The notes below the pieces were generated by a model. It saw only the letters and a list, made by a program, of their open reading frames with translations, did no database searches and was not told the DNA's origin. Below, piece by piece: positions 1-64,000 of a stretch of DNA of 64,000 nt. Within the stretch, counting starts at the first letter, position 1. Each line of letters opens with the position of its first letter. The position numbers and the translations under genes were made by a program. The stretch spans positions 1 through 64,000 of the forward strand of contig SBEH01000003.1 in the NCBI GenBank assembly GCA_009668945.1, written 5' to 3'. The DNA is from Actinomycetota bacterium. Lineage in GTDB: Bacteria > Actinomycetota > Coriobacteriia > Anaerosomatales > Anaerosomataceae.

Positions 1-18
1 CCCCGACCCCGACCCCGA
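1..18. repeat. CCCCGA hexamer tract (3 copies visible)
   Basis: Three tandem copies of CCCCGA open the window and encode a Pro-Thr linker in the DUF5648 protein. More copies may lie to the left. Such linkers separate exported domains, and the tract could vary in length by slippage. Confidence 0.6.
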
Positions 19-464
19 CGTACATGCCGGTTTACAGGTTCTACAACGAGGCGAACGGCAGCCACTTCTACACCGCGTCCGAGTCCGAGCGCGACACAGT
101 CCGGGCGAAGTATGCGGCGACCTACACCTACGAGGGCGCGGCGTACTCGATCAACACTGCGAATGCGGCCAACTGCGCACCGCTCTACCGGTTCTACAAC
201 AACAAGAGCGGGAGCCACTTCTACACGCCGTCCGAGAGTGAGCGCGATGCGGTGATCGCGAAGTGGTCCGGCACGTACACCTACGAGGGTCCTGCATACT
301 GCGTCTCACTCACATCCGATGGCTGCGCGCCGATGTACCGGTTCTACAACAAGGTCAACGGCAGCCACTTCTACACCGTCTCCGCCCAGGAGCGAGATGC
401 GGTCATCGCGAAGATGCAGGCGACGTACGACTACGAGGGCGTGACGTACTACATCGGCATGTAG
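3..464 (+). CDS. C-terminal part of a surface protein with three DUF5648 repeats (partial at window start)
   Basis: The reading frame is open to the left edge, so this is only the C-terminus of a longer protein. It begins in a Pro-Thr linker encoded by a CCCCGA hexamer tract. Three repeats of about 45-50 residues follow, each starting with a YRFYN core, then GSHFYT, an ERD segment and a YEG segment before a terminal YxI/YCV. This pattern matches the DUF5648 repeat family, which is known from the C-termini of secreted or surface proteins of bacteria. Cys residues close repeats 1 and 2 (NCAP, GCAP) and could stabilise them outside the cell. The domain's ligand is unknown. The in-frame ATG at 24 is not the likely start because coding continues upstream. 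A terminator follows directly, so this gene ends its transcript. Confidence 0.72.
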   Translation, partial: PTPTPTYMPVYRFYNEANGSHFYTASESERDTVRAKYAATYTYEGAAYSINTANAANCAPLYRFYNNKSGSHFYTPSESERDAVIAKWSGTYTYEGPAYCVSLTSDGCAPMYRFYNKVNGSHFYTVSAQERDAVIAKMQATYDYEGVTYYIGM

Positions 465-493
465 GCCGCAAGGTATCGGCGAGGTGTCGGTAG

Positions 494-521
494 GGCCGCG
501 TCCCGGCAGGGCGCGGCCTTT
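494..521 (+). terminator. Rho-independent-like terminator after the DUF5648 gene
   Basis: A perfect 7-bp stem (GGCCGCG / CGCGGCC) encloses an 11-base loop and is followed by TTT. It lies 30 bases after the stop codon. The T tract is short, as is common in high-GC genomes. It separates this gene from the polysaccharide run downstream. Confidence 0.7.
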
Positions 522-526
522 CGTGA

Positions 527-535
527 TGGTATCCT
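527..535 (+). promoter_or_regulatory. Extended -10 promoter element heading the rfbF operon
   Basis: TG-G-TATCCT lies just after the terminator and 97 bases before the rfbF start. No -35 box is apparent, as the upstream space is taken by the hairpin. The same TG-N-TA-NNN-T pattern recurs at other gene heads in this window. Inferred from sequence only. Confidence 0.45.
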
Positions 536-632
536 GTGATGGTTCGGCGCGTGTTGCGTCTGTTGATGCGCACCCCGGGTAGTGCGAGTGACTCGCGCAT
601 ACGCCCGACAACGCCAATCGGAGGACAGGGGC

Positions 633-1400
633 ATGAAGGTAGTCATTCTCGCCGGCGGTCTCGGAACCCGGCTCTCAGAGGAAACGAGCGTCCGTCCGAA
701 GCCGATGGCCGAGATCGGCGACAAGCCGATCCTGTGGCACATCATGAAGATCTACAGCTACTTCGGCTTCGACGAGTTCGTCATCTGCCTCGGCTACAAG
801 GGCTACATGATCAAGGAGTACTTCTCCAACTACTTCTTGCACAACTGTGATGTGACGTTCGACATGCGTACGAACGAGCTGGCCGTGCACCAGAACGTGA
901 ACGAACCCTGGAAGGTCACGCTCGTGGATACCGGCGCCGAGACCATGACCGGCGGGCGGGTGAGGCGGGTGAAGGAGTACCTCGACGGCGAGCGCTTCAT
1001 GCTCACCTACGGTGACGGAGTGGCTGACGTCGACGTGCGTGCGCTTCTCGACGCCCATATGGCGTCCGGGAAGACAGCCACCCTCACCGCGGTCCAGCCT
1101 CTCGGCCGCTTCGGCGCGCTCGACGTGGAGGGCGACACGATCCGTTCGTTCCGCGAGAAGCTCTTGGGCGATGGCGACTGGATCAACGGCGGCTTCATGG
1201 TGCTCGAGCCGGAGATCCTGGAACGCATCGAGGGTGATCCGACGGTCTTCGAGGGTTACCCCCTGCAGTCACTTGCGAGTGAGGGGAAGCTCGGCGCGTA
1301 CTACCACACCGGGTTCTGGCAGCCGATGGACACGCTCCGCGACAAGGTGCAGCTCGAGAAGCTCTGGGACTCCGGCAAGGCGCCGTGGAAGGTGTGGTAG
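633..1400 (+). CDS. rfbF: Glucose-1-phosphate cytidylyltransferase
   Basis: Predicted to make CDP-glucose from CTP and glucose-1-phosphate, the first step of CDP-linked 6-deoxy and 3,6-dideoxyhexose synthesis in the cytoplasm. The N-terminal nucleotide-binding signature LAGGLGTRL is at residues 6-14, RPKP near 22, and a metal-binding YGDGVAD near 126. At 255 aa it matches the usual family length of about 257. The ATG at 633 was chosen over the in-frame start at 582 because a GGAGGA ribosome site lies at 620-625 and the conserved strand begins at residue 2. It is the first gene of a long + strand run, with rfbG starting two bases after its stop. Confidence 0.93.
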   Translation: MKVVILAGGLGTRLSEETSVRPKPMAEIGDKPILWHIMKIYSYFGFDEFVICLGYKGYMIKEYFSNYFLHNCDVTFDMRTNELAVHQNVNEPWKVTLVDTGAETMTGGRVRRVKEYLDGERFMLTYGDGVADVDVRALLDAHMASGKTATLTAVQPLGRFGALDVEGDTIRSFREKLLGDGDWINGGFMVLEPEILERIEGDPTVFEGYPLQSLASEGKLGAYYHTGFWQPMDTLRDKVQLEKLWDSGKAPWKVW

Positions 1401-1402
1401 GC

Positions 1403-2536
1403 GTGTCGGTTCCGCACTTCGGGGGCGTATTCGCCGCACGTAGGGTATTCGTCACCGGTCACACCGGGTTCAAAGGCGCGTGGCTCGCCGAGTGGCTGCT
1501 CACACTCGGTGCTGACGTCACAGGCTACGCGCTCGAGCCGCCCACCGACCCGAGCCTGTTCGATGAACTGGCCCTTGCTGGCCGGATGAATCACCACATC
1601 GGCGACGTCCGCGACCTGGAGGGGCTACGGGTGGCGATGACGGCCGCCGCTCCCGAGATCGTCTTCCATCTCGCCGCGCAGCCGCTGGTGCGTCTTTCGT
1701 ACGACGAGCCCGTGATGACATACGACACCAATGTGATGGGCACCGTGAACCTGCTCGAGGCGGTGCGGTCCTGTCCGAGCGTTCGCGTGGTGGCGATCGT
1801 GACGTCGGACAAGTGCTACGAGAACCACGAGACCGGTCAGGCCTATCGCGAGACGGATGCGATGGGCGGCTACGACCCGTACTCGTCGTCCAAGGGCTGT
1901 GCCGAGCTGGTCGCGGCGGCCTACCGTCGTTCGTTCTTCGGACCCGCGTCGCCCGTACGCGTGGTCACGGTGCGCGCGGGCAACGTGATCGGCGGCGGGG
2001 ACTGGGCGCTCGACCGCATAGTGCCGGACTGCGTCCGCGCGTTGCAGGCGGGTGTGCCCGTTGAGGTGCGCAATCCGGGGGCGGTCCGGCCGTGGCAGCA
2101 CGTGCTCGAGCCGCTCTCCGGGTACCTGTGGCTGGCCTCACGGCTGCTTGCCGATGGTGGAGCGGAGTTTGACGGGGCGTGGAACTTCGGGCCGGCCGAG
2201 CAGGGTACGGTCGAGGTCCGAGAGGTCGTGGATGCGGTGATCGCCGCATGGGGTTCCGGCTCGTGGGTGGGTCCCGACGCTGCGGCCATCCGGCCGCACG
2301 AGGCCACGCTGCTCGCGCTCGACATCCAGAAGGCGCGCAGACTGCTCGGATGGGAGCCCGTCTACGACATCACTCATACGCTGCAGATCACCAGCGCGTG
2401 GTATGCTGCGCGGCACGCCGGTGACAGCGTCCGCGCTCTGACCGATGCCGACATCGCAGCGTACGAAGAGTCGGGGAGCCGCGTGGGTGCGTGTTGGGCT
2501 GCCGTCCCGAATCCCGAAAGCGAGTCTCACGAGTGA
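1403..2536 (+). CDS. rfbG: CDP-glucose 4,6-dehydratase
   Basis: Short-chain dehydrogenase (extended SDR) predicted to convert CDP-glucose to CDP-4-keto-6-deoxyglucose with bound NAD. GHTGFKG at residues 19-25 is the dinucleotide loop. TSDK starts near 134 and the catalytic YSSSK is at 160-164. Length 377 aa, slightly longer than the usual 350-360. GTG 1403 is preferred because GGAAGG lies about 10 bases upstream and rfbF stops at 1400; in-frame GTGs at 1385 and 1394 are possible. Its stop overlaps the rfbH start (GTGA), indicating translational coupling. Confidence 0.93.
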   Translation: MSVPHFGGVFAARRVFVTGHTGFKGAWLAEWLLTLGADVTGYALEPPTDPSLFDELALAGRMNHHIGDVRDLEGLRVAMTAAAPEIVFHLAAQPLVRLSYDEPVMTYDTNVMGTVNLLEAVRSCPSVRVVAIVTSDKCYENHETGQAYRETDAMGGYDPYSSSKGCAELVAAAYRRSFFGPASPVRVVTVRAGNVIGGGDWALDRIVPDCVRALQAGVPVEVRNPGAVRPWQHVLEPLSGYLWLASRLLADGGAEFDGAWNFGPAEQGTVEVREVVDAVIAAWGSGSWVGPDAAAIRPHEATLLALDIQKARRLLGWEPVYDITHTLQITSAWYAARHAGDSVRALTDADIAAYEESGSRVGACWAAVPNPESESHE

Positions 2537-3888
2537 GCGACAACGCACGCGCGCAGATACTGCGCGAGGAGATCGCGGCCAAGGTGGCCGAGTACTACAC
2601 CGAGGCGTTCGGCGCCGACATGCCGTTCGAGGCGGGCAAGTCACGTGTCCCGTACGCCGGCCGCGTCTTCGACGAGCGGGAACTCATCACCCTCGTGGAC
2701 TCGTCTCTTGACTTCTGGCTCACATACGGCCGCTTCTCGAAGCAGTTCGAGGAGGGTCTTGCCGAGTGCGTCGGCGTGAAGCACTGCTACCTCGTTAACT
2801 CCGGATCATCCGCGAACCTCCTCGCGTTTGCGGCGCTCACGTCGCCGCGTCTCGCCGACCGCCGCATCGAGCGTGGCGACGAGGTCATCACCGTGGCTGC
2901 CGGCTTCCCGACCACCATCGCACCGGTAGTGCAGTACGGCGCCGTGCCCGTGTTCGTGGACGTGCTGCTCGAGACCGGCAACGTGGACGTCACGCAACTC
3001 GACGCGGCGCTGTCGTCCCGCACGAAGGCGGTCATGCTCGCGCATACCCTCGGCAACACGTTTGACGTCGATGCGGTCACTGCGTTCTGCGAAAAGCACG
3101 GTTTGTGGCTCGTCGAGGACAACTGCGATGCGCTCGGCTCCAAGTACCGGGGACGCCGAACCGGAAGCTTCGGTCACATCGGCACGTCGAGCTTCTACCC
3201 GCCGCACCACATGACGATGGGCGAGGGCGGCGCCGTCTACACGGACAACGACGAGCTCGCGGCAATCCTGCTGGCCATGCGCGACTGGGGTCGGGACTGC
3301 ATCTGCCCGTCGGGCGTGGACAACCGGTGCGGGAAGCGCTTCAGTCAGCAGTTCGGCACGCTTCCCTTCGGCTACGACCACAAGTACGTCTACTCGGAGT
3401 TCGGCTACAACCTGAAGGTCTCCGACATGCAGGCCGCCGTTGGCGTGGAGCAGCTCAAGAAGCTGCCCGGCTTCGTGGAGGCCAGACGGCACAACTTCGA
3501 CGAGCTCTCGGAGCTCCTCGCGCCCGTGAGCGACGCCTTGATCCTGCCGGTAGCCACCGAAGGAGCCGAGCCGAGCTGGTTCGGCTATCTGATGACCGTA
3601 CGCGAGGGCGCGTTGCGTGCGGACGGCACGACTCTCACGCGCGATGCGCTCGTGGGCGCCCTGGAAGCGGCGAGGGTCCAGACACGCATGCTCTTCGGGG
3701 GCAACATGGTCAGGCAGCCGTGCTTCGACGAGATGCGCGAGTCGGGTGAGGGCTTCCGCATCGTCGGGGAACTGGCGAACACCGACCGCATCATGACCGA
3801 CGCGTTCTGGATCGGCGTGTATCCCGGGATGACAGAGCCGATGCTTGAGCACATGGCGAAGACGATCATCAGGGCGGTCCGAGGCTAG
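2533..3888 (+). CDS. rfbH: CDP-4-keto-6-deoxyglucose 3-dehydrase (E1), PMP- and [2Fe-2S]-dependent
   Basis: Removes the C3 hydroxyl of CDP-4-keto-6-deoxyglucose, giving the 3,6-dideoxy series (abequose, paratose, tyvelose, ascarylose, yersiniose). It has the aminotransferase fold, but the Schiff-base Lys is replaced by His225 in an FYPPHH motif, a hallmark of this enzyme. The iron-sulfur ligands appear as Cys198, Cys256, Cys258 and Cys266, spaced exactly C-X57-C-X1-C-X7-C as known for E1. Length 451 aa. The GTG start overlaps the rfbG stop. The partner reductase (E3, a flavin/ferredoxin-type protein) is not in this window. Assignment to the family is firm; the final sugar is not determined by this enzyme. 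Confidence 0.94.
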   Translation: MSDNARAQILREEIAAKVAEYYTEAFGADMPFEAGKSRVPYAGRVFDERELITLVDSSLDFWLTYGRFSKQFEEGLAECVGVKHCYLVNSGSSANLLAFAALTSPRLADRRIERGDEVITVAAGFPTTIAPVVQYGAVPVFVDVLLETGNVDVTQLDAALSSRTKAVMLAHTLGNTFDVDAVTAFCEKHGLWLVEDNCDALGSKYRGRRTGSFGHIGTSSFYPPHHMTMGEGGAVYTDNDELAAILLAMRDWGRDCICPSGVDNRCGKRFSQQFGTLPFGYDHKYVYSEFGYNLKVSDMQAAVGVEQLKKLPGFVEARRHNFDELSELLAPVSDALILPVATEGAEPSWFGYLMTVREGALRADGTTLTRDALVGALEAARVQTRMLFGGNMVRQPCFDEMRESGEGFRIVGELANTDRIMTDAFWIGVYPGMTEPMLEHMAKTIIRAVRG

Positions 3889-3941
3889 CATAGCCTTCGG
3901 CAACTCCCGAACGAGTCCGGCGGATGGGGAGTGGTTCTCAA

Positions 3942-4940
3942 GTGGATCTGCGAGGCAAGAAGGTGACGGTCACCGGCTCCGACGGGTTCATCGGAAGCCA
4001 TCTGGTTCAGGCGCTCGTAGCGCATGGTGCGGATGTCCGCGCGTTCGTCTACTACAACTCGTTCGGTTCGTGGGGCTGGCTCGACACCCTGCCGAAGGAG
4101 TTCACGGACGGCATCGAGGTCGTGATGGGCGACGTGCGCGATCCGGCCTTCGTGCGGCGCAGCCTCGATGGCGTCGACGCGGTCTTTCACCTGGCGGCAC
4201 TCATCGGCATCCCGCATTCGTATCACGCGCCTGACTCGTACGTGGACACGAACATTCGCGGCACGCTGAACGTTCTGCAGGCGGCACGCGAGATTGAGCT
4301 CGAACGCATCATGGTGACCTCTACCTCCGAAGTCTACGGCACCGCGCTCTACGCGCCGATCGACGAGAAGCATCCGGTCCAGGGGCAGTCGCCGTACTCG
4401 GCGTCGAAGATCGGGGCCGACAAGATGGCCGAGTCCTTCTACCGCTCGTTCGGTACGCCTGTCGTGACGGCGCGGCCGTTCAACACCTACGGCCCGAGGC
4501 AGTCCGCGCGCGCCGTCATCCCGACGATCATCACGCAACTCCTTAACGACGCACCGAGAATCGAGCTGGGCTCGCTGCATCCCACACGGGACTTGACCTA
4601 CGTCACCGACACCTGCGCGGGCATGATCGCGCTCACCGAGTGCGACGGGGCTGTGGGCCGTGAGGTCAACATCGGGTCCGGGCGCGAGATCTCCGTCGGC
4701 GATCTGGCACAGACGCTCATCGGGATCGTGCGTCCCGGCACCGAGATCGTGACGACCGACGAGCGGCAGCGGCCGGAGAAGAGCGAGGTTGAGCGGCTGA
4801 TCACCGACACCGCGCTCATCCGCGAGCTCACGTCCTGGGCGTCGGCGGTCACGCTCGAGGAAGGGCTGCAGAGGACGGTGGAGTGGTTCCGCGATCCGGC
4901 GAACCTCAGCCGGTACAAGTGGGACATCTACAATGTCTAG
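3942..4940 (+). CDS. legB: NAD-dependent nucleotide-sugar 4,6-dehydratase, LegB-like
   Basis: Extended SDR of 332 aa predicted to act on a GDP- or UDP-linked N-acetylglucosamine in the legionaminic acid route. It shows TGSDGFIGS near residue 11, TSTSE at 126-130 and catalytic YSASK at 152-156. A YNSF-then-GWLD stretch near 38-48 resembles the LegB subgroup as I know it. GTG 3942 is preferred over ATG 3924 because GGGGAG lies 10 bases upstream. The coding end overlaps legC by 8 bases. The legB-legC-ptmE-neuB-neuC order supports the call better than the fold alone. A CDP-sugar epimerase acting after RfbH is a less likely alternative. Confidence 0.82.
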   Translation: MDLRGKKVTVTGSDGFIGSHLVQALVAHGADVRAFVYYNSFGSWGWLDTLPKEFTDGIEVVMGDVRDPAFVRRSLDGVDAVFHLAALIGIPHSYHAPDSYVDTNIRGTLNVLQAAREIELERIMVTSTSEVYGTALYAPIDEKHPVQGQSPYSASKIGADKMAESFYRSFGTPVVTARPFNTYGPRQSARAVIPTIITQLLNDAPRIELGSLHPTRDLTYVTDTCAGMIALTECDGAVGREVNIGSGREISVGDLAQTLIGIVRPGTEIVTTDERQRPEKSEVERLITDTALIRELTSWASAVTLEEGLQRTVEWFRDPANLSRYKWDIYNV

Positions 4941-6120
4941 CCACGAGGGCGAACGCCATCTGCCGCTGTCGGTCCCCGTCGTTTCAGGCAACGAGCGCGC
5001 CTATGTGGCCGACTGCCTCGACTCCGGTTGGCTCTCCGGCGCGGGGGCGTACGTCGGCAGGTTCGAGGCTGCTGTCTGCGAGGTCACGGGGGCCGCGCAT
5101 GCGGTTGCCACCGCAAGCGGCACGGCCGCACTGCATGTTGGCCTGATTCTGGCGGGAGTGGGGGCTGGCGACGCGGTCATCGTTCCGACGGTCACGTTCA
5201 TCGCATCGGCGAACGCCGTGCGCTACGTTGGTGCGGACCCGGTGCTCATCGGCTGCGACGATCGGCTCGGCCTCGATCCGGTTCTGCTCGGGGAGTATCT
5301 CGCCGCCAGCGCTGATTCCTCGTCGGGACTGGTCGTTGACCGTGCCAGCGGGCGTATCGTCAAGGCCATCATGCCGGTCCACGTCTTCGGCGACCCCTGC
5401 GACATGGAGCCGATTCTTGCGCTGGCAGATCGCTACGGTCTGCCGATCATCGAAGATGCGACCGAGAGCCTTGGCTCGACATTCTCCTCGGGACGATTCG
5501 CGGGTCGCTCTACCGGCACGCTTGGCAGGCTGGGTGCTTTCTCGTTCAACGGCAACAAGATCATCAGCACGGGCAGCGGCGGAATGCTCGTCACCGACGA
5601 TGAGGGACTCGCGGCGCGAGCGCGCTACCTGTGCGCACAGGCCAAGGACGACCCGCTGCGGTACGTCCACGGGGCCGTCGGTTTCAACTACTCGTTGAGC
5701 AACGTCTCCGCGGCTGTCGGCCTCGGTCAGATAGAGACGCTTGCCGCGCGAATCGATACGAAGCGGGCGAATCGTGCGCGATACGCGGAGGGCTTCGACG
5801 GAGTCCCGGGCCTTCACTTCATGAAGGCGCCTGACGGGACGGATCCGAACTGCTGGTTCTACTCCCTACTCATCGAGCCCGCCGAGTTCGGGTCGGATCG
5901 CGAGCAAGTGATGGCACACCTCGCCGACGCGGGCATACAGACCCGGCCCCTGTGGCTGCCGGTCCACATGCAGCGGCCGTACGCCGGATGCACTGTCGTG
6001 GGTCCCGAGCGTGCGGTATGGTACTGGGAAAGGATCCTCAACCTACCGTGCACCAGCGACTTGTCCGAGGCCGACGTCGACCGTGTCGTCCGGGCGGTCC
6101 GGTCGCTTGCAGGGAGCTAG
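4933..6120 (+). CDS. legC: PLP-dependent sugar aminotransferase, LegC-like
   Basis: DegT/DnrJ/EryC1-type aminotransferase of 395 aa, predicted to add the C4 amino group to the 4-keto sugar made by LegB. The Schiff-base lysine is Lys209 in SFNGNKIIS, with the cofactor Asp near 175 in IIEDATES. The N-terminal segment PLSVPVVSGNE and the STGSGGM loop after the lysine fit the LegC branch. It starts inside the end of legB and is followed by ptmE after three bases, so the genes are very probably co-transcribed and coupled. Confidence 0.85.
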   Translation: MSSHEGERHLPLSVPVVSGNERAYVADCLDSGWLSGAGAYVGRFEAAVCEVTGAAHAVATASGTAALHVGLILAGVGAGDAVIVPTVTFIASANAVRYVGADPVLIGCDDRLGLDPVLLGEYLAASADSSSGLVVDRASGRIVKAIMPVHVFGDPCDMEPILALADRYGLPIIEDATESLGSTFSSGRFAGRSTGTLGRLGAFSFNGNKIISTGSGGMLVTDDEGLAARARYLCAQAKDDPLRYVHGAVGFNYSLSNVSAAVGLGQIETLAARIDTKRANRARYAEGFDGVPGLHFMKAPDGTDPNCWFYSLLIEPAEFGSDREQVMAHLADAGIQTRPLWLPVHMQRPYAGCTVVGPERAVWYWERILNLPCTSDLSEADVDRVVRAVRSLAGS

Positions 6121-6123
6121 AGC

Positions 6124-7188
6124 GTGAACCCCGAGCTCAGTCAGATCATCGTCTCCCCCGACCTCATGATCGTAGACGCGCTGCGCGTGCTCGACGAAAC
6201 GGGCGGCAAGATCCTCTTCATTGTTGACGGCGGCGTGCTCGCGGGCGTGCTCACTGACGGCGACATCAGGCGCCACATCCTGGCGGGTCGCACGCTCACG
6301 GACGCGATCTCGATTGCGATGAACCGTTCGCCGCTGGTGATTGCTGCGGGCTGTACGGAGGAGCGGGTTCGCGAGCAGCTGCTCACGCACCGCGTGCACT
6401 GCATGCCGGTAGTGGACGGGTCAGGCGCTGTCGTTGATGCGGTGTGGTGGGGTGAGGTGTTCGCGGATCCGGCAGGGCAGCCGCGCACGCCCGCAAACGT
6501 GCCGGTGGCCATTATGGCCGGCGGGATGGGAACCAGGCTCGACCCATTCACGCGCATCCTGCCGAAACCCCTCATCCCGGTGGGCGACAACCCGGTACTG
6601 CGGCTGATCATGGACAGGATGTACGACCAGGGCTGCGCGCGGTTTCTAGTTTCACTGAACTTCAAGGCGAGCCTGATCCGCGCGTACTTCAGTGATGAGG
6701 TGCTGCCCTACGGCATAGAGTTCTTTGACGAAGACCAGCCCCTGGGCACCGCTGGCAGCCTGTCCCTCATGTCTGACTCGCTGGGCGAGACCTTCATCCT
6801 CACCAACTGCGACAACATCATGGACATCGAGTTTGCGGACCTCGTGAAACAGCATAGGGAAAGCGGGAACCTCATCACGGTCGTCGCGTCCATGAAGCAC
6901 GTGGTTCTGCCGTATGGCATCATCGACGTCGGGCCGGGCGGGGCGCTCGAGGCACTTCACGAGAAGCCGAGATACGACTTGCTCGCCTCAACGGGCATGT
7001 ACGTCATGGAGCCCGATGTGCTTGATCTGATCGTTTCGGGTGAGCGCACGGATGCGACTGACTTGATAGCGCGGGCAATGGAGGCGGGATCGCGTGTGGG
7101 CGTCTATCCGATTCCCGAGCGGCTCTGGCTCGATGTGGGCCAGCTAGAGGAGTTGCAGTTCGCCCTCGATAGGCTGGGGATCCGATGA
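6124..7188 (+). CDS. ptmE: CBS-domain sugar-1-phosphate nucleotidyltransferase, PtmE-like
   Basis: Two-part protein of 354 aa: a tandem CBS pair (about residues 1-115) followed by a nucleotidyltransferase domain beginning MAGGMGTRL at 131-139, with LPKPL after it. In Campylobacter the equivalent enzyme makes GDP-glucosamine for CMP-legionaminic acid. GTG start at 6124 with GGGAG upstream. Overlaps neuB by four bases (ATGA). The CBS pair may bind an adenosyl or guanosyl regulator; that is inference. The exact nucleotide is not visible from sequence. Confidence 0.82.
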   Translation: MNPELSQIIVSPDLMIVDALRVLDETGGKILFIVDGGVLAGVLTDGDIRRHILAGRTLTDAISIAMNRSPLVIAAGCTEERVREQLLTHRVHCMPVVDGSGAVVDAVWWGEVFADPAGQPRTPANVPVAIMAGGMGTRLDPFTRILPKPLIPVGDNPVLRLIMDRMYDQGCARFLVSLNFKASLIRAYFSDEVLPYGIEFFDEDQPLGTAGSLSLMSDSLGETFILTNCDNIMDIEFADLVKQHRESGNLITVVASMKHVVLPYGIIDVGPGGALEALHEKPRYDLLASTGMYVMEPDVLDLIVSGERTDATDLIARAMEAGSRVGVYPIPERLWLDVGQLEELQFALDRLGIR

Positions 7189-8186
7189 CGAAGCCACGGG
7201 TCGTCGCGGAGGCCGGCGTCAACCACAACGGGTCGCTGGATCGCGCGCTGCTCATGATCGATGAAGCGGCGGAGGCTGGTGCCGACACCGTCAAGTTCCA
7301 GACTTTCGACCCGACAGAACTCGTATCTGCCGCTGCGCGCAAGGCCGAATACCAGGAGAAGCAGACGGGGTCGGGCACACAGCGGGAGATGCTCGAGGCG
7401 CTCGCCTTGGACGAAGCCGCGCACGTGGAGCTGGTGAAGCGCTGCCAGGAACGCGGGATTTCCTTTCTGTCGACGCCGTTCGACGTGACTAGCGTCGAGG
7501 AGCTGGCTGCGCTAGGGGTGAGAGAGTACAAGATCGCCTCCGGCGAAATCACAGACTTGCCGGTGCTCAGGGCGGTAGCGCGCCACGCCGACAGCGTCCT
7601 GCTTTCCACCGGCATGGCAACCATCGACGAGATCTCCCAGGCTCTCGAAGCGCTCAAGGAAGCGGGTCTCGACCGCGAGTGCGTCACGCTGTTGCACTGC
7701 ACGACGGAGTACCCTGCGCCGGTCGAGGAGGTCAATCTGCTTGCCATGGAGGAGATGTGCAGCCTCTTCTGCCTCCCTGTCGGCTACTCGGACCATACCG
7801 AGGGTATCGAGATCTCCATCGCCGCCGCAGCCATGGGGGCGGCTGTAATCGAGAAGCACTTCACGCTCGACCGCACGCTCCCGGGACCCGATCACGCCGC
7901 GAGCATCGAGCCGGCGGAATTGAGAGCGCTCGTGCGCGCGATCGGACGCGTCTCGCTGGCTCGGGGGGCTGCCGCGAAGCATCCGATGCCCTCGGAGATC
8001 CACAATGCCCCGCTCGTGCGCAAGAGCATCGTCGCCGCTAGAGCCATCGAAGCGGGAGAGACGTTCACCGAGGAGAACATCACGGCAAAGCGTCCCGGAA
8101 CGGGCTTGAGCCCCATGCTGTGGGACTCGGTGGTCGGCCTCGCCGCCCGCCGGCGCTTCGAAGCCGACGAGGCGATCGAGCTGTGA
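7185..8186 (+). CDS. neuB: Nonulosonate synthase (N-acetylneuraminate/legionaminate synthase family)
   Basis: Condenses phosphoenolpyruvate with a 6-carbon N-acyl amino sugar to give a 9-carbon nonulosonic acid. The 333-aa protein has an N-terminal TIM-barrel NeuB domain (AEAGVNHNG near the start, VKFQTF, YKIASGE, CTTEYPAP, GYSDHT, EKHFTLDR) and a C-terminal SAF antifreeze-like domain over roughly the last 60 residues. The neighbouring legBC, ptmE and neuC genes point to legionaminic acid or a close relative (LegI role) rather than sialic acid. Start and stop overlap both neighbours. Confidence 0.92.
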   Translation: MTKPRVVAEAGVNHNGSLDRALLMIDEAAEAGADTVKFQTFDPTELVSAAARKAEYQEKQTGSGTQREMLEALALDEAAHVELVKRCQERGISFLSTPFDVTSVEELAALGVREYKIASGEITDLPVLRAVARHADSVLLSTGMATIDEISQALEALKEAGLDRECVTLLHCTTEYPAPVEEVNLLAMEEMCSLFCLPVGYSDHTEGIEISIAAAAMGAAVIEKHFTLDRTLPGPDHAASIEPAELRALVRAIGRVSLARGAAAKHPMPSEIHNAPLVRKSIVAARAIEAGETFTEENITAKRPGTGLSPMLWDSVVGLAARRRFEADEAIEL

Positions 8187-9370
8187 GTGTTCGGGTAGCG
8201 GTCGTCACCACGAGTCGCGCGGACTACGGTCTGCTGCACCCGCTCCTGAGTCGCCTGCGCGAGGACGAGCGCTTCGAGCTTGGAGTGATTGTGACCGGCG
8301 CGCACTTGGCCGAGGAGCACGGCTTCACGGTGCGCGAGATCGAAGCAGACGGGATGTCGGTCTTCGGTCGGGTCGAGCTGCCGCAAGGCGACGACACGCC
8401 GATCGCGACCGCTACGGCCATCGGCGCCGCGATCCCGGCGCTTGCCGCCTGCATCGCGGAGTTCGAGCCGGACGTCGTGGTTCTCCTCGGCGATCGTTTC
8501 GAGACGTTCGCGGCCGCGACTGCCGCACTCGTGCTCGCGGTTCCCGTCGCGCATATCCACGGCGGCGAGGTCACCCTCGGCTCGCTCGATGACCAGTTCC
8601 GGCACGCGATCACCAAGATGGCGACGCTGCACTTCGCTGCCACGGAAACGTACCGGCGGCGCATCGTGCAGATGGGGGCACCTTCGTTCGCGGTGTTCGA
8701 TACGGGAGCGCTCGCCGCCGACAACGTGCTCGGCACGGAGCTGCTCACGCCGGAGGAGTTCGCCGCGGAGTACGGCGTGGCATGTGATTCCCGCACGCTG
8801 CTAGTGACATTCCATCCGGTCACGCGCGGCGGAGACTCGCTTCTCGAGCTCGAGCAGCTGCTGGCCGCGCTCGACCGGCTAACCGGGTTCCGCGTGCTGT
8901 TCACGGCACCCAATGCCGATGCCGGCGGACGAGTGATTGCCGCCCGGCTTGCCGAGTGGGTCGGCGCGCATGCCGACCGGGCGCAAATGGTCACATCACT
9001 CGGCCGGGTGGGCTACCTGTCCGCCGCGCGCAATTGCGCCGCCGTGGTGGGCAACTCCTCCAGCGGGCTCATCGAGGTGCCGGCCCTGGGGGTGCCGAGC
9101 GTTGACATCGGCGGGAGGCAGCAGGGGCGCGTGGCGCCCGGAAGCGTGCTGCACGCGGACGCTGACGCGGACTCGATCGTGCGCGCTGTGGAAGCCGCCA
9201 CGTCGGCCGAGCATCGCGCGCGAGCGGCTAGGGCGCCTAGTCCGTACGGGGACGGCCATGCGGCGCAACGGATGGCCGATGCGCTCGCGGACGCGGGGCT
9301 GCTCGCGCGGGCGCGCGAAGCCAGCTTCGCCGACCTGACTCTCTCCGAGATACCCGTCTCGGGCCAGTAG
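8183..9370 (+). CDS. neuC: Hydrolysing NDP-sugar 2-epimerase, NeuC/LegG-like
   Basis: Predicted to hydrolyse and 2-epimerise a nucleotide-linked amino sugar, supplying the 6-carbon substrate of NeuB. It is a GT-B-like 395-aa protein with TTSRADYGLL at the N-terminus, HGGEVTLGSLDDQFRHAI mid-protein, and a GNSSSG motif in the C-terminal half, all typical of the hydrolysing branch. The GTG start at 8183 overlaps the neuB stop (GTGA); upstream in-frame starts would lie inside neuB. A 42-base gap to the next gene contains its ribosome site. Confidence 0.9.
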   Translation: MSVRVAVVTTSRADYGLLHPLLSRLREDERFELGVIVTGAHLAEEHGFTVREIEADGMSVFGRVELPQGDDTPIATATAIGAAIPALAACIAEFEPDVVVLLGDRFETFAAATAALVLAVPVAHIHGGEVTLGSLDDQFRHAITKMATLHFAATETYRRRIVQMGAPSFAVFDTGALAADNVLGTELLTPEEFAAEYGVACDSRTLLVTFHPVTRGGDSLLELEQLLAALDRLTGFRVLFTAPNADAGGRVIAARLAEWVGAHADRAQMVTSLGRVGYLSAARNCAAVVGNSSSGLIEVPALGVPSVDIGGRQQGRVAPGSVLHADADADSIVRAVEAATSAEHRARAARAPSPYGDGHAAQRMADALADAGLLARAREASFADLTLSEIPVSGQ

Positions 9371-9412
9371 CCGCAGACTGCCGGTGTCCGACGACCACCC
9401 GAGGAGTGCCGC

Positions 9413-10177
9413 ATGACCGATACGACCGGATATCAGGACCTGTTCAGCTGCGCCGGACGGACTGCGGTGGTGACCGGTGCGGCGGGACTGCTGGGACGTG
9501 AGGTCTGTGCGGCGCTCGCGGCGGCCGGTGCCGACGTGTGGGCGGCCGACGTCGCCGATCCGGGAGATTCACCCCGAGCGCTCTCGCTCGACATCAACTC
9601 AGAGGCCTCCGTGGCTGCGGCTTTCGACCGCGCGGTCGCCGCCTCCGGGAGGCTTGATGTCCTCGTGAACTGCGCGTACCCGCGCACTTCCGATTGGGGT
9701 GCGCCGGTCGATTCGGAATCGCTCGATTCGTGGCGCAAGAACGTGGACATGCACCTCGGCGGATACTTCGCGACCTCGCGTGAGGCCGCGAAACGCATGG
9801 CTGCTGCGGGCGGCGGCTCGGTCATCAACTTCGCCTCGATCTACGGCGTCGTCGGTCCGAGCTACGAGGTCTACGACGGCACCAACATGACCATGCCGAG
9901 CGCGTATGCCGCAATCAAGGGCGGGATCATCAGCATCACGCGGCTGCTCGCCACCGCCTACGGGCCGCGTGGCGTGCGCTGCAACTGCGTCTCCCCGGGC
10001 GGGGTGCAGGACCAGCAGGCCCCCTCGTTCGTCGAGCGCTACGAGTCCCTCACGCCACTCGGCAGGATGGCGAAGCCCGCCGACATCGTGGGTGCGGTCG
10101 TCTTCCTCGCCTCGGATGCCGGCGCGTACGTGACCGGGCAGAATATCATCGTCGACGGAGGCTGGTCCGCACGGTGA
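9413..10177 (+). CDS. ptmA: SDR-family oxidoreductase, PtmA-like
   Basis: Classical SDR of 254 aa. The cofactor loop TGAAGLLGRE is near residue 22, NFASIYG carries the catalytic Ser, and YAAIK carries Tyr and Lys. The insert with TNMTMP just before the catalytic Tyr is like the PtmA family found in Campylobacter legionaminic acid loci. There PtmA and PtmF have been linked to supplying glucosamine-phosphate; whether that holds here is inference. GAGGAG at 9401-9406 supports the ATG. Coupled to the next gene by GTGA. Confidence 0.75.
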   Translation: MTDTTGYQDLFSCAGRTAVVTGAAGLLGREVCAALAAAGADVWAADVADPGDSPRALSLDINSEASVAAAFDRAVAASGRLDVLVNCAYPRTSDWGAPVDSESLDSWRKNVDMHLGGYFATSREAAKRMAAAGGGSVINFASIYGVVGPSYEVYDGTNMTMPSAYAAIKGGIISITRLLATAYGPRGVRCNCVSPGGVQDQQAPSFVERYESLTPLGRMAKPADIVGAVVFLASDAGAYVTGQNIIVDGGWSAR

Positions 10178-11157
10178 GCGCGATCGTGCCCGATAGCGTG
10201 CTCGTTGTCGGCAGCGGCTCGATCGCGCAGCGCCACGCGCGCAATATGCTCGCACTCGGCGTGGGCGAGGTCATCGTGATCACCGCGCGCGACGTCACGG
10301 ACGTCACGGACTTCGCCGACCCGCGGGTTCGCGTGAGCGCGGAATTCCCGGATCCATGCCCGCGCTACGCGGTGGTCGCCAACGACACCGACAAGCACGT
10401 GCGGACCGCCCGCGATCTCGTGGCCGTAGGCGCGCACGTGCTCGTCGAGAAACCGATTGCCGCTGGGCTCTCGCCCGAGCTCGAGGCGCTCGCCGCCGAG
10501 GTAGCCGCCGCGGGCCGCATCGTTCGCGTCGCGTACAACCTGCGCTTCCTCGGCGTGATGGGTGTCATTCGGGACGCTCTCGCGCGCCAGCTGCTCGGCC
10601 AGCTGCTCTTCGCGCGAATCCAGGTGGGGCAGTATCTGCCCGACTGGCGCCCGAACCGCGACATCAGCGCGGGGTACAGCGCATCGGTTGGCCGCGGCGG
10701 CGGCGTGGCCCTGGATCTCTCGCACGAGGTCGACTACATGCGCATGCTCTTCGGCCAGCCGCGTGAGTGGTACGTCCGAAGCTCGGCAACCGGCGTGCTA
10801 GGCATCGAAGCACCAGACGTCTTCGACGGCATCTACGCATACGGCAGCGGCTTCTCGTGCACGGTGCACATGGACTACCTGGAGCGACAGGCGAGGCGCC
10901 AGATCCGCATCGTCGGCGCAGACGGGATCCTCGAGTGCGACATCATCGGGGGCACGATCGCCATCGGCACTGATGCGCCCATCACGGCCGAGGACTCTCC
11001 CGCGATATTCGACACGCAGACCACCTACGTAGCCGAGCTTGAGAGCTTCTTCGCCGAGTGCGCGGGCGAGGCGATCGCGGGCGCACGTCTTCCTACCCTC
11101 GAAGACGCTGCCGACGTGCTGCGCCTGCTGGTGCCCGCCGGAGCGCAGGGGCGGTGA
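10174..11157 (+). CDS. Gfo/Idh/MocA-family NAD(P)-dependent oxidoreductase
   Basis: Predicted sugar oxidoreductase of 327 aa. An N-terminal Rossmann fold starts VLVVGSGSIAQRHARN, and the family EKP motif occurs in VLVEKPIA, followed by the C-terminal alpha/beta substrate domain with a DLSHEVDYMRMLFG segment. Placement between the PtmA-like SDR and the rest of the cluster recalls PtmF of Campylobacter, a protein of this superfamily in the same gene set. Substrate is not readable from sequence. The GTG start overlaps the preceding stop. Confidence 0.78.
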   Translation: MSAIVPDSVLVVGSGSIAQRHARNMLALGVGEVIVITARDVTDVTDFADPRVRVSAEFPDPCPRYAVVANDTDKHVRTARDLVAVGAHVLVEKPIAAGLSPELEALAAEVAAAGRIVRVAYNLRFLGVMGVIRDALARQLLGQLLFARIQVGQYLPDWRPNRDISAGYSASVGRGGGVALDLSHEVDYMRMLFGQPREWYVRSSATGVLGIEAPDVFDGIYAYGSGFSCTVHMDYLERQARRQIRIVGADGILECDIIGGTIAIGTDAPITAEDSPAIFDTQTTYVAELESFFAECAGEAIAGARLPTLEDAADVLRLLVPAGAQGR

Positions 11158-12224
11158 GCGACGTGCGGGCGATGAACGACAATCCGCTTGCGCCCGATCT
11201 CGACCACGTGCTTGAGCGCGCAGGCGAGCTCTGGGAACGCCTGCGTGGCGCGCGCCTCTACGTCACCGGCGGAACCGGCTTCGTGGGCCGGTGGATGCTC
11301 GAGTCCTTCGCATGGGCCAACGCTCGCATGAACCTCGGCGCGCACCTCATTGCGCTTTCACGCGATCCCGAGCGCTTCGAGGTCAAGGCACCGCACCTCG
11401 CGGCCGACAGCGCGATTTCGTTCGTGCAGGGCGACATGCGTACCGCCGGATTCCCCGACGGGGAGTTCACGCACGTGCTCCACATGGCGACCGAGACCGA
11501 CCAGGTGCAGGCCCTCGCGCGACCGTCGCTCGAGTTCGATACCGCGGTGGACGGCACTCGGCGAATCCTCGACTTCGCCGAGAGGTGCGGGGCGGGTGCG
11601 GTGCTCTATACGAGCTCGGGCGCCGTCTACGGCCGCCAGCCCGCGGGCATGACCCACGTTGCCGAGGACGCCCCGATCGCGCCTCCGGCGCACGACCCGA
11701 AGGCCGCATACGCACACGGCAAGCGCGCGGCTGAGTTCCTTTGCGCCGCGCGACATGCCGAGAACGGCCTGCCCGTGAAGATCGCGCGCCTGTTCGCGTT
11801 CGTCGGCCCGCACCTTCCCATGGACGCGGGCTACGCGGTCGGCAACTTCATCCGCGACGCCTTGGTCGGCGGGCCGATCCGCATCGCCGGCGACGGCACG
11901 CCGCTGCGCTCGTATCTATACGCCGCCGACCTAGCCTGGTGGCTGTGGACGATTCTGCTCGCGGGGGAGCCGGCCAGGCCGTACAATGTCGGCTCTGACG
12001 CCGAAGTGAGCATTCGCGAGTTGGCGAACGCGGTCTCGAGTGTGCTCGGCGGCACGTCAGCAGTGGAGATCGCGGGTACGCCCGTGCAGGGCGTGCCGCC
12101 GCAGGCGTACGTGCCTGACATCACGCGCGCCCGTGGCGAACTCGGAGTGGGGCCCGCTATCGGGCTCGAAGAGGGAATCCGGCGCACTGCCGAGTGGTGG
12201 CGCGCGACCGCAGGCGAGAGGTGA
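11154..12224 (+). CDS. NAD-dependent epimerase/dehydratase-type SDR
   Basis: Extended SDR of 356 aa with TGGTGFVGRW as cofactor loop (about residue 37 onward), TSSGAVYGRQ as the catalytic Ser/Thr region and YAHGK as the Tyr-Lys pair. An extra helix-forming segment of about 30 residues precedes the Rossmann strand. It lies between the Gfo/Idh gene and the thiamine-diphosphate enzyme. In CDP-branched-sugar pathways a reductase follows the thiamine enzyme (YerF in Yersinia), so that role is possible but unproven; an epimerase of a CDP-dideoxyhexose is the alternative. GTG 11154 gives a GTGA overlap; ATG 11172 is also possible. Confidence 0.78.
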   Translation: MSDVRAMNDNPLAPDLDHVLERAGELWERLRGARLYVTGGTGFVGRWMLESFAWANARMNLGAHLIALSRDPERFEVKAPHLAADSAISFVQGDMRTAGFPDGEFTHVLHMATETDQVQALARPSLEFDTAVDGTRRILDFAERCGAGAVLYTSSGAVYGRQPAGMTHVAEDAPIAPPAHDPKAAYAHGKRAAEFLCAARHAENGLPVKIARLFAFVGPHLPMDAGYAVGNFIRDALVGGPIRIAGDGTPLRSYLYAADLAWWLWTILLAGEPARPYNVGSDAEVSIRELANAVSSVLGGTSAVEIAGTPVQGVPPQAYVPDITRARGELGVGPAIGLEEGIRRTAEWWRATAGER

Positions 12225-12234
12225 CCCGCACAGC

Positions 12235-14037
12235 ATGATGGTTGCAGACTTCGTGTTCGATGATCTGGCATCACGCGGCGTGCGTGACGTGTTCACGGTC
12301 GCAGGCGGGGGGATCATGTTCCTGCTCGACGCGCTCGGCCGGCATCCGAACGTCACATACTGGGCGTGCGGGCACGAGCAGGCCTGCGCGATAGCGGCCG
12401 AGTCGTACGCGCGCGTGACCGGCGGCATCGGCGTCTGCCTCGTCACGAGCGGACCAGGCGCCACGAACGCGCTCTCGGCGATACCGGGCGCATACGTGGA
12501 CTCCGTGCCCGTGCTGGTGATCTCGGGCCAGGTGCGCACCAACCTCATCGCTGACTACACCAAGCACCGTCAGATCGGTCCGCAGGAGATCAACATCATC
12601 GAGATGGCCGAGCCGGTCACCAAGTACGCGAAGACCGTGTACGACCCGGCTGAAGTCCCGGGCGAGATCGAGAAGGCCATCGCGATCGCCACGTCCGGCC
12701 GTCCGGGCCCCGTGTGGCTCAACATCCCGCTCGACGTACAGTCGGCCCAGCTGCCCGCAGGCACGACGGCTCCGGAGGCTGCGGTCTCTGGGCTCGAGCC
12801 GGGATCGAACGACCCGGCGTCGATTGACGAGGTCGCAACACTGCTGCGCGAAGCGAAGCGCCCGGTGATCGTTACCGGCAACGGCATCCACATCGCTCAT
12901 GCCGAGGACGCATTCGTGCGCTTCGTGCGGCACGTCGGCTGTCCGGTTGTGGCGACGATGGGCGGGATGGACCTCCTGGCCGAAGACGACGCGCAGTATC
13001 TCGGCCGATTCGGACCCACCGGCCAACGGCGCGCGAACTTCACGCTTCAGAGCGCCGACCTGCTGCTGTGCCTTGGCGCGAGCATGGCCGTGAAGGACGT
13101 TGGATTCGACACGTCGGGATTCGCGCCGCGTGCTCGTCGCGTGATGGTCAACATCGAGGCGGAGGAGATGCGCAAGCCGCACTTCGTGGCGGACACCGCG
13201 GTACTTGCGGACGTGAAGTGGTTCATGGAGCGCTTCGTCGCCGAGGTGCCGACCGGCTCGTTCGCTTTCGACGAGCGATGGCTTCCCGCGGTGGCGAAGT
13301 GGAAGCGCGACTACCCGATCGTCACCGACGACTACTACGAGGATCCGGAGCACGTGAACACGTACGTGCTCGCCGCCGAGATCGCGAAGGTGGCCGAAGA
13401 GGGCGAGGTCGTGCTCACCGGCAACGCCTCGGATGCTGTGTCGATGCACCACTCGTTCGCGGTGAAGCCGCACCAGCGAGTGATCACCAACTACGGCTTC
13501 GGCGCAATGGGGTGGGACCTGCCCGCGGCGGTCGGTGCCGCGGTGGCGCAGCAGGGCGGGCGCGTGCTGCTCGTGACGGGCGACGGCAGCATCCAGCTCA
13601 ACATCCAGGAGCTGCTCACCATCGGCCACAACTGCTTGAACGTGAAGGTATTCGTGCTCAACAACGGTGGCTACGAGACCATCCGCGCCACGCAGACGAA
13701 CTTCTTCGAGGGGCGCTTCTACGGTTGCCACGCCGAGTCCGGACTGGCAAACCCCCGCTTCGATGCGCTGGCGGAGGCGTACGGCCTTCGGTACAAGCTG
13801 CTCTCCAACAACGCCGACGTGGAGGCCGGTGTGGCCGAGGTCATGGCCGAAGAGGGCCCGTGGCTTGTTGAGGCCAACATCTCCTTCTTGCAGGAGAAGA
13901 AGCCGAAGACTGTGTCCCGGCGGCTCGAGGATGGCACGATGGTTTCGCCGTCGCTCGACGACCAGTACCCGTTCCTGCCACGCGAGGAGCACGCCGTGGT
14001 GATGGGTCTGTTCGCCGATGAGGACTCCGCGAAGTAG
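12235..14037 (+). CDS. Thiamine-diphosphate-dependent enzyme (acetolactate-synthase-like), candidate branched-chain sugar synthase
   Basis: A 600-aa ThDP enzyme with the three expected domains. The catalytic Glu48 lies in GHEQACAIAAESYAR, then TSGPGATN. The central domain has the acetohydroxyacid-synthase fold. The diphosphate-binding motif runs from GDGS near residue 449 to NNGGYETIR about 27 residues later. True acetolactate synthases normally sit with a regulatory subunit and ilvC; here the neighbours are RfbFGH and sugar reductases. YerE of Yersinia, a homologue of this class, transfers a two-carbon unit from pyruvate to CDP-4-keto-3,6-dideoxyglucose. By context this gene may do the same. 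ATG 12235 or 12238; GAGAGG lies upstream. Confidence 0.8.
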   Translation: MMVADFVFDDLASRGVRDVFTVAGGGIMFLLDALGRHPNVTYWACGHEQACAIAAESYARVTGGIGVCLVTSGPGATNALSAIPGAYVDSVPVLVISGQVRTNLIADYTKHRQIGPQEINIIEMAEPVTKYAKTVYDPAEVPGEIEKAIAIATSGRPGPVWLNIPLDVQSAQLPAGTTAPEAAVSGLEPGSNDPASIDEVATLLREAKRPVIVTGNGIHIAHAEDAFVRFVRHVGCPVVATMGGMDLLAEDDAQYLGRFGPTGQRRANFTLQSADLLLCLGASMAVKDVGFDTSGFAPRARRVMVNIEAEEMRKPHFVADTAVLADVKWFMERFVAEVPTGSFAFDERWLPAVAKWKRDYPIVTDDYYEDPEHVNTYVLAAEIAKVAEEGEVVLTGNASDAVSMHHSFAVKPHQRVITNYGFGAMGWDLPAAVGAAVAQQGGRVLLVTGDGSIQLNIQELLTIGHNCLNVKVFVLNNGGYETIRATQTNFFEGRFYGCHAESGLANPRFDALAEAYGLRYKLLSNNADVEAGVAEVMAEEGPWLVEANISFLQEKKPKTVSRRLEDGTMVSPSLDDQYPFLPREEHAVVMGLFADEDSAK

Positions 14038-15025
14038 CGTGGAAGAGCAGGTCCTGCCCGCAAAGCCGCGTAACGCGACAATCGACGGCCTGAAGTACGT
14101 CGCGGCCGCCGGCATCGTGCTCCATCACGTGGCCGCGAATCCCGGTGGTAGGATCGCGACCTTCCTGATGGTCGCCCCGCTGTGGTCGCTGTTCTTCTTC
14201 TTCGCGGTCTCCGGCTACTTCCACGGCGAGCTCGGCGACCGCGGGGCCCGCTGGCTGCTGCGTCGCATCGCCCGTCTCGGCGTTCCGTACGCGATCTGGA
14301 GCGCGCTTCTTCTGGCGTGGAGCCAGCGCGAGGTACTTCGCGGTGCGCCGCTCCTGCTGCCGAGGGCCACAGACGTGGTCTTCTTCGCAGGCGCCCATGG
14401 AATCCTGTGGAGTCTGCCGATGCTCATCTACTGCGCCATCCTCGTCGAGCTTCTTGCGCGAAACGCGCTGATGCGCCGGGTGCTTCTGGTGCTCGCGATC
14501 GCAGGGACGGTCGCGCTGTACTGGTCGCCGGCCTGGGGTGCGGTCACCGCAAGCCCGATCGCGAACTTCCTTCTCGCATCACGTTGGCTCGTCGCGTACC
14601 TCGGCGGCATGGAGGTCAGGGCGAGCAGCCTGCGAACGGCCGCCCCGAAGGCGCTGCTGTGGCTCGCGCCCGCGGCGATGGCGGCTGTCGGCCTGCTCCG
14701 GCTCGGCTCGTCGTTGCTGGATTCCAGGGTTCACACCACGCTCGAGACCACGCTCTGGATCGGGACAACGCTGGCCATCCTCTGGGGCGCGCGCAACGGC
14801 CTTGAGTGGTTCGGCGTGAAGCGGCTAGCATGGGGCAAGGACTACCTGATCGGCGTGTACATCACGCACATCCTCTGGCTTCAGTTCTTCTTCACGCTGG
14901 TGCCGCCGTCGACGGTGACGAGTATCGTCTGGGTGCCGCTCATGTGGGCCGTATGTCTCGGTGCGGCGTCGCTCACGGTGTGGGTGCTACGGTCCAACAA
15001 GATCACGCGAGTGATGGTCGCCTGA
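14018..15025 (+). CDS. Membrane acyltransferase, acyltransferase-3 family
   Basis: Multi-spanning protein of about 335 aa. It starts with a GLKYVAAAGIVLHHVA segment holding the paired His-type motif of acyltransferase-3 proteins, then roughly nine or ten hydrophobic helices (for example LWSLFFFFAVSGYF). Members O-acylate exported or lipid-linked sugars, so a glycan-acetylation role is likely. The ATG at 14018 overlaps the thiamine enzyme by 20 bases; GTG 14039, two bases after that stop, is an alternative. A second gene of the same family follows, so the pair may modify different positions. Confidence 0.75.
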   Translation: MRTPRSSVEEQVLPAKPRNATIDGLKYVAAAGIVLHHVAANPGGRIATFLMVAPLWSLFFFFAVSGYFHGELGDRGARWLLRRIARLGVPYAIWSALLLAWSQREVLRGAPLLLPRATDVVFFAGAHGILWSLPMLIYCAILVELLARNALMRRVLLVLAIAGTVALYWSPAWGAVTASPIANFLLASRWLVAYLGGMEVRASSLRTAAPKALLWLAPAAMAAVGLLRLGSSLLDSRVHTTLETTLWIGTTLAILWGARNGLEWFGVKRLAWGKDYLIGVYITHILWLQFFFTLVPPSTVTSIVWVPLMWAVCLGAASLTVWVLRSNKITRVMVA

Positions 15026-15038
15026 TGAAGGGGTCACT

Positions 15039-16208
15039 CTGAACAAGCTCGCCGACATCCAGAAGTTGCGGGCGTTCGCCATCCTCATGGTCATCCTCGG
15101 CCACACCGGCTTGGACTTCCCGAACGCGCTCATTCACGGCTACACCGGGGTGAGCCTGTTCTTCGTCATCTCCGGCTACGTGGTGACGCTCTCCGTTATC
15201 CGGCGGCTTCCGGGTACGCGCGCCAGATTCGACCGCGAGCACCTGGTCTTTCTGCGCGACTTCTACCTTCGCCGCGCCTTCAGGATCCTGCCGGTCGCCA
15301 CGTTCTGGGTGCTCGTCTCTGTGGTCGTCGTGTCAGGAATCGCGATGATCGGCGGAGGGACTGTGTGGCCGCTGCCCTGGACGCAGGAAGTGAAGTGGCT
15401 GCTCTCGGGGCTCTACAACTACCGCTTCGCCGCTGCCGGCACCTCGGGCATGTTCGGCCACTATTGGTCGCTGGCGGTCGAGATGCATTTCTACCTGCTC
15501 CTACCGTTGCTCGTGCTCGCCGTGAGGAACCGCAGAGCGCTCGTCGCGGTCTGTGCTGCCGGAGTGGTGGCGGTCTCGACTGTGTTGCGTGCGATCACTC
15601 CCTCGTCAGCCATCGGATTCCTCACACACACGCAGGCCGACGCGCTGCTGATGGGCGTGCTCATCTGCCTGATCACGGTGCAGGACGGCGAGACGCGCAG
15701 GCCCGAGACGGTTGGGCGGCGCATCCCGGTCTGGGCGAAGAACGCGATCATGCTAGGCCTGCTCGGTGCGCTCTTCGTGCTGCCGTCGTTCTTCGACGGG
15801 AACTGGGACCCGATCTGGAAGTACCCGGTCTACACTGCGCTCGGCTCGGCGATCGTCTATCTCGCGCAGCGCGATACCGGGTGGGTGCTCGGCGGGATGC
15901 CGACGCTCGGGCGCGTCTTCTCCTACCTCGGCGACCGGTCGTTCTCGCTGTATGTGTCCCACCCGATTCTGTGGGTTGCCTTGAAGCCCGTGGTCATGAC
16001 CCGTTTCGGCGACTCGATTCCGTCATGGCTGACCACCACGAGTGCGGGCATCGCCGTCCAGTTCGCGCTCATGCTGGTCGTTGCACTTGCCGTGACCGAG
16101 GTCTCGTATCGTCTGATCGAGCTGCCGTACATCGACTACGGCAAGAGCCTGATCCGGAGGTTGCGCGAGCGAGCGCAGGCGAGCCGGAGCCGCCTCAGCG
16201 ACGGGTGA
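15039..16208 (+). CDS. Membrane acyltransferase, OafA/YrhL-type acyltransferase-3 family
   Basis: A 389-aa protein with about ten predicted membrane helices. N-terminal LRAFAILMVILGHTG carries the family His, and GVSLFFVISGYVV and RRAFRILPVATFW are typical OafA-like segments. SLAVEMHFYLLLPLL matches the conserved SLxxExxFYL motif. No ATG, GTG or early TTG fits the head of the gene: the in-frame stop is at 15012-15014, and AAGGGG at 15028-15033 points to a CTG at 15039. TTG 15066 is the alternative but lacks a ribosome site and trims the family start. Ends 14 bases past the convergent pseudogene's stop. Confidence 0.82.
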   Translation: MNKLADIQKLRAFAILMVILGHTGLDFPNALIHGYTGVSLFFVISGYVVTLSVIRRLPGTRARFDREHLVFLRDFYLRRAFRILPVATFWVLVSVVVVSGIAMIGGGTVWPLPWTQEVKWLLSGLYNYRFAAAGTSGMFGHYWSLAVEMHFYLLLPLLVLAVRNRRALVAVCAAGVVAVSTVLRAITPSSAIGFLTHTQADALLMGVLICLITVQDGETRRPETVGRRIPVWAKNAIMLGLLGALFVLPSFFDGNWDPIWKYPVYTALGSAIVYLAQRDTGWVLGGMPTLGRVFSYLGDRSFSLYVSHPILWVALKPVVMTRFGDSIPSWLTTTSAGIAVQFALMLVVALAVTEVSYRLIELPYIDYGKSLIRRLRERAQASRSRLSDG

Positions 16209-17564
16209 GGAAGGTGTAGGCGCCGATGGTGTCGTACACGACCCACTCGCGCTTGAGCTCGAGCCCGAAGGATGCCGCCGGGTCGAACGCGGCGTTCCGG
16301 CCGCGGATGACGACGGGGAAGCCCATGAGCTGGCCGTTTGCCCCGGCGTTCGGAAGGCCGCCCGGCACGCGCACCACGAGACCATCCGCTCTCGCTGCTG
16401 CGGTCGGGGCAGCCGTCTTGTATGCCCAGTAGTCGCCGTTGGCCAGCACGAGGTACTCGGCGGGCTCGAGCGACTTGAGGGCCTTTTCATTACTGGTCGA
16501 CGGTGAGCGCGTTGCCGGGCCAGGAGTACACGGGGACGAGATCGCCGGAGACCGCGACCTCCTCGGCGTCGTCCCAGAACATGGTGGAGAACGCCAGGTC
16601 GGGTACGGACAGCATCTCGGCCACAGCGTCGCGATAGGGCTTGAGGGAGTATACGCCGGTGAAGATGAATCGTGGTGTCGGAGCGCGAGCAAGACGAGGG
16701 CACCGACGATCCCCGCCAGCAGCGCGATTCCCGTCTCGAGCGTCACCGCGGACGCGACGAGCACTGCGAAGACCGGGGGCACCAGGCGTGAGGCCACGGA
16801 GCCGTTGTTCGTTTCGGTCAGCCGATCGACGACCCAGATCAGCAGGCCGTAGGGGAGCAGGAAGCGCATGGCCGAGTAGTTCACGCCGAGTGTAGGGTTG
16901 AGGAGTGTCATCGCGGTGACCAGAACCAGGAGCGCGCTTCTCAGTCCGCGGCCCATTCGCAGGCTGTTGACGACGTAGGTGGTGGGCAGTACTCCGGCCG
17001 CATATCACAGCCCCACGAGCGCGTAGCAGACGCCATGCACGCTGACGCCGGTCCGCCGGAGCGACTGCCACACCGACCAGGGAAGGTAGATGAGGGCTGG
17101 GCCGTAGGAGAACTTGAAGTCCCGGTATGGAGTCTCCCCAGCGACCATGTGCAGCAAGCGGTCGGTGAAGTAGGCGGCGTCGCCGTGGGGCCGCTCTTGC
17201 AGCAGGCCTCCCTACACGGCAACGACGATCAGCCCGAGCAACACCAGGGCCAGTACCAGCTTCATGCTGACGCGTTCTCCGGGGTCCGCTCCCGTCGCTG
17301 AGATCAGCGGAGACGACCCCCACCTTGATTCGAGGTCAACTGCGCCGTGGCGAAGATAGCCACGGCGCACGCTCCCAGCGCCACCATCGCGGAGAGGTTG
17401 CTGAACCCGACCGCCAGCGATTCCGACTGAACGGCGTCCGACGTCGGCACGATCCACGGCAGCCCGAAGACGCCCAGGAAGGTGAGGCACACCACAGCCG
17501 CCACGAGTACCGCACGGCGCCTGGTACCCGCCACCGGGGAGCCGTTCGCGGGCCGACCGCTCAC
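16195..17564 (-). pseudogene. Broken GT-C-like membrane protein gene (frameshifts and two in-frame stops)
   Basis: Coding evidence runs through three frames of the minus strand. It starts at GTG 17564, overlapping the methyltransferase stop (GTGA), with two membrane helices. The frame is lost at a G5 run near 17320. It resumes in the frame holding ATG 17265 (a hydrophobic helix, then a TAG at 17214-17212), a YFTDRLLHM...PYRDFKFSYGPAL stretch, a TGA at 17007-17005, and further helices. A shift near 16690 and a compensating one near 16492 lead to a soluble C-terminal end at 16195. The intact product would have been about 455 aa. The YGP-type motif and helix pattern suggest a polyprenyl-sugar-dependent glycosyltransferase. 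Assembly errors could explain some shifts but hardly all five lesions. Confidence 0.75.
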
Positions 17565-18403
17565 GACGACTCCTCCTTCGGCGACCCCACCCCTCCGCCT
17601 CCAAGCGGAGAGGCTGCCGCGCGCGCGGCGGCGTTGTCCGGCTTGCGGGCCACCACCAGTACGGACAGGCCCCAAGGGAGACGGAAGCGGCGAAGGAGCG
17701 GCCGCTCGGTCCGGAACACGCCGTACAACAGCGCATTGAGTGGGGCCCACGGAAGCTTCTCGGCCTCGGCGTGCCTTCCCGAGATCCGCGCCGCTGTCCT
17801 TTCGGCGATCGCTACCGGGAGGAGGAAGTGATTGAAGTACGTAGACCGCTCGATCACGAGCCCTGCACCGGCGATGACCCGCTCGAGATCGCGCCGGACG
17901 TAGCGGCGCTTGTGGCCGTTGATCTCGTCGTGGGGTCCCCAGAGCCACCGATACGCCGGCACCGTGACCACTGCCACCCCGCCGGGTCGCAGTACGCGCG
18001 CGAGTTCGCGAGCGGCGCGCGCGTCGTCATCAACGTGCTCGAGGACGTCGAGTGCGGTCGCGGTGTCCTGCGACTCAGAGTCGATCGGAAGCCGGTCGGC
18101 TCCGCCTTCGACGACCTCGGCACCGAGGTCAGCACAGTGCAGCCGCGCCCCTGCATCCGGCTCCACGCCGCGGCAGCGGATGCCGGGCACCGACGCGGCA
18201 ACGTAGCGCAGCAGCCCGCCCGTGCCCGCGCCGACGTCGAGGAAGTCCCCATCGCGCCATGCGCCGGAAAGCTGCAGCTGGTCCGCTATGATTTCGCGCC
18301 GTGCACGAAACCACCAATGCCGGTCTTCGAGCGCCCCGAAGGACGCGAGGTACGCGGGATCCACACTGCGCTCACTATTCGACGTCGCGTGCCTAGCAAG
18401 CAC
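17561..18403 (-). CDS. Class I SAM-dependent methyltransferase
   Basis: 280-aa methyltransferase with motif I FLDVGAGTG (about residue 54), an acidic DALDVLEHVDDD-like motif and LRPGGVAVVTVPA, followed by a C-terminal region ending in a Pro/Ala-rich tail. Such proteins are common beside polyprenyl-phosphate glycosyltransferases and may methylate a sugar or the lipid carrier; the substrate is unknown. It is divergent from the GtrB-like gene at 18537 and heads a minus-strand pair with the broken GT-C gene, overlapping by GTGA. The GTG at 18403 gives the longest product; GTG 18364 is an alternative since no clear ribosome site precedes either. Confidence 0.8.
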   Translation of the reverse strand: MLARHATSNSERSVDPAYLASFGALEDRHWWFRARREIIADQLQLSGAWRDGDFLDVGAGTGGLLRYVAASVPGIRCRGVEPDAGARLHCADLGAEVVEGGADRLPIDSESQDTATALDVLEHVDDDARAARELARVLRPGGVAVVTVPAYRWLWGPHDEINGHKRRYVRRDLERVIAGAGLVIERSTYFNHFLLPVAIAERTAARISGRHAEAEKLPWAPLNALLYGVFRTERPLLRRFRLPWGLSVLVVARKPDNAAARAAASPLGGGGVGSPKEESS

Positions 18404-18475
18404 TATGGTATCGCAGGCGCGGGGACGTCCGTAACCGCGTCACGGTGCGCGCGCCACTCCGGCGCCGTAGGCACG

Positions 18476-18484
18476 TGCTATCGT
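18476..18484 (+). promoter_or_regulatory. Extended -10 element upstream of the GtrB-like gene
   Basis: TG-C-TATCGT lies 52 bases before the TTG start at 18537, in the divergent gap. It matches the recurring TG-N-TA-NNN-T pattern. No convincing -35 box was seen. Confidence 0.4.
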
Positions 18485-18536
18485 ATGCGAGGTGCCGAGA
18501 GGCGAGGCGATTCGCGCGGCTACGGGGAGTTGAAGA

Positions 18537-19517
18537 TTGGCGAGCACAGACGGCAAGCGACTGCTCTCGGTGGTCGTACCGGTCTTCGGCAGCGAGCAGA
18601 TCCTGCCGCACACACACCGACGGCTGAGTGACGTCCTACGTGTACTCCCCGATCTCGACTACGAGATCGTCTTCGTGAACGACCACAGCCCGGACGGTGC
18701 CCTGACGGTGCTGCGGGGTCTTGCGGCCGAGGATCCCCGAGTACGCATCATCTCTCTCTCGCGCAACTTCGGCCATCAGATCGCCATCTCGGCCGGCCTG
18801 GACGCCGCCAGCGGCGACGCAGTGGTAACCATCGACGACGACCTGCAGGATCCGCCCGAGGTCATCGCGACGATGGTCGAGCGATGGCGCGAGGGATACG
18901 GCGTCGTCTATGGCAAGCGCATCGAGCGCAAGGGCGAGGGCTCCTTCAAGCGAGGATCCGCGGCGCTGTTCTACCGGTTGCTCTCGTGGCTGAGCGAGAC
19001 GCCGCTCCCGCTGGACACGGGTGACTTCCGCCTGCTCGATCGCAAGGCCGCAGACGCCCTCCGAAGCATGCGGGAGGAGAGCCGCTACATTCGTGGAATG
19101 GTGGCGTGGCTCGGCTTCAACCAGTGCGCCGTCGAGTATTCCCGCGATGCGCGCTTCTCGGGCGCGGGCAACTACACCCTGCGCAAACTCGTGCGTCTCG
19201 CATCGGACGGCATCGTGAGCTTCTCGAGCAAGCCACTGCTGCTTGCGGGGAGGTTCGGCGCGGTAGTCACGGTCATCGGCTTCGTGTTCGGGCTGTACCT
19301 GATTGTGAACAAGATGGCCAACTCGGACGCCGTTCTGCAGGGGTGGACGTCGGTCGTGCTGATAGTGCTGTTTCTCGGCGGCATCCAGCTGATGTCGATC
19401 GGGCTGCTCGGTGCGTACATCGCCCGGATCTTCTACGAGACGAAACGACGACCCCTGTACATCGTGTCCGAGGCTCACAACTTCCCGGTGTCTCGTGAAG
19501 GGCACGGCGAGCAGTGA
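18537..19517 (+). CDS. GtrB/DPM1-like polyprenyl-phosphate glycosyltransferase (GT2) with C-terminal membrane helices
   Basis: Predicted to load a sugar from a nucleotide donor onto undecaprenyl phosphate at the inner face of the membrane. GT2 domain: SVVVPVFGSEQ at the start, FVNDHSPDG, and the metal-binding DDDLQDPPE. The C-terminal third has two hydrophobic helices (near residues 235-260 and 270-300), as in GtrB and ArnC-type enzymes. 326 aa. The start is a TTG at 18537, supported by GGGGAG at 18524-18529 and a 7-base spacer. Coupled by GTGA to the epimerase downstream. Confidence 0.88.
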   Translation: MASTDGKRLLSVVVPVFGSEQILPHTHRRLSDVLRVLPDLDYEIVFVNDHSPDGALTVLRGLAAEDPRVRIISLSRNFGHQIAISAGLDAASGDAVVTIDDDLQDPPEVIATMVERWREGYGVVYGKRIERKGEGSFKRGSAALFYRLLSWLSETPLPLDTGDFRLLDRKAADALRSMREESRYIRGMVAWLGFNQCAVEYSRDARFSGAGNYTLRKLVRLASDGIVSFSSKPLLLAGRFGAVVTVIGFVFGLYLIVNKMANSDAVLQGWTSVVLIVLFLGGIQLMSIGLLGAYIARIFYETKRRPLYIVSEAHNFPVSREGHGEQ

Positions 19518-20467
19518 CCGCCCCGGACAGCGGACTCGCGGGGATGCACGGCACCCGGTGCGTGGTGTTCGGGGGCTCCGGGTTCATGGGGACGCACATC
19601 GTCTCGCGCCTTCTTGCCGAGGGTGCCTCAGTACTCGCGGTCGATCTCGCGGAGTGTCTCGTCCCCGGCGCGGAGTGCATCCTCGGCGACATCACCGATC
19701 CTACGGTTGTCGGTTCCGCGGTAGCGGGTGCGGAGCACATCTTCTGCTTCGCCGGCGGCCTTGGCGCGGTCCGATCGCTGGAGGACCCGGTGCGCGACCT
19801 GCAGACGAGCGTCGGCGCACAGGTGGTGCTTCTGGAAGCGGTGCGGCACCTGGCGCCGGACGCCTCGGTGGTGTTCGCCGGATCGCGGCTGGAGTATGGA
19901 GTGCCCGAGTACCTGCCGCTGGACGAACGACACCCGCTGAAGCCGACGAGTCCGTACGCGGCCCACAAGGCGCTGTGCAGCTGGTACTACGCGCACTACG
20001 CGGAGACATACGGGCTCAGTACGACCGTACTGCGTCTGCCGAATCCCTACGGCCCGCATCTGGCTGGAGCGCCCGAGAAAGACGGTTACACGATCCTGAA
20101 CCGCTTCATCGATACCGCAAAGCGCGGCGAGCCTATCCGGTTGTTTGGTGACGGATCCCAGACGCGCGACTTCGTGCACGTTGACGATGTTGTCAACGCA
20201 GCGCTGGCGGCAAGCGTGACGCCGGCTGCGGCGGGGATCGCACTCAACATCGGTTCGGGCGTCGCGACGTCGCTCAGGGCAGCCGCCGAACTCGTGGTAG
20301 GACTGTGTGGTTCGGGCGTGATCGAGGCGGACCAGCCGTGGCCGACAGACGCGGCGGCGATCGAGACGGGCGGGTACTCGTACGACGTCTCGCTCGCACG
20401 CGAAGCATTGGGCTGGCAGGCCGACGTGGCGCTTCGCGACGGGCTGGCAGCGATGCTGGCACGGTGA
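19514..20467 (+). CDS. NAD-dependent nucleotide-sugar epimerase (UDP-glucose 4-epimerase-like SDR)
   Basis: Extended SDR of 317 aa: FGGSGFMGTHI cofactor loop, FAGSRLEYG catalytic region, YAAHK as Tyr-Lys, and PNPYGPH before the substrate domain. RDFVHVDDV is the usual late motif. It could supply the sugar nucleotide used by the GtrB-like enzyme with which it is translationally coupled; its exact substrate cannot be read. The next gene, a membrane protein, starts inside its stop codon, so the three form a tight operon. Confidence 0.8.
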   Translation: MTAPDSGLAGMHGTRCVVFGGSGFMGTHIVSRLLAEGASVLAVDLAECLVPGAECILGDITDPTVVGSAVAGAEHIFCFAGGLGAVRSLEDPVRDLQTSVGAQVVLLEAVRHLAPDASVVFAGSRLEYGVPEYLPLDERHPLKPTSPYAAHKALCSWYYAHYAETYGLSTTVLRLPNPYGPHLAGAPEKDGYTILNRFIDTAKRGEPIRLFGDGSQTRDFVHVDDVVNAALAASVTPAAAGIALNIGSGVATSLRAAAELVVGLCGSGVIEADQPWPTDAAAIETGGYSYDVSLAREALGWQADVALRDGLAAMLAR

Positions 20468-22041
20468 GCGCGTTGAAGTCGGCGCGCACACGGACTCTAG
20501 CGACGATTGCCGCCGGATACACGCTGGCCTGGGGCCTGATGCTGCTCAACGGCGGCCGATACTGGGACGACTGGGTGATGGTGGCGCTGTCGCCCTCGGG
20601 CGCGCGGCTCATGGGATCCATGGCCGGTCAACCGTGGCAGCCCTACCTGTGGCTCACGATGTCGTGGCTCCCGGGCGCCGAGTACCTCGTGCACGTACTC
20701 ACCTTCGCGTGCTTCCTCGGCGCGGCTCTGCTGCTCAATCGCATCCTCGCACGCACCCCGGGTGTCAGCCCGTCCGCACAGCTGCTCGTTCCGTTGCTCT
20801 TTGCCGTCTTCCCAGTGAACGCCGCGCGCATCGCACACATCGACTTCCAGTACTCGCTCTCCATAGCGGCGTTCTACCTCGCGTGGTATCTCGCGGTCGC
20901 CGATCTGGATGCACCGCGACCGTGGCGACGGATCGCCGCCGCTTCCGCGTTCGTCTTCGCGCTTGCAACGACTAACTCGCTCATGGTCTTCATCGCTCTG
21001 CCGGTCGCCCACATCGCATGGCTCGGCCGGGATGCGCTGCGCGATAGGGCCGAGCGTCCCGGATTCCTCGCGCGCAACGGCTACATCATCGTCCTGCCGG
21101 TGGGGGCGTGGGCGCTCAAGACGGTCACGTTAGAACCGTGGGGTCTGTACGTCGGCTACAACGAGCTTGGCCTGACCTCGGGCCTCAAGGGGCTGCTCGA
21201 GATGCCCGCCTCGTTGCGTTCCTCGCTATTCGAGCCGCTCGTGGATGCCTGGCCAGCGCTCGCGGCGGCCGTACCCGCGTATCTGTGGCTTCGCCGGGGA
21301 CACGCCCTGGAACGTGGTCGCGTGCGGGAGTCGGTCATCGCTGCGGTCCTCGGAGCGGTCGCGCTGGTCCTGGGTGTGGCGCCGTACCTGGCCGTGGGCA
21401 AGGTGCCCCAGATGGTCGGGCTCGATTCCTGGGACAGCAGGCATCAGCTGCTTGTCCCGCTCGGTGCGGCGCTACTGCTCTTCGGCGTCGTGTCGGGCCT
21501 GGTCCGTCTCCTCAAGGGCGATCCGCGAATCGCCCTGGCGGTACTGCTGGCTCTCTCAGCGGCCTTCGTCGTGGCCGATGCTCGGATCGCGCTCGTCTAT
21601 CAGGCGGACTGGTACAAGCAGGTCGCGCTCATGGGCGAGATGGAGGCATCGAAGGAGTTCTCCGAGGGCAACTACTTCATCGTGGCCGACCAGGCGGTGC
21701 ACCTGAACGCCCTCGATCGGCGCTATCTCCCGTACGAGCTATCCGGGATGATGTACCGGGTGTTCGGCACGCCGACGAGATTCGCCTGGGATGAGGAACT
21801 GGGGGCCGCGTATGCAGGCCAGCTGACAGCGTACATGGAGTATGAGCAGTATCACTGGTCCGAGTGGACGGCGCCTGCCCGTACGTATCGCGTGACGATC
21901 ATGCCGGGGACGACGGACGTCACCGATCTCCCGACGCTCCTCGCCCTCATGTGGCAGCAGCGGTTCGACCGGGAGACGTTCGAGCGTCGCATCGGCGACG
22001 TACTCGATGTCGAGGCCGAGCCGGCGCCGCCGCTGATCTGA
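20464..22041 (+). CDS. Multi-spanning membrane protein, GT-C-like, paralogue of the gene at 23118
   Basis: 525-aa protein with about 10-12 hydrophobic helices and a soluble C-terminal region of about 130 residues. Two acidic residues follow the first helix (YWDDW, near residue 33), as in GT-C enzymes where the first outer loop carries catalytic Asp/Glu. It shares YWDDWV, GLYxGYN, PYxAVGKVP and RxHLLVP-type segments with the protein at 23118, so the two are paralogues. No named family was recognised with certainty. Coupling to the GtrB-like gene and epimerase suggests it transfers the lipid-linked sugar at the outer face of the membrane. The GTG start overlaps the epimerase stop. Confidence 0.72.
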   Translation: MSALKSARTRTLATIAAGYTLAWGLMLLNGGRYWDDWVMVALSPSGARLMGSMAGQPWQPYLWLTMSWLPGAEYLVHVLTFACFLGAALLLNRILARTPGVSPSAQLLVPLLFAVFPVNAARIAHIDFQYSLSIAAFYLAWYLAVADLDAPRPWRRIAAASAFVFALATTNSLMVFIALPVAHIAWLGRDALRDRAERPGFLARNGYIIVLPVGAWALKTVTLEPWGLYVGYNELGLTSGLKGLLEMPASLRSSLFEPLVDAWPALAAAVPAYLWLRRGHALERGRVRESVIAAVLGAVALVLGVAPYLAVGKVPQMVGLDSWDSRHQLLVPLGAALLLFGVVSGLVRLLKGDPRIALAVLLALSAAFVVADARIALVYQADWYKQVALMGEMEASKEFSEGNYFIVADQAVHLNALDRRYLPYELSGMMYRVFGTPTRFAWDEELGAAYAGQLTAYMEYEQYHWSEWTAPARTYRVTIMPGTTDVTDLPTLLALMWQQRFDRETFERRIGDVLDVEAEPAPPLI

Positions 22042-22057
22042 AGGGGCCGACCGGGTC

Positions 22058-22996
22058 TTACTCGTCGAAGTTCAGCCGCTCCCGCTCCACCACGAGCGGC
22101 CTCTTCTGCACCTGCGTGTGGATGGCGCCCACGTATTCGCCGACCACGCCGAGGAACATCAGCTGGACCGACGAGAAGAAGAAGAGGCCGATAGCCATCG
22201 GCGCCACGCCGAAGGACACCTCGGTCCAATTGAAGAGCTTGTAGATGAAGAACGCCAGGCCTGCTAGCAGGCTCAGGATCGCACAGGCGAACCCGATCAG
22301 CGATGCGAGCCTGAGCGGCACCTTCGAGTGGCTCGTGAACCCGAGCATCGCCATGTCGAACAGGGTGTAGAAGTTGTTCTTGGTGACCCCGCTCTTGCGC
22401 TTCTGCTGCGTGTACGTGATGCGCTTCACCGGATAGCCGAACTCGGAGATTAGGCCGCGGACGTACGGGTACGGGTCGTTCAGCGCTCGGAGCTGCTCGA
22501 TCACCTCGCGATCGTACAAGCCGAATCCGGTGATGTGCTCGAGGAGCGGTACCTCGGCCATCGCCTTCACGAGCTTGTAGTAGATGCTTCGGAGCAGGTA
22601 GAAGAGCCCCGACTCGGCGCTGTCGGTCTTCTGACCGAGGATGATCTTGTACCCTTCCTCCCAACCCTTGAGGAACTCCGGGATGAGCTGCGGCGGGTCC
22701 TGCAAGTCGGCGACCATCGCGATGATCGCATCGCCTTTCGCCTGCATGAGCGCGTTGTACGGCGAGCGGATATGGCCGAAGTTGCGCATGTTGAAGATCA
22801 CCTTCACGCGCTTGTCCTTGGCCGCGAGCGCGCGGAGCTTCTCCTGCGTGCCGTCGGTCGAGGCGTTGTCCGCGAAGATCATCTCGAAGTCGTAGCCGGT
22901 GGGACCGAACGCCTCGGCGACCTGCTCGTGCAGGGCCTCCACGTTGCCCTCTTCGTTCATGCAAGGGACGACTACGCTTATGAGCTTACCTGCCAT
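22058..22996 (-). CDS. GtrB-like polyprenyl-phosphate glycosyltransferase (GT2)
   Basis: 312 aa. GT2 domain with SVVVPCMNEEGN at the N-terminus, FADNASTDGT and the metal site ADLQDPPQ, then two C-terminal helices (LIGFACAILSLLAGLAFFIY and APMAIGLFFFSSVQLMFLG). This is the layout of GtrB-type bactoprenol glucosyl transferases. ATG 22996 is chosen because GAGGAG lies 9 bases upstream and it begins right at the conserved strand; longer in-frame starts would overlap the divergent gene. It lies between the two GT-C-like paralogues and ends 16 bases from the convergent one. Confidence 0.88.
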   Translation of the reverse strand: MAGKLISVVVPCMNEEGNVEALHEQVAEAFGPTGYDFEMIFADNASTDGTQEKLRALAAKDKRVKVIFNMRNFGHIRSPYNALMQAKGDAIIAMVADLQDPPQLIPEFLKGWEEGYKIILGQKTDSAESGLFYLLRSIYYKLVKAMAEVPLLEHITGFGLYDREVIEQLRALNDPYPYVRGLISEFGYPVKRITYTQQKRKSGVTKNNFYTLFDMAMLGFTSHSKVPLRLASLIGFACAILSLLAGLAFFIYKLFNWTEVSFGVAPMAIGLFFFSSVQLMFLGVVGEYVGAIHTQVQKRPLVVERERLNFDE

Positions 22997-23117
22997 GCTT
23001 GAGCTCTCCTCGGGGGTATGGGGTCGTTCCAGTCCATCCGTGCAGCGTACCGCAACAGGGTCATGTGATACCATCCGGCGGCGGGGAACGCCGCGAATCG
23101 ACCGAGGAGCGCTTCGG

Positions 23118-24767
23118 CTGAGCGAGCAGGCTGACATTCGCGTAGAACACCAGAGCGACGCTCGCGAACCCGGGCACGGCTTGCGGCTGGTGTTGATCGC
23201 GGTCCTCTACGCGCTCGCGCACGGGCTCAGCCTACTCAACCGAGGTCTGTACTGGGATGACTGGGTCTTCTGGCAACAGGACCGCGCGGTTGTGGCTGAA
23301 GCGGCGCGGGAGATGGGCTCGACCTGGCCCTCGGCGATCAACGAGCTGTTCTTCTACGGACAGTGGGGCATCACCCTGAACCGCGCGCTCACGTTCGGAT
23401 CACTGCTGTTGGCTGCCTTCCTGCTCTACCAGGTGCTGCGCCGGTTGCCGGGGATCGAGCGGGATACCGCCATGTGGATTGCAGCGCTGTTCGGCGTGTT
23501 CCCCGCGTTCGAGTCACGCATCGCGCTCGTGATGGTAGGGTACCCGCTCTCCGTGCTGCTCTTCATGACCGCACTGTGGCTGCTTGCTCGGTCGCCGCTG
23601 CCGCCGCGATCGCCGTCGCGGGTTGCGGCGGCCCTGCTGTTCATGGCCTCCTTCAGGACCGGATCGCTGCTCGTCTTCTTCGCGGTTGTTCCTGTGGTGC
23701 TCCTTCTCCTGGATCCGCCCGTGACGTGGCGCCCGGTACCGGTCCTGCGACGGCTGCTGCGGTACGCCGATCTGCTCGTGCTCCCGGTCGCCTACTGGGT
23801 GATCACGCGCGTCTGGTTCGTGCCCACGGGTTTGTACGCGGGCTACAACACGCCCGGTGCCGACACCACTGGAATCGTCGCGGGACTGCTGGAGGGTGTG
23901 TGGATCGTGCTCCGCGACCCCTTCATCAAGGCGTGGACCGCTCTGGGATTCACGGCGCCTCTCGCAACTGCGGGTCTGGGCGCGGGGGTGGCCGTTGCGG
24001 GCTGGATGCGGTGGCCGCTACAATCCACGCGCCGCTGGCATCTCCTGCTCGCTGCCGGTCTCGTGCTCGTCGTACTCGCCGTGGCGCCGTATGCCGCCGT
24101 CGGCAAGGTCCCCACCAGCCTGGAGTGGGACACGAGGTACCATCTCCTGGTTCCGTTCGGGGCTGCGTTCATACTCGTGGCGCTTGCGGCGGCGGCTTCG
24201 CGGCGCATCCGCATCGCGAGTACTGTGAGCAGTGCAGTCCTTGCCGTAGCCGTGCTCGGCTCTGTGGCGGTTCACGTCCACAGCTACATCCGCTTCGAGC
24301 GCGACTGGCTCAAGCAGGAAGCCATGATGGAGGCGTTTCGCGGCAGCGAGACGGTCGAGGACGCCAGATTCCTTCTGCTGCAAGACGGCACGGCCGATCT
24401 TGACGCGACCTCGCGGCTGTTCTACGAGTACTCGGGCATGCTCACCGAGGTATTCGGCGATCAGAGTCGCTTCATGGCGCGGCGCATCTACTACCACGGG
24501 AACTGGGAGGATGTCGCACGGCACGACGTGCACATGCCCTACTACAAGCTCGCGGACTTCGAGGGCGGGCCGCCGGACTGCGTCGTGACCGTCACCCGCG
24601 GCGAGCTCGACTTGCGCCTCACGTCCGAGGTACTGCGGCTGATGATCCTCGACTGGACGGACAGGGAGGCGCTGCGGGCCGAGTTGGCGCGCGCTCTCGT
24701 GCTCCATGCGCGCCCGTACACCGCCGAAGACCGTCGCGCCGACAGCTATCCGCCGCTCATACGATGA
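23118..24767 (+). CDS. Multi-spanning membrane protein, GT-C-like, paralogue of the gene at 20464
   Basis: About 549 aa with 10-12 hydrophobic helices and a soluble C-terminal part. The first outer loop has YWDDWVFW, and GLYAGYN plus PYAAVGKVP match the paralogue. The most convincing start is a CTG at 23118 preceded by GAGGAG at 23104-23109 with an 8-base spacer; TTG 23181 is the fallback, while GTG 23040 has no ribosome site and lies close to the divergent gene. Function is not known by name. The adjacent divergent GtrB-like gene suggests it uses that enzyme's lipid-linked sugar. Confidence 0.7.
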   Translation: MSEQADIRVEHQSDAREPGHGLRLVLIAVLYALAHGLSLLNRGLYWDDWVFWQQDRAVVAEAAREMGSTWPSAINELFFYGQWGITLNRALTFGSLLLAAFLLYQVLRRLPGIERDTAMWIAALFGVFPAFESRIALVMVGYPLSVLLFMTALWLLARSPLPPRSPSRVAAALLFMASFRTGSLLVFFAVVPVVLLLLDPPVTWRPVPVLRRLLRYADLLVLPVAYWVITRVWFVPTGLYAGYNTPGADTTGIVAGLLEGVWIVLRDPFIKAWTALGFTAPLATAGLGAGVAVAGWMRWPLQSTRRWHLLLAAGLVLVVLAVAPYAAVGKVPTSLEWDTRYHLLVPFGAAFILVALAAAASRRIRIASTVSSAVLAVAVLGSVAVHVHSYIRFERDWLKQEAMMEAFRGSETVEDARFLLLQDGTADLDATSRLFYEYSGMLTEVFGDQSRFMARRIYYHGNWEDVARHDVHMPYYKLADFEGGPPDCVVTVTRGELDLRLTSEVLRLMILDWTDREALRAELARALVLHARPYTAEDRRADSYPPLIR

Positions 24768-24801
24768 CCGGCGCGTGGCGCCTGTCCGGCGCCGCATGGT
24801 C

Positions 24802-24807
24802 TATCAT
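24802..24807 (+). promoter_or_regulatory. Possible -10 box before the GtrA-like gene
   Basis: TATCAT lies 36 bases before the ATG at 24844, in a 76-base gap. A TG dinucleotide lies four bases upstream, not at the ideal extended position. Weak evidence. Confidence 0.25.
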
Positions 24808-24843
24808 TTGGTGACCCGTCAAGACGGAGACTGAGGTCCGCGC

Positions 24844-25401
24844 ATGCACTTCTTGCGGCGTTTCGTAGACGACGAACGTGTGAGGTATCTGGCGGTCGGT
24901 GGCTGGAACACGCTCTTCGGCTACCTGCTGTTCCTGCTCATGCTCGCGACCCTCGGCAAGCCGGTGAGTTCGCTCGAGTCGTCCGGCGTGCCGCTCATCC
25001 ACTGGATCGGTCGCGAGTACTACGTGATAGTCGGCTGGGTCGGCTGGGTGTTCGCGGTCATGCAGAGCACCGCAACGATGAAGTACCTCGTCTTCCGCAA
25101 GGGAGGCAGCTACTGGAAACAGGTGTTCCGAGCCTACTTCGTCTACCTGCCCTCGCAGTTCCTCGGTTCGGCGTTGCTGTGGTTCGTTGTACGCGTGGTG
25201 GGCCTCTCACCGCAGGTCGGCGCGCTGGTGAACACAGTCATCATCACAGTGGTGAGCTACCTCGGGCACAAGTACTTCACGTTTCGGGTGCCGCTCGAGG
25301 TGGGCGAGATATCCGACGAAGTGTTCGAGCACACAGCGGCGTCCGGGCCTGAGGACGGCGGCGATGCCGCGGGCGTGGAGGGACGGGTGGCCGATGCGTA
25401 G
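24844..25401 (+). CDS. GtrA-family membrane protein (polyprenyl-sugar flippase-like)
   Basis: 185 aa with four hydrophobic helices: a first near residues 15-38 after RYLAVGGWNTLFGY, a second in YYVIVGWVGWVFAVMQS, a third at YLPSQFLGSALLWFVV and a fourth in ALVNTVIITVVSYLGHKYF ending in the typical KYFTFR. This fits GtrA, thought to flip polyprenyl-phosphate sugars across the membrane. A soluble acidic tail of about 30 residues follows. Together with GtrB-like enzymes nearby and the GT-C-like gene it overlaps, it completes a GtrABC-type module. Confidence 0.85.
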   Translation: MHFLRRFVDDERVRYLAVGGWNTLFGYLLFLLMLATLGKPVSSLESSGVPLIHWIGREYYVIVGWVGWVFAVMQSTATMKYLVFRKGGSYWKQVFRAYFVYLPSQFLGSALLWFVVRVVGLSPQVGALVNTVIITVVSYLGHKYFTFRVPLEVGEISDEVFEHTAASGPEDGGDAAGVEGRVADA

Positions 25402-27175
25402 GCTGAGTGCGCATCGGGGATGGGGTAGCGCAGCCTACTACGTCGCAGTCGGCGTGGTCGCGATCATCCTCGGCGTGTGGGTCCTCGGCCTCGCCGGGCA
25501 CATCACGAGCACGCCGATCGCCTACGCCGACGACGGTGTTGCGGCCTCGGCCGGCGTGAAGGGCATCGCCGAGAACGGCCAGCCGTACACCAACCCGTCG
25601 CTGGGTGCGCCGGGCGAAGCGGACTTCCGTGACTTCCCGAATGCTGACGCCGCATTCGTCGCGATCGTGTGGGTGCTGTCGCGCTTCACGGGCGACTACG
25701 TCACGGTGCTCAATCTCTTCGCGTTGCTCACCTACCCGCTGATCGCGATTGCCGCAGCGTGGTCGCTTAGGAAGCTCAAGGTCACTGCTTCGATCGCAGC
25801 GGTGTGCGCCCTGCTCTACGCACTGCTGCCTTTCCACCAGTCCCGCGTGACGTTCCACCTCTTCCTCTCCGCATACTTCGTCGCGCCGCTCGTAGTGGCG
25901 CTCGTCGCGGACGTCATTCTGCGTGCACCAGACGAGCCGATGCCCGGACGGAAGCTCCTCGGGCTCCCGCTCTGGGCGTGGGGCGTCGTGCTGCTGCTCG
26001 GCACGTGCGGCATCTACTACGCGTACTTCGGCCTGGCTCTCATTGTGCTCGGAGCAACCATGGCGGCGTACCGCGACCGATCCCGTCATGCGCTCTTGCT
26101 CGCCCTGACCATCATCGCGGGCGTGGCCGTCTTGCTTGCGGTGCAGATGGCGCCTAGCTACGCATACTGGTCCTCCGAAGGAAGGAACAACACGGGCGAC
26201 CGTCGGGAACCGGTCGAGGCGGACTTCTTCGGCCTGCGCCTGACGCAGCTTGTCTACCCGATGGACGGCCATCGGATCGAGCGGTTCGCCGCGGCCAAGC
26301 AGTTCCTGCACGACTCGCTTGAGATGATTTCGCCGAACATGGCCTTCATTGCCTATGACTCGTCGCTCGGCATTATCGGCGTACTCGGTCTGCTCATGCT
26401 CGGGTTCTGGGCGCTCTCGGCGCCGTTCCGGGCACCGCCGGGCGGCAGGTTCGGCACGCCGGGCACGCTTGCGCTTGTCGGCGTCGGGTCGTTCCTGCTG
26501 GGCACGGTCGGCGGTGTGGGATCACTCATCGCCTTCCTTGCGTTCCCGCAGATCCGCGCCTACGACCGGATCACGGTTTTCGTGGCCTTCGCGAGCATCG
26601 CCGCAGTGGCATGGGTAGCTGACTCACTGCTCGGCCAGCATGACCAGGAGGCTGGCGGTACCCGGCGCATCCCGGCCGCAATCGTCCTCGGGCTGCTGCT
26701 CGTCGTTGGGCTTCTGGACCAGACGAACCCGGCCATGCTCGCGCCCGACTACACCGAAATCGGTGCCCTGTTCGACAGCGACGCCAAGTTCGTCGCCTCT
26801 ATTGAAGCCGAGGTTGAACCGGGCGCGCTCGTCTTCCAGCTCCCCTACGTGACCTACCCGGAGGGCCCCGCGCCGGAGGGAACGGGCGTGTACGACCCGC
26901 TGCGGCTGTACCTCCACTCCTCCGACATCCACTGGAGCGCGGGCGCGTTCCTGGGCCGCGAGGCGGCGACCTGGCAGGCCGAGACGGCCGACCTGGAAAC
27001 CGACGACCTGCTTGGCGCCCTGGCCGAGAAGGGGTTCGACGGCCTCACAATCGACCGTCGCGGATATGGAGACGGCGGGCGGCGGCTAGAGGCCGACCTC
27101 ACCGCGGCGCTCGGCGATCCGACACCGATCGAGAGTCCCGACGGTCGGTACGTGTTCTATGCCCTGGCGGAGTAA
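25394..27175 (+). CDS. Multi-spanning membrane protein, GT-C-like
   Basis: 593 aa with about 11 hydrophobic helices and a C-terminal extracytoplasmic domain of about 150 residues. The first outer loop contains YADDGVAAS and FRDFPNADA, acidic positions like those of GT-C glycosyltransferases. No close resemblance to the pair at 20464/23118 was seen. ATG 25394 is favoured by GGAGGG about 10 bases upstream and overlaps the GtrA-like stop; ATG 25364 is possible. By analogy with gtrC it may place a sugar on the growing glycan; this is inference. Confidence 0.72.
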   Translation: MRRLSAHRGWGSAAYYVAVGVVAIILGVWVLGLAGHITSTPIAYADDGVAASAGVKGIAENGQPYTNPSLGAPGEADFRDFPNADAAFVAIVWVLSRFTGDYVTVLNLFALLTYPLIAIAAAWSLRKLKVTASIAAVCALLYALLPFHQSRVTFHLFLSAYFVAPLVVALVADVILRAPDEPMPGRKLLGLPLWAWGVVLLLGTCGIYYAYFGLALIVLGATMAAYRDRSRHALLLALTIIAGVAVLLAVQMAPSYAYWSSEGRNNTGDRREPVEADFFGLRLTQLVYPMDGHRIERFAAAKQFLHDSLEMISPNMAFIAYDSSLGIIGVLGLLMLGFWALSAPFRAPPGGRFGTPGTLALVGVGSFLLGTVGGVGSLIAFLAFPQIRAYDRITVFVAFASIAAVAWVADSLLGQHDQEAGGTRRIPAAIVLGLLLVVGLLDQTNPAMLAPDYTEIGALFDSDAKFVASIEAEVEPGALVFQLPYVTYPEGPAPEGTGVYDPLRLYLHSSDIHWSAGAFLGREAATWQAETADLETDDLLGALAEKGFDGLTIDRRGYGDGGRRLEADLTAALGDPTPIESPDGRYVFYALAE

Positions 27176-27279
27176 CCGGCTCGACCGTGCCGCGCCACCG
27201 CAGGTCAGGGGTGCCGTTGTTGCCGAGTGACGGCGCGTATACGCTCTCCCCGCATTCAACCGGAGATGCCGCTGCCCTG

Positions 27280-27288
27280 TGCTAGACT
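27280..27288 (+). promoter_or_regulatory. Extended -10 element before the flippase gene
   Basis: TG-C-TAGACT lies in the roughly 200-base gap between the GT-C-like gene (stop 27175) and the flippase (27373). Apart from this, the gap holds only a GAGGAG at 27324-27329 with no matching start in the flippase frame. Confidence 0.4.
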
Positions 27289-27372
27289 GCCCGTGTCCGC
27301 GGCCGATTGGACTTTCCTTCAGCGAGGAGTGCTGCGCCACGTGACCCGTCAAAGTCCCAAGGCTCCGTGCGG

Positions 27373-28995
27373 ATGAACTCCAGCGTTCGCGAGCCGTCGA
27401 ATCTGAGCCCACCCGACCCGGAGGACATCGAGGCCGCGGACGGCTTCCTCACGCCCGAGGCGCCGCTCGCGCATCGCGCGGCGCGCAACTCCGTCTGGGG
27501 CATGGTCAACTTCGCGTGGCCGCTCGCAGTTGCCCTCATCGTGCAGCCCATGATGGTCGGTCGGCTCGGCCAAGATCTGTATGGCGTCTTCACCATCGTG
27601 GGTGTGACGCTCGGCTTCTTCGGCGTGCTGGATCTGGGCATCGGGGCTGCCGGCACCCGCCAGATTGCGGTCCGGCACGCACGAAACGAGACCGACGAGC
27701 TCAACAGTGTCGTCTCTACGATGCTGGGCTTCTACATGGTCGTCGGTCTGTTGGTCGGCGGCGCCATCACTCTTCTCGCGGGGACATTCGCGACGAAGTG
27801 GCTGTCAATACCGGCTGTGATGCAGGGGACAGCCCGAGTAGCATTCCTGATTGCCGGTCCGAGCTTCTTCTTCTCGATCGTTAGCGGGGCGTTCGCGTCG
27901 ATCCCAACAGCGCTTCAGCGCTACGACATCTCGACGAGAGTCAGCATAGCCATCAGCGCCATCAACACGGTGGCGGTCGTGACCATCCTGTCGCTCGGTC
28001 GGGGAATAGTCGAGATGCTTGCCGTGAGCCTGATCATCGGGATTCTGGCGATGCCGGTCTACTACGCGATCGCCAAGCGCCTGCTTCCGACTCTGGCGGT
28101 CCGGCCCCGGTGGAACCCCGCGATCTTCCGGGACCTCTTCAGTGTTGGCGGCTACTTCCTCATCCAGACGATTGGCGTCATCGTGCTCTACCAGCTCGAC
28201 AAGCTGCTTGTCGGCAACATGCTAGGCGTCGCTGCTGTCACGATGTATGTCGTGCCCGGGGGACTCGCGCGCCAAATCCAGGGTCTCACCGCCGCGGCGA
28301 CGGGCGTGGTGTTCCCGATGTCAGCCACGCTGTTCGACGGCAACCAGCGCGAGCGTCTGGTTCGTCTGTACAACGAAGGCAGCAGGCTTGTGTACGTACT
28401 CATCACTTGCCTGGCCGTGCCGCTGGCCGTGTTCGGTGACCGGTTCCTTCGCTACTGGATGGGGCCCAAGATTGCCGAGGGTAGTTCGCTTGCTCTTGTG
28501 ATGCTCGTGGTCACGTACTACCTGCTGAGCTTCACGGCCATCCCGTGGCAGATCGCCAACGGAGCCGGCTGGGCGAAGCTCAACGCATTCTACGTGCTCG
28601 CGATGGCGGCCGCGGACATCGGGTTGTTCTTCGTTCTCGTACCGCGTTTCGGCGTGCCGGGTGCCGCCGCATCGTATCTCATCGCGGCAGCCCTCGGCGT
28701 GCCGATTCTGATCTCGACCATCGAGCGCCGAGTGCTTGCGATGTCCGGTTTCGGCTTCCTGAAGGTATACTCACGAATCGGACTTGTGGGTGCGATACAG
28801 ATTGCGCTTTCCCTGCTCACGCGCCCGCTGTGCGGCAGTCTCCTCGCGACTGTGGCAGTGATGGCGGCGTCCGGCGCCACGTTCGTTGTTCTGTACTGTC
28901 TGCTCGGCTTCAGCCAGGAGACAGACCGGCAGCTGTTGAAGGCACTGGGGGCGCAGTTGACACGCGGGCGCGCCAGGCACAGCGGAGGCTCTTGA
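27373..28995 (+). CDS. Polysaccharide flippase, Wzx/MOP family
   Basis: About 540 aa with 12-14 hydrophobic helices after an acidic, Pro-rich N-terminal stretch of about 40 residues. The first helix follows RNSVWGMVNFAWPL. FTIVGVTLGFFGVLDLGIGAAGTR is the typical second-helix region of Wzx-like flippases. It probably moves an undecaprenyl-linked repeat unit to the outer face. ATG 27373 is the first clear start; GTG 27367 or TTG 27307 would add a few residues and none has a strong ribosome site. Its TGA stop overlaps the next gene's ATG (TGATG). Confidence 0.85.
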   Translation: MNSSVREPSNLSPPDPEDIEAADGFLTPEAPLAHRAARNSVWGMVNFAWPLAVALIVQPMMVGRLGQDLYGVFTIVGVTLGFFGVLDLGIGAAGTRQIAVRHARNETDELNSVVSTMLGFYMVVGLLVGGAITLLAGTFATKWLSIPAVMQGTARVAFLIAGPSFFFSIVSGAFASIPTALQRYDISTRVSIAISAINTVAVVTILSLGRGIVEMLAVSLIIGILAMPVYYAIAKRLLPTLAVRPRWNPAIFRDLFSVGGYFLIQTIGVIVLYQLDKLLVGNMLGVAAVTMYVVPGGLARQIQGLTAAATGVVFPMSATLFDGNQRERLVRLYNEGSRLVYVLITCLAVPLAVFGDRFLRYWMGPKIAEGSSLALVMLVVTYYLLSFTAIPWQIANGAGWAKLNAFYVLAMAAADIGLFFVLVPRFGVPGAAASYLIAAALGVPILISTIERRVLAMSGFGFLKVYSRIGLVGAIQIALSLLTRPLCGSLLATVAVMAASGATFVVLYCLLGFSQETDRQLLKALGAQLTRGRARHSGGS

Positions 28996-30092
28996 TGATA
29001 CCAGTCTATCGGCCACTCATAGGCGCCGCGGAGAAGTCGAACGTCGCCGACGCGGTCGAGTCGACGTGGATATCGTCCAAGGGCTCGTACCTGCGGCGCT
29101 TCGAGGAGGGGTTCTCTAGCTTCGCGGGAGCGCGTCACGGAATCGCCACCTGCAATGGCACCGTGTCGATCCACCTCATTCTTGCCGCACTCGGGGTGGG
29201 CCCGGGCGATGAAGTGATCGTGCCTACCTTCACCTACATTGCCTCCGTCAACGCGATCACGTACACGGGCGCGACACCGGTCTTCGTCGACTCCGATCCT
29301 GTCCATTGGAATCTCGATCCCTCGGATGCGGCAGCGAAGATCACGGAGCGGACGAAGGCGATCATGGTCGTGCATCTGTACGGCCACCCTGCCGACATGG
29401 GCCCGATCCTCGCCATGGGGCGCGAGCACGGGATTGCCGTCATTGAAGATGCCGCCGAAGCGCACGGCGCCGAGTACCAGGGCCGTCGCGTTGGCGCACT
29501 CGGGCTTGCGGGATCGTTCAGCTTCTTCGGAAACAAGATCATCACTACTGGCGAGGGCGGCATGGTCGTGTGCAACGACGCCGACTTCGCCGAGCGCTGC
29601 TCGCACCTTCGCGGCCAGGGTGTGTCGCCTACGCGTACGTACTGGCACGATGTTGTCGGGTTCAACTACCGGATGACGAATGTCGCGGCTGCGCTGGGGG
29701 TGGCGCAGCTGGAACGCGTGGACGATGTCATCGCCGCCAAGCGGCGTATCGCTGCCAGGTACTGCGACGCACTCGCGGACATCGAAGGCCTTACGCTTCC
29801 TCCGGAGATGCCGTGGGCCCGCAGCGTCTACTGGATGGTGTCTATCCTTGTCGACCCGGTCCTGCGAGATGCGCTAATGGCCCACCTGAAGGACCGCGAC
29901 ATCGAGACTAGGCCGTTCTTCTATCCCGCGCACACGCTCCCGATGTACGCGACTTCCGACCGATTCCCGGTGGCCGAGCATCTCGGCGCGTCCGGCATCA
30001 ACCTTCCCTCGTTCCCCGAGCTCACCGATGCCGAGATCGACCAGGTCGTGGCCGGGGTGCGCGAGTTCATGGAGCAAGAGGCGAGGAGCTGA
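28995..30092 (+). CDS. DegT/DnrJ-type sugar aminotransferase, GDP-perosamine synthase-like
   Basis: PLP enzyme of 365 aa predicted to aminate the 4-keto group of GDP-4-keto-6-deoxymannose, giving GDP-perosamine. The N-terminus IPVYRPLIGAAE and STWISSKGSY resemble RfbE/PerA enzymes. The Schiff-base Lys181 lies in SFFGNKIITTGEGG, and the cofactor Asp is near 152 in VIEDAAEAHG. GGAGG lies 6 bases before the ATG. Two gmd genes and manC nearby supply the expected substrate. The acetyltransferase after it starts within its stop codon. Confidence 0.85.
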   Translation: MIPVYRPLIGAAEKSNVADAVESTWISSKGSYLRRFEEGFSSFAGARHGIATCNGTVSIHLILAALGVGPGDEVIVPTFTYIASVNAITYTGATPVFVDSDPVHWNLDPSDAAAKITERTKAIMVVHLYGHPADMGPILAMGREHGIAVIEDAAEAHGAEYQGRRVGALGLAGSFSFFGNKIITTGEGGMVVCNDADFAERCSHLRGQGVSPTRTYWHDVVGFNYRMTNVAAALGVAQLERVDDVIAAKRRIAARYCDALADIEGLTLPPEMPWARSVYWMVSILVDPVLRDALMAHLKDRDIETRPFFYPAHTLPMYATSDRFPVAEHLGASGINLPSFPELTDAEIDQVVAGVREFMEQEARS

Positions 30093-30712
30093 TGGCCGAT
30101 CTCGTGATTCTGGGTGCCGGCGGACTAGCGCGCGAGATCGCCGAGTACGTGCAGGCGATGCCGGACGCTCCGCGGATCCTGGGCTTCATCGAGTACGATG
30201 CGGCCCGTTCCGGGGAAGTGCTCAACGGCGTCCCGATCCTCGGCACGTTGGACGCACTGCCGGACCAGCGCCCGCTCCTCGCGGTCGCGGGAGCGGGCAA
30301 CGTCGCCCCGCGTCGCGGACAGATCGGCGAGATGGAGGCGGCAGGCCTCGAGCCGATGCTTGTCGTCCACCCCACTGCGGTGATCGTCCCGTCGGCAGCA
30401 GTCGGTGCCGGCACCGTCGTCGCACCCACAGCCGTCATCAGCTCCAACGCGCGGGTGGGGGCGCACGTGCTTGTGAACTACGGCGCGACGGTCGGGCACG
30501 ACATGCGGATCGGCGACTGCGTGATCGTCGGCCCGGGATGCCGCGTCTCGGGGTGGGTCACTCTGGAGGACGACGTGTACCTTGGAGCGGGTGCCGTAAT
30601 CCTGCCCAAGATCACCGTCGGCCGCGGCGCGGTGGTGGGTGCCGGAGCGGTCGTGACCAGAGACGTGCCCGCTGGCACCACCGTGGTCGGGGTCCCCGCT
30701 CGACCCAGGTGA
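30092..30712 (+). CDS. Left-handed beta-helix sugar acyltransferase, PglD/NeuD/PerB-like
   Basis: 206 aa. An N-terminal Rossmann-like half (VILGAGGLAREIAEYV) that binds the sugar nucleotide is followed by hexapeptide repeats. GATVGHDMRIGD carries the family's catalytic His. Translational coupling to the perosamine-type aminotransferase suggests it N-acetylates the new 4-amino group. It could also serve as the missing N-acetyltransferase (LegH role) of the legionaminic set in the same window. Ends with the usual GVPARP. Confidence 0.84.
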   Translation: MADLVILGAGGLAREIAEYVQAMPDAPRILGFIEYDAARSGEVLNGVPILGTLDALPDQRPLLAVAGAGNVAPRRGQIGEMEAAGLEPMLVVHPTAVIVPSAAVGAGTVVAPTAVISSNARVGAHVLVNYGATVGHDMRIGDCVIVGPGCRVSGWVTLEDDVYLGAGAVILPKITVGRGAVVGAGAVVTRDVPAGTTVVGVPARPR

Positions 30713-30779
30713 GCCGACGTTCCCGCTGGACACCGGCCCCGGCTCCGTCGGGGCATGGCGCGACAGGAAGCAGAATCGG

Positions 30780-32261
30780 ATGAACAACGACCTACCGGCA
30801 CTGCACGCGGTCATCCTGGCGGGTGGAAGCGGCTCGCGCTTCTGGCCGCTGTCCCGCGAGATGAACCCCAAGCAGATGCTCACGATCTTTGGCGGCATCA
30901 GCCTCATCGCGCGTGCGGTGCACCGTATCAGGCCGTACACCGCCGATGATGCCGTGCATGTGGTGACCGGCGAAGCGCTCTTCGACGAGCTGCGGAACCA
31001 CCTCATCGCTCAGGAAGACCTTGCGCACCTCACGATCGACTACATGGTCGAGCCGATGGGCCGCAACACCGCGGCGGCGGTCGCTCTCGCGGCGGCGGTA
31101 CTCGTTCGGCGCGACCAGGACGCTATCATGATGATGCTTCCCTCGGACCACCTGCTCGAGGACGGCGAGGTCTGGCGGAATACGATCGAGTCGGCGATGC
31201 GGCTGGCATCTGCGGGACAGATGGTCACGATCGGCCTCAAGCCGTCGCGTCCAGAGACCGGCTACGGCTACATCCACGCGGGGGAGGAGATTGCCGGAAG
31301 CGCCGTCGGCGGAGTTCGGGGACACGCGGTGGCGGCGTTCATCGAGAAGCCCGACCTCGAGACAGCGAAGCGCTTCGTCGCCGACGGTGGCTACCTCTGG
31401 AACTCAGGCATGCTCGTGGCGCGCGCTTCGGTGATCCTCGAGGAGTTGCGGCGGGCGGGCGACGCTGCGCGGACTCCAGAGTCCGCCGACGGCAGGCGCA
31501 TCGCCGAGGTGGCCGAGGACATGGCCGCACTCGACCGCGCCGAGTGGCCCACCGACGAGGGGCGGGCGCTCTATGGGTCGATGCCATCAGTGCCGTTCGA
31601 CAAGGCGGCGCTCGAGGTGTCGGCCAACGTCGCTGTGGTGCCCACCGAGCTCGACTGGTCGGACGTCGGCTCGCTGCTCTCCATCGAGAAGCTCGGCGAT
31701 GCCGACGCGCGCGGCAACGTGCTCGTGGGCAGGGCGTACGACGTGGACTCGAGCGGCACGCTCGTGTACTCGCCCGACCGGCTTGTCGCCACGCTCGGGC
31801 TTGCCGATGCCGTCGTGGTCGACTCGGCGGACGCGACGCTCGTCGCGGCGAAGGATCGCGTGCAAGACGTGCGCCTGATCGTCGACATGCTCAAGAAGGC
31901 GGGCGCCGAGGAGGTCAGCACGTCTCGGTCGTCGCTACGACCCTGGGGAAGCTGGACGCTGCTCATGAAGGGCGAGGGCTTCCAGATCAAGTCGATCGAC
32001 GTCTCAGCGGGCAAGCGGCTCTCGGTACAGAGTCACAACCACCGCTCGGAGCACTGGATCGTCATCTCGGGCGAGGCCCGCGTGATGAGGGACGACGATG
32101 AGATGGTCCTCAAGGCGAACGAGTCGGTCTACCTGCCAGCGGGTGCCGTCCACCGTCTCGAGAACGCCGGACCGGTGCCGCTCAAGGTCATTGAGGTCGC
32201 TGTAGGCGAGTACCTCGGCGAGGACGACATCGTCCGGTACTCGGACGACTACGGGCGGTAG
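30780..32261 (+). CDS. manC: Mannose-1-phosphate guanylyltransferase / mannose-6-phosphate isomerase
   Basis: Makes GDP-mannose. The nucleotidyltransferase domain (ILAGGSGSRFWPLSRE near residue 12, NPKQ, FIEKPD) is followed by a C-terminal cupin domain with RPWG, the metal-binding HNHRSEHW and the AGAVHRLEN motif; the latter is the isomerase half of AlgA/XanB-type bifunctional enzymes. 493 aa, a normal length. It is 67 bases after the acetyltransferase and upstream of the two gmd genes, consistent with GDP-mannose feeding GDP-4-keto-6-deoxymannose. Confidence 0.93.
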   Translation: MNNDLPALHAVILAGGSGSRFWPLSREMNPKQMLTIFGGISLIARAVHRIRPYTADDAVHVVTGEALFDELRNHLIAQEDLAHLTIDYMVEPMGRNTAAAVALAAAVLVRRDQDAIMMMLPSDHLLEDGEVWRNTIESAMRLASAGQMVTIGLKPSRPETGYGYIHAGEEIAGSAVGGVRGHAVAAFIEKPDLETAKRFVADGGYLWNSGMLVARASVILEELRRAGDAARTPESADGRRIAEVAEDMAALDRAEWPTDEGRALYGSMPSVPFDKAALEVSANVAVVPTELDWSDVGSLLSIEKLGDADARGNVLVGRAYDVDSSGTLVYSPDRLVATLGLADAVVVDSADATLVAAKDRVQDVRLIVDMLKKAGAEEVSTSRSSLRPWGSWTLLMKGEGFQIKSIDVSAGKRLSVQSHNHRSEHWIVISGEARVMRDDDEMVLKANESVYLPAGAVHRLENAGPVPLKVIEVAVGEYLGEDDIVRYSDDYGR

Positions 32262-32288
32262 CGGTCGCGTTCACAGGGAAGCAGGCCA

Positions 32289-34758
<2,470 letters not shown>

Positions 34759-34765
34759 CACGCGC

Positions 34766-35737
34766 ATGCCGAAGCGGGCACTCATCACCGGTGTTGCCGG
34801 TCAGGACGGCTCCTACCTTGCTGAACTCCTTCTGGACAAGGGCTACGAGGTCTACGGCATCGTCGGCCCGGTGCTAGGCGAGCTGCTCGATACAGCAATC
34901 GAGAAGGGCGGAGATCGGCTCCACCTGCTCGACGGCGACCTGTCGGATATGGACTCACTGCTGGCCTGCGTCAACATGGCGCGGCCGGATGAGGTCTACA
35001 ACCTAGCCGCGATGTCGTTCGTCGGCGATTCGTGGGAGCAGGCCCTAAGGACCACCGACATCAACGCGGTCGGCGTGTTGCGGCTGCTCGAGGCGCTGCG
35101 TCAGGTCGCGCCAGAGGCGAGGTTCATGCAGGCCGCCTCGGGCGAGGTGTTCGGCAAGGCACACGGCGCGGCGCAGAACGAGTCGACTCCGCTTCATCCC
35201 CGCTCACCGTATGGGGTGTCGAAGGCGTACGCGTACTTCATCACCCTGAACTACCGGGAGTCGCATGGGACGTTCGGGTCGAACGCGGTGCTCTTCAACC
35301 ACGAATCCCCGCGGCGGGGCGTGAACTTCGTCACGCGCAAGATCACTGATGGCGCCGCGCGGATATCCCTCGGGCTTGCGGATTCCTTGCCGATGGGCAA
35401 TCTGGACTCGCGTCGGGACTGGGGATTCGCAGGCGACTATGTCGACGCGATGTGGCGCATCCTGCAGCAAGACGAACCCGACGACTTCGTCGTCGCGACC
35501 GGGGAGGCGCACTCCGTCCGGGAGTTCTGCGAGGTCGCGTTCGGGCGCGTCGGGCTGGACTACGAGAAGTATGTCACGGTCGACGAGCGCTTCCTGCGTC
35601 CTGCCGATGTAGACGTGCTGCTGGGCGATGCCTCGAAGGCACGCGAGAAGCTCGGCTGGGAGCCGGGGGTGAGCTTCCGCGAGCTCGTCGAGATGATGGT
35701 CGACGCGGACCTGGCGTGCCTGCAGGCGCAGGCCTAG
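34766..35737 (+). CDS. Divergent GDP-mannose 4,6-dehydratase paralogue
   Basis: 323 aa, clearly a tandem duplicate of the gene before it: the two share [18 protein letters not shown] and long stretches of the C-terminal half. Catalytic Ser-x-Glu (AASGEVFGK) and YGVSK are kept. In contrast the segment after the second strand has lost the Arg-Arg pair and the TERIDH motif, reading GIVGPVLGELLDT instead. Cofactor binding or substrate may have changed. The stop overlaps that of the convergent glycosyltransferase at the palindrome CTAG. Confidence 0.85.
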   Translation: MPKRALITGVAGQDGSYLAELLLDKGYEVYGIVGPVLGELLDTAIEKGGDRLHLLDGDLSDMDSLLACVNMARPDEVYNLAAMSFVGDSWEQALRTTDINAVGVLRLLEALRQVAPEARFMQAASGEVFGKAHGAAQNESTPLHPRSPYGVSKAYAYFITLNYRESHGTFGSNAVLFNHESPRRGVNFVTRKITDGAARISLGLADSLPMGNLDSRRDWGFAGDYVDAMWRILQQDEPDDFVVATGEAHSVREFCEVAFGRVGLDYEKYVTVDERFLRPADVDVLLGDASKAREKLGWEPGVSFRELVEMMVDADLACLQAQA

Positions 35738-37032
35738 TCTACCGGCTTCATCAGCCCGATTCGCCGCAGCAGCCTACCGCCGAATCGCCGCACCCGTCGG
35801 TACGCGCTCACATGGGTGATCTTCAGTAGTGCGCGGCGCTTCCTCGCGTGGTCGCGCCATAGCGGTGCGTCCGGCGCGAGCGCACGCTCAAGCGCACAGA
35901 TGATCTCGCCGCGCTCATAGGTCGCCCGGAGTTCGGCCATGTCCTGCCGCGCGCGCGAGCCCATTGCTTCGCGTAGCTCACGGTCGTCCGCGAGCGTGAG
36001 CATATGCGCCGCCGCGGCGTCTTCGTCCGGATCCGCCCAGTAGACGTCGTTGCCGACGATCGTGGCTTGATACGAGGGATGTTCGGACACCACCGGGATG
36101 AACTCGTAGGCCACCGCGCACGAGTTCTCGGGCGTCATGAAGTCCATATTCCCCGACCAGCCCGTGGCGATGACGGGCTTTCCGTACGACATCGCCTCCA
36201 TCAGGCTCAGCCCGAGACCTTCGCTGCGGTGGAGCGAGACCAGAACGTCGCACGATGCGTACAGCGCGAGTATGTCACGGTAGGAGAGCGTCTCGTGCAC
36301 GAGTATGATGCGCGGGTCGGACGCTGCGAGCGCATCGAGGTCGGTGAGATGCCGCGCGAAGAGCACTCGCGCGTCTGCTCCCGAGTTCACCTTGAGCACA
36401 AGGCACACGTCGTAGCGTCCAGGGAAGGCTTTGAGGAACGCTCGCACGACGGCCTCGGGGTTCTTCCGGCTGATGTCGCTGGATGCGTCGAAGCTCGACA
36501 CGAACGCCACTGCATCGGCCGGGATGTTCCAGCGGGCACGGTCGGGCTCGACATCGTCGGGGACGAAGGCTGCCTGGCGGTAGTGGATGCACAGCGCATC
36601 CGGCAGCGCGGCTCGGACGGCGTCTTCGACGAAGCACGTAGGGGCGAGCACGATGTCCATGGCGTCGAGCACGCTCACCCAGCTCTCGGGCAGCAGCGGC
36701 AGCTCCCAGAACGGCACGCACGCGTTCGCGCGGTCATTGCGCGTCCAGGCGGGGAACATCCACGCCTTCTCGGCGAAGTTCGGTGGGTTCATGTGGAAGA
36801 GCGTGAGCGGATACGGTGTCGCGTTGCGGCCCTCGACGAGGCGGTCCGCGAACGTCGTGTCGTGTCCTTGCCGGCTTCCACCGGGATCGACGTCGGTGAG
36901 AGCCACCGGCACGCCGTGTGCATCGAGCAACCGGATGGTGTTGCGCGCAGCCACGCCCAGGCCGAAGCTGCCCGTCACGAAGCCGATGATGTTGATGCCG
37001 AATGGACGTTCGGCACGTCCCGAGGAGCGCAT
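35734..37032 (-). CDS. Glycosyltransferase, GT4 (group 1) family
   Basis: About 432 aa from ATG 37032 (INIIGFVTGSFGLGVAARN is the N-terminal acceptor-domain loop). The donor-binding part has SSDISRKNPEAV, LYASCDVLVSLHRSEGLGLSLMEA-type ExxG motif and GWSGNMDFM. It ends in a basic tail rich in Arg that could contact the membrane. Alternative starts are GTG 37066/37069 or an upstream ATG at 37146. It is the only minus-strand gene in this part of the locus and is convergent with the second gmd. Confidence 0.83.
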   Translation of the reverse strand: MRSSGRAERPFGINIIGFVTGSFGLGVAARNTIRLLDAHGVPVALTDVDPGGSRQGHDTTFADRLVEGRNATPYPLTLFHMNPPNFAEKAWMFPAWTRNDRANACVPFWELPLLPESWVSVLDAMDIVLAPTCFVEDAVRAALPDALCIHYRQAAFVPDDVEPDRARWNIPADAVAFVSSFDASSDISRKNPEAVVRAFLKAFPGRYDVCLVLKVNSGADARVLFARHLTDLDALAASDPRIILVHETLSYRDILALYASCDVLVSLHRSEGLGLSLMEAMSYGKPVIATGWSGNMDFMTPENSCAVAYEFIPVVSEHPSYQATIVGNDVYWADPDEDAAAAHMLTLADDRELREAMGSRARQDMAELRATYERGEIICALERALAPDAPLWRDHARKRRALLKITHVSAYRRVRRFGGRLLRRIGLMKPVD

Positions 37033-37075
37033 GGGCCTGCTCGGTCCCTTCGCAAGCGGCGGTGTCACCACACGG

Positions 37076-37084
37076 ATTCTGGCA
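37076..37084 (-). promoter_or_regulatory. Possible extended -10 on the minus strand, before the GT4 gene
   Basis: Read on the minus strand this is TG-C-CAGAAT. It would start transcription about 7 bases further on and leave a short leader to ATG 37032. It overlaps the plus-strand -10 at 37080-37088. Confidence 0.3.
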
Positions 37085-37088
37085 TAAT
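37080..37088 (+). promoter_or_regulatory. Extended -10 element before the GT2 gene at 37174
   Basis: TG-G-CATAAT lies 85 bases before the GTG start at 37174, in the divergent gap. It shares five bases with a candidate -10 for the opposite strand. Confidence 0.42.
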
Positions 37089-37173
37089 CGCATCGCCGGA
37101 TGACAGCCTCGGCGCAGATGCGACGAGGTACGGTCATCTGACGCACGCAGCCGCCGACCGGGACGCAGGAACC

Positions 37174-38133
37174 GTGGACAAGCCCGAACTGCTCTCGATC
37201 CTCATCGTCACCTACAACGCCGCCGACGTACTCCCCGGCTGTCTCGACTCGCTGCTCGCGAACGCACCCGGGTGCGAGTACGAGGTGTTGTGCGCCGACA
37301 ACGCGTCGACCGACGCCACGCTCGAGCTAGTGCGCGAGCGCTACCCCTGGGTACGGCTGGTGGAGGGCGAGGGCAATCTCGGCTTCGCCGCAGGCAACCT
37401 GCTCGCGGCCGAACAGGCCGGCGGCGACGTGCTCCTGCTGCTCAACCCCGACACGGTCGTCCTCCCGGGCGCTATCGATGTCCTCGCAGGCGCACTGCTC
37501 GCCGACGACCGCCGCTGGATCGCAGGGGCCTGCCTGACGGGTGCCGACGGCTCGCCCGCGACCTCATGGGGCGACTTCCCGACGGTAGGGTGGGCCCTCG
37601 CGAATATGGCGCCGTGGCATGGCGCGGGTCTGCGCGTGCGCTCGCGCGTGCGCATGGACGGAACCTGCGCGGGGCTTCACGCGCCGACATCCGTCGATTG
37701 GGTCTCGGGTGCTGCGCTCGCTATCAGGCGGTCGGCATGGGACGCACTCGGGGGCATGGATCCCGGCTTCTTCCTCTACTACGAAGAGACCGACCTCTGC
37801 GCCCGGGCCAAGGTCGCGGGGGGCGAGGTCGTGACGGTTCCCGAGGCGCGCATCGTGCACCTTGAGGGCGCGGTCGTAGGCACCCAGAGTGTGCGCCAGT
37901 ACGTGTGGTCCACACGAAGCCTCATACGCTTCCTGCGACGCAACCGCGGCAGCATCCAGGCCGCATTCGTGCGCCACTGGATCCTCGATACGAACCTCAC
38001 GCTGTGGCTGGCGTCTGTGATCGCCGGGCCGTTCAGCCCGCGGCTGCGCGAGCGTCGCGCCCGGTACTCGGCGCTCATTCGCGTCGGTCTCGGCATGCGC
38101 ACCGCCTACGACCCTCCGGCGATGGCCGGATGA
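37174..38133 (+). CDS. Glycosyltransferase, GT2 family (rhamnosyltransferase-like)
   Basis: 319 aa. Starts LLSILIVTYNAADVLPGCLDSLL, with CADNASTDATLE, GEGNLGFAAGNN-like GNL motif, LLLLNPDTVVLPGA as the metal site, and DWVSGAALAIRR followed by FFLYYEETDLCARAK. This order is typical of GT2 enzymes of the WbbL/rhamnosyltransferase type. The dTDP-rhamnose operon just downstream could provide its donor. GTG 37174 begins right before the conserved strand; an open frame continuing far upstream is antisense to the GT4 gene and is not coding. Confidence 0.86.
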   Translation: MDKPELLSILIVTYNAADVLPGCLDSLLANAPGCEYEVLCADNASTDATLELVRERYPWVRLVEGEGNLGFAAGNLLAAEQAGGDVLLLLNPDTVVLPGAIDVLAGALLADDRRWIAGACLTGADGSPATSWGDFPTVGWALANMAPWHGAGLRVRSRVRMDGTCAGLHAPTSVDWVSGAALAIRRSAWDALGGMDPGFFLYYEETDLCARAKVAGGEVVTVPEARIVHLEGAVVGTQSVRQYVWSTRSLIRFLRRNRGSIQAAFVRHWILDTNLTLWLASVIAGPFSPRLRERRARYSALIRVGLGMRTAYDPPAMAG

Positions 38134-39095
38134 ACACGCCGCTAGACATGCGCTTCGCCGACGCTGCGCCGGCCGTCTCCATCGTGACGGCGGCCTACAA
38201 TGCGTCGGCCACGCTCGCCGAAACCGTAGAGTCGGTGCTCGCCCAGACCGACGGCGACTGGGAGTTCGTGATCGTCGATGACGGCTCGACCGACGCTACG
38301 CTCGCCATTGCCGAGCGGTTCGCGAGCACGGACACGCGCGTGCGCGTGATCTCGCAGGCCAACGCGGGCACAGCGGCCGCCCGCAACGCTGGCGTACGCG
38401 CCTCGCATGCACCCTGGCTCGTCATGCTCGACTCCGACGACTTGCTGGCACCGGAGTTCATCTCACGCATGTCCGCCTTCCGCGTGGAGCATCCCGGCTT
38501 CGACATCTACTCCGCGAACGGCGAGCTGTTGCTCCCCAACGGCCGGCGGATGCCCCTGGTGCCGGGCGCCGGTCAGGATCGCGTCCACTCGGTAGCGGTC
38601 AGCGAGCAGCTGTGGGAGAGCCTGGTGCCGGGCACGAGTGTCGCGCGGCGCGAGGTCTTCGAGCGCTGCGGCGGCTACCGCGCCGTCTACTCGGAGGACT
38701 ACGACTTCTGGTTGCGAGCGCTCATCCTCGGCGCGCGACAGATCCAGAATCCGGAGCGGCTGTGGCTGTACCGCCGGCAGGCTGGCAGTAAGACCAGAGC
38801 GCTCGTGCGGGAGGCGGAGAGCATTCTCGCGATTCTAAACGATGCGCGAGAGATGCCCGAGCTGACCGACGAGGAGCGTGCCGAGTGCGACCGGTCGATC
38901 GCGTTCGCTCATGCCCGCGTGAATCGCCGCGAGCTCGAGGAGGCGCTGCTTGACGGGAAGTACGCCGGAGCGCGTGGGGCGTACGTGCGGGCGCGCGGCG
39001 CGTTCCCGGACCGCAGGAAGTACTCGGTCGGGCTTGCACTCATGATGCTGAGTCCGCGGCTGTACGCGCGCGTGAAGGCGCGCCGGATGGTCTAG
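38130..39095 (+). CDS. Glycosyltransferase, GT2 family
   Basis: 321 aa. SIVTAAYNASATLAETVESVL, VIVDDGSTDAT, NAGTAAARNAGV and MLDSDDLL give a complete GT-A core in the first 130 residues. SEDYDFWLRAL (near 200) is the usual acceptor-loop ED motif. A C-terminal helical region of about 80 residues follows, with a basic end. The ATG overlaps the preceding stop (ATGA), so both GT2 enzymes are co-translated. Donor and acceptor unknown. Confidence 0.87.
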   Translation: MNTPLDMRFADAAPAVSIVTAAYNASATLAETVESVLAQTDGDWEFVIVDDGSTDATLAIAERFASTDTRVRVISQANAGTAAARNAGVRASHAPWLVMLDSDDLLAPEFISRMSAFRVEHPGFDIYSANGELLLPNGRRMPLVPGAGQDRVHSVAVSEQLWESLVPGTSVARREVFERCGGYRAVYSEDYDFWLRALILGARQIQNPERLWLYRRQAGSKTRALVREAESILAILNDAREMPELTDEERAECDRSIAFAHARVNRRELEEALLDGKYAGARGAYVRARGAFPDRRKYSVGLALMMLSPRLYARVKARRMV

Positions 39096-39156
39096 CGCGC
39101 CGGGCGTGCGGACACCGTCCCGTTGACTGCCCGCCGTGCCCGAATGAGCCTGGCAC

Positions 39157-39165
39157 TGCTACCAT
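39157..39165 (+). promoter_or_regulatory. Extended -10 element before rfbB
   Basis: TG-C-TACCAT ends 52 bases before the rfbB ATG. A TTGACT at 39123-39128 lies too far (31 bases) to serve as its -35 box. Confidence 0.4.
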
Positions 39166-39217
39166 TGGGTGGCTCGATTCAGGCGTCGCGACCGGTCTGC
39201 CGAGGGGACATGCGCGG

Positions 39218-40303
39218 ATGAAGCTGCTCGTCACCGGAGGATGCGGGTTCATAGGCACGAACCTGGTGCGCCACGCAGTGCTCGAGTGCGGCCACTCGGT
39301 CGCCAACGTCGATCTGCTCACGTACGCGGGCAACCGTCACTCGCTGGCGGACCTCGAGGGCGACGCGCGCTACGAGCTCGTGGTGGCCGACATCTGCGAT
39401 GCCGAGGCGATGGCAGAAGTCTTCGAGCGCGTGTCACCCGACGGCGTGCTCCATCTTGCCGCGGAGTCGCATGTCGACCGCTCGATCGACGGGCCTGGCG
39501 TCTTCGTTCACACGAACGTCATGGGGACGTACACGCTGCTTGAGGCGGCGCTTGGGTACTGGCGGTCTCTCGAACCTGCCCGGGCCGAGGCATTCCGCTT
39601 CGTCCATGTCTCCACCGACGAGGTGTACGGCAGTCTGGGTCCGGACGATGCGCCGTTCACCGAGGACAGCCCGTACGACCCGCACTCCCCCTACGCAGCG
39701 AGCAAAGCGGCCTCAGACCATCTTGCGCGCGCATGGCACGACACCTACGGGCTGCCCGTGGTCGTCACGAACTGCTCGAACAACTACGGGCCGTTCCAGT
39801 TCCCGGAGAAGCTCATCCCGGTTGTCGTGCTCAAGGCGCTCGCCGGCGAGGCGATTCCGGTCTACGGCGCCGGCGAGAACGTCCGCGACTGGCTCTATGT
39901 GGAGGACCACGCTCGCGCGCTCTTGCGCGTGCTGAAGGCAGGCGTGCCCGGGCGGACCTACAACATCGGCGGCTCGAACGAGATGCGCAACATAGACCTC
40001 GTGCGGATGGTGTGCTCGATCCTCGACGAGGTCGCACCATCGGCCGACGGAAGCCCGCATGCGGAACGCATCACATTCGTGCCCGATCGGCCCGGTCACG
40101 ACCTGCGGTACGCGATCGATGCATCGCGCATCGGCGCGGAGATCGGCTGGTCGCCGACCGCCGATCCCGCGGGCGCTCTTCGCGACACTGTGCGCTGGTA
40201 CGTCGACAATCGCGCCTGGTGGGAGCGTATCCTGGCAGGGGAGTACCGGCTCGAGCGGATCGGTCTCGGCTCCACATTCGCCGAAGAGGGGGATGGCTCG
40301 TGA
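39218..40303 (+). CDS. rfbB: dTDP-glucose 4,6-dehydratase
   Basis: Second enzyme of dTDP-L-rhamnose synthesis: dTDP-glucose to dTDP-4-keto-6-deoxyglucose. 361 aa with [14 protein letters not shown] at the N-terminus, [22 protein letters not shown] (catalytic Thr-Asp-Glu) and [11 protein letters not shown] as Tyr-Lys, then [17 protein letters not shown]. All are diagnostic of RmlB rather than a generic SDR. GAGGGG at 39202-39207 sets the ATG. Stop overlaps the rfbA GTG start. First gene of a tight rfbB-A-C-D operon. Confidence 0.95.
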
Positions 40304-41160
40304 AGGGCATAGTGCTTGCCGGCGGTGCGGGCACGCGGCTGCATCCGATCACGCTGGCCACGTCCAAACAGCTGCTGCCGGTCTACGACAAGCCGATGAT
40401 CTACTACCCGCTGTCCGTGCTCATGCTGGCCGGAATCCGTGAAGTCCTCATCGTCACCACCCCGACCGACCAGGCGGCGTTCATGCGTGTGCTTGGCGAC
40501 GGATCTCAGTGGGGCATCGAGCTCACCTATGCTGTCCAGCCCGCGCCCGAAGGGTTGGCACAGGCGTTCCTTATCGGCGAGGCGTTCCTTGGCGGGGAGT
40601 CCGCGTGCCTTGTGCTCGGCGACAACATCTTCTACGGCACCGGCATGGTGAAGATGCTCCAGGGCGCGCGCGACGAGGCAGCGAAGGGCGGCGCGGTTGT
40701 CTTCGGCTACAAGGTGCGCGATCCGGAGCGCTACGGCGTCGTCGAGTTCGACGATGCTGGCACGGCGCTTTCGATCGAGGAGAAGCCCGCGTCGCCGAAG
40801 TCGCAGTACGCGGTGACCGGCCTGTACTTCTACGACGGTCGCGTGTGCGAGATGGCCAGGCACGTCAAGCCTTCGGCGAGAGGCGAACTGGAGATCACCA
40901 GCCTCAACAACCTCTACCTCGAAGACGGCAGTCTGCGGGTGAAGGTGATGAGTCGCGGTATGGCGTGGCTGGATACCGGTACGCCCGAGTCGCTGCAGGA
41001 TGCGGGCTCGTTCGTGCAGACGATCGAGAAGCGGCAGGGCCAGAAGGTGGCGTGTCTCGAGGAGATCGCCTGGCGTATGGGCTTCATCAGCCGCGAGAAG
41101 ATGCGAGAGGCGGCCCAGGGCGCCTCGTCCGACTACTACAGGTACCTGCTCGATATCTAA
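40300..41160 (+). CDS. rfbA: Glucose-1-phosphate thymidylyltransferase
   Basis: First enzyme of dTDP-rhamnose synthesis. 286 aa. [39 protein letters not shown] and [20 protein letters not shown] are the standard RmlA signatures. The GTG start at 40300 overlaps the rfbB stop. AAGGAG at 41159-41164, spanning its stop, is the ribosome site of the next gene. Confidence 0.95.
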
Positions 41161-41170
41161 GGAGCCGGCG

Positions 41171-41626
41171 ATGATCGACGGGGTGAAGGTAAAGGAGCTG
41201 ATGGTGCGCCCAGACGAGCGCGGACTGCTCATGGAGATGTGGCGCAGCGACGATCCGGACTTCGAGAAGTTCGGGCAATGCTACGTGACAATGGTCTACC
41301 CGGGCGTTGTGAAGGCCTGGCACTACCACAAGAAGCAGACCGACCATTTCGTCTGCGTTTCCGGGATGGCGAAGGTCGTGCTCCACGACCGCCGCGAGGG
41401 GTCGTCCACGTTCGGCGAGACGAATGAGTTCGTCATCGGCTGGCAGCGCCAGCGCATGGTCATCATCCCGCCGGGCGTCTACCACGGATTCACACCGGTC
41501 GGCGTCGAGGCAGCTACGATCGTGAACATCCCGACCGAGGTCTACGTCTACGACGATCCCGACGAGTTCCGCAAGCCGTTCGACGACCCGCAGATCGGCT
41601 ATGACTGGAGCGTGAAGAGCGGGTGA
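41171..41626 (+). CDS. rfbC: dTDP-4-dehydrorhamnose 3,5-epimerase family cupin (short form)
   Basis: 151 aa, shorter than the classical RmlC of about 180. The cupin core has WHYHKKQTDHFVCVSG, where the first His would be the catalytic base, and IPPGVYHGF. The classical RGLHxQ motif is replaced by the KAWHYH variant, so this is a divergent subgroup. Position between rfbA and rfbD makes the epimerase role of dTDP-rhamnose synthesis the best reading. ATG 41171 has AAGGAG upstream; GTGA overlap to rfbD. Confidence 0.85.
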   Translation: MIDGVKVKELMVRPDERGLLMEMWRSDDPDFEKFGQCYVTMVYPGVVKAWHYHKKQTDHFVCVSGMAKVVLHDRREGSSTFGETNEFVIGWQRQRMVIIPPGVYHGFTPVGVEAATIVNIPTEVYVYDDPDEFRKPFDDPQIGYDWSVKSG

Positions 41627-42501
41627 CCCGCTTTCTCATCGCCGGTGCCGGGGGCATGTTCGGCACCGCCCTGCAGCGCGTGTGCCGCGAGCGGGGGGCC
41701 GGCTTCGACGCGCCGCCTGAAGGCGAGTTCGACATCACCGACCGCGCTGTCGTCGCGTTGCGGACGCGCCAGTTCTTCGCGCGATTGGCCCCTGGAGAGC
41801 GCGGGGTGCTGGTCAACGCTGCGGCGTTCACGAACGTGGAACGCGCGGAAGAGGAGCGCGACCTGGCGGCACTGGTGAACGCTCACGGCGCCTTTCTGCT
41901 TGCCGAGGCCGCACGCGAGGTCGGCCTCGGCTTCGTGCACGTCTCGACCGACTTCGTGTTCGACGGCCGCAAGCACGGTGCGTACTCGGAGGAGGACATA
42001 CCGAACCCGCTCTCCATGTACGGCATCACCAAGTTGGCGGGGGAGTATGCGGTCGCGCGCGAGCTTCCGGACGCGCTCATCGTGCGTACCGCATGGGTCT
42101 TCGGCGAGGGCGGCGTGAACTTCCCCACCAAGATCCTCGATCTGGCATCGCGGCAGTCAGCACTACGGGTCGTGACCGACGAGGTTGGTTCGCCTACGTA
42201 CACGGCTGACCTTGCTGCCGGGATTGTCGCGCTGGTCGAGGCGGGCGCTACCGGCATCTATCACCTCACGGGATCCGGTTCGTGCAGCCGCTACGATTTC
42301 GCGGCCGAGGTGCTTCGGCTGGCGGGCTCGGCCGCCACGCTCGAAACGGCGTCTGCTGCCGACTTCCCGACGAAGGCCGCCCGCCCAGCGAACTCCGTCC
42401 TCGACTGCTCGAAGGCTGCGGCGCTCGGCGTGACGATGCCGCCGTGGCAAGACGGGCTCGCGCGGTTCATGTCGGCACGCGCGGCGAGCGTGGAGGGCTG
42501 A
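41623..42501 (+). CDS. rfbD: dTDP-4-dehydrorhamnose reductase
   Basis: Last step of dTDP-L-rhamnose synthesis. 292 aa SDR of the RmlD type: FLIAGAGGMFGTAL cofactor loop, NAAAFTNVERAEE, STDFVFDG, MYGITKLAGE as Tyr-Lys, and RTAWVFGEGG with NFPTKIL. GTG start overlaps the rfbC stop. The stop TGA at 42499-42501 is followed after three bases by the unusual CTG start of a glycosyltransferase. Confidence 0.94.
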   Translation: MTRFLIAGAGGMFGTALQRVCRERGAGFDAPPEGEFDITDRAVVALRTRQFFARLAPGERGVLVNAAAFTNVERAEEERDLAALVNAHGAFLLAEAAREVGLGFVHVSTDFVFDGRKHGAYSEEDIPNPLSMYGITKLAGEYAVARELPDALIVRTAWVFGEGGVNFPTKILDLASRQSALRVVTDEVGSPTYTADLAAGIVALVEAGATGIYHLTGSGSCSRYDFAAEVLRLAGSAATLETASAADFPTKAARPANSVLDCSKAAALGVTMPPWQDGLARFMSARAASVEG

Positions 42502-42504
42502 GCC

Positions 42505-43671
42505 CTGGCCACGATCGGCATCGACGTCACCGCCCTCGGCACGAGCGCGTCCGGCGGCATCGGCGTTTCGCAGTACGCGACGATGCGTGCGCTCGCGCGG
42601 GCGGGCTCGGGCCACGGGTTCGTGATGTACGGGACCGCCCGGCCGCTCGCGCCGTTCACGGACCGCCCCGTGAATCTTCGGTGGCCGATGCGGCTCGGCA
42701 CGGGCGTGCTCGCGAAATCGAACATCGCCTGGATGCAGACGGGCGTGAACCGGATGCTGGCAGCCGACGGGGTCGATCTGTTCTGGAGTCCGCGTCATCT
42801 CCTCCCGTTCCGCGCACGGGGCATCGCCAAGGTGGCGACTGTCCAGGACTTCTGGCACCTTCACTACCCCGAGCAGCAGCCGCGGCTGAACCGAACGGCG
42901 AACCGGGTGCTCATCAAGCGCATCCTGAAGATGGCGGACCACATCGTCACCACTTCTCAGGCAACCGCCGACGATGCCGTCGAGCACTATCGCGTCGCGC
43001 CCGAGAGGATCACGGTGGTCCCCCTCGGCGTTGATTCGACCGTGTTCAGACGGCTTAGCGGAGCCGAGATCGCGTCGTTCCTGGACCGCTACCGCATCCC
43101 CGGCCGGTTCGTGCTTGCGATGGACGTGTACAACCCGCGCAAGAACTTCGCGAGCGTGTTGGAGGCGTTCGCGCGTCTTCCGGAGGACTTGCGCGCGTCG
43201 CTCCAGATCATTGGGCTCGGCAAGCCGCGGCGGACTGCCGGTGAGGTTGATCCGCGGGCGATCGCCGAACGGCTCGGCGTGCTGGATCGGCTGGTGCTTC
43301 CGGGCGATGCGCCCATCGACGACCTCGTCGGCCTGTACTCGGGTGCCGAGGCGTTCCTGTACCCTTCCGCGTACGAGGGGTTCGGCATGCCGGTGCTGGA
43401 AGCGATGGCCTGCGGATGCCCCGTCATCACTTCGAACGTCTCCTCGCTGCCGGAGGTGGCTGGCGGAGCCGCCCTGCTAGTGGATCCGATCGACGCAGAG
43501 GCCATCAGCGGCGCGCTCGTATCGGTCACCCGCGATGCGACGCTCAGGGGACGGCTGGTCCAGGCGGGCGGTCAGCGTGCAGCGGGCCTCACGTGGGAGG
43601 CGACCGCCGCCGGGATGCTCGCTGTCTTCGAGGGGGTTCTGGCGGACCGGCAGCGGAAGGGCGGGGCATAG
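42505..43671 (+). CDS. Glycosyltransferase, GT4 (group 1) family, probable CTG start
   Basis: 388 aa. TIGIDVTALG...GGIGVSQYA is the N-terminal strand and glycine loop, VQDFWHLHYP lies mid-domain, and the donor site has YPSAYEGFGMPVLEAMACGCP (ExxG type). The in-frame stop at 42499-42501 leaves no ATG, GTG or TTG before ATG 42583, and that ATG would remove the first strand and the GGIG loop. A CTG at 42505 with GGAGGG at 42492-42497 and a 7-base spacer fits. Follows rfbD directly and is coupled to another GT4, so a rhamnosyl transfer is plausible. Confidence 0.86.
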   Translation: MATIGIDVTALGTSASGGIGVSQYATMRALARAGSGHGFVMYGTARPLAPFTDRPVNLRWPMRLGTGVLAKSNIAWMQTGVNRMLAADGVDLFWSPRHLLPFRARGIAKVATVQDFWHLHYPEQQPRLNRTANRVLIKRILKMADHIVTTSQATADDAVEHYRVAPERITVVPLGVDSTVFRRLSGAEIASFLDRYRIPGRFVLAMDVYNPRKNFASVLEAFARLPEDLRASLQIIGLGKPRRTAGEVDPRAIAERLGVLDRLVLPGDAPIDDLVGLYSGAEAFLYPSAYEGFGMPVLEAMACGCPVITSNVSSLPEVAGGAALLVDPIDAEAISGALVSVTRDATLRGRLVQAGGQRAAGLTWEATAAGMLAVFEGVLADRQRKGGA

Positions 43672-44735
43672 TGCGCGTGCTGCTCGACTGCCGGATGGCG
43701 ACCTGGAGCGGTATCGGCCGCTACTGCCAGGGGCTCGTTCGCGCACTTGCGGAGCAGCCGGACTTCGAACTCGTGCAGATGGTCGCAGCGGGTAGTGCGC
43801 CGCCGGTGCCTGACGCGGACGCGGTAGAGGCACGGCGCCACCCGTTCGGCATCTCCGGCGCGCTCGAGTTCGGGAGCATCGCCCGGCGAACCGCACCCGA
43901 CGTCGTGCACGCGCTCCACTTTCCGACACCGCTTCCGGCCATGCACCCGCTCGTGGTCACGATGCAGGACCTCACGCCGCTTGCGGTGCCTGGGGTCATG
44001 CCGACTGCAGTGAAGCGCGCGGCGTACCGCTGGTGGACGGGTCGCGCAGCGCGGATCGCCGACAGTCTCATCACGCCCTCGGAGTACTCGGCACGCGATC
44101 TCGAACGCTTCTTCCCGGGCTCTGCGGCCCGGGCGCGCGCGATTCCTCTGGCTGCCGACGACTTCACCGGGGGACCGACCGGGAGTCTGCCGGCGTGGCT
44201 TGAAGGCCGGCGCTACATCCTATCGATGGGCAACACCAAGCCGCACAAGGACCTGCCGACGCTCATCAAGGCGTTCGCGGCGCTTTCCGACGACTCGCTG
44301 CTGCTGGTGCTCGCGGGCACGGATCCTGGTGACTACGCGGCATCCGTACTTGCGGGCGATTCGGCGGCGGCGCGCGTGCGCTTCACCGGGCGCGTCACTG
44401 ATGACGCCCTCCGCGCCCTGTACGCGGGCGCCGTGCTGTTCGCGTATCCCTCGCTCTACGAGGGCTTCGGCCTGCCACCGCTCGAGGCGATGGCTCTTGG
44501 CACGCCGGTGGTCGTCGCTGGCGCCGCCTCGGTGCTGGAGGTGGTCGGCGATGCGGCGCTGGTGGTCGCACCAGGCGAGGTCTTCGCGTTCAAGGACGCC
44601 ATGGAGCGCGTGATCGGCGACTCCGGTCTGTCGGCTGACCTGGTCGCTCGTGGCCATGCGCGTGCGCGCGAACTCACCTGGGCGCATGCCGCCAAGCAGA
44701 CGGTACAGGTCTATCGCGAGGTTCTCGGTCGCTGA
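43671..44735 (+). CDS. Glycosyltransferase, GT4 (group 1) family
   Basis: 354 aa. RVLLDCRMATWSGIGRYCQGL is the glycine loop region, LHFPTPLP and TMQDLTPL lie in the acceptor domain, and MGNTKPHKDLPTLI, RFTGRVTDD and YPSLYEGFGLPPLEAMALG make the donor domain. It resembles the gene before it and may be an old duplicate. The GTG start shares one base with the preceding TAG stop. Last gene of the rfbBACD transcript. Confidence 0.88.
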   Translation: MRVLLDCRMATWSGIGRYCQGLVRALAEQPDFELVQMVAAGSAPPVPDADAVEARRHPFGISGALEFGSIARRTAPDVVHALHFPTPLPAMHPLVVTMQDLTPLAVPGVMPTAVKRAAYRWWTGRAARIADSLITPSEYSARDLERFFPGSAARARAIPLAADDFTGGPTGSLPAWLEGRRYILSMGNTKPHKDLPTLIKAFAALSDDSLLLVLAGTDPGDYAASVLAGDSAAARVRFTGRVTDDALRALYAGAVLFAYPSLYEGFGLPPLEAMALGTPVVVAGAASVLEVVGDAALVVAPGEVFAFKDAMERVIGDSGLSADLVARGHARARELTWAHAAKQTVQVYREVLGR

Positions 44736-44864
44736 TTCTGGCGGATCTGTGCCCAGCTGCCGTTTCCGTGCCGTGATTCCGCCGGCGCGCCCGATAGGGC
44801 AGAATGTGGGGGCGGAGCAATCGTCCCGCCTGCGTCGGGTACGGCCATTCGGGAGTGATCACTC

Positions 44865-46277
44865 ATGTGCGCAGCACCTGCCCAGATCCGCTTCGGCACT
44901 GACGGCTGGCGAGCCGTCATCGGTGATGACTTCACCTACGCCAATCTGCGCCGGGTCGCCGACGCAGCCGGGCGTGTCTTCGCGGCGGATGACCCCGGCG
45001 GGCTTGTGATCGTCGGGCACGACACCCGTTTCGAGGCGGGCAGCTTCGCACGCGCCGCCGCCGAGGTGCTCGCGTCGCACGGACTGCGAGTGAAGCTCAC
45101 GGACCGCTACCTGCCCACGCCTGCACTCTGCTGGTCGGTGGCGCACGATGAAGAAGCGGTAGGCGGCGTGATGCTCACCGCCAGCCACAACCCGGCACCG
45201 TACCTCGGCTTCAAACTCCGCATGGCCGACGGCGGTGCGAGTCCTGTCGAGTTCACCGACCGTGTGGAAGCGCAGCTCGCGCTCGAGCCGCCCGAGGCGG
45301 ACGCGGCGGCCGCAGCGAAAGTGGAGACGGTGGACCTCGTGGATCCGTACCTCGAGGCGCTCAAGAGGATGGTCGACGGCGAAGTGATTGCTGCCGCGGG
45401 ACTGCGAGTGGCGGTCGACCCGCTGTACGGCGCCGGACAGACCTACCTGGCGGAGACGCTTCGCTCCTTCGGCGTGGAAGTGACCGAGCTGCACGGCGAG
45501 CGCAACCCCGGCTTCGGGGGATTGCATCCCGAGCCGATCCCTCCGCACATCGATGAGGTGCGGGCATACGTGCGCGACCGCGGACTCGACGCCGCTTTCA
45601 TCACAGACGGCGACGCCGACCGGATAGGTGCGTCGGACCGCCTCGGCAACTTCGTGAACCCGCACCGCATCATCGCGCTCGTGGCGCGCCACCTCATCGA
45701 GGACCGCGGCATGAGCGGCCGGATCGTGAAGACGCTCTCCACTAGCGTGCTCGTCGACCGTCTTGGCGCGCATCTCGGTTCGGAAGTGACGACGACGCCG
45801 GTCGGCTTCAAGTGGATCTACGGCGAGATGGTCAAAGGTGACGTGCTCCTCGGCGGCGAGGAGAGCGGCGGAATCGGCATCCCGAGCCACGTTCGCGAAC
45901 GCGATGGTCTGCTCATGGCTCTGCTGCTGGCCGAGATGATGGGTCACCGGAAGATGGGTCTCGGCGAGCTTGTGGATGATCTGCTCGCCGTCACAGGTCC
46001 TATGGAGTACAACCGCATCGATCTCAAGCTTCAGCCGGCGGTCAGGGACGCGTTCGTCGCCGCGATGCCCGCGCTCGCACCGGCCGATATCGCCGGCTTT
46101 GCGGTACGCGAGATCATCCGTGCCGACGGCATCAAGTTTCTGCTGCCGGACGATGCGTGGCTCCTGTTGCGCACCTCGGGCACCGAGCCGCTCGTCCGCA
46201 TCTACGCCGAGGCGTCCAACTCGAGCGTCGTCGACGATCTGCTCGCCGCAGGTCGCGCGCTTGTCACCGGCTCTTAG
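44865..46277 (+). CDS. Phosphohexomutase (phosphoglucomutase/phosphomannomutase family)
   Basis: Interconverts hexose 6- and 1-phosphates, feeding rfbA, rfbF or manC. 470 aa with the four-domain alpha-D-phosphohexomutase layout: FGTDGWR at residue 10, the phosphoserine loop TASHNP at 105-110, metal loop DGDADR, sugar loop GEESGG and phosphate loop RTSGTEP. Gluco- or manno-preference cannot be decided. A 129-base gap with no clear promoter motif precedes it; GGGAG lies about 9 bases before the ATG. Confidence 0.93.
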   Translation: MCAAPAQIRFGTDGWRAVIGDDFTYANLRRVADAAGRVFAADDPGGLVIVGHDTRFEAGSFARAAAEVLASHGLRVKLTDRYLPTPALCWSVAHDEEAVGGVMLTASHNPAPYLGFKLRMADGGASPVEFTDRVEAQLALEPPEADAAAAAKVETVDLVDPYLEALKRMVDGEVIAAAGLRVAVDPLYGAGQTYLAETLRSFGVEVTELHGERNPGFGGLHPEPIPPHIDEVRAYVRDRGLDAAFITDGDADRIGASDRLGNFVNPHRIIALVARHLIEDRGMSGRIVKTLSTSVLVDRLGAHLGSEVTTTPVGFKWIYGEMVKGDVLLGGEESGGIGIPSHVRERDGLLMALLLAEMMGHRKMGLGELVDDLLAVTGPMEYNRIDLKLQPAVRDAFVAAMPALAPADIAGFAVREIIRADGIKFLLPDDAWLLLRTSGTEPLVRIYAEASNSSVVDDLLAAGRALVTGS

Positions 46278-46298
46278 ACGAAGGGCACGCACCCGCCT

Positions 46299-47429
46299 AT
46301 GCGCGTCACAATGGTGAACAAGTACTATCCGCCGCACCTCGGCGGTATCGAGTTCCACATGCGGGACCTCGCCACCGCACTTGCGGCCAGAGGGCACCGC
46401 GTCCGCGCAATCGTCGCGAACGAGAGCGGCGAGATCGCCAACGAGACGCTCGACGGCGTCGAGGTCGTCCGGCTCGCCCGGTCGTTCGCGTACGCATCGA
46501 CGCCCGTGGTGCCCGGCATGGCGCGCGCGCTGCGCGCCGAATCGAGTCGCGAGCCGCGGCCCGACCTCTTCCACCTGCACTTCCCTTACCCCTGGGGCGA
46601 GGTCGCGTGGCTGCGTGCGAGAGTCGCCCAGCCCACGGTGCTCGCGTACCACAGCGACATCGTCCGCCAGAAGGCGCTCCTCGCGGCCTACGCGCCGGTC
46701 CTGCGGCGGGTACTCGAACGTGCTGATCTGGTCCTGGCCTCCTCCCCGAACATGGTGGAGCACAGCCCCTTCCTCTCGCGCATCGCCGACAAGTGCCGCG
46801 TCATCCCGTACGGAATCCGCGTAGAGCGCTACGCCGACACGCCGGAGTTGACCGCGCGCGCGGCCGAGCTGCGCGCGGGGCATGCGCGGCCGATCGTGCT
46901 GTTCGTCGGCAGGCTGGTGTACTACAAGGGCCCGGAGGTGCTCGTTCGGGCGATGGCAGCGGTGGACGCCGATCTCGTGGTGATCGGCCGCGGGCCGTTG
47001 AAGCGGGAGCTCGAGGCTCTCGCCGCGTCGTACGGCGTCTCCGGCAGGATCACGTTCCTCGATCCGGTCGACGATGGCGAGCTCGCCGCCTGGTACCACG
47101 CGGCCGACGTGTTCTGCCTTCCGAGCGTCGCACGCTCCGAAGCTTACGGGCTCGTACAACTCGAGGCGCATGCCTCGGGCACCCCCACCGTCTCCACGAC
47201 CCTCACCACGAGCGTCCCGTTCGTGAATGCCGACGGCGTGACGGGGCTCACCGTGCCGCCGGGCGACGTGGTGGCGCTTGCGGATGCGCTGCAGAACCTG
47301 GTGGCCGATGAGAGCCTCCGGAAACGCCTCGGCGCGCAGGCGCGAGCGCGCGCGCGAGCCGAGTTCTCCATCGGCCGGATGGTCGACCGGACGCTTGAGG
47401 TCTACGCTGAACTAGGGGTGAATGTGTAG
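46299..47429 (+). CDS. Glycosyltransferase, GT4 (group 1) family
   Basis: 376 aa. VNKYYPPHLGGIEFHMRDLA is a classic GT4 N-terminus, HLHFPYPWGEV and AYHSDIVRQK are acceptor-domain motifs, and FVGRLVYYKGPEVLV plus the SEAYGLVQLEAHASGTP segment (ExxGLVxLE) form the donor site. Likely adds an early sugar of the repeat unit, since the priming transferase follows directly at the next base. Donor unknown. Confidence 0.88.
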   Translation: MRVTMVNKYYPPHLGGIEFHMRDLATALAARGHRVRAIVANESGEIANETLDGVEVVRLARSFAYASTPVVPGMARALRAESSREPRPDLFHLHFPYPWGEVAWLRARVAQPTVLAYHSDIVRQKALLAAYAPVLRRVLERADLVLASSPNMVEHSPFLSRIADKCRVIPYGIRVERYADTPELTARAAELRAGHARPIVLFVGRLVYYKGPEVLVRAMAAVDADLVVIGRGPLKRELEALAASYGVSGRITFLDPVDDGELAAWYHAADVFCLPSVARSEAYGLVQLEAHASGTPTVSTTLTTSVPFVNADGVTGLTVPPGDVVALADALQNLVADESLRKRLGAQARARARAEFSIGRMVDRTLEVYAELGVNV

Positions 47430-48791
47430 ATGGCGCGTGGCAGGTTCATAGTCCTCTCCATCGTGCTCGACGCGATGCTGGTCAATGCCGGCATCGTGGG
47501 CGCGTTCTTCTTGCGTTTCGGCGGGCACCTCCCGACGTTCAACTTCGCGCCGTACGTCGCGCTGTCGCCGCTCATCACTGTGCTGTATCTCGGCGCGGGG
47601 TACATCTTCGGTCTGTACGAGCCCGAACGCACCGAGGGTACATGGGAGCTTGGCCGCGCGGTGTTCCAGGCCGTGACTCTCGGAACGGTCCTCACCGTCG
47701 CCGTGGCCTTCTTCGCCGGCCCGGGCTTCTTCTCGTTCAGCCGGCTTGTGATCCTGATCGCCTGGGTCGCACAGTTCCTGTTGCTGGTCGGCTGGCGTGC
47801 GCTCCTCCTCCGCTTCACGTCGGTCATCTGGCCCGAGCAGCGGATTCTGATCGTCGGTACCACCGAGCTCGCGGCGGAACTCGCCAGAGAGCTCGAGGAG
47901 CGGGCCGGTTGGGGCTATCGGGTTGTCGGCCTGGTGAGTCGTGCCGAAGAAGGGGAGAGCGCGCCTTCGGACTTCCGGGTGCTCGGTGAGGCAGCGGAGG
48001 TCACCGGCATCATCGCGCGCGAGCAGATAGACCGGGTGATCATCGCAAGTCCCGTCGCGCTTCGGGAGCTCATCGAGGACATGGCGCTCAGCAACGAGTC
48101 TGACGTGCGCGTCGAGGTGATTCCCGAACTCTACGAGATCTTCATCGGCACGGTGGACAGCACCGTCTCCGACATCCCGCTGATGGAACTCACGCGGCCC
48201 GCTGCGCCCGGGTGGTATCGCAGCAGCAAACGAGTGCTGGACATCCTCGCGTCGGCGACAGTCCTGGTCGTGCTGTCACCGCTGCTCCTGCTCGTGGCGC
48301 TCGCGATCCTGCTCACGATGGGTTGGCCGGTGTTCTTCCGCCAGGAGCGGGTGGGGCGCAACGGCCGCACGTTCGACGTTGTCAAGTTCCGCACGATGGT
48401 CAACAACGCCGAGGCACTCTCCGGGCCGGTACTCGCCGAAGAAGCCGACCCGCGCGTTACCCCGCTAGGCCGCTTTCTGCGCGCCTCGCGGATCGACGAG
48501 ATACCGCAGCTTGCGAATATCCTTCTCGGCCAGATGAGCTGGGTAGGCCCCCGTCCTGAGCGCCCGTTCTTCGTTGAGCAATATGTGAAGGAGATTCCCG
48601 GCTATCGCGAGCGCTTCAAGGTCAAGCCCGGAGTCACCGGTCTCGCGCAGGTGAGCGGAGGGTATGCAACCACTCCCGAGCGCAAGCTCAAGTTCGACCT
48701 GATCTACATGTATCATCAGAACCTGCTGATGGACATACAGATCCTCGTTGAGACCGTACGGGTCGTACTGACCGGTCACGGCGCCCGATAG
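47430..48791 (+). CDS. Polyprenyl-phosphate sugar-1-phosphate transferase (priming enzyme, WbaP-like)
   Basis: Starts glycan synthesis by moving a sugar-1-phosphate onto undecaprenyl phosphate. 453 aa: four to five N-terminal helices, a central Rossmann-like CoA-binding-3 domain (about 130-250), another helix (LASATVLVVLSPLLLLVALAI) and the catalytic bacterial-sugar-transferase domain with FFRQERVG, VKFRTM, the SRIDEIPQLxN motif, WVGPRPERP and KPGVTGLAQVSG. Full length with all motifs. ATG follows the GT4 stop immediately, so the two are coupled. Confidence 0.94.
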   Translation: MARGRFIVLSIVLDAMLVNAGIVGAFFLRFGGHLPTFNFAPYVALSPLITVLYLGAGYIFGLYEPERTEGTWELGRAVFQAVTLGTVLTVAVAFFAGPGFFSFSRLVILIAWVAQFLLLVGWRALLLRFTSVIWPEQRILIVGTTELAAELARELEERAGWGYRVVGLVSRAEEGESAPSDFRVLGEAAEVTGIIAREQIDRVIIASPVALRELIEDMALSNESDVRVEVIPELYEIFIGTVDSTVSDIPLMELTRPAAPGWYRSSKRVLDILASATVLVVLSPLLLLVALAILLTMGWPVFFRQERVGRNGRTFDVVKFRTMVNNAEALSGPVLAEEADPRVTPLGRFLRASRIDEIPQLANILLGQMSWVGPRPERPFFVEQYVKEIPGYRERFKVKPGVTGLAQVSGGYATTPERKLKFDLIYMYHQNLLMDIQILVETVRVVLTGHGAR

Positions 48792-48801
48792 GAGAGTGCG
48801 C

Positions 48802-51219
48802 GTGGCCAAGTCCGGAGCTCGCAAGCGCGTTGTCGCGCCCTCACCGGGTGCCGCTCGGATGTCCCCGCGCACGATCGAGCCGGCCGACGCACGGATGGAC
48901 CTCTGGGACCGGATCGCCTGGGCCTTTCTGCATGTCCTCGTCGTTCTTGTACCTCTGGCGATGTCCAACTTCGGGCCGTTCAGTCCAGACGGCGTCCCGC
49001 TCACCTACGACCAGTTCGACATCGTCAAGGTGTTCCTCCAGCGCGGCATTCTGGCTCTGGCCCTGGCTGCATGGGCCGCCGGGCTGCTCGTGCGCGGCGG
49101 GCGCGTGCGTTTCACCCGCGGTGAGTGGGTCCTGCTCGCCTTTCTCGCGTGGCTGTTGCTGACCACCGTCCTCTCGGTCCATCCGCCGACCGCGATCTTC
49201 GGGAAGTACCGCCGGTTCGAGGGCCTGCTCTCCTTCATCACCTACGGAGTGGCGTTCTTCATGGCGCTCCAATACGCAACGACGGCGCAACGCGTGCGAT
49301 CCCTCGCCCGTTCACTCGCGGTGGGCGGTTTCCTGGTGGCCGCATACGGCGCCCTGCAGGTGGTAGGCACGGTCGCTTTGGGTACGGCGCGAGTCGCTCA
49401 GCCGGTTGCGACGCTGCTCACGGTGATCGCGCCGCTGCTGTTCGGGTACATGGCGGTCGCCCGGTCAGGCGACGACCGCGAGCTCAAGAGGGCGTACTGG
49501 ACTGCGGCGGTCATCGCGCTCATCGGAGGGGCTGTGCTTTCTGCGGGACTCGCCCAGAACATCGACATTGCCATGTCCAACTCCACAACGGGCGAAGCCG
49601 TTCGCGTCGCCCTGGACCCGGTCCGTTGGGGGAGGCTCGGGTTCGAGTCGAACCGGGCCTTCTCGACCTTCGGCAACCCTGACATGCTCGGCGGCTACCT
49701 CATCTTCCCATTCGCCGTGACGCTGGGCCTCGCGCTCTCTGAGAAGCATCGCGTGTGGCGCGCTATCTACTGGAACTTCACGCTGCTCAACGTGTTCGTG
49801 GGTATCACGTCGTATGTTCGCGGCGCGTGGATCGGCGCCGTGGTGGCGCTCGGATTGCTCATCTTCGCCTACCTCCGGGCGCGGCGAGGTACCGATATGC
49901 GGCTGACCCAGACCGATGTCACGTTCATCGGCGGAGCGGGCGCCGTCGGCACGGCGGTGATCGCCGCCAGCTCACTCCGGCCGGACGCGGTCCGAAACGT
50001 GCTCACCCGCGTTGTGTCCATCTTCCAGTTCGGTGAGGGAAGCGCACTGACCCGCACGCAGATCTGGCACGCCGCCGCCGATGCGATTGCGGCGCGGCCG
50101 GTATTCGGCTGGGGTGCCGACACGTTTCGCCTGCTGTTCCCCATGTTCAAGCCCGCCGAGTACGTGGAAGCGGCCGGGTACCTGTCGGTGGCCGACAACG
50201 TCCACAACTACCCGCTCCAGCTGGCGAGTGGAATCGGGATTCCCGGTGCGCTGCTCTTCTACGCCGCGATCGGGTCGGCGCTGGCGATTGCAGCGCGCAC
50301 CGCCTTCGCGCGTGGAAGCGCCGAGCGCAACCTGGTGCTCGCCGGCTTTTGGGCAGCGGTCGTCGGCTACGTAGTTCACCTGATGTTCGGGCTGTCGGTC
50401 ACGGGGTCGACCGTGATCTTGTGGCTTGCCATGGGCGTCTTGCTCGGCCCCGTGGCCACCGTACATGACGTCGCGCCGATGGCGTGGCGCATGGTCGGTC
50501 TGTCGGCGGTCGGTGTCGCTCTTGTCGTGGTGAGCACGCTCAACGTCCGGTACATCGCAGCCGACACGCACTACTTGCGCGGGCGCGTGCTGACGATCGG
50601 CCTCGAGCGCGTCTCAGAGATCGAGAGGGCGATAGAGCTCAACCCGTACAACGACATGTACCGCCTGGAATTGGGGACCGCGTGGAGAGACCTGTTCCGT
50701 GCTTCGGCGGATGAGTATGCCCGGAAGGTGGCAGACGGAACGGCCGACTCTCAGCTGAAGCAGAACACGCTCGACTACTACGCCCGCGCCTCCGATGCCT
50801 ATGAGGCGATGATCGAGTATGTGCCACAGGAGTACGACACGTACGTCTACCTCGCGAACCTCCACAACGAGGCTGCGACACTCGTCGATCCAGGGTACGC
50901 TGTACTTGCGGTGGACGCCGCCGAACGCGGCAAGGCCGTGCAGCGCTACGGGCCGGCCATACGCGTCCAATTGGCGATCGGCCTCATGCTGCAGGGAAGG
51001 CTGGACGAGGCGATCAGCGAGCTCGAGGTCGCGTGCGACCTCGATCCGAACTACACCCAGGCGTATCTCGTGTTGGCCTCGGCGGATCGCCAGGCCGGCA
51101 GATACGATGACGCGCGAGCTGCGCTCGGCCACGTGCTGACGCGTTTCCCGGACGATGCGGAAGCCCTGGCTGCCCTGCAGTCACTCGAGGCAAGCGCGAC
51201 AACGAGTACCGGGCAATGA
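48802..51219 (+). CDS. O-antigen ligase-like membrane protein with C-terminal TPR-type domain
   Basis: 805 aa. About 11-12 membrane helices in the first 560 residues hold the O-antigen-ligase/Wzy_C pattern: FSTFGNPDMLGGYL in one loop, and GWGADTF with DNVHNYPLQ in the large outer loop. A soluble region of about 230 residues with TPR-like helices (for example AIELNPYNDMYRLELG and GRLDEAISELEVACDLDPN) follows. It could join the finished glycan to its acceptor or polymerise repeats; sequence alone does not separate these. GTG 48802 is favoured by GGAG 7 bases upstream. Start of Rex lies just beyond its end. Confidence 0.86.
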   Translation: MAKSGARKRVVAPSPGAARMSPRTIEPADARMDLWDRIAWAFLHVLVVLVPLAMSNFGPFSPDGVPLTYDQFDIVKVFLQRGILALALAAWAAGLLVRGGRVRFTRGEWVLLAFLAWLLLTTVLSVHPPTAIFGKYRRFEGLLSFITYGVAFFMALQYATTAQRVRSLARSLAVGGFLVAAYGALQVVGTVALGTARVAQPVATLLTVIAPLLFGYMAVARSGDDRELKRAYWTAAVIALIGGAVLSAGLAQNIDIAMSNSTTGEAVRVALDPVRWGRLGFESNRAFSTFGNPDMLGGYLIFPFAVTLGLALSEKHRVWRAIYWNFTLLNVFVGITSYVRGAWIGAVVALGLLIFAYLRARRGTDMRLTQTDVTFIGGAGAVGTAVIAASSLRPDAVRNVLTRVVSIFQFGEGSALTRTQIWHAAADAIAARPVFGWGADTFRLLFPMFKPAEYVEAAGYLSVADNVHNYPLQLASGIGIPGALLFYAAIGSALAIAARTAFARGSAERNLVLAGFWAAVVGYVVHLMFGLSVTGSTVILWLAMGVLLGPVATVHDVAPMAWRMVGLSAVGVALVVVSTLNVRYIAADTHYLRGRVLTIGLERVSEIERAIELNPYNDMYRLELGTAWRDLFRASADEYARKVADGTADSQLKQNTLDYYARASDAYEAMIEYVPQEYDTYVYLANLHNEAATLVDPGYAVLAVDAAERGKAVQRYGPAIRVQLAIGLMLQGRLDEAISELEVACDLDPNYTQAYLVLASADRQAGRYDDARAALGHVLTRFPDDAEALAALQSLEASATTSTGQ

Positions 51220-51236
51220 CGGGGAGGGGCTGGCAG

Positions 51237-51869
51237 ATGGACCGCCGCGACATACCTGATACGACGATCCAGCGGCTGCCGCTGTACCTCAGGTGCCTTC
51301 TGGAAGCGCAGACCGTGAGAATGCCGGTGGTCAGCTCCAGTGCGCTGGCGGAGATGTGCGGGACGAATGCCCCGCAAGTCCGCAAGGACCTCTCGTACCT
51401 CGGCGAACTCGGCACGCGCGGCATCGGCTATGACGTCGAGGCGCTGATCGCACACATCTCGGGCGTTCTCGGCATCGATGAGCGCAGGCGGGCGGTTCTC
51501 GTCGGGTACGGCCGGTTCGGCAGCGCGTTGCTGGGCTACCCGGGATTCGGAGAGCGGGGCTTCGAGATCGTCGCCGTTCTCGACTCCGATCCGACGAAGA
51601 TCGGGACGCGTGTCGGAGACGTGACCATCAGCGACGTGAGGGAACTTGAGAGTGTCGTCCCGGCAACCGGCGCCGAAATCGCGATCCTTGCGACCCCGGC
51701 CGCGGTCACCCAGGCGGTTGCCGCCCGTCTGGCGGCCGCGGGCATACGGGGGATCTTGAACCTGGCGCCGGTCACATTGTCGCTGGCAAACGGCGTAGCG
51801 GTGCGCCAGGTGTGCTTGTCGACAGAACTGCAGGTGCTGTCGTTTCATCTGGCACAGGGCCCGCTCTGA
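51237..51869 (+). CDS. rex: Redox-sensing transcriptional repressor Rex
   Basis: 210 aa. N-terminal winged helix begins IPDTTIQRLPLYLR, with SSSALAEMCGTNAPQVRKDLSYLG as recognition region. The NAD(H)-binding Rossmann fold starts LVGYGRFGSA (90-97), and a C-terminal swap helix completes it. Rex senses the NADH/NAD ratio and represses respiratory and fermentative genes. ATG 51237 has GGGGAGGGG 7 bases before it; ATG 51216 would overlap the ligase stop (ATGA). The cytochrome island directly downstream is an obvious candidate target, though no Rex palindrome was seen at its head. Confidence 0.94.
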   Translation: MDRRDIPDTTIQRLPLYLRCLLEAQTVRMPVVSSSALAEMCGTNAPQVRKDLSYLGELGTRGIGYDVEALIAHISGVLGIDERRRAVLVGYGRFGSALLGYPGFGERGFEIVAVLDSDPTKIGTRVGDVTISDVRELESVVPATGAEIAILATPAAVTQAVAARLAAAGIRGILNLAPVTLSLANGVAVRQVCLSTELQVLSFHLAQGPL

Positions 51870-51911
51870 CATATAGTGATGGTGGATCGACCGCACGGTG
51901 ATTGGAGTCGG

Positions 51912-52700
51912 GTGGCTCGCACACGCAAAGACCAGGGGACGTCGGACGCGCCGGACGAGGTCGTTCTCGCAGGCGAGGAAGACATGGATGTCGCCCGGTC
52001 CGAGAACGCCGACCGTGAGGCAGAACCTGCGGGACGAGGCGAAGAGCGCCCGGCGGAGGACGCGGTGGCTGTCGCCGGCGACCTGATTCCCGGCTGGCTC
52101 GCGCTGCTCGTCCTGGTGCTGCTGCTGGCGGTGGCCGGTCTCGGAGGGTACCTCATACGCGGCGCGCTCGTGGATGACCGTATCGACACCCCCTCCGAGC
52201 TCGCGGTCAAGGACCTCGAAGACCAGGTCTCCTCGAATCCTGGGGATCCGGAGCGTCTGCTGGCGCTCGGCTATGCCTACCAGGAAGAAGGTCGCTACGA
52301 GGAAGCTCTGGACCTCTACGGTCAGGTCCTCGAGCTGGATTCCGACAACACCGGCGCGCTGTACAACAAGGGCGTGGTGCTGTCCGAACTTGGACGGGAC
52401 AAGGACGCGGAAGCGGCATATTGGGACGTCCTTGAGGTCGCACCGGACCACGCTCTTGCGGCGAAAGCCCTCGGCCAGTACTACGTGAGCAAGAAGCACT
52501 ACAAGTCGGCACTGACCGCACTCGAGCCGGTCATCAAAGAGCGGCCGCAGTACGCGGATCTGCAGTACCTTGCGGGCTACTCGTGCGAGCAGCTCGGCAT
52601 CGATGAGACCGCTATCCGCTACTACCGTGGAGCGCTGACGTACAACCCCGATTATCAAGAAGCCAAGGCCGGACTCGCCCGTCTCGGCGCGTCGGAGTGA
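51912..52700 (+). CDS. Single-spanning membrane protein with TPR repeats
   Basis: About 262 aa. A charged N-terminus rich in Asp/Glu (cytosolic), one helix (LIPGWLALLVLVLLLAVAGL, near residue 60) and then an outer domain of four TPR-like repeats (AYQEEGRYEEALDLYGQVLELD and three more). TPR tails of this type hold protein partners. Five bases separate it from the NHL protein. The start is uncertain: GTG 51876, ATG 51879 and GTG 51882 are in frame, and a TATAGT at 51872-51877 could be a -10 box that would favour 51912. Confidence 0.75.
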   Translation: MARTRKDQGTSDAPDEVVLAGEEDMDVARSENADREAEPAGRGEERPAEDAVAVAGDLIPGWLALLVLVLLLAVAGLGGYLIRGALVDDRIDTPSELAVKDLEDQVSSNPGDPERLLALGYAYQEEGRYEEALDLYGQVLELDSDNTGALYNKGVVLSELGRDKDAEAAYWDVLEVAPDHALAAKALGQYYVSKKHYKSALTALEPVIKERPQYADLQYLAGYSCEQLGIDETAIRYYRGALTYNPDYQEAKAGLARLGASE

Positions 52701-52704
52701 ACTG

Positions 52705-53856
52705 ATGAGCGAGCCTGCGCTGGACGACCTCCTGGAGTCGCTCCCGGGGGAGTCCGCTCCCGTTGAACCGCGGGTAGAAGAGAAGAAGCACGAGCAGGGT
52801 GACTGCTTCTACCTCACGCCACGACGGGCGTTCATGCTGCTAGCGATCGTGCTGGCGCTCATCCTGGCCGGACTGATCGCGTACCTGCTCATGTTCATCG
52901 GGCGTCCGGAGTCTCTCGTCGACCTGCCCACCGTGAAGGGCATCCAGCCCGTATGGGAAGTGTATGGCCCGGGAGTGGGCGAGGTGCCGCTGTTCGATCG
53001 CCCGATGGGTGTTGCCGAGAGCGGAGGGCGCTTCTACGTCACCGACAGCGGCAACAACAGGGTCTGCGTGTTCGACACGAACGGCCGGTACGTGAAGCAG
53101 TTCGGAAGCTTCGGTATCGCCAAGCCGGCGGCGGGGTACAAGGCGACATACGTTGCGGGCTCACTCAACTACCCCGTGGGTATCGACTGCGATGAGGACG
53201 GGAACGTGTACGTCGCGAGCTTCTACAACGACTCCATAGAGGTGTTCGACGCCAACGGCACTCCGCTCCGGCGCTTCCCGGACCCGACGCTCCCGGTGGG
53301 CCGCGGCGGTTCCGGCTACGGCGGGGCCGGCATCGCCGTGACCGATGTCGCGGTGAGCAGGGATCGCATCTATGCGACCGATGCGTATCAGGTCTTCGTG
53401 TTCACGCTCGCGGGTGAGTTCGTCGCCCAGTGGGGCAAGCCAGGCCCAGAACCCGGTGACCTCGACCACCCCAACGGTATCGCCGTCAGCGACGACGGTC
53501 AGACGGTATATGTGTCGGACTCCAACCACAACCGCGTGACCGCCTTTACGCCTGAAGGCGACGTCCTCTGGCAGGTAGGCGAGATCTCGGGGGGCATCGA
53601 CGACCGGGAACCCGGTGCGTTAGAGTTGCCGCGCGGTATCGCAGTACTGAACGACGGCTCCATCATCGTGACCGACGTGTTCGCATTCTCGCTGGTGAAC
53701 ATCAGTGCCGACGGCGAGGTTCTAGGCAGCTACGGTGAGCGTGGGGTCGAGCCCGGGCAACTGAACTTTGCGAACGACATCGAGTCATTCAGGAGCTACC
53801 TTGCCATTGCCGACAAGGAGAACGGACGGTTGCAGTTGGTGAAGCTTGCCAACTGA
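52705..53856 (+). CDS. Membrane-anchored NHL-repeat beta-propeller protein
   Basis: 383 aa. Acidic N-terminus, one helix (AFMLLAIVLALILAGLIAYLLMFI, about 46-69), a LVDLP motif and then about six NHL-type blades, each with a GI/GV-then-YVxDxxNNR-then-V-F pattern (FDRPMGVAES, YVTDSGNNRVCVFD; LDHPNGIAVS, YVSDSNHNRVTAF; LPRGIAV, IIVTDVFAF). Propellers of this kind act as binding scaffolds outside the cytoplasm. Together with the TPR protein and cytochromes it may form a surface complex. A second, related propeller is at 56508. Confidence 0.85.
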   Translation: MSEPALDDLLESLPGESAPVEPRVEEKKHEQGDCFYLTPRRAFMLLAIVLALILAGLIAYLLMFIGRPESLVDLPTVKGIQPVWEVYGPGVGEVPLFDRPMGVAESGGRFYVTDSGNNRVCVFDTNGRYVKQFGSFGIAKPAAGYKATYVAGSLNYPVGIDCDEDGNVYVASFYNDSIEVFDANGTPLRRFPDPTLPVGRGGSGYGGAGIAVTDVAVSRDRIYATDAYQVFVFTLAGEFVAQWGKPGPEPGDLDHPNGIAVSDDGQTVYVSDSNHNRVTAFTPEGDVLWQVGEISGGIDDREPGALELPRGIAVLNDGSIIVTDVFAFSLVNISADGEVLGSYGERGVEPGQLNFANDIESFRSYLAIADKENGRLQLVKLAN

Positions 53857-53879
53857 CGCCGTGCCTCGCGCGGATCGTC

Positions 53880-53888
53880 TGGTATCAT
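53880..53888 (+). promoter_or_regulatory. Extended -10 element before the 7-haem cytochrome gene
   Basis: TG-G-TATCAT ends 36 bases before the GTG start at 53925, 24 bases after the NHL stop. No -35 box at the right distance. Suggests the cytochromes can be transcribed apart from the TPR-NHL pair. Confidence 0.42.
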
Positions 53889-53924
53889 TGAACGGATGTG
53901 GGCCCGGTAACGGAGGATCACAGG

Positions 53925-54992
53925 GTGTTCCTGAAGCGTTGCATGCCTATAGCGCTCATCGCCATCGTGATGGTCGCCATCGTGTCGCCTGCGCACGCCT
54001 ACGATGAGATACCCCCGGTCAACCCGGACTGCATCGACTGTCACGGTACCGCTGCGGGCACCGAGCCCGCAGGGCCGCACGGCGGGTACCTGACCACGAC
54101 GAACAAGTGCGTCACCTGTCACACCGTGCATAGGGCGCCGGCTGGCGGTACGATTCTGCTTCCGGCTGCGACGATCAAGGGCACATGCGATTTCTGTCAC
54201 GACGGGACCGGCGGCAAGGGCGTGTACGGTGTGCTGGCGGCGAAGATTCCCGCGGTCACCGTGGCTGCCGCGCACCGTATCGACACGACGAACGTGGTGC
54301 CCGGAGGCAGTTCCGGTGGAGGCAGCGCGACAGGCGACTTCTCGGGGATAACGACGGATTACCTCACCTGCAGCGACTGCCATTCTCCCCACGGCGCCAA
54401 CGTGGTGGCCGCGTTCACCGGTGACCGTGCGCGGTCCACGGATGATGCGGGCGGTCTGGGGAACGTCGTGGTCTCAAGCCGGTTGTTGCGCAAGCGCCCG
54501 GTGACCGCGACTGGCGACGTGACCGTGTATGGCTCGGACTGGTGCGCCGGATGTCACAAGGGCCGGCTGTCCGGATCCGGCATGGCGAGCAACCATCCCG
54601 TAGAGTCAAGCGTCAACCTGCCGCCCGGCGGAGCAGCGAGCATGCACTACTACCAGTACGTCGCGAAAGTGACGACGGCGGACGTGAGCACGACCACCAA
54701 GGGCACACTCGGGAAGTCGAATTACGGCTACGTGATGCCCGATCCGCGCACTGCCGATCAGACCGGTCACGACCCGATCTGCCAGCAGTGTCACGAAGAC
54801 GCCCGCTCGGTGGGGAACGTCCACCCTCAGCAGGTCGATTCGACGGAGGTCTTCACGCTAACGGCTCTCGACGGCGCGGTGACCGGGGACAACCCGCGTT
54901 TCCAGACGTTCCCGCATGAGTCGCCGAACACCTTCTTCTTGGTGGAGTTGAACGACAGTCTGTGCCTGAACTGTCACGCGCCCCCGCCGTAG
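53925..54992 (+). CDS. Exported 7-haem c-type cytochrome
   Basis: 355 aa with a Sec signal (basic FLKR, hydrophobic stretch, cleavage likely after AHA before YDE). Seven CXXCH motifs are visible: CIDCH, CVTCH, CDFCH, CSDCH, CAGCH, CQQCH and CLNCH. Several are followed by HG or PHG, supplying possible distal ligands. A Gly/Ser-rich segment sits between haems 3 and 4. It lacks a membrane helix beyond the signal, so it is probably extracytoplasmic. GTG 53925 has GGAGG at 53912-53916, 8 bases upstream; GTG 53898 would spoil the signal peptide. Confidence 0.9.
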   Translation: MFLKRCMPIALIAIVMVAIVSPAHAYDEIPPVNPDCIDCHGTAAGTEPAGPHGGYLTTTNKCVTCHTVHRAPAGGTILLPAATIKGTCDFCHDGTGGKGVYGVLAAKIPAVTVAAAHRIDTTNVVPGGSSGGGSATGDFSGITTDYLTCSDCHSPHGANVVAAFTGDRARSTDDAGGLGNVVVSSRLLRKRPVTATGDVTVYGSDWCAGCHKGRLSGSGMASNHPVESSVNLPPGGAASMHYYQYVAKVTTADVSTTTKGTLGKSNYGYVMPDPRTADQTGHDPICQQCHEDARSVGNVHPQQVDSTEVFTLTALDGAVTGDNPRFQTFPHESPNTFFLVELNDSLCLNCHAPPP

Positions 54993-55035
54993 GGTCGCGA
55001 CGTCGTTGTCGGGCAAGATGCTGCGGGGAGGTTCG

Positions 55036-56502
55036 TTGAGTGACCCTGACGTCGAGGTAGGAGCTGTCGCCGGCCCCGGCGACGAGCAGACCGGCGCCAC
55101 GAATCGCCGCGGTCGCGGCGTGTTCGCCGCCGTTCTGCTCCTCCTCCTGCTGCTCTGCGCGGTCACCACGATCACGCAGACCTACGTCACGGCCGGCTCC
55201 GACCGCACGATCCGCAGCGTCACCCAGAACCTCGAATGCCTGCAATGTCACGTCGAGCTGATTCCCGAATTCTCCAAGGACTGGGTGCACAATCCGTTCG
55301 AGTCTGAGCGATGCACGACCTGCCACACGCCGCACGGCGAGATCGAGACCACGACTGTACTCGGCGGGATCAAGCAGGTGTGGAATCGCACGCGCACTCT
55401 CGTCGAGTGGCTGCCGCTCAAGATCATCCTCGACGTTTTCGGAACCGGCGATCAGGTGGCAGGAGAGGACGGCGGCGGCGTCAAGAGCCGTACTGAGAAG
55501 CAGGTCAAGGGGCAGAAGTCCGAGCTGGTCATGCCCATGGACGAACTCTGCTGGATGTGCCACGGTGACATGGGTCCGCAGCGTAACGAGGCGTACGCTC
55601 ACGTGCCGTTCGTCAAGGGTCGGTGTACGGAGTGTCACGACCCCCATGCATCGGACTACCGTGTCATGCTCGTGATGCCGGTCGAGGACCTGTGCATCAC
55701 GTGCCATCCGATCGGCCCCGAACTGAAGCGCAAGCAGGTCCACGCGCCGGTCGACGGCTTCCACTGCACGAACTGCCACGATCCGCACGGCACGCAGTGG
55801 AAGGGCATGCTGGTCGACAACCAGCGGGACCTGTGCTTCACGTGTCACCCGTCGGTGGCACGGCTCTCGGGCATGTCCGTCCAACACGGCCCATATCTGA
55901 ACGACGCGTGTTCGGACTGTCATGAGCCGCACGGCTCCGACTATATGCCGCTTCTCCGAAGGAGCCAGCCCGCGCTGTGCTATGGCTGCCACCCCGGCAT
56001 CCAGAATCAGTTCCTGAGGGCCAGCCACCACCCGGTGGGCACGATCTCGCTGGACTGCACCGGATGTCACGATGCGCACGCCACGAACTACGCGGGGCTG
56101 CTCTACGACAACGACAACGGTATCTGCTACGACTGCCACGCCGTGCCGATCCAGACGACCTACGACCGTTCGGCGCACTTCAGGACTCCGTGTTGGGGAT
56201 GTCATACGCCCCACGGTTCCGACTATGGGCCGCTACTCAAGGCGCCGCAGCCCGAAGTGTGCTTCGCGTGCCATCCCCGCTCTGCGTATGACGATCGGGC
56301 CGGCGGCTACAAGAACCACCCGGTGCGGCCGGTGTTCTTCGACGTGCACGAGAACACCGGGCTCACGTGCACCACGACCTGCCACAACCCGCACGGCACG
56401 CAGTACACGCGCATGCTCCAGCACTACAACGCTCCGCAGGACGGCAACTGCCTGATCTGCCACGCGGTGGTGCCGGGCCAGATCGTCGGCGTCGACTACT
56501 AG
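55036..56502 (+). CDS. Membrane-anchored multihaem c-type cytochrome with paired CXXCH motifs (14 CXXCH plus one CX3CH)
   Basis: 488 aa. One N-terminal helix (GVFAAVLLLLLLLCAVTTI) without a clear cleavage site, then a long haem domain. Fourteen CXXCH motifs occur mostly in pairs, the second of each pair followed by PHG or similar (doubled-CXXCH family). One further site reads CTTTCH, a CX3CH spacing, near the C-terminus and also followed by NPHG. A helical insert of about 80 residues separates the first pair from the rest. Such proteins carry electrons between the quinone pool and outer partners. TTG 55036 has GGGGAGG just upstream; ATG 55018 or TTG 55006 are alternatives. Confidence 0.9.
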   Translation: MSDPDVEVGAVAGPGDEQTGATNRRGRGVFAAVLLLLLLLCAVTTITQTYVTAGSDRTIRSVTQNLECLQCHVELIPEFSKDWVHNPFESERCTTCHTPHGEIETTTVLGGIKQVWNRTRTLVEWLPLKIILDVFGTGDQVAGEDGGGVKSRTEKQVKGQKSELVMPMDELCWMCHGDMGPQRNEAYAHVPFVKGRCTECHDPHASDYRVMLVMPVEDLCITCHPIGPELKRKQVHAPVDGFHCTNCHDPHGTQWKGMLVDNQRDLCFTCHPSVARLSGMSVQHGPYLNDACSDCHEPHGSDYMPLLRRSQPALCYGCHPGIQNQFLRASHHPVGTISLDCTGCHDAHATNYAGLLYDNDNGICYDCHAVPIQTTYDRSAHFRTPCWGCHTPHGSDYGPLLKAPQPEVCFACHPRSAYDDRAGGYKNHPVRPVFFDVHENTGLTCTTTCHNPHGTQYTRMLQHYNAPQDGNCLICHAVVPGQIVGVDY

Positions 56503-56507
56503 ACCGC

Positions 56508-57500
56508 ATGACGGACTCCTCCGCCCCCCGCTTCGCCGTGCATCCGCGCACCCTGACGCTCCTGCTGCTGGCGGTCGCCATCATCGCGGGTGCGGCCGTG
56601 TGGTACTACGTGAGCAGGCCTCTGCCCGGCTCGGTGGAACTCGTCGACCTGCCCGAGGAGTCAACGGCCACGGTAGGGTTCGCGGGCATGTTCCCGGCAG
56701 CCGACGCCGATCCGATCGCGAATCCCCTCGGCATCGCGTTCGACGGAGAGACTCTCTTCATTGCCGAGTCTGACGCCGCACGGATTCGGCTGTTCGACAT
56801 GGTTGGAGGCAACGTCGGCGTCATCGATCTCGGGTCCGAGGAGCCGACCGTGGCGGTGTACCCGTCGGCACTTGCCCTGACCGATGACGGACGACTTGCG
56901 GTGGTAGACAACTCGCGCAATCGCGTGCTCGTGGTGGCAGCAGCCGCCTCGGATGATCCGAAGGTGCTGCTGACGATCGCGGGCACCAAGAAGAAGCCGA
57001 TGACGCCGACAGCTGTGGCGTACTCGGAAGGCGAGTTCTACGTCTTCGACGCGGCAGTGCAGGGCATTCGCGTGTATGCGTCAGATGGCGACCGGGTGCG
57101 CACTATCGGCACGGACCTCGCGCCTACGCCCGCGGTCGTATCGGGGATGTGTGTCGCCGACGGTGCGGTCTACCTGACCGATTCGACCGGAGGCAGGGTG
57201 CTGAGAATAGACGCTCAGACGGGCCTCCAGGAGGCGGTATTCCCCGATGGGTACCCGTTGCCGCGCTCGGTTCGTCTTGGACCGGCCGGGGGAGTCATCG
57301 TGGTAGACACATTCGACAGGGCCGTCTACTTCGCCTCGACCGACGGCGAACGTGGCGACGTCATCGACGCCGATGCGGTGGCCGATGGTCCGATGGACTC
57401 GCCGCGGGATGCCGTGTGGGTGCCCCAGGTCGCGCGCCTCTACGTGACGGACGCCGGGCTCGGTCGCGTCATGGTGTACAACGTCCGTGGAACCGAGTAG
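56508..57500 (+). CDS. Second membrane-anchored NHL-like beta-propeller protein
   Basis: 330 aa. Short cytosolic N-terminus, one helix (LTLLLLAVAIIAGAAVWYYV), then ELVDLP and a propeller of five to six degenerate NHL-type blades (NPLGIAFDGETLFIAESDAARIRLFD is the clearest, YVTDAGLGRVMVYN the last). The helix-plus-LVDLP arrangement copies the protein at 52705, so the two are paralogues flanking the cytochromes. ATG 56508 is five bases after the cytochrome stop. Confidence 0.8.
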   Translation: MTDSSAPRFAVHPRTLTLLLLAVAIIAGAAVWYYVSRPLPGSVELVDLPEESTATVGFAGMFPAADADPIANPLGIAFDGETLFIAESDAARIRLFDMVGGNVGVIDLGSEEPTVAVYPSALALTDDGRLAVVDNSRNRVLVVAAAASDDPKVLLTIAGTKKKPMTPTAVAYSEGEFYVFDAAVQGIRVYASDGDRVRTIGTDLAPTPAVVSGMCVADGAVYLTDSTGGRVLRIDAQTGLQEAVFPDGYPLPRSVRLGPAGGVIVVDTFDRAVYFASTDGERGDVIDADAVADGPMDSPRDAVWVPQVARLYVTDAGLGRVMVYNVRGTE

Positions 57501-57517
57501 CGAAGCAGGGCTTTTCG

Positions 57518-57973
57518 ATGCGCAGCGGCACGCTGAAACTGATTGCATTCGCGGCGATACTGGCGGCGATCGCCGCCGCAGCTTGCGCGCCGAAGGGCGC
57601 CGAAGCCGAGATGCATCCGGCGGTTGGGGCCGTTCAGCACCTGCTCGAACTGCGCGCCGATGATGTCCGTGACGCCGAAGCGTACGCGCCGTACTTCGCG
57701 GACTCGGCGCTCGCGACCGCGCTTGCCGAGAGCGCGGCCGGTACGGAGAAGACGCGCCGGGTGCCCGAGTGGGAGACTCCGTATTTGAGCGAGCTCACGC
57801 CGAGCACCGCCTCTGTGGCGGTCGTGTGGAAAGAGAGCGACGGTTTCCCCGATTGGCCGGCGGTTCACGTATTCATGCTCGCCCTGCAGGATGACGCGTG
57901 GATCGTGGAGGATGCTGTCGAGGCGTCGGCCGCGCCGGAACCCCTGGATGACTTTGAGTGGCGGGAGGAGTAG
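57518..57973 (+). CDS. Small lipoprotein of unknown function
   Basis: 151 aa with a lipoprotein-type signal: MRSGTLKL, a hydrophobic stretch and a lipobox ending AAAAC, Cys at about residue 23. The mature part begins with charged residues and a helix (VQHLLELRADDVRDAEAYAPYF), then a mixed region resembling small periplasmic alpha/beta folds. No named domain recognised. It starts 17 bases after the NHL gene and is almost joined to the next lipoprotein gene, so it probably belongs to the same transcript. Confidence 0.7.
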   Translation: MRSGTLKLIAFAAILAAIAAAACAPKGAEAEMHPAVGAVQHLLELRADDVRDAEAYAPYFADSALATALAESAAGTEKTRRVPEWETPYLSELTPSTASVAVVWKESDGFPDWPAVHVFMLALQDDAWIVEDAVEASAAPEPLDDFEWREE

Positions 57974-57974
57974 G

Positions 57975-58505
57975 ATGCGTGCCTCTGCGGTTCGGGAGAC
58001 CCTTCTCCGCATCTCATTGCTGCTGCTTGCGGCGCTGCTCGCGGTGCTGGTCCTCGGCTGCGAAAGCGGCGAGAGTGCTGGGAAGGTGGGGGAAGCGGTC
58101 GCACCCGCTCAGTGGGATCTCTCGACTCCGGAGTCAGCGGTGAGGTCGTACCTGGATTGGGTGAGCTTCTCCTACCGGATGGCGAACTCGGACATTCCGT
58201 CGGCGACGATGACGCCCGAGGAAGGCGTTCGCGTCGACTCCTACATCCAGCTCAATCGCATGGAAGGCAAGGGCATCGAGCAGTTCCTCGAGTCGTTCGA
58301 GGTCGTCTCGGTGACCGAAGAAGCATCGTCGGCGGTCCTGGTATCCCGCGAAGCATGGCGCTATCGCTACTTCTCTCTGGAGTCGCTCAAGTACCTGACC
58401 GATGGTCTGACCGCCAGCTATGACGCGACCTACACGCTCGTCGCCGAGCCGCAGGGGTGGCTGGTCGACAAGGTCGAGGCTACCGCGGAAGACGAGGTGC
58501 AGTAG
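57975..58505 (+). CDS. Second lipoprotein of unknown function
   Basis: 176 aa. Signal with RISLLLLAALLAVLVLGC, lipobox LVLGC, Cys at about residue 29. The mature part has TPESAVRSYLDWVSFSYRM, a start reminiscent of DUF4878-like or NTF2-like lipoproteins in which a helix precedes a curved sheet, and ends YTLVAEPQGWLVDKVEA. That resemblance is a guess. It begins one base after the previous stop, so the two lipoproteins are coupled and may be distant relatives. Confidence 0.7.
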   Translation: MRASAVRETLLRISLLLLAALLAVLVLGCESGESAGKVGEAVAPAQWDLSTPESAVRSYLDWVSFSYRMANSDIPSATMTPEEGVRVDSYIQLNRMEGKGIEQFLESFEVVSVTEEASSAVLVSREAWRYRYFSLESLKYLTDGLTASYDATYTLVAEPQGWLVDKVEATAEDEVQ

Positions 58506-58548
58506 CTCTTCTCTGGCCGGACGGCCGGGGAGGAGCTCGCAGCCCCTG

Positions 58549-58557
58549 TGCTATACT
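58549..58557 (+). promoter_or_regulatory. Extended -10 element before the radical SAM gene
   Basis: TG-C-TATACT, one of the best matches to the consensus in the window, ends 63 bases before the ATG at 58621. No -35 box. Confidence 0.48.
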
Positions 58558-58620
58558 CCCGCCTTGTTCTGTCCGGGTAGGTTGTGCACGCGCGGGCGAC
58601 GTTTGGAGGGCGCCACCTTC

Positions 58621-60390
58621 ATGTCCAAGACGGACCTCGTCCTGCTGCATGCGCCCAGTGTCTACGACTTCCGGCAGACCTCGATCATGTACGGGCCGGT
58701 CTCGGACCTCGTCCCGTCTAGTCCGATCTTCGAGATGTACCCCCTCGGCTTCACGACCATCGGCGAGTATCTCGAGCGGCACGGCATTCGCGTCCGAATC
58801 GTCAATCTGGCCGTACTGATGCTGTCGAAGCCGGACTTCGACGTGGAGAAGGCCATCCGAGAGATGGACCCGGTCGCCTTCGGCATCGATCTTCACTGGG
58901 CGCCGCATGCACACGGCGCTGTCGAGGTAGCGCGGCTGTGCAAGGAGTACCATCCTCACACGCCGGTCGTCTTCGGCGGGTTCACGTCGACCTACTACCA
59001 CGAGGAGCTCATCGCCTACGACTGCGTGGACTACGTGCTTCGCGGCGACTCGACCGAGGAACCGTTCACGCGCCTCATGTACGCGCTGAAGCGGGGAAGC
59101 AGCGTCTCGGACATCCCGAACCTCATCTGGAAGGACGCGTCAGGTGCGATCGTGGTCAACGCGTTCACCTGTGTCCCTCCGACGTTCGACCACGTCAAAC
59201 TCGACTACAGCTTCTCCATGCGTTCGGTGATCCGGGACCGGGACATGCGATCGTCACTCCCGTTCAAGGACTGGCTCAGCTACCCGGTCTCTGCATCGCT
59301 TACGTGTCGCGGATGCACCCGCAACTGCGTCACGTGCGGGGGATCGGCTAGCGCATTCCGCGACCACTACGGGCGAGACCGGGTCGCGTTCCGAGACCCG
59401 GAGCTGCTTGTAGCCGACATCGCACATATCGCGCGCCACATCCCGGGTCCGGTGTTCGTGCTGAACGACTTCCGCCAGGCCGGTGACGCGTACGTCGAGC
59501 AGTTCATCACGGGCCTGAAGCGCATCGACTTCAAGAACCCGATCGGCTTCGAGTTCTTCACGCCGCCTTCCGAGGAGTTCTACCAGCTGCTGAACGAGAA
59601 CCTGAACGACTACTCGGTGGAGGTCTCGGCCGAGAGTCACGACGACTCGGTGCGTGCCGCCTTCGGCAAGCCGTACACCTGGGATTCGCTCTGCCAGTCC
59701 GTCGAGGCGGCGTTCCGCAACAACTGTCAGCGCTTCGACCTGTACTTCATGACAGGCATTCCCACCCAGACCGCGGCCTCCGTTCTCGGCACGGTCGAGG
59801 CGGTCGAGGCGCTGTACGAACGGATAGGCAACAACCCGAAGCTTCTGCCCTTCATCGGGCCCATGGCGCCGTTCCTGGACCCGGGCTCGCAGGTGTTCGA
59901 GGATCCCGGGCGGTTCGGCTACACGCTTCGCGCGCGGACGCTCGAGGAACACCGCCGGCTGCTCATGCAGCCTTCGTGGAAGTACATCCTGAACTACGTG
60001 CCAGACGCGATGACGCTCGACGAGATGGTCGACGTCACCTACGAGGCGGCACTCGGCCTCAACAGGCTGAAGGCGAGGGTGGGCGCGATCGATCCTGGCA
60101 CGGCAGCGACGACGGAGCAGCGTGTCCTCGAGGCCCAGATCGCGATGGCGAGGATCGATGAGATCATGCGCCACGACGAGCCGGAGCGCAGCACGCTCCT
60201 GGATGCCTACAAGCACGAGATCGACCAGCTCAACGAGAGCACGGTGTGCGAGAAGACGGAGTTGAACTGGCCGGCGAGCGCGAACCTCGGACACGTGCTG
60301 AACAACGTGCGCTTGTGGTTCCGGGTCAACGCCGAGCTGGCCTTCCCGCGCCTGAGGAAGTACGACGACCGCTTCGCAGGGGAGCGCTGA
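58621..60390 (+). CDS. B12-binding-domain radical SAM protein
   Basis: 589 aa. The N-terminal part (about 1-190) has the flavodoxin-like cobalamin-binding fold with FGGFTSTYYHEE, though the usual DxHxxG base motif is only loosely present (FGIDLHWAPHAHG). The radical SAM cluster Cys residues are Cys232, Cys236 and Cys239 (CTRNCVTC), preceded by another Cys at 229. The C-terminal 150 residues are helical and hydrophilic. Members do methylations or rearrangements on unusual substrates; the reaction here is unknown. GGAGGG lies upstream of the ATG. menG follows after four bases. Confidence 0.87.
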   Translation: MSKTDLVLLHAPSVYDFRQTSIMYGPVSDLVPSSPIFEMYPLGFTTIGEYLERHGIRVRIVNLAVLMLSKPDFDVEKAIREMDPVAFGIDLHWAPHAHGAVEVARLCKEYHPHTPVVFGGFTSTYYHEELIAYDCVDYVLRGDSTEEPFTRLMYALKRGSSVSDIPNLIWKDASGAIVVNAFTCVPPTFDHVKLDYSFSMRSVIRDRDMRSSLPFKDWLSYPVSASLTCRGCTRNCVTCGGSASAFRDHYGRDRVAFRDPELLVADIAHIARHIPGPVFVLNDFRQAGDAYVEQFITGLKRIDFKNPIGFEFFTPPSEEFYQLLNENLNDYSVEVSAESHDDSVRAAFGKPYTWDSLCQSVEAAFRNNCQRFDLYFMTGIPTQTAASVLGTVEAVEALYERIGNNPKLLPFIGPMAPFLDPGSQVFEDPGRFGYTLRARTLEEHRRLLMQPSWKYILNYVPDAMTLDEMVDVTYEAALGLNRLKARVGAIDPGTAATTEQRVLEAQIAMARIDEIMRHDEPERSTLLDAYKHEIDQLNESTVCEKTELNWPASANLGHVLNNVRLWFRVNAELAFPRLRKYDDRFAGER

Positions 60391-60394
60391 TCGC

Positions 60395-61123
60395 ATGGCT
60401 TCGCATGTCGGCGAAGAGATCTCCGGGTGCCCCACGACGGAGCGCGTGCAGACGATCTTCTCCACGATCGCGCCGCGATACGATCGCTTCAACCGGATCT
60501 CCAGTCTTGGCCTCGACAGGTCGTGGCGTCGGCGAGCGGTCAGGTACGCGGGTATAGCGCCCGCGGATCAGGTCCTCGACCTGGCCGCCGGCACCGGTGA
60601 TCTCACCATGGCGATCTTGAGGTACGCCGAGCCCGCAGGTCTGCTCTCCACCGACTTCGTGCCTGAGATGCTGGAGGTCGGCGAGCAGAAGGCCTCAAGG
60701 TATCAGGGCGAGACCCTCGTGAGTTTCGCGGTCGTAGACGCCCAGGCACTGCCGTTCCACGACGATGCCTACGACGTCGTGACCGTCGGTTTCGGTGTCA
60801 GGAACATGCCCGACCGCGCCGCCAACTTCAGGGAGGTCCGACGGGTCCTGAAGCCGGGCGGCCGGTATGCGGTACTCGAGTTCAGCCGTCCGTCGCCCGC
60901 ACCTTTCCGCGCCGTCTACCACCTCTATCTGCGTCACGTGATCCCGGCGCTCGGAGCGCTGTTGACACGCGACCGGCGTGCCTTCGAGTATCTGAACAAG
61001 TCCATCGAGGCGTTCCCCGGCAGGGTAGCCCTGGCTCGCGAGTTGCATGAGGCGGGATTCAGCCAGGTGCAGTGGCACACGATGACGTTCGGCATCGTCG
61101 CCGTTCACATCGCCACCAAATGA
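60395..61123 (+). CDS. menG: Demethylmenaquinone methyltransferase
   Basis: Last step of menaquinone synthesis (UbiE/MenG family). 242 aa: VQTIFSTIAPRYDRFNRISSLGLDRSWRR at the N-terminus, motif I LDLAAGTGDLTMAIL, FGVRNMPDR and LKPGGRYAVLEFSRP. All match UbiE/MenG. It lies between the radical SAM gene and an amidohydrolase, which together may relate to quinone chemistry. AGGGGAG precedes the ATG. Confidence 0.93.
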   Translation: MASHVGEEISGCPTTERVQTIFSTIAPRYDRFNRISSLGLDRSWRRRAVRYAGIAPADQVLDLAAGTGDLTMAILRYAEPAGLLSTDFVPEMLEVGEQKASRYQGETLVSFAVVDAQALPFHDDAYDVVTVGFGVRNMPDRAANFREVRRVLKPGGRYAVLEFSRPSPAPFRAVYHLYLRHVIPALGALLTRDRRAFEYLNKSIEAFPGRVALARELHEAGFSQVQWHTMTFGIVAVHIATK

Positions 61124-61192
61124 TCCGCTTCCGATGGAGATGACTCCACATCTGCGTGTAGGATAGGGAACCGGTACGCGTACGAAGGATCG

Positions 61193-62551
61193 ATGCCGAA
61201 GATGTTGCTTCTAGCCCGATACGTGCTTCCAATGAGCGGCCCGCACATCGAGGACGGGGCCGTGCTGGTCCAGGACGGCCGGATCGCCGGCATCGGTGAT
61301 CGCGACGACATGCTGCGGAAGTACCCGCACGAGGAGGTCGTCGACTACGGCCTCGCGGCGTTGATGCCGGGCTTCGTGGATCTGCACACCCACATGGAGT
61401 ACTCGATCTTCCGGGGCGTCGTCGATGATCTGCCGTACTCCAAGTGGAAGATGGCCGTGCAGGGGAGAGAGGACCGTCTCTCGGAGCAGGACTGGGCCGA
61501 CTCGGCGGTGCTCGGCGCGGTCGAGACGATCCGATCGGGCATCACGTGCGTGGCCGATATCACCTCGTCCGGCGCTAGCGTGCAGGCCACGCAGGACTCC
61601 GGCCTGAGGGGCGTGCTGTACCGTGAGGTGTCCACGATGGACGTCGCATCCGTAGAGCGTGTCCTCGCCGAGGCGAAGGCCGACATCGCCGCGTGGGAAT
61701 CCCGAACTGACACTGGCCGCATCACGATCGGCATCGCCCCCCACGGTCCGTACACCTGCCATCCGAAGCTGTTCCAGGCGCTGTCGGAGGCGGTGGCGGC
61801 CGATGACCGCCCGGTGACGATCCACCTGGCGGGCTCGCGAGACGAGTACGACTTCGTGAAGTACGGGTCCTCGCCGCTCGCGCAGGACTTCCGTCAGCAG
61901 TCCGGTTGGGCCGAGCAGGCATGGATGCCCACCGGGGTCAGTCCCGTGCGCTACGTGTACCAGTGGGGTGTTCTGGACCTGCCGAACGTTCTCGCGGTGC
62001 ACTGCGTTCACGTGGACGACGAGGACATCGAGGTTCTGAAGCGCACCGACACCGCGGTCGCGTACTGCCCGCGCTGCAATGCGAAACTCGGAATGGGCAC
62101 CGCGCCGCTGGGCGACTTCCACAGCGCGGGGCTGCGTGTGGGACTCGGCACCGACTCGCCTGCATCCACGAGCACCATCGACTTCTTCGAGGAGATGCGG
62201 GTCGGCCTGCTCATCCAGCGCAGCATGCGCGGGGAGCAAGGCTTCTTCACCGCCGAGCAGTTCGTCCGGATGGCCACGATCGACGGGGCCAGGGCGCTCA
62301 AGCTCGAGCACCTGATCGGAACCCTGGAGCCGGGCAAGTGCGCCGACATCATCGCAGTGGACCTCTCGCAGAGCTACCAGGTCCCGACGCAGAATCCCTA
62401 CAGTGCGCTCGTACACACATGCAATCAGGAGGACGTCCTGATGACCATGGTCGATGGATGCGTGCTCTACGATCGCGGCCGCTTCCTGACCCTCGATCCA
62501 GACGGCATGGGTGAGCGCGTCGAACGGCTGCGCGTGAAGATGCGGAGCTAG
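61193..62551 (+). CDS. Amidohydrolase / aminohydrolase (TRZ/ATZ-type, deaminase-like)
   Basis: 452 aa of the metal-dependent amidohydrolase superfamily. PGFVDLHTHMEYS carries the metal HxH, HGPYTCHPKLF a further His, HCVHVDDEDIE the next, and GLGTDSPAST the metal Asp. This set matches S-adenosylhomocysteine/methylthioadenosine deaminases and the aminofutalosine deaminase of the alternative menaquinone route. Being next to menG, the futalosine role is possible; other mqn genes are not in view, so this is only inference. The next gene starts right after its stop. Confidence 0.85.
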   Translation: MPKMLLLARYVLPMSGPHIEDGAVLVQDGRIAGIGDRDDMLRKYPHEEVVDYGLAALMPGFVDLHTHMEYSIFRGVVDDLPYSKWKMAVQGREDRLSEQDWADSAVLGAVETIRSGITCVADITSSGASVQATQDSGLRGVLYREVSTMDVASVERVLAEAKADIAAWESRTDTGRITIGIAPHGPYTCHPKLFQALSEAVAADDRPVTIHLAGSRDEYDFVKYGSSPLAQDFRQQSGWAEQAWMPTGVSPVRYVYQWGVLDLPNVLAVHCVHVDDEDIEVLKRTDTAVAYCPRCNAKLGMGTAPLGDFHSAGLRVGLGTDSPASTSTIDFFEEMRVGLLIQRSMRGEQGFFTAEQFVRMATIDGARALKLEHLIGTLEPGKCADIIAVDLSQSYQVPTQNPYSALVHTCNQEDVLMTMVDGCVLYDRGRFLTLDPDGMGERVERLRVKMRS

Positions 62552-62553
62552 GG

Positions 62554-62991
62554 ATGCACGAGCGCGGCCGGGTCATCACCGTGCGGGACGGGGCCGTAGA
62601 CGTCCGGATCGAGAGCGCCGGCAACTGCGACGGATGCAGCGCGTGCACGCGCACTCCGACAGGTGAGACGGTCATGCACGGCGTGTCCGACGCACATGGC
62701 GCGATGGTGGGCGATACCGTCGACGTCCTGATTCCGGACCGGGTTCGCTCGAAGGCCGCTGCAGCCGTGTTCGTAGTCCCTGTCGCCTGCATGTTGCTCG
62801 GATACCTGGCTGGCTTCTTGCTTGGACGCTGGGTGGGCTGGTCCCCGGACGTGAGCGGTCTCGTACTTGCGCTTGTGGCCGCCAACGTCGCGTTTGTCGG
62901 CGCACGCGCCGCCGAGCGCACGGTATCGAGTAACGAGGCGTACACGCCGAAAGTCAGTGCTATAATCGCGCGAGGCCGCGACCGGGGTTAG
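62554..62991 (+). CDS. RseC/MucC-like positive regulator of SoxR-reducing system
   Basis: 145 aa. Small N-terminal domain with a Cys cluster (NCDGCSACTR, near residues 27-36), then two helices (AAAVFVVPVACMLLGYLAGFLLG and VSGLVLALVAANVAFVGA) and a short cytosolic tail. This is the RseC layout. In several bacteria rseC-like genes go with the Rnf complex or SoxR reduction; here the neighbours are quinone and cytochrome genes. The clustered Cys may bind a metal or an iron-sulfur centre. Confidence 0.82.
   Translation: MHERGRVITVRDGAVDVRIESAGNCDGCSACTRTPTGETVMHGVSDAHGAMVGDTVDVLIPDRVRSKAAAAVFVVPVACMLLGYLAGFLLGRWVGWSPDVSGLVLALVAANVAFVGARAAERTVSSNEAYTPKVSAIIARGRDRG
62958..62966 (+). promoter_or_regulatory. 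Extended -10 element inside the end of the RseC-like gene
   Basis: TG-C-TATAAT, a perfect match to an extended -10, ends 70 bases before the GTG at 63037. It lies within the last codons of the RseC-like gene. Confidence 0.55.
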
Positions 62992-63036
62992 ACGCCCGCG
63001 CGGCCGTTCGGTCGACAAACAAGGAGGTATCCGCAC

Positions 63037-63465
63037 GTGAGCGATCAGGACTTCTTCTTCGACGAGGAGGAGACGGCCGCCGAGGCCAAGGACGCGAAGC
63101 CTTCGAAGGACGCGAAGACCGACTCCAAGACCCCGGCGAAGTCACCCGCGAAGGCCGAACCGGTTGCGCGCAAGAGCGCGCCCAGGTCCGCACCGGCTGC
63201 CGTATCGCTGTTCGAGCAGAGTGTCAGCATGACCGTCGCAGCGCTCATGACCGTGATCGGTCTGCTTCTCGGCGTGATCATCGGCTTCCTCGTGGCTCCG
63301 GACTCGACGACCGTGACCACCGGCACGACAGCCACCTCGACGGACACCGGCTCGACGGCACCGCAGCTCTCCGAGGAGCAGCTGCAGTCGGGTGCGCTGC
63401 CCGAGGGACACCCCGATATCGGCTCGGCGGGCGCCACCGGCACCGCTGAGGCGCCCAGCAACTAG
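63037..63465 (+). CDS. Single-spanning protein of unknown function with Lys/Ala/Asp-rich N-terminus
   Basis: 142 aa. Begins with DFFFDEEE, then a low-complexity Lys/Ala/Pro/Asp segment of about 45 residues, one helix (MTVAALMTVIGLLLGVIIGFLV, near 65-87) and a Thr/Ser/Gly-rich tail. No family recognised. The GTG start is set by a perfect AAGGAGGT ribosome site at 63020-63027 and it has its own strong extended -10, so high expression is likely. A hairpin follows. It shares its layout with the next gene, which suggests linked roles at the membrane. Confidence 0.75.
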   Translation: MSDQDFFFDEEETAAEAKDAKPSKDAKTDSKTPAKSPAKAEPVARKSAPRSAPAAVSLFEQSVSMTVAALMTVIGLLLGVIIGFLVAPDSTTVTTGTTATSTDTGSTAPQLSEEQLQSGALPEGHPDIGSAGATGTAEAPSN

Positions 63466-63479
63466 CCTCAAGAGTCCAA

Positions 63480-63515
63480 ACGAGGCCCGATCGGTCCTCA
63501 TCGTTCGGGCCTCGT
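63480..63515 (+). terminator. Strong hairpin between the last two genes, probable terminator or attenuator
   Basis: An 11-bp perfect stem (ACGAGGCCCGA with TCGGGCCTCGT) encloses a 14-base loop. No T run follows. It lies 14 bases after a stop codon and 24 before the next start. Confidence 0.6.
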
Positions 63516-63538
63516 ATCGTCAAGAGGGAGAACACGGC

Positions 63539-64000
63539 ATGGCGAAGAAGTCAGCACGCACGCCGATGGCGGTAGACAAGTCGAACACACCCGCGTGGAT
63601 GCGAGGCGTGATCATCGCGATCATCATCTCGTTCGTGGCGATGGTTGCCGGTGTGGCGTATCTGGGAAGCGCCGGCGGCACGAGGACCCCCACCAATGGC
63701 ACCGACACCTCTGGCGACACCATCACCGCACAGTACCAGCCGCGGGTGGATGCGGCGATCGCGGCGGCCCAGTCGAGTCCCGACAACCCGGCTGTGGTGA
63801 TCGAGGTCGGCCACGCGTATTTCGAGTGGGCGGTCGCGCTGTACGAGAGCGGGCAACAGTCCGCATCGATCCCGGTCTGGAAGAGCGCGGTCAGCTACTA
63901 CGACCAGGTGCTCGCGATGGATCCTTCCGACGACATCGCACTCGGCAACAAGGCGTTCGCGCTCTACTACGCGCAGGATGCCGTGCTCGCGCCCGCCGCT
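63539..64000 (+). CDS. Membrane-anchored protein with TPR-like region (partial at window end)
   Basis: The first 154 codons are visible and the frame stays open to the right edge. Basic N-terminus, one helix (VIIAIIISFVAMVAGVAYL, near 24-42), a Thr/Gly/Ser linker and then helical repeats of TPR type (AYFEWAVALYESGQQ, VSYYDQVLAMDPSDDIALGNKAF). GAGGGAG at 63524-63530 sets the ATG. The helix-plus-TPR plan is like that of the protein at 51912. Function unknown. Confidence 0.75.
   Translation, partial: MAKKSARTPMAVDKSNTPAWMRGVIIAIIISFVAMVAGVAYLGSAGGTRTPTNGTDTSGDTITAQYQPRVDAAIAAAQSSPDNPAVVIEVGHAYFEWAVALYESGQQSASIPVWKSAVSYYDQVLAMDPSDDIALGNKAFALYYAQDAVLAPAA

Follow-up and report, generated by a model that had tools for sequence, protein, structure and literature searches.

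What is the function of seven adjacent genes that encode only exported or membrane-anchored proteins, two of them multihaem cytochromes, in an actinobacterial genome? Electron passage through a thick Gram-positive-type wall is known mainly from a few Firmicutes. From the analysis of the window (the whole stretch of 64,000 nucleotides), we consider it probable that this island is a Rex-associated extracellular electron-transfer (EET) module of a monoderm anaerobic actinobacterium belonging to the Anaerosomatales/OPB41 group of Coriobacteriia.

Layout and borders of the island

All seven contiguous open reading frames that the first-pass annotation had placed at 51912-58505 were present and closely spaced on the + strand, in the order TPR, NHL1, CytA, CytB, NHL2, LP1, LP2 (Table 1). 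Its minimum of 21 haem motifs equalled the CxxCH count (7 in CytA and 14 in CytB), and one conserved CxxxCH in CytB brought the haem sites to 22. Pfam recognised TPR, NHL, paired-CxxCH/c7, paired-CxxCH and NHL families in the first five products, respectively, in line with the TPR protein and two propellers proposed, and no significant family in LP1 or LP2. The two lipoproteins are putative, having been identified from their lipobox-like sequences. In agreement with the statement that no catalytic reductase is included, neither an NrfA nor a sulfite-reductase family was matched in the island. CytA was assigned a GTG start behind GGAGG. For CytB, whose reading frame is open from 55006, the most likely start was a TTG behind GGGAGG, giving 488 aa as in its orthologues.

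Table 1. Genes of the island and its flanks
Gene or product	Position	Strand	Evidence and context
O-antigen ligase (Wzy_C) with C-terminal TPR	48796..51219	+	Pfam; stop overlaps Rex; adjoins island in most relatives (24/32 CytB loci)
Rex-type NADH/NAD+-sensing repressor	51216..51869	+	NCBIfam NF003992 equivalog, above cut-off; Rex-like gene in 27/32 loci
TPR protein	51912..52700	+	One N-terminal TM helix, TPRs predicted outside; orthologues adjacent across the order
NHL1, propeller-type	52705..53856	+	One N-terminal TM helix; Pfam NHL E 4e-23; orthologues 47-70% identical
CytA, 7-haem	53925..54992	+	Signal peptide, AHA-Y; OmcS-like hexahaem core plus additional N-terminal haem
CytB, 15-haem	55036..56502	+	One N-terminal TM helix; NrfH-like start, then MtrA/DmsE-like repeats
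NHL2, membrane-anchored propeller	56508..57500	+	Pfam NHL E 3e-12; orthologues upstream of giant cytochrome in relatives
LP1, putative lipoprotein, no significant family	57518..57973	+	Adjoins CcsA in relatives L003, L005
LP2, putative lipoprotein, predicted NTF2-like fold	57975..58505	+	AF2 and Foldseek; synteny
B12-binding radical SAM protein (TIGR04190)	58621..60390	+	Downstream neighbour kept in L004, L067, L069, L075
UbiE/MenG-like methyltransferase	60395..61123	+	Named from own sequence; beside B12-radical-SAM gene in L067, L069, L075

The borders originally drawn had to be revised: the upstream Rex gene is part of the conserved block, and the island thus extends past 51912-58505. On the 3′ side, the B12-radical-SAM, UbiE and amidohydrolase genes are also kept in several relatives. 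Rex may control the island; direct control is unproven because no TGTG-N8-CACA operator was matched in the window. Promoter and terminator scans returned chance numbers only, and no Rfam RNA was found.

A reduced copy of a conserved block

The gene order had not been recognised in the first-pass annotation. We found the same order in other genomes, conserved across the order and, in a looser form, across the phylum. Among 32 CytB loci, 10 of which came from families outside the class, neighbours were counted within 9 kb. NHL genes accompanied CytB on the same strand in 29/32, the linkage of NHL to large multihaem cytochromes that marks multihaem-propeller EET operons; Rex occurred in 27, TPR in 24, CytA-like in 20, NapC-type in 19 and CcsBA in 14 of the loci. 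In congeners, a giant cytochrome and a ResB/CcsA haem lyase, often with a second Rex, lie between NHL2 and the lipoproteins. The multihaem cytochromes beside ResB/CcsA in relatives' blocks carry 17-33 haems, and the giant cytochrome of locus L004 has a carbohydrate-binding F5/8 type C domain. Both the giant cytochrome and ResB/CcsA are gone from the locus analysed here, with homologues kept on another contig of the genome. The seven-gene island is a reduced copy of the conserved block. CytA is not indispensable to that block, because it is missing from L004 (the locus of EMTCatB1), L006 and L066.

Such neighbours would also suit a locus devoted mainly to maturation or assembly of multihaem cytochromes, in which the TPR, NHL and lipoproteins would assist as chaperones or take part in haem ligation, with CytA and CytB as clients whose genes are there by chance. 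Besides the 14 loci with ResB and CcsA inside the block, LP2 homologues directly precede ResB-CcsA in L004, L006, L066, L071 and on contig C11 of the same genome. The AF2 model of LP2 (pLDDT 73.9) matched NTF2-like folds in Foldseek (E 1e-6), and such folds often serve protein binding. TPR proteins, for example CcmI and NrfG, handle apocytochromes in other maturation systems, but the TPR protein of the island matched CcmH/NrfG-type models weakly. Furthermore, ResB/CcsA are gone from this locus while the cytochromes and propellers stay, and across the survey CytB is paired with NHL far more often than with CcsBA. A maturation locus is therefore unlikely. An accessory role in haem attachment or cytochrome assembly is nevertheless likely for LP1 and LP2, because their homologues adjoin ResB-CcsA.

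Haem sites and relatives of CytB

None of the 15 haem sites of CytB varied among 20 orthologues from across the order, nor did any of the seven CxxCH of CytA among 12 orthologues, a conservation far beyond chance. The Pfam paired-CxxCH model matched CytB with an E value of 4e-69. When the CytB profile was compared with the PDB, it matched chain A of MtrABC 6r2q, which is MtrA (the molecule is misnamed in the deposit), at E 1.2e-24, and 28pb was the only other entry below 0.01. The tandem CxxCH repeats of CytB are thus significantly similar to MtrA at the profile level, and by this comparison no solved structure is closer to CytB than the decahaem wire of MtrABC. The NCBIfam DmsE-decahaem model matched at E 1e-50; CytB was not placed in the DmsE subfamily, because its TIGR03508 score of 172.7 bits fell below the cut-off of 192.2. 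Residues 50-116 resembled the NrfH model (E 3e-11, below cut-off) with no PF03264 match, and CytB also scored to NrfB-like cytochrome models. AF2 prediction from six sequences yielded no usable model (pLDDT 30.7, pTM 0.15).

A nitrite- or sulfite-type enzyme with an active-site haem, which had been named in advance as the outcome contradicting an electron-transfer island, was not found. Neither CytA nor CytB matched a catalytic family in Pfam or NCBIfam, for which reason a nitrite or sulfite reductase reading was rejected, and 14 non-motif His were invariant beside the 15 haem motifs in CytB orthologues.

Relation of the CytA family to OmcS

Three profiles were built, namely A6 from CytA and hexahaem relatives, A2 from CytA orthologues alone, and A7 from an unrelated 12-haem control family. 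The best PDB match of A6 was OmcS 6ef8 (E 8.2e-13), spanning the whole length of OmcS, and OmcE 7tfs matched at 3.5e-7. The score of A6 against OmcS, 50.6 bits, was reached by 0/1000 shuffles preserving haem motifs, flanks and all His (maximum 37.8). Control A7 scored against OmcS at the shuffle level and ranked NrfH first, OmcS not being among the matches listed. A2 was not significant against OmcS, as 20/1000 shuffles equalled its score; the CytA-orthologue profile had no significant match in the PDB, and phmmer with a single hexahaem relative gave chance matches. The CytA-OmcS link therefore runs via the hexahaem relatives, with which CytA orthologues aligned in hhalign at probability 100 and E 1e-52.

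CytA has seven CxxCH and six conserved distal His. Six CxxCH and four distal His are in register with OmcS, and the OmcS-like core comprises 12 of the 13 conserved His. Through its family profile, CytA thus appears to be a distant relative of OmcS, the nanowire protein; it was not classed as an OmcS orthologue, because OmcS has exactly six bis-His haems against the seven CxxCH of CytA. His69 of CytA aligns with OmcS His16, which is no more than suggestive of polymerisation through inter-subunit haem ligation.

Proposed electron path

No Omp85 was found in the genome (99% complete), consistent with a monoderm, and the island contains no beta-barrel gene, setting it apart from porin-cytochrome conduits (MtrCAB/PCC/Uet). 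CytB, in the cytoplasmic membrane, would act as an MtrA-like wire that picks up electrons there and passes them outward through the wall; the electrons may enter by the NrfH-like haems at its N-terminus or be delivered by distinct NapC/NirT-type cytochromes, whose genes lie in other parts of the genome. Secreted CytA would be a surface relay taking electrons at the outer face, possibly by polymerising, and the TPR protein, NHL1 and NHL2, with one TM helix each, may be platforms on which the cytochromes dock or are assembled. In relatives, the chain would terminate in the giant surface cytochrome of the same block, whose homologue is here encoded on another contig. The earlier suggestion of a wire or conduit to an outer acceptor is thus strengthened by homology and synteny (MtrA/DmsE, OmcS/OmcE and the giant cytochromes of relatives), while the wire and the outer acceptor themselves we infer. 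On the literature side, the cytochrome expression of EMTCatB1 and the gene cluster and appendages of Parvivirga, both described below, also favour EET.

A more specific version, which sequence comparison makes conceivable and which we hold tentatively, is nanowire-type export by a monoderm with no porin, in which CytB would hand electrons to CytA polymerising on NHL/TPR platforms and which would be ancestral to several anaerobic Actinomycetota classes. A menaquinol-fed version is weakened, because the genome has no MqnA/MqnD match and no MenD above cut-off and because analyses of the family reportedly detected no respiratory quinones (PMC9686372). Menaquinone synthesis is accordingly not supported as the electron source.

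Alternatively, CytB might serve wall-space respiration of a soluble acceptor by feeding a periplasm-like reductase encoded elsewhere, as NrfB and DmsE do, with no extracellular solid involved. This would suit its scores to DmsE-type and NrfB-like models, and EMTCatB1 is reported to encode nitrite reduction (PMC7943316). It is nonetheless improbable, since just further multihaem cytochromes and no reductase were recognised in the 32 CytB loci (family searches covered part of the neighbours), orthologous blocks hold giant cytochromes, that of L004 with its F5/8 type C domain, and the nearest kin of the CytA family are extracellular filament cytochromes. In principle, multihaem wires can conduct in either direction. 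That the same conduit takes electrons inward from a cathode, mineral or syntrophic partner is the least probable reading, for although EMTCatB1 was a dominant bacterium on an electromethanogenic biocathode and highly expressed multihaem cytochromes (PMC7943316), possibly those of L004, the cultured relative Parvivirga hydrogeniphila Es71-Z0120, of the same order, is an obligate Fe(III) reducer (Khomyakova 2022, PMC9686372), and an abundant Coriobacteriales genome from an anode encoded 37 multihaem cytochromes (PMC7399161).

As a probable outward EET module, the conserved block of Rex, TPR, NHL, and OmcS-like and MtrA-like cytochromes, common to several anaerobic actinobacterial lineages, constitutes a defined and testable candidate. 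The co-occurrence of OmcS-type cytochromes with propeller proteins suggests an old pairing independent of the outer membrane. The order includes cultured members, making expression, localisation and cryo-EM work feasible.

Comparison with known systems

The closest published counterpart is the Parvivirga cluster MCL4079323-32, described as encoding homologues of MtrA and OmcH, a multihaem cytochrome that putatively oxidises quinol, cytochrome c biogenesis proteins and Rex (PMC9686372). By that description its content is that expected of the full island; the paper names no NHL genes, and the locus in the window is without the giant cytochrome and biogenesis genes. Only with ferrihydrite did Parvivirga form pili-like appendages (PMC9686372).

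OmcS of Geobacter sulfurreducens (6ef8/6nef) is matched by the CytA family over its full length, with six haems and four distal His. CytA differs in its seventh, N-terminal haem and its monoderm host, and it is not known to form filaments. GSU2505, which adjoins omcS and was considered as a possible NHL neighbour of it, is described in the literature found as a hypothetical protein. The ten-haem MtrA (6r2q) and DmsE-type decahaems align with the CytB repeats, but CytB is held in the membrane, begins like NrfH, carries 15 haems and lacks a porin partner.

Uet of Tenderiales/Gallionella (PMC10734462) and the 16/26-haem operons of ANME partners (PMC5539420) likewise pair multihaem cytochromes with NHL or six-bladed propellers. 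Unlike the island, these systems are Gram-negative and include a peptidyl-prolyl isomerase, with no Rex or anchored TPR protein described; Uet has a porin, which the island does not, and the core propellers of ANME partners are periplasmic without TM helices, whereas the island NHL proteins are TM-anchored. The OmcS homologue of Coriobacteriales S27, an actinobacterial protein from an anode-enriched host, contains six CxxCH and is 28% identical to OmcS (PMC7399161); it was reported singly, without locus context. Parts of the module thus have published counterparts, namely the similar Parvivirga cluster, the Coriobacteriales OmcS homologue and the Gram-negative cytochrome/propeller operons.

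Gene Content and Haem Sites of the Island

The first-pass annotation had claimed seven contiguous genes for exported or membrane-anchored proteins. All seven were confirmed; they run in one direction with almost gapless packing, and each product carries a hydrophobic helix, a signal peptide, or a lipobox-like signal. All 7 haem sites of the cytochrome CytA were invariant among 12 orthologues, as were all 15 of the cytochrome CytB among 20.

Genes of the island (all on the + strand)
Gene	Position	Features
TPR	51912-52700	single N-terminal hydrophobic helix
NHL1	52705-53856	single N-terminal hydrophobic helix
CytA	start GTG 53925	cleavable-type signal peptide; 7 CxxCH
CytB	most likely start TTG 55036, GGGAGG upstream	single N-terminal hydrophobic helix; 14 CxxCH and one CxxxCH
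NHL2	56508-57500	single N-terminal hydrophobic helix
LP1	57518-57973	lipobox-like signal
LP2	57975-58505	lipobox-like signal

Pfam identifies the NHL and TPR proteins, for which a scaffold role is inferred. LP2 has a predicted NTF2-like fold (pLDDT 73.9), and Foldseek matched the model to ARC6/PARC6 and Tim44 domains (E about 1e-6); the model assigns a fold and says nothing on function. A Rex gene, which overlaps the upstream O-antigen-ligase/TPR gene, ends 42 bases 5′ of the TPR gene. Directly upstream of the island, 582-48791 reads like surface-polysaccharide synthesis in translations judged by eye (nucleotide-sugar enzymes, glycosyltransferases, and acyltransferases), and its last gene, 47430-48791, keeps company with the island in relatives.

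Comparison with the Full Block in Relatives

A public-genome scan found five Coriobacteriia relatives, including EMTCatB1 and UBA2184. Their composite gene order, with members varying, was glycosyltransferase, ligase/TPR, Rex, TPR, NHL1, (CytA), CytB, (NHL2), giant cytochrome of 19-33 haems, ResB, CcsA, LP1/LP2, second Rex, and B12-radical-SAM. In the window, NHL2 is followed directly by LP1 after a 17-base spacer, and LP1 by LP2 after one base, whereas two congeners (loci L061 and L062) have the giant cytochrome and the haem lyase genes ResB/CcsA at this place. Contig C32 of the window's own genome encodes, together with ResB and CcsA, a 33-haem protein related to the giant cytochrome, and contig C11 carries an LP2-ResB-CcsA unit. 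Because these genes occur at the congener loci and elsewhere in the same genome, the island is, as judged by gene order, a reduced or rearranged copy of the full block. The tight junctions speak against misassembly, and the distribution within the genus, taken without a tree, favours loss or relocation here over gain in the relatives.

On C32, locus L056:600-12592 encodes the cytochrome (2651 aa, 33 haems), then B12-radical-SAM, ResB, and CcsA; on C13, L058:3099-8862 holds an NHL gene with a 6-haem cytochrome. Other 33-haem cytochromes lie at L004:11503-15615 (EMTCatB1) and L006:4699-8754. The former closes with CarboxypepD_reg and F5/8 type C (carbohydrate-binding) domains, which might tether a surface cytochrome to the wall or to polysaccharide; the latter looks similar.

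Homology of CytA and CytB

The profile of CytA orthologues (A2) matched, with an hhalign E of 1e-52, that of a group of six-haem proteins (A5) whose genes neighbour NHL genes throughout the phylum. In the PDB, A5 ranked OmcS first (E 8.9e-11) and OmcE second, and the joint profile (A6) matched OmcS over its whole length (E 8.2e-13). Since CxxCH proteins score on one another through the motif alone, OmcS was shuffled 1000 times with all motifs, their flanks, and all His retained. None of the 1000 shuffles reached the 50.6 bits of OmcS against A6 (shuffle maximum, 37.8), whereas 14 reached the real score with A5 alone and 25 with A2 alone. Against a 12-haem control family (A7), OmcS scored no better than its own shuffles, and NrfH was the top PDB match; OmcS was likewise absent from the PDB matches of the CytB profile. 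In a profile-guided alignment (65 of 253 columns identical), CytA haems 2-7 fall on OmcS haems 1-6, and CytA His69, His117, His156, and His224 on OmcS His16, His110, His147, and His257; in OmcS filaments, His16 coordinates a haem in the adjoining subunit. These profile matches, controls, and alignment make OmcS-group homology well supported for the CytA family; for CytA itself the link is indirect. Some genomes encode many members of the family (up to 14 matches, in G010), and tandem CytA paralogues lie outside the island at L136:9765-12099 and L139:3040-5450.

The CytB profile (20 orthologues) matched 6r2q chain A (E 1.2e-24) and almost nothing else in the PDB; this chain carries a wrong molecule name in its deposition and is the decahaem MtrA of the solved MtrABC complex. 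In NCBIfam, CytB lies near DmsE-type decahaem cytochromes, at a score under the cut-off; the part of CytB nearest to NrfH comprises residues 1-116. Outside the motifs, CytB has 14 invariant His to serve its 15 haem sites, which suggests mostly bis-His electron-transfer haems, with at most one unusual site.

Distribution and Gene Neighbours

Within the phylum Actinomycetota, to which the search extended, 298 genomes of the class were sampled; 50 of them encode CytB, every one from the window's order. A phylum-wide sample added 21 genomes from beyond the class that encode a CytB-like protein, and at most of these loci Rex, TPR, and NHL again occur together with a CytA-like cytochrome of six haems. 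Same-strand genes within 9 kb at 32 loci, counted as lower bounds given short flanks at some loci, were NHL (29), Rex (27), TPR (24), ligase/TPR (24), CytA-like (20), ResB/CcsA (14), and NapC/NirT-type cytochromes (19, a count taking in BLAST matches among related multihaem proteins, with the PF03264 cut-off checked as passed for representatives only). Several PF03264 genes also lie in other parts of the window's genome.

In several other lineages of the order (L072, L073, L074, L065, L068, and L070), a paralogous second cluster adjoins the CytB block, with 12-haem and 10-11-haem cytochromes, TPR, a two-TM NHL protein, and a CytA-like cytochrome. At L128:3824-6100 and L124:4770-7049, both in other classes, the neighbours of Rex, TPR, and CytB include a membrane protein of 758 aa with a PQQ/BamB-type propeller, a further propeller type in this setting. 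In a neighbouring genus, one in-frame TGA lies inside each of two CytB-matched stretches (G005:C2:296568-298046 and G007:C17:183367-184854), which may simply reflect an over-extended start.

Proposed Electron Path and Comparison with Known Systems

Most likely, electrons would enter CytB at the membrane and be carried through the wall by its haem chain; CytA and, in blocks that have it, the giant cytochrome would receive them at the surface. Holding or assembling the cytochromes would fall to the TPR and NHL proteins, and haem attachment to ResB/CcsA with LP1/LP2. No Omp85 was found in the window genome, in keeping with the report that cell walls in the order are of the Gram-positive type (PMC9686372); such a conduit would therefore cross membrane and wall only, with no porin. 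The presence of Rex suggests redox-linked control of the island; no Rex operator was found in the window. Electrons may flow in either direction: among the relatives are a bacterium that obligately reduces Fe(III) (PMC9686372), one enriched on an anode (PMC7399161), and one from a biocathode (PMC7943316). As to the electron donor of CytB and the lipid electron carrier, the window's own genome (99% complete) has UbiE (60395-61123) and two UbiA-family prenyltransferases but no match to MqnA/MqnD and no MenD over the cut-off, and a published study of the family reports no detection of quinones (PMC9686372).

In the open-licence papers searched, we found no description of the conserved Rex-TPR-NHL-CytA-CytB unit, of its spread over actinobacterial classes, or of CytA as an OmcS-group member in a Rex-TPR-NHL-CytB context. 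Described there are operons of propeller and multihaem proteins in Gram-negatives (PMC5539420, PMC10734462, PMC12016550). For Parvivirga, a cluster is on record that joins multihaem genes to Rex and cytochrome biogenesis (PMC9686372), and one Coriobacteriales genome is reported to encode a homologue of OmcS (PMC7399161).
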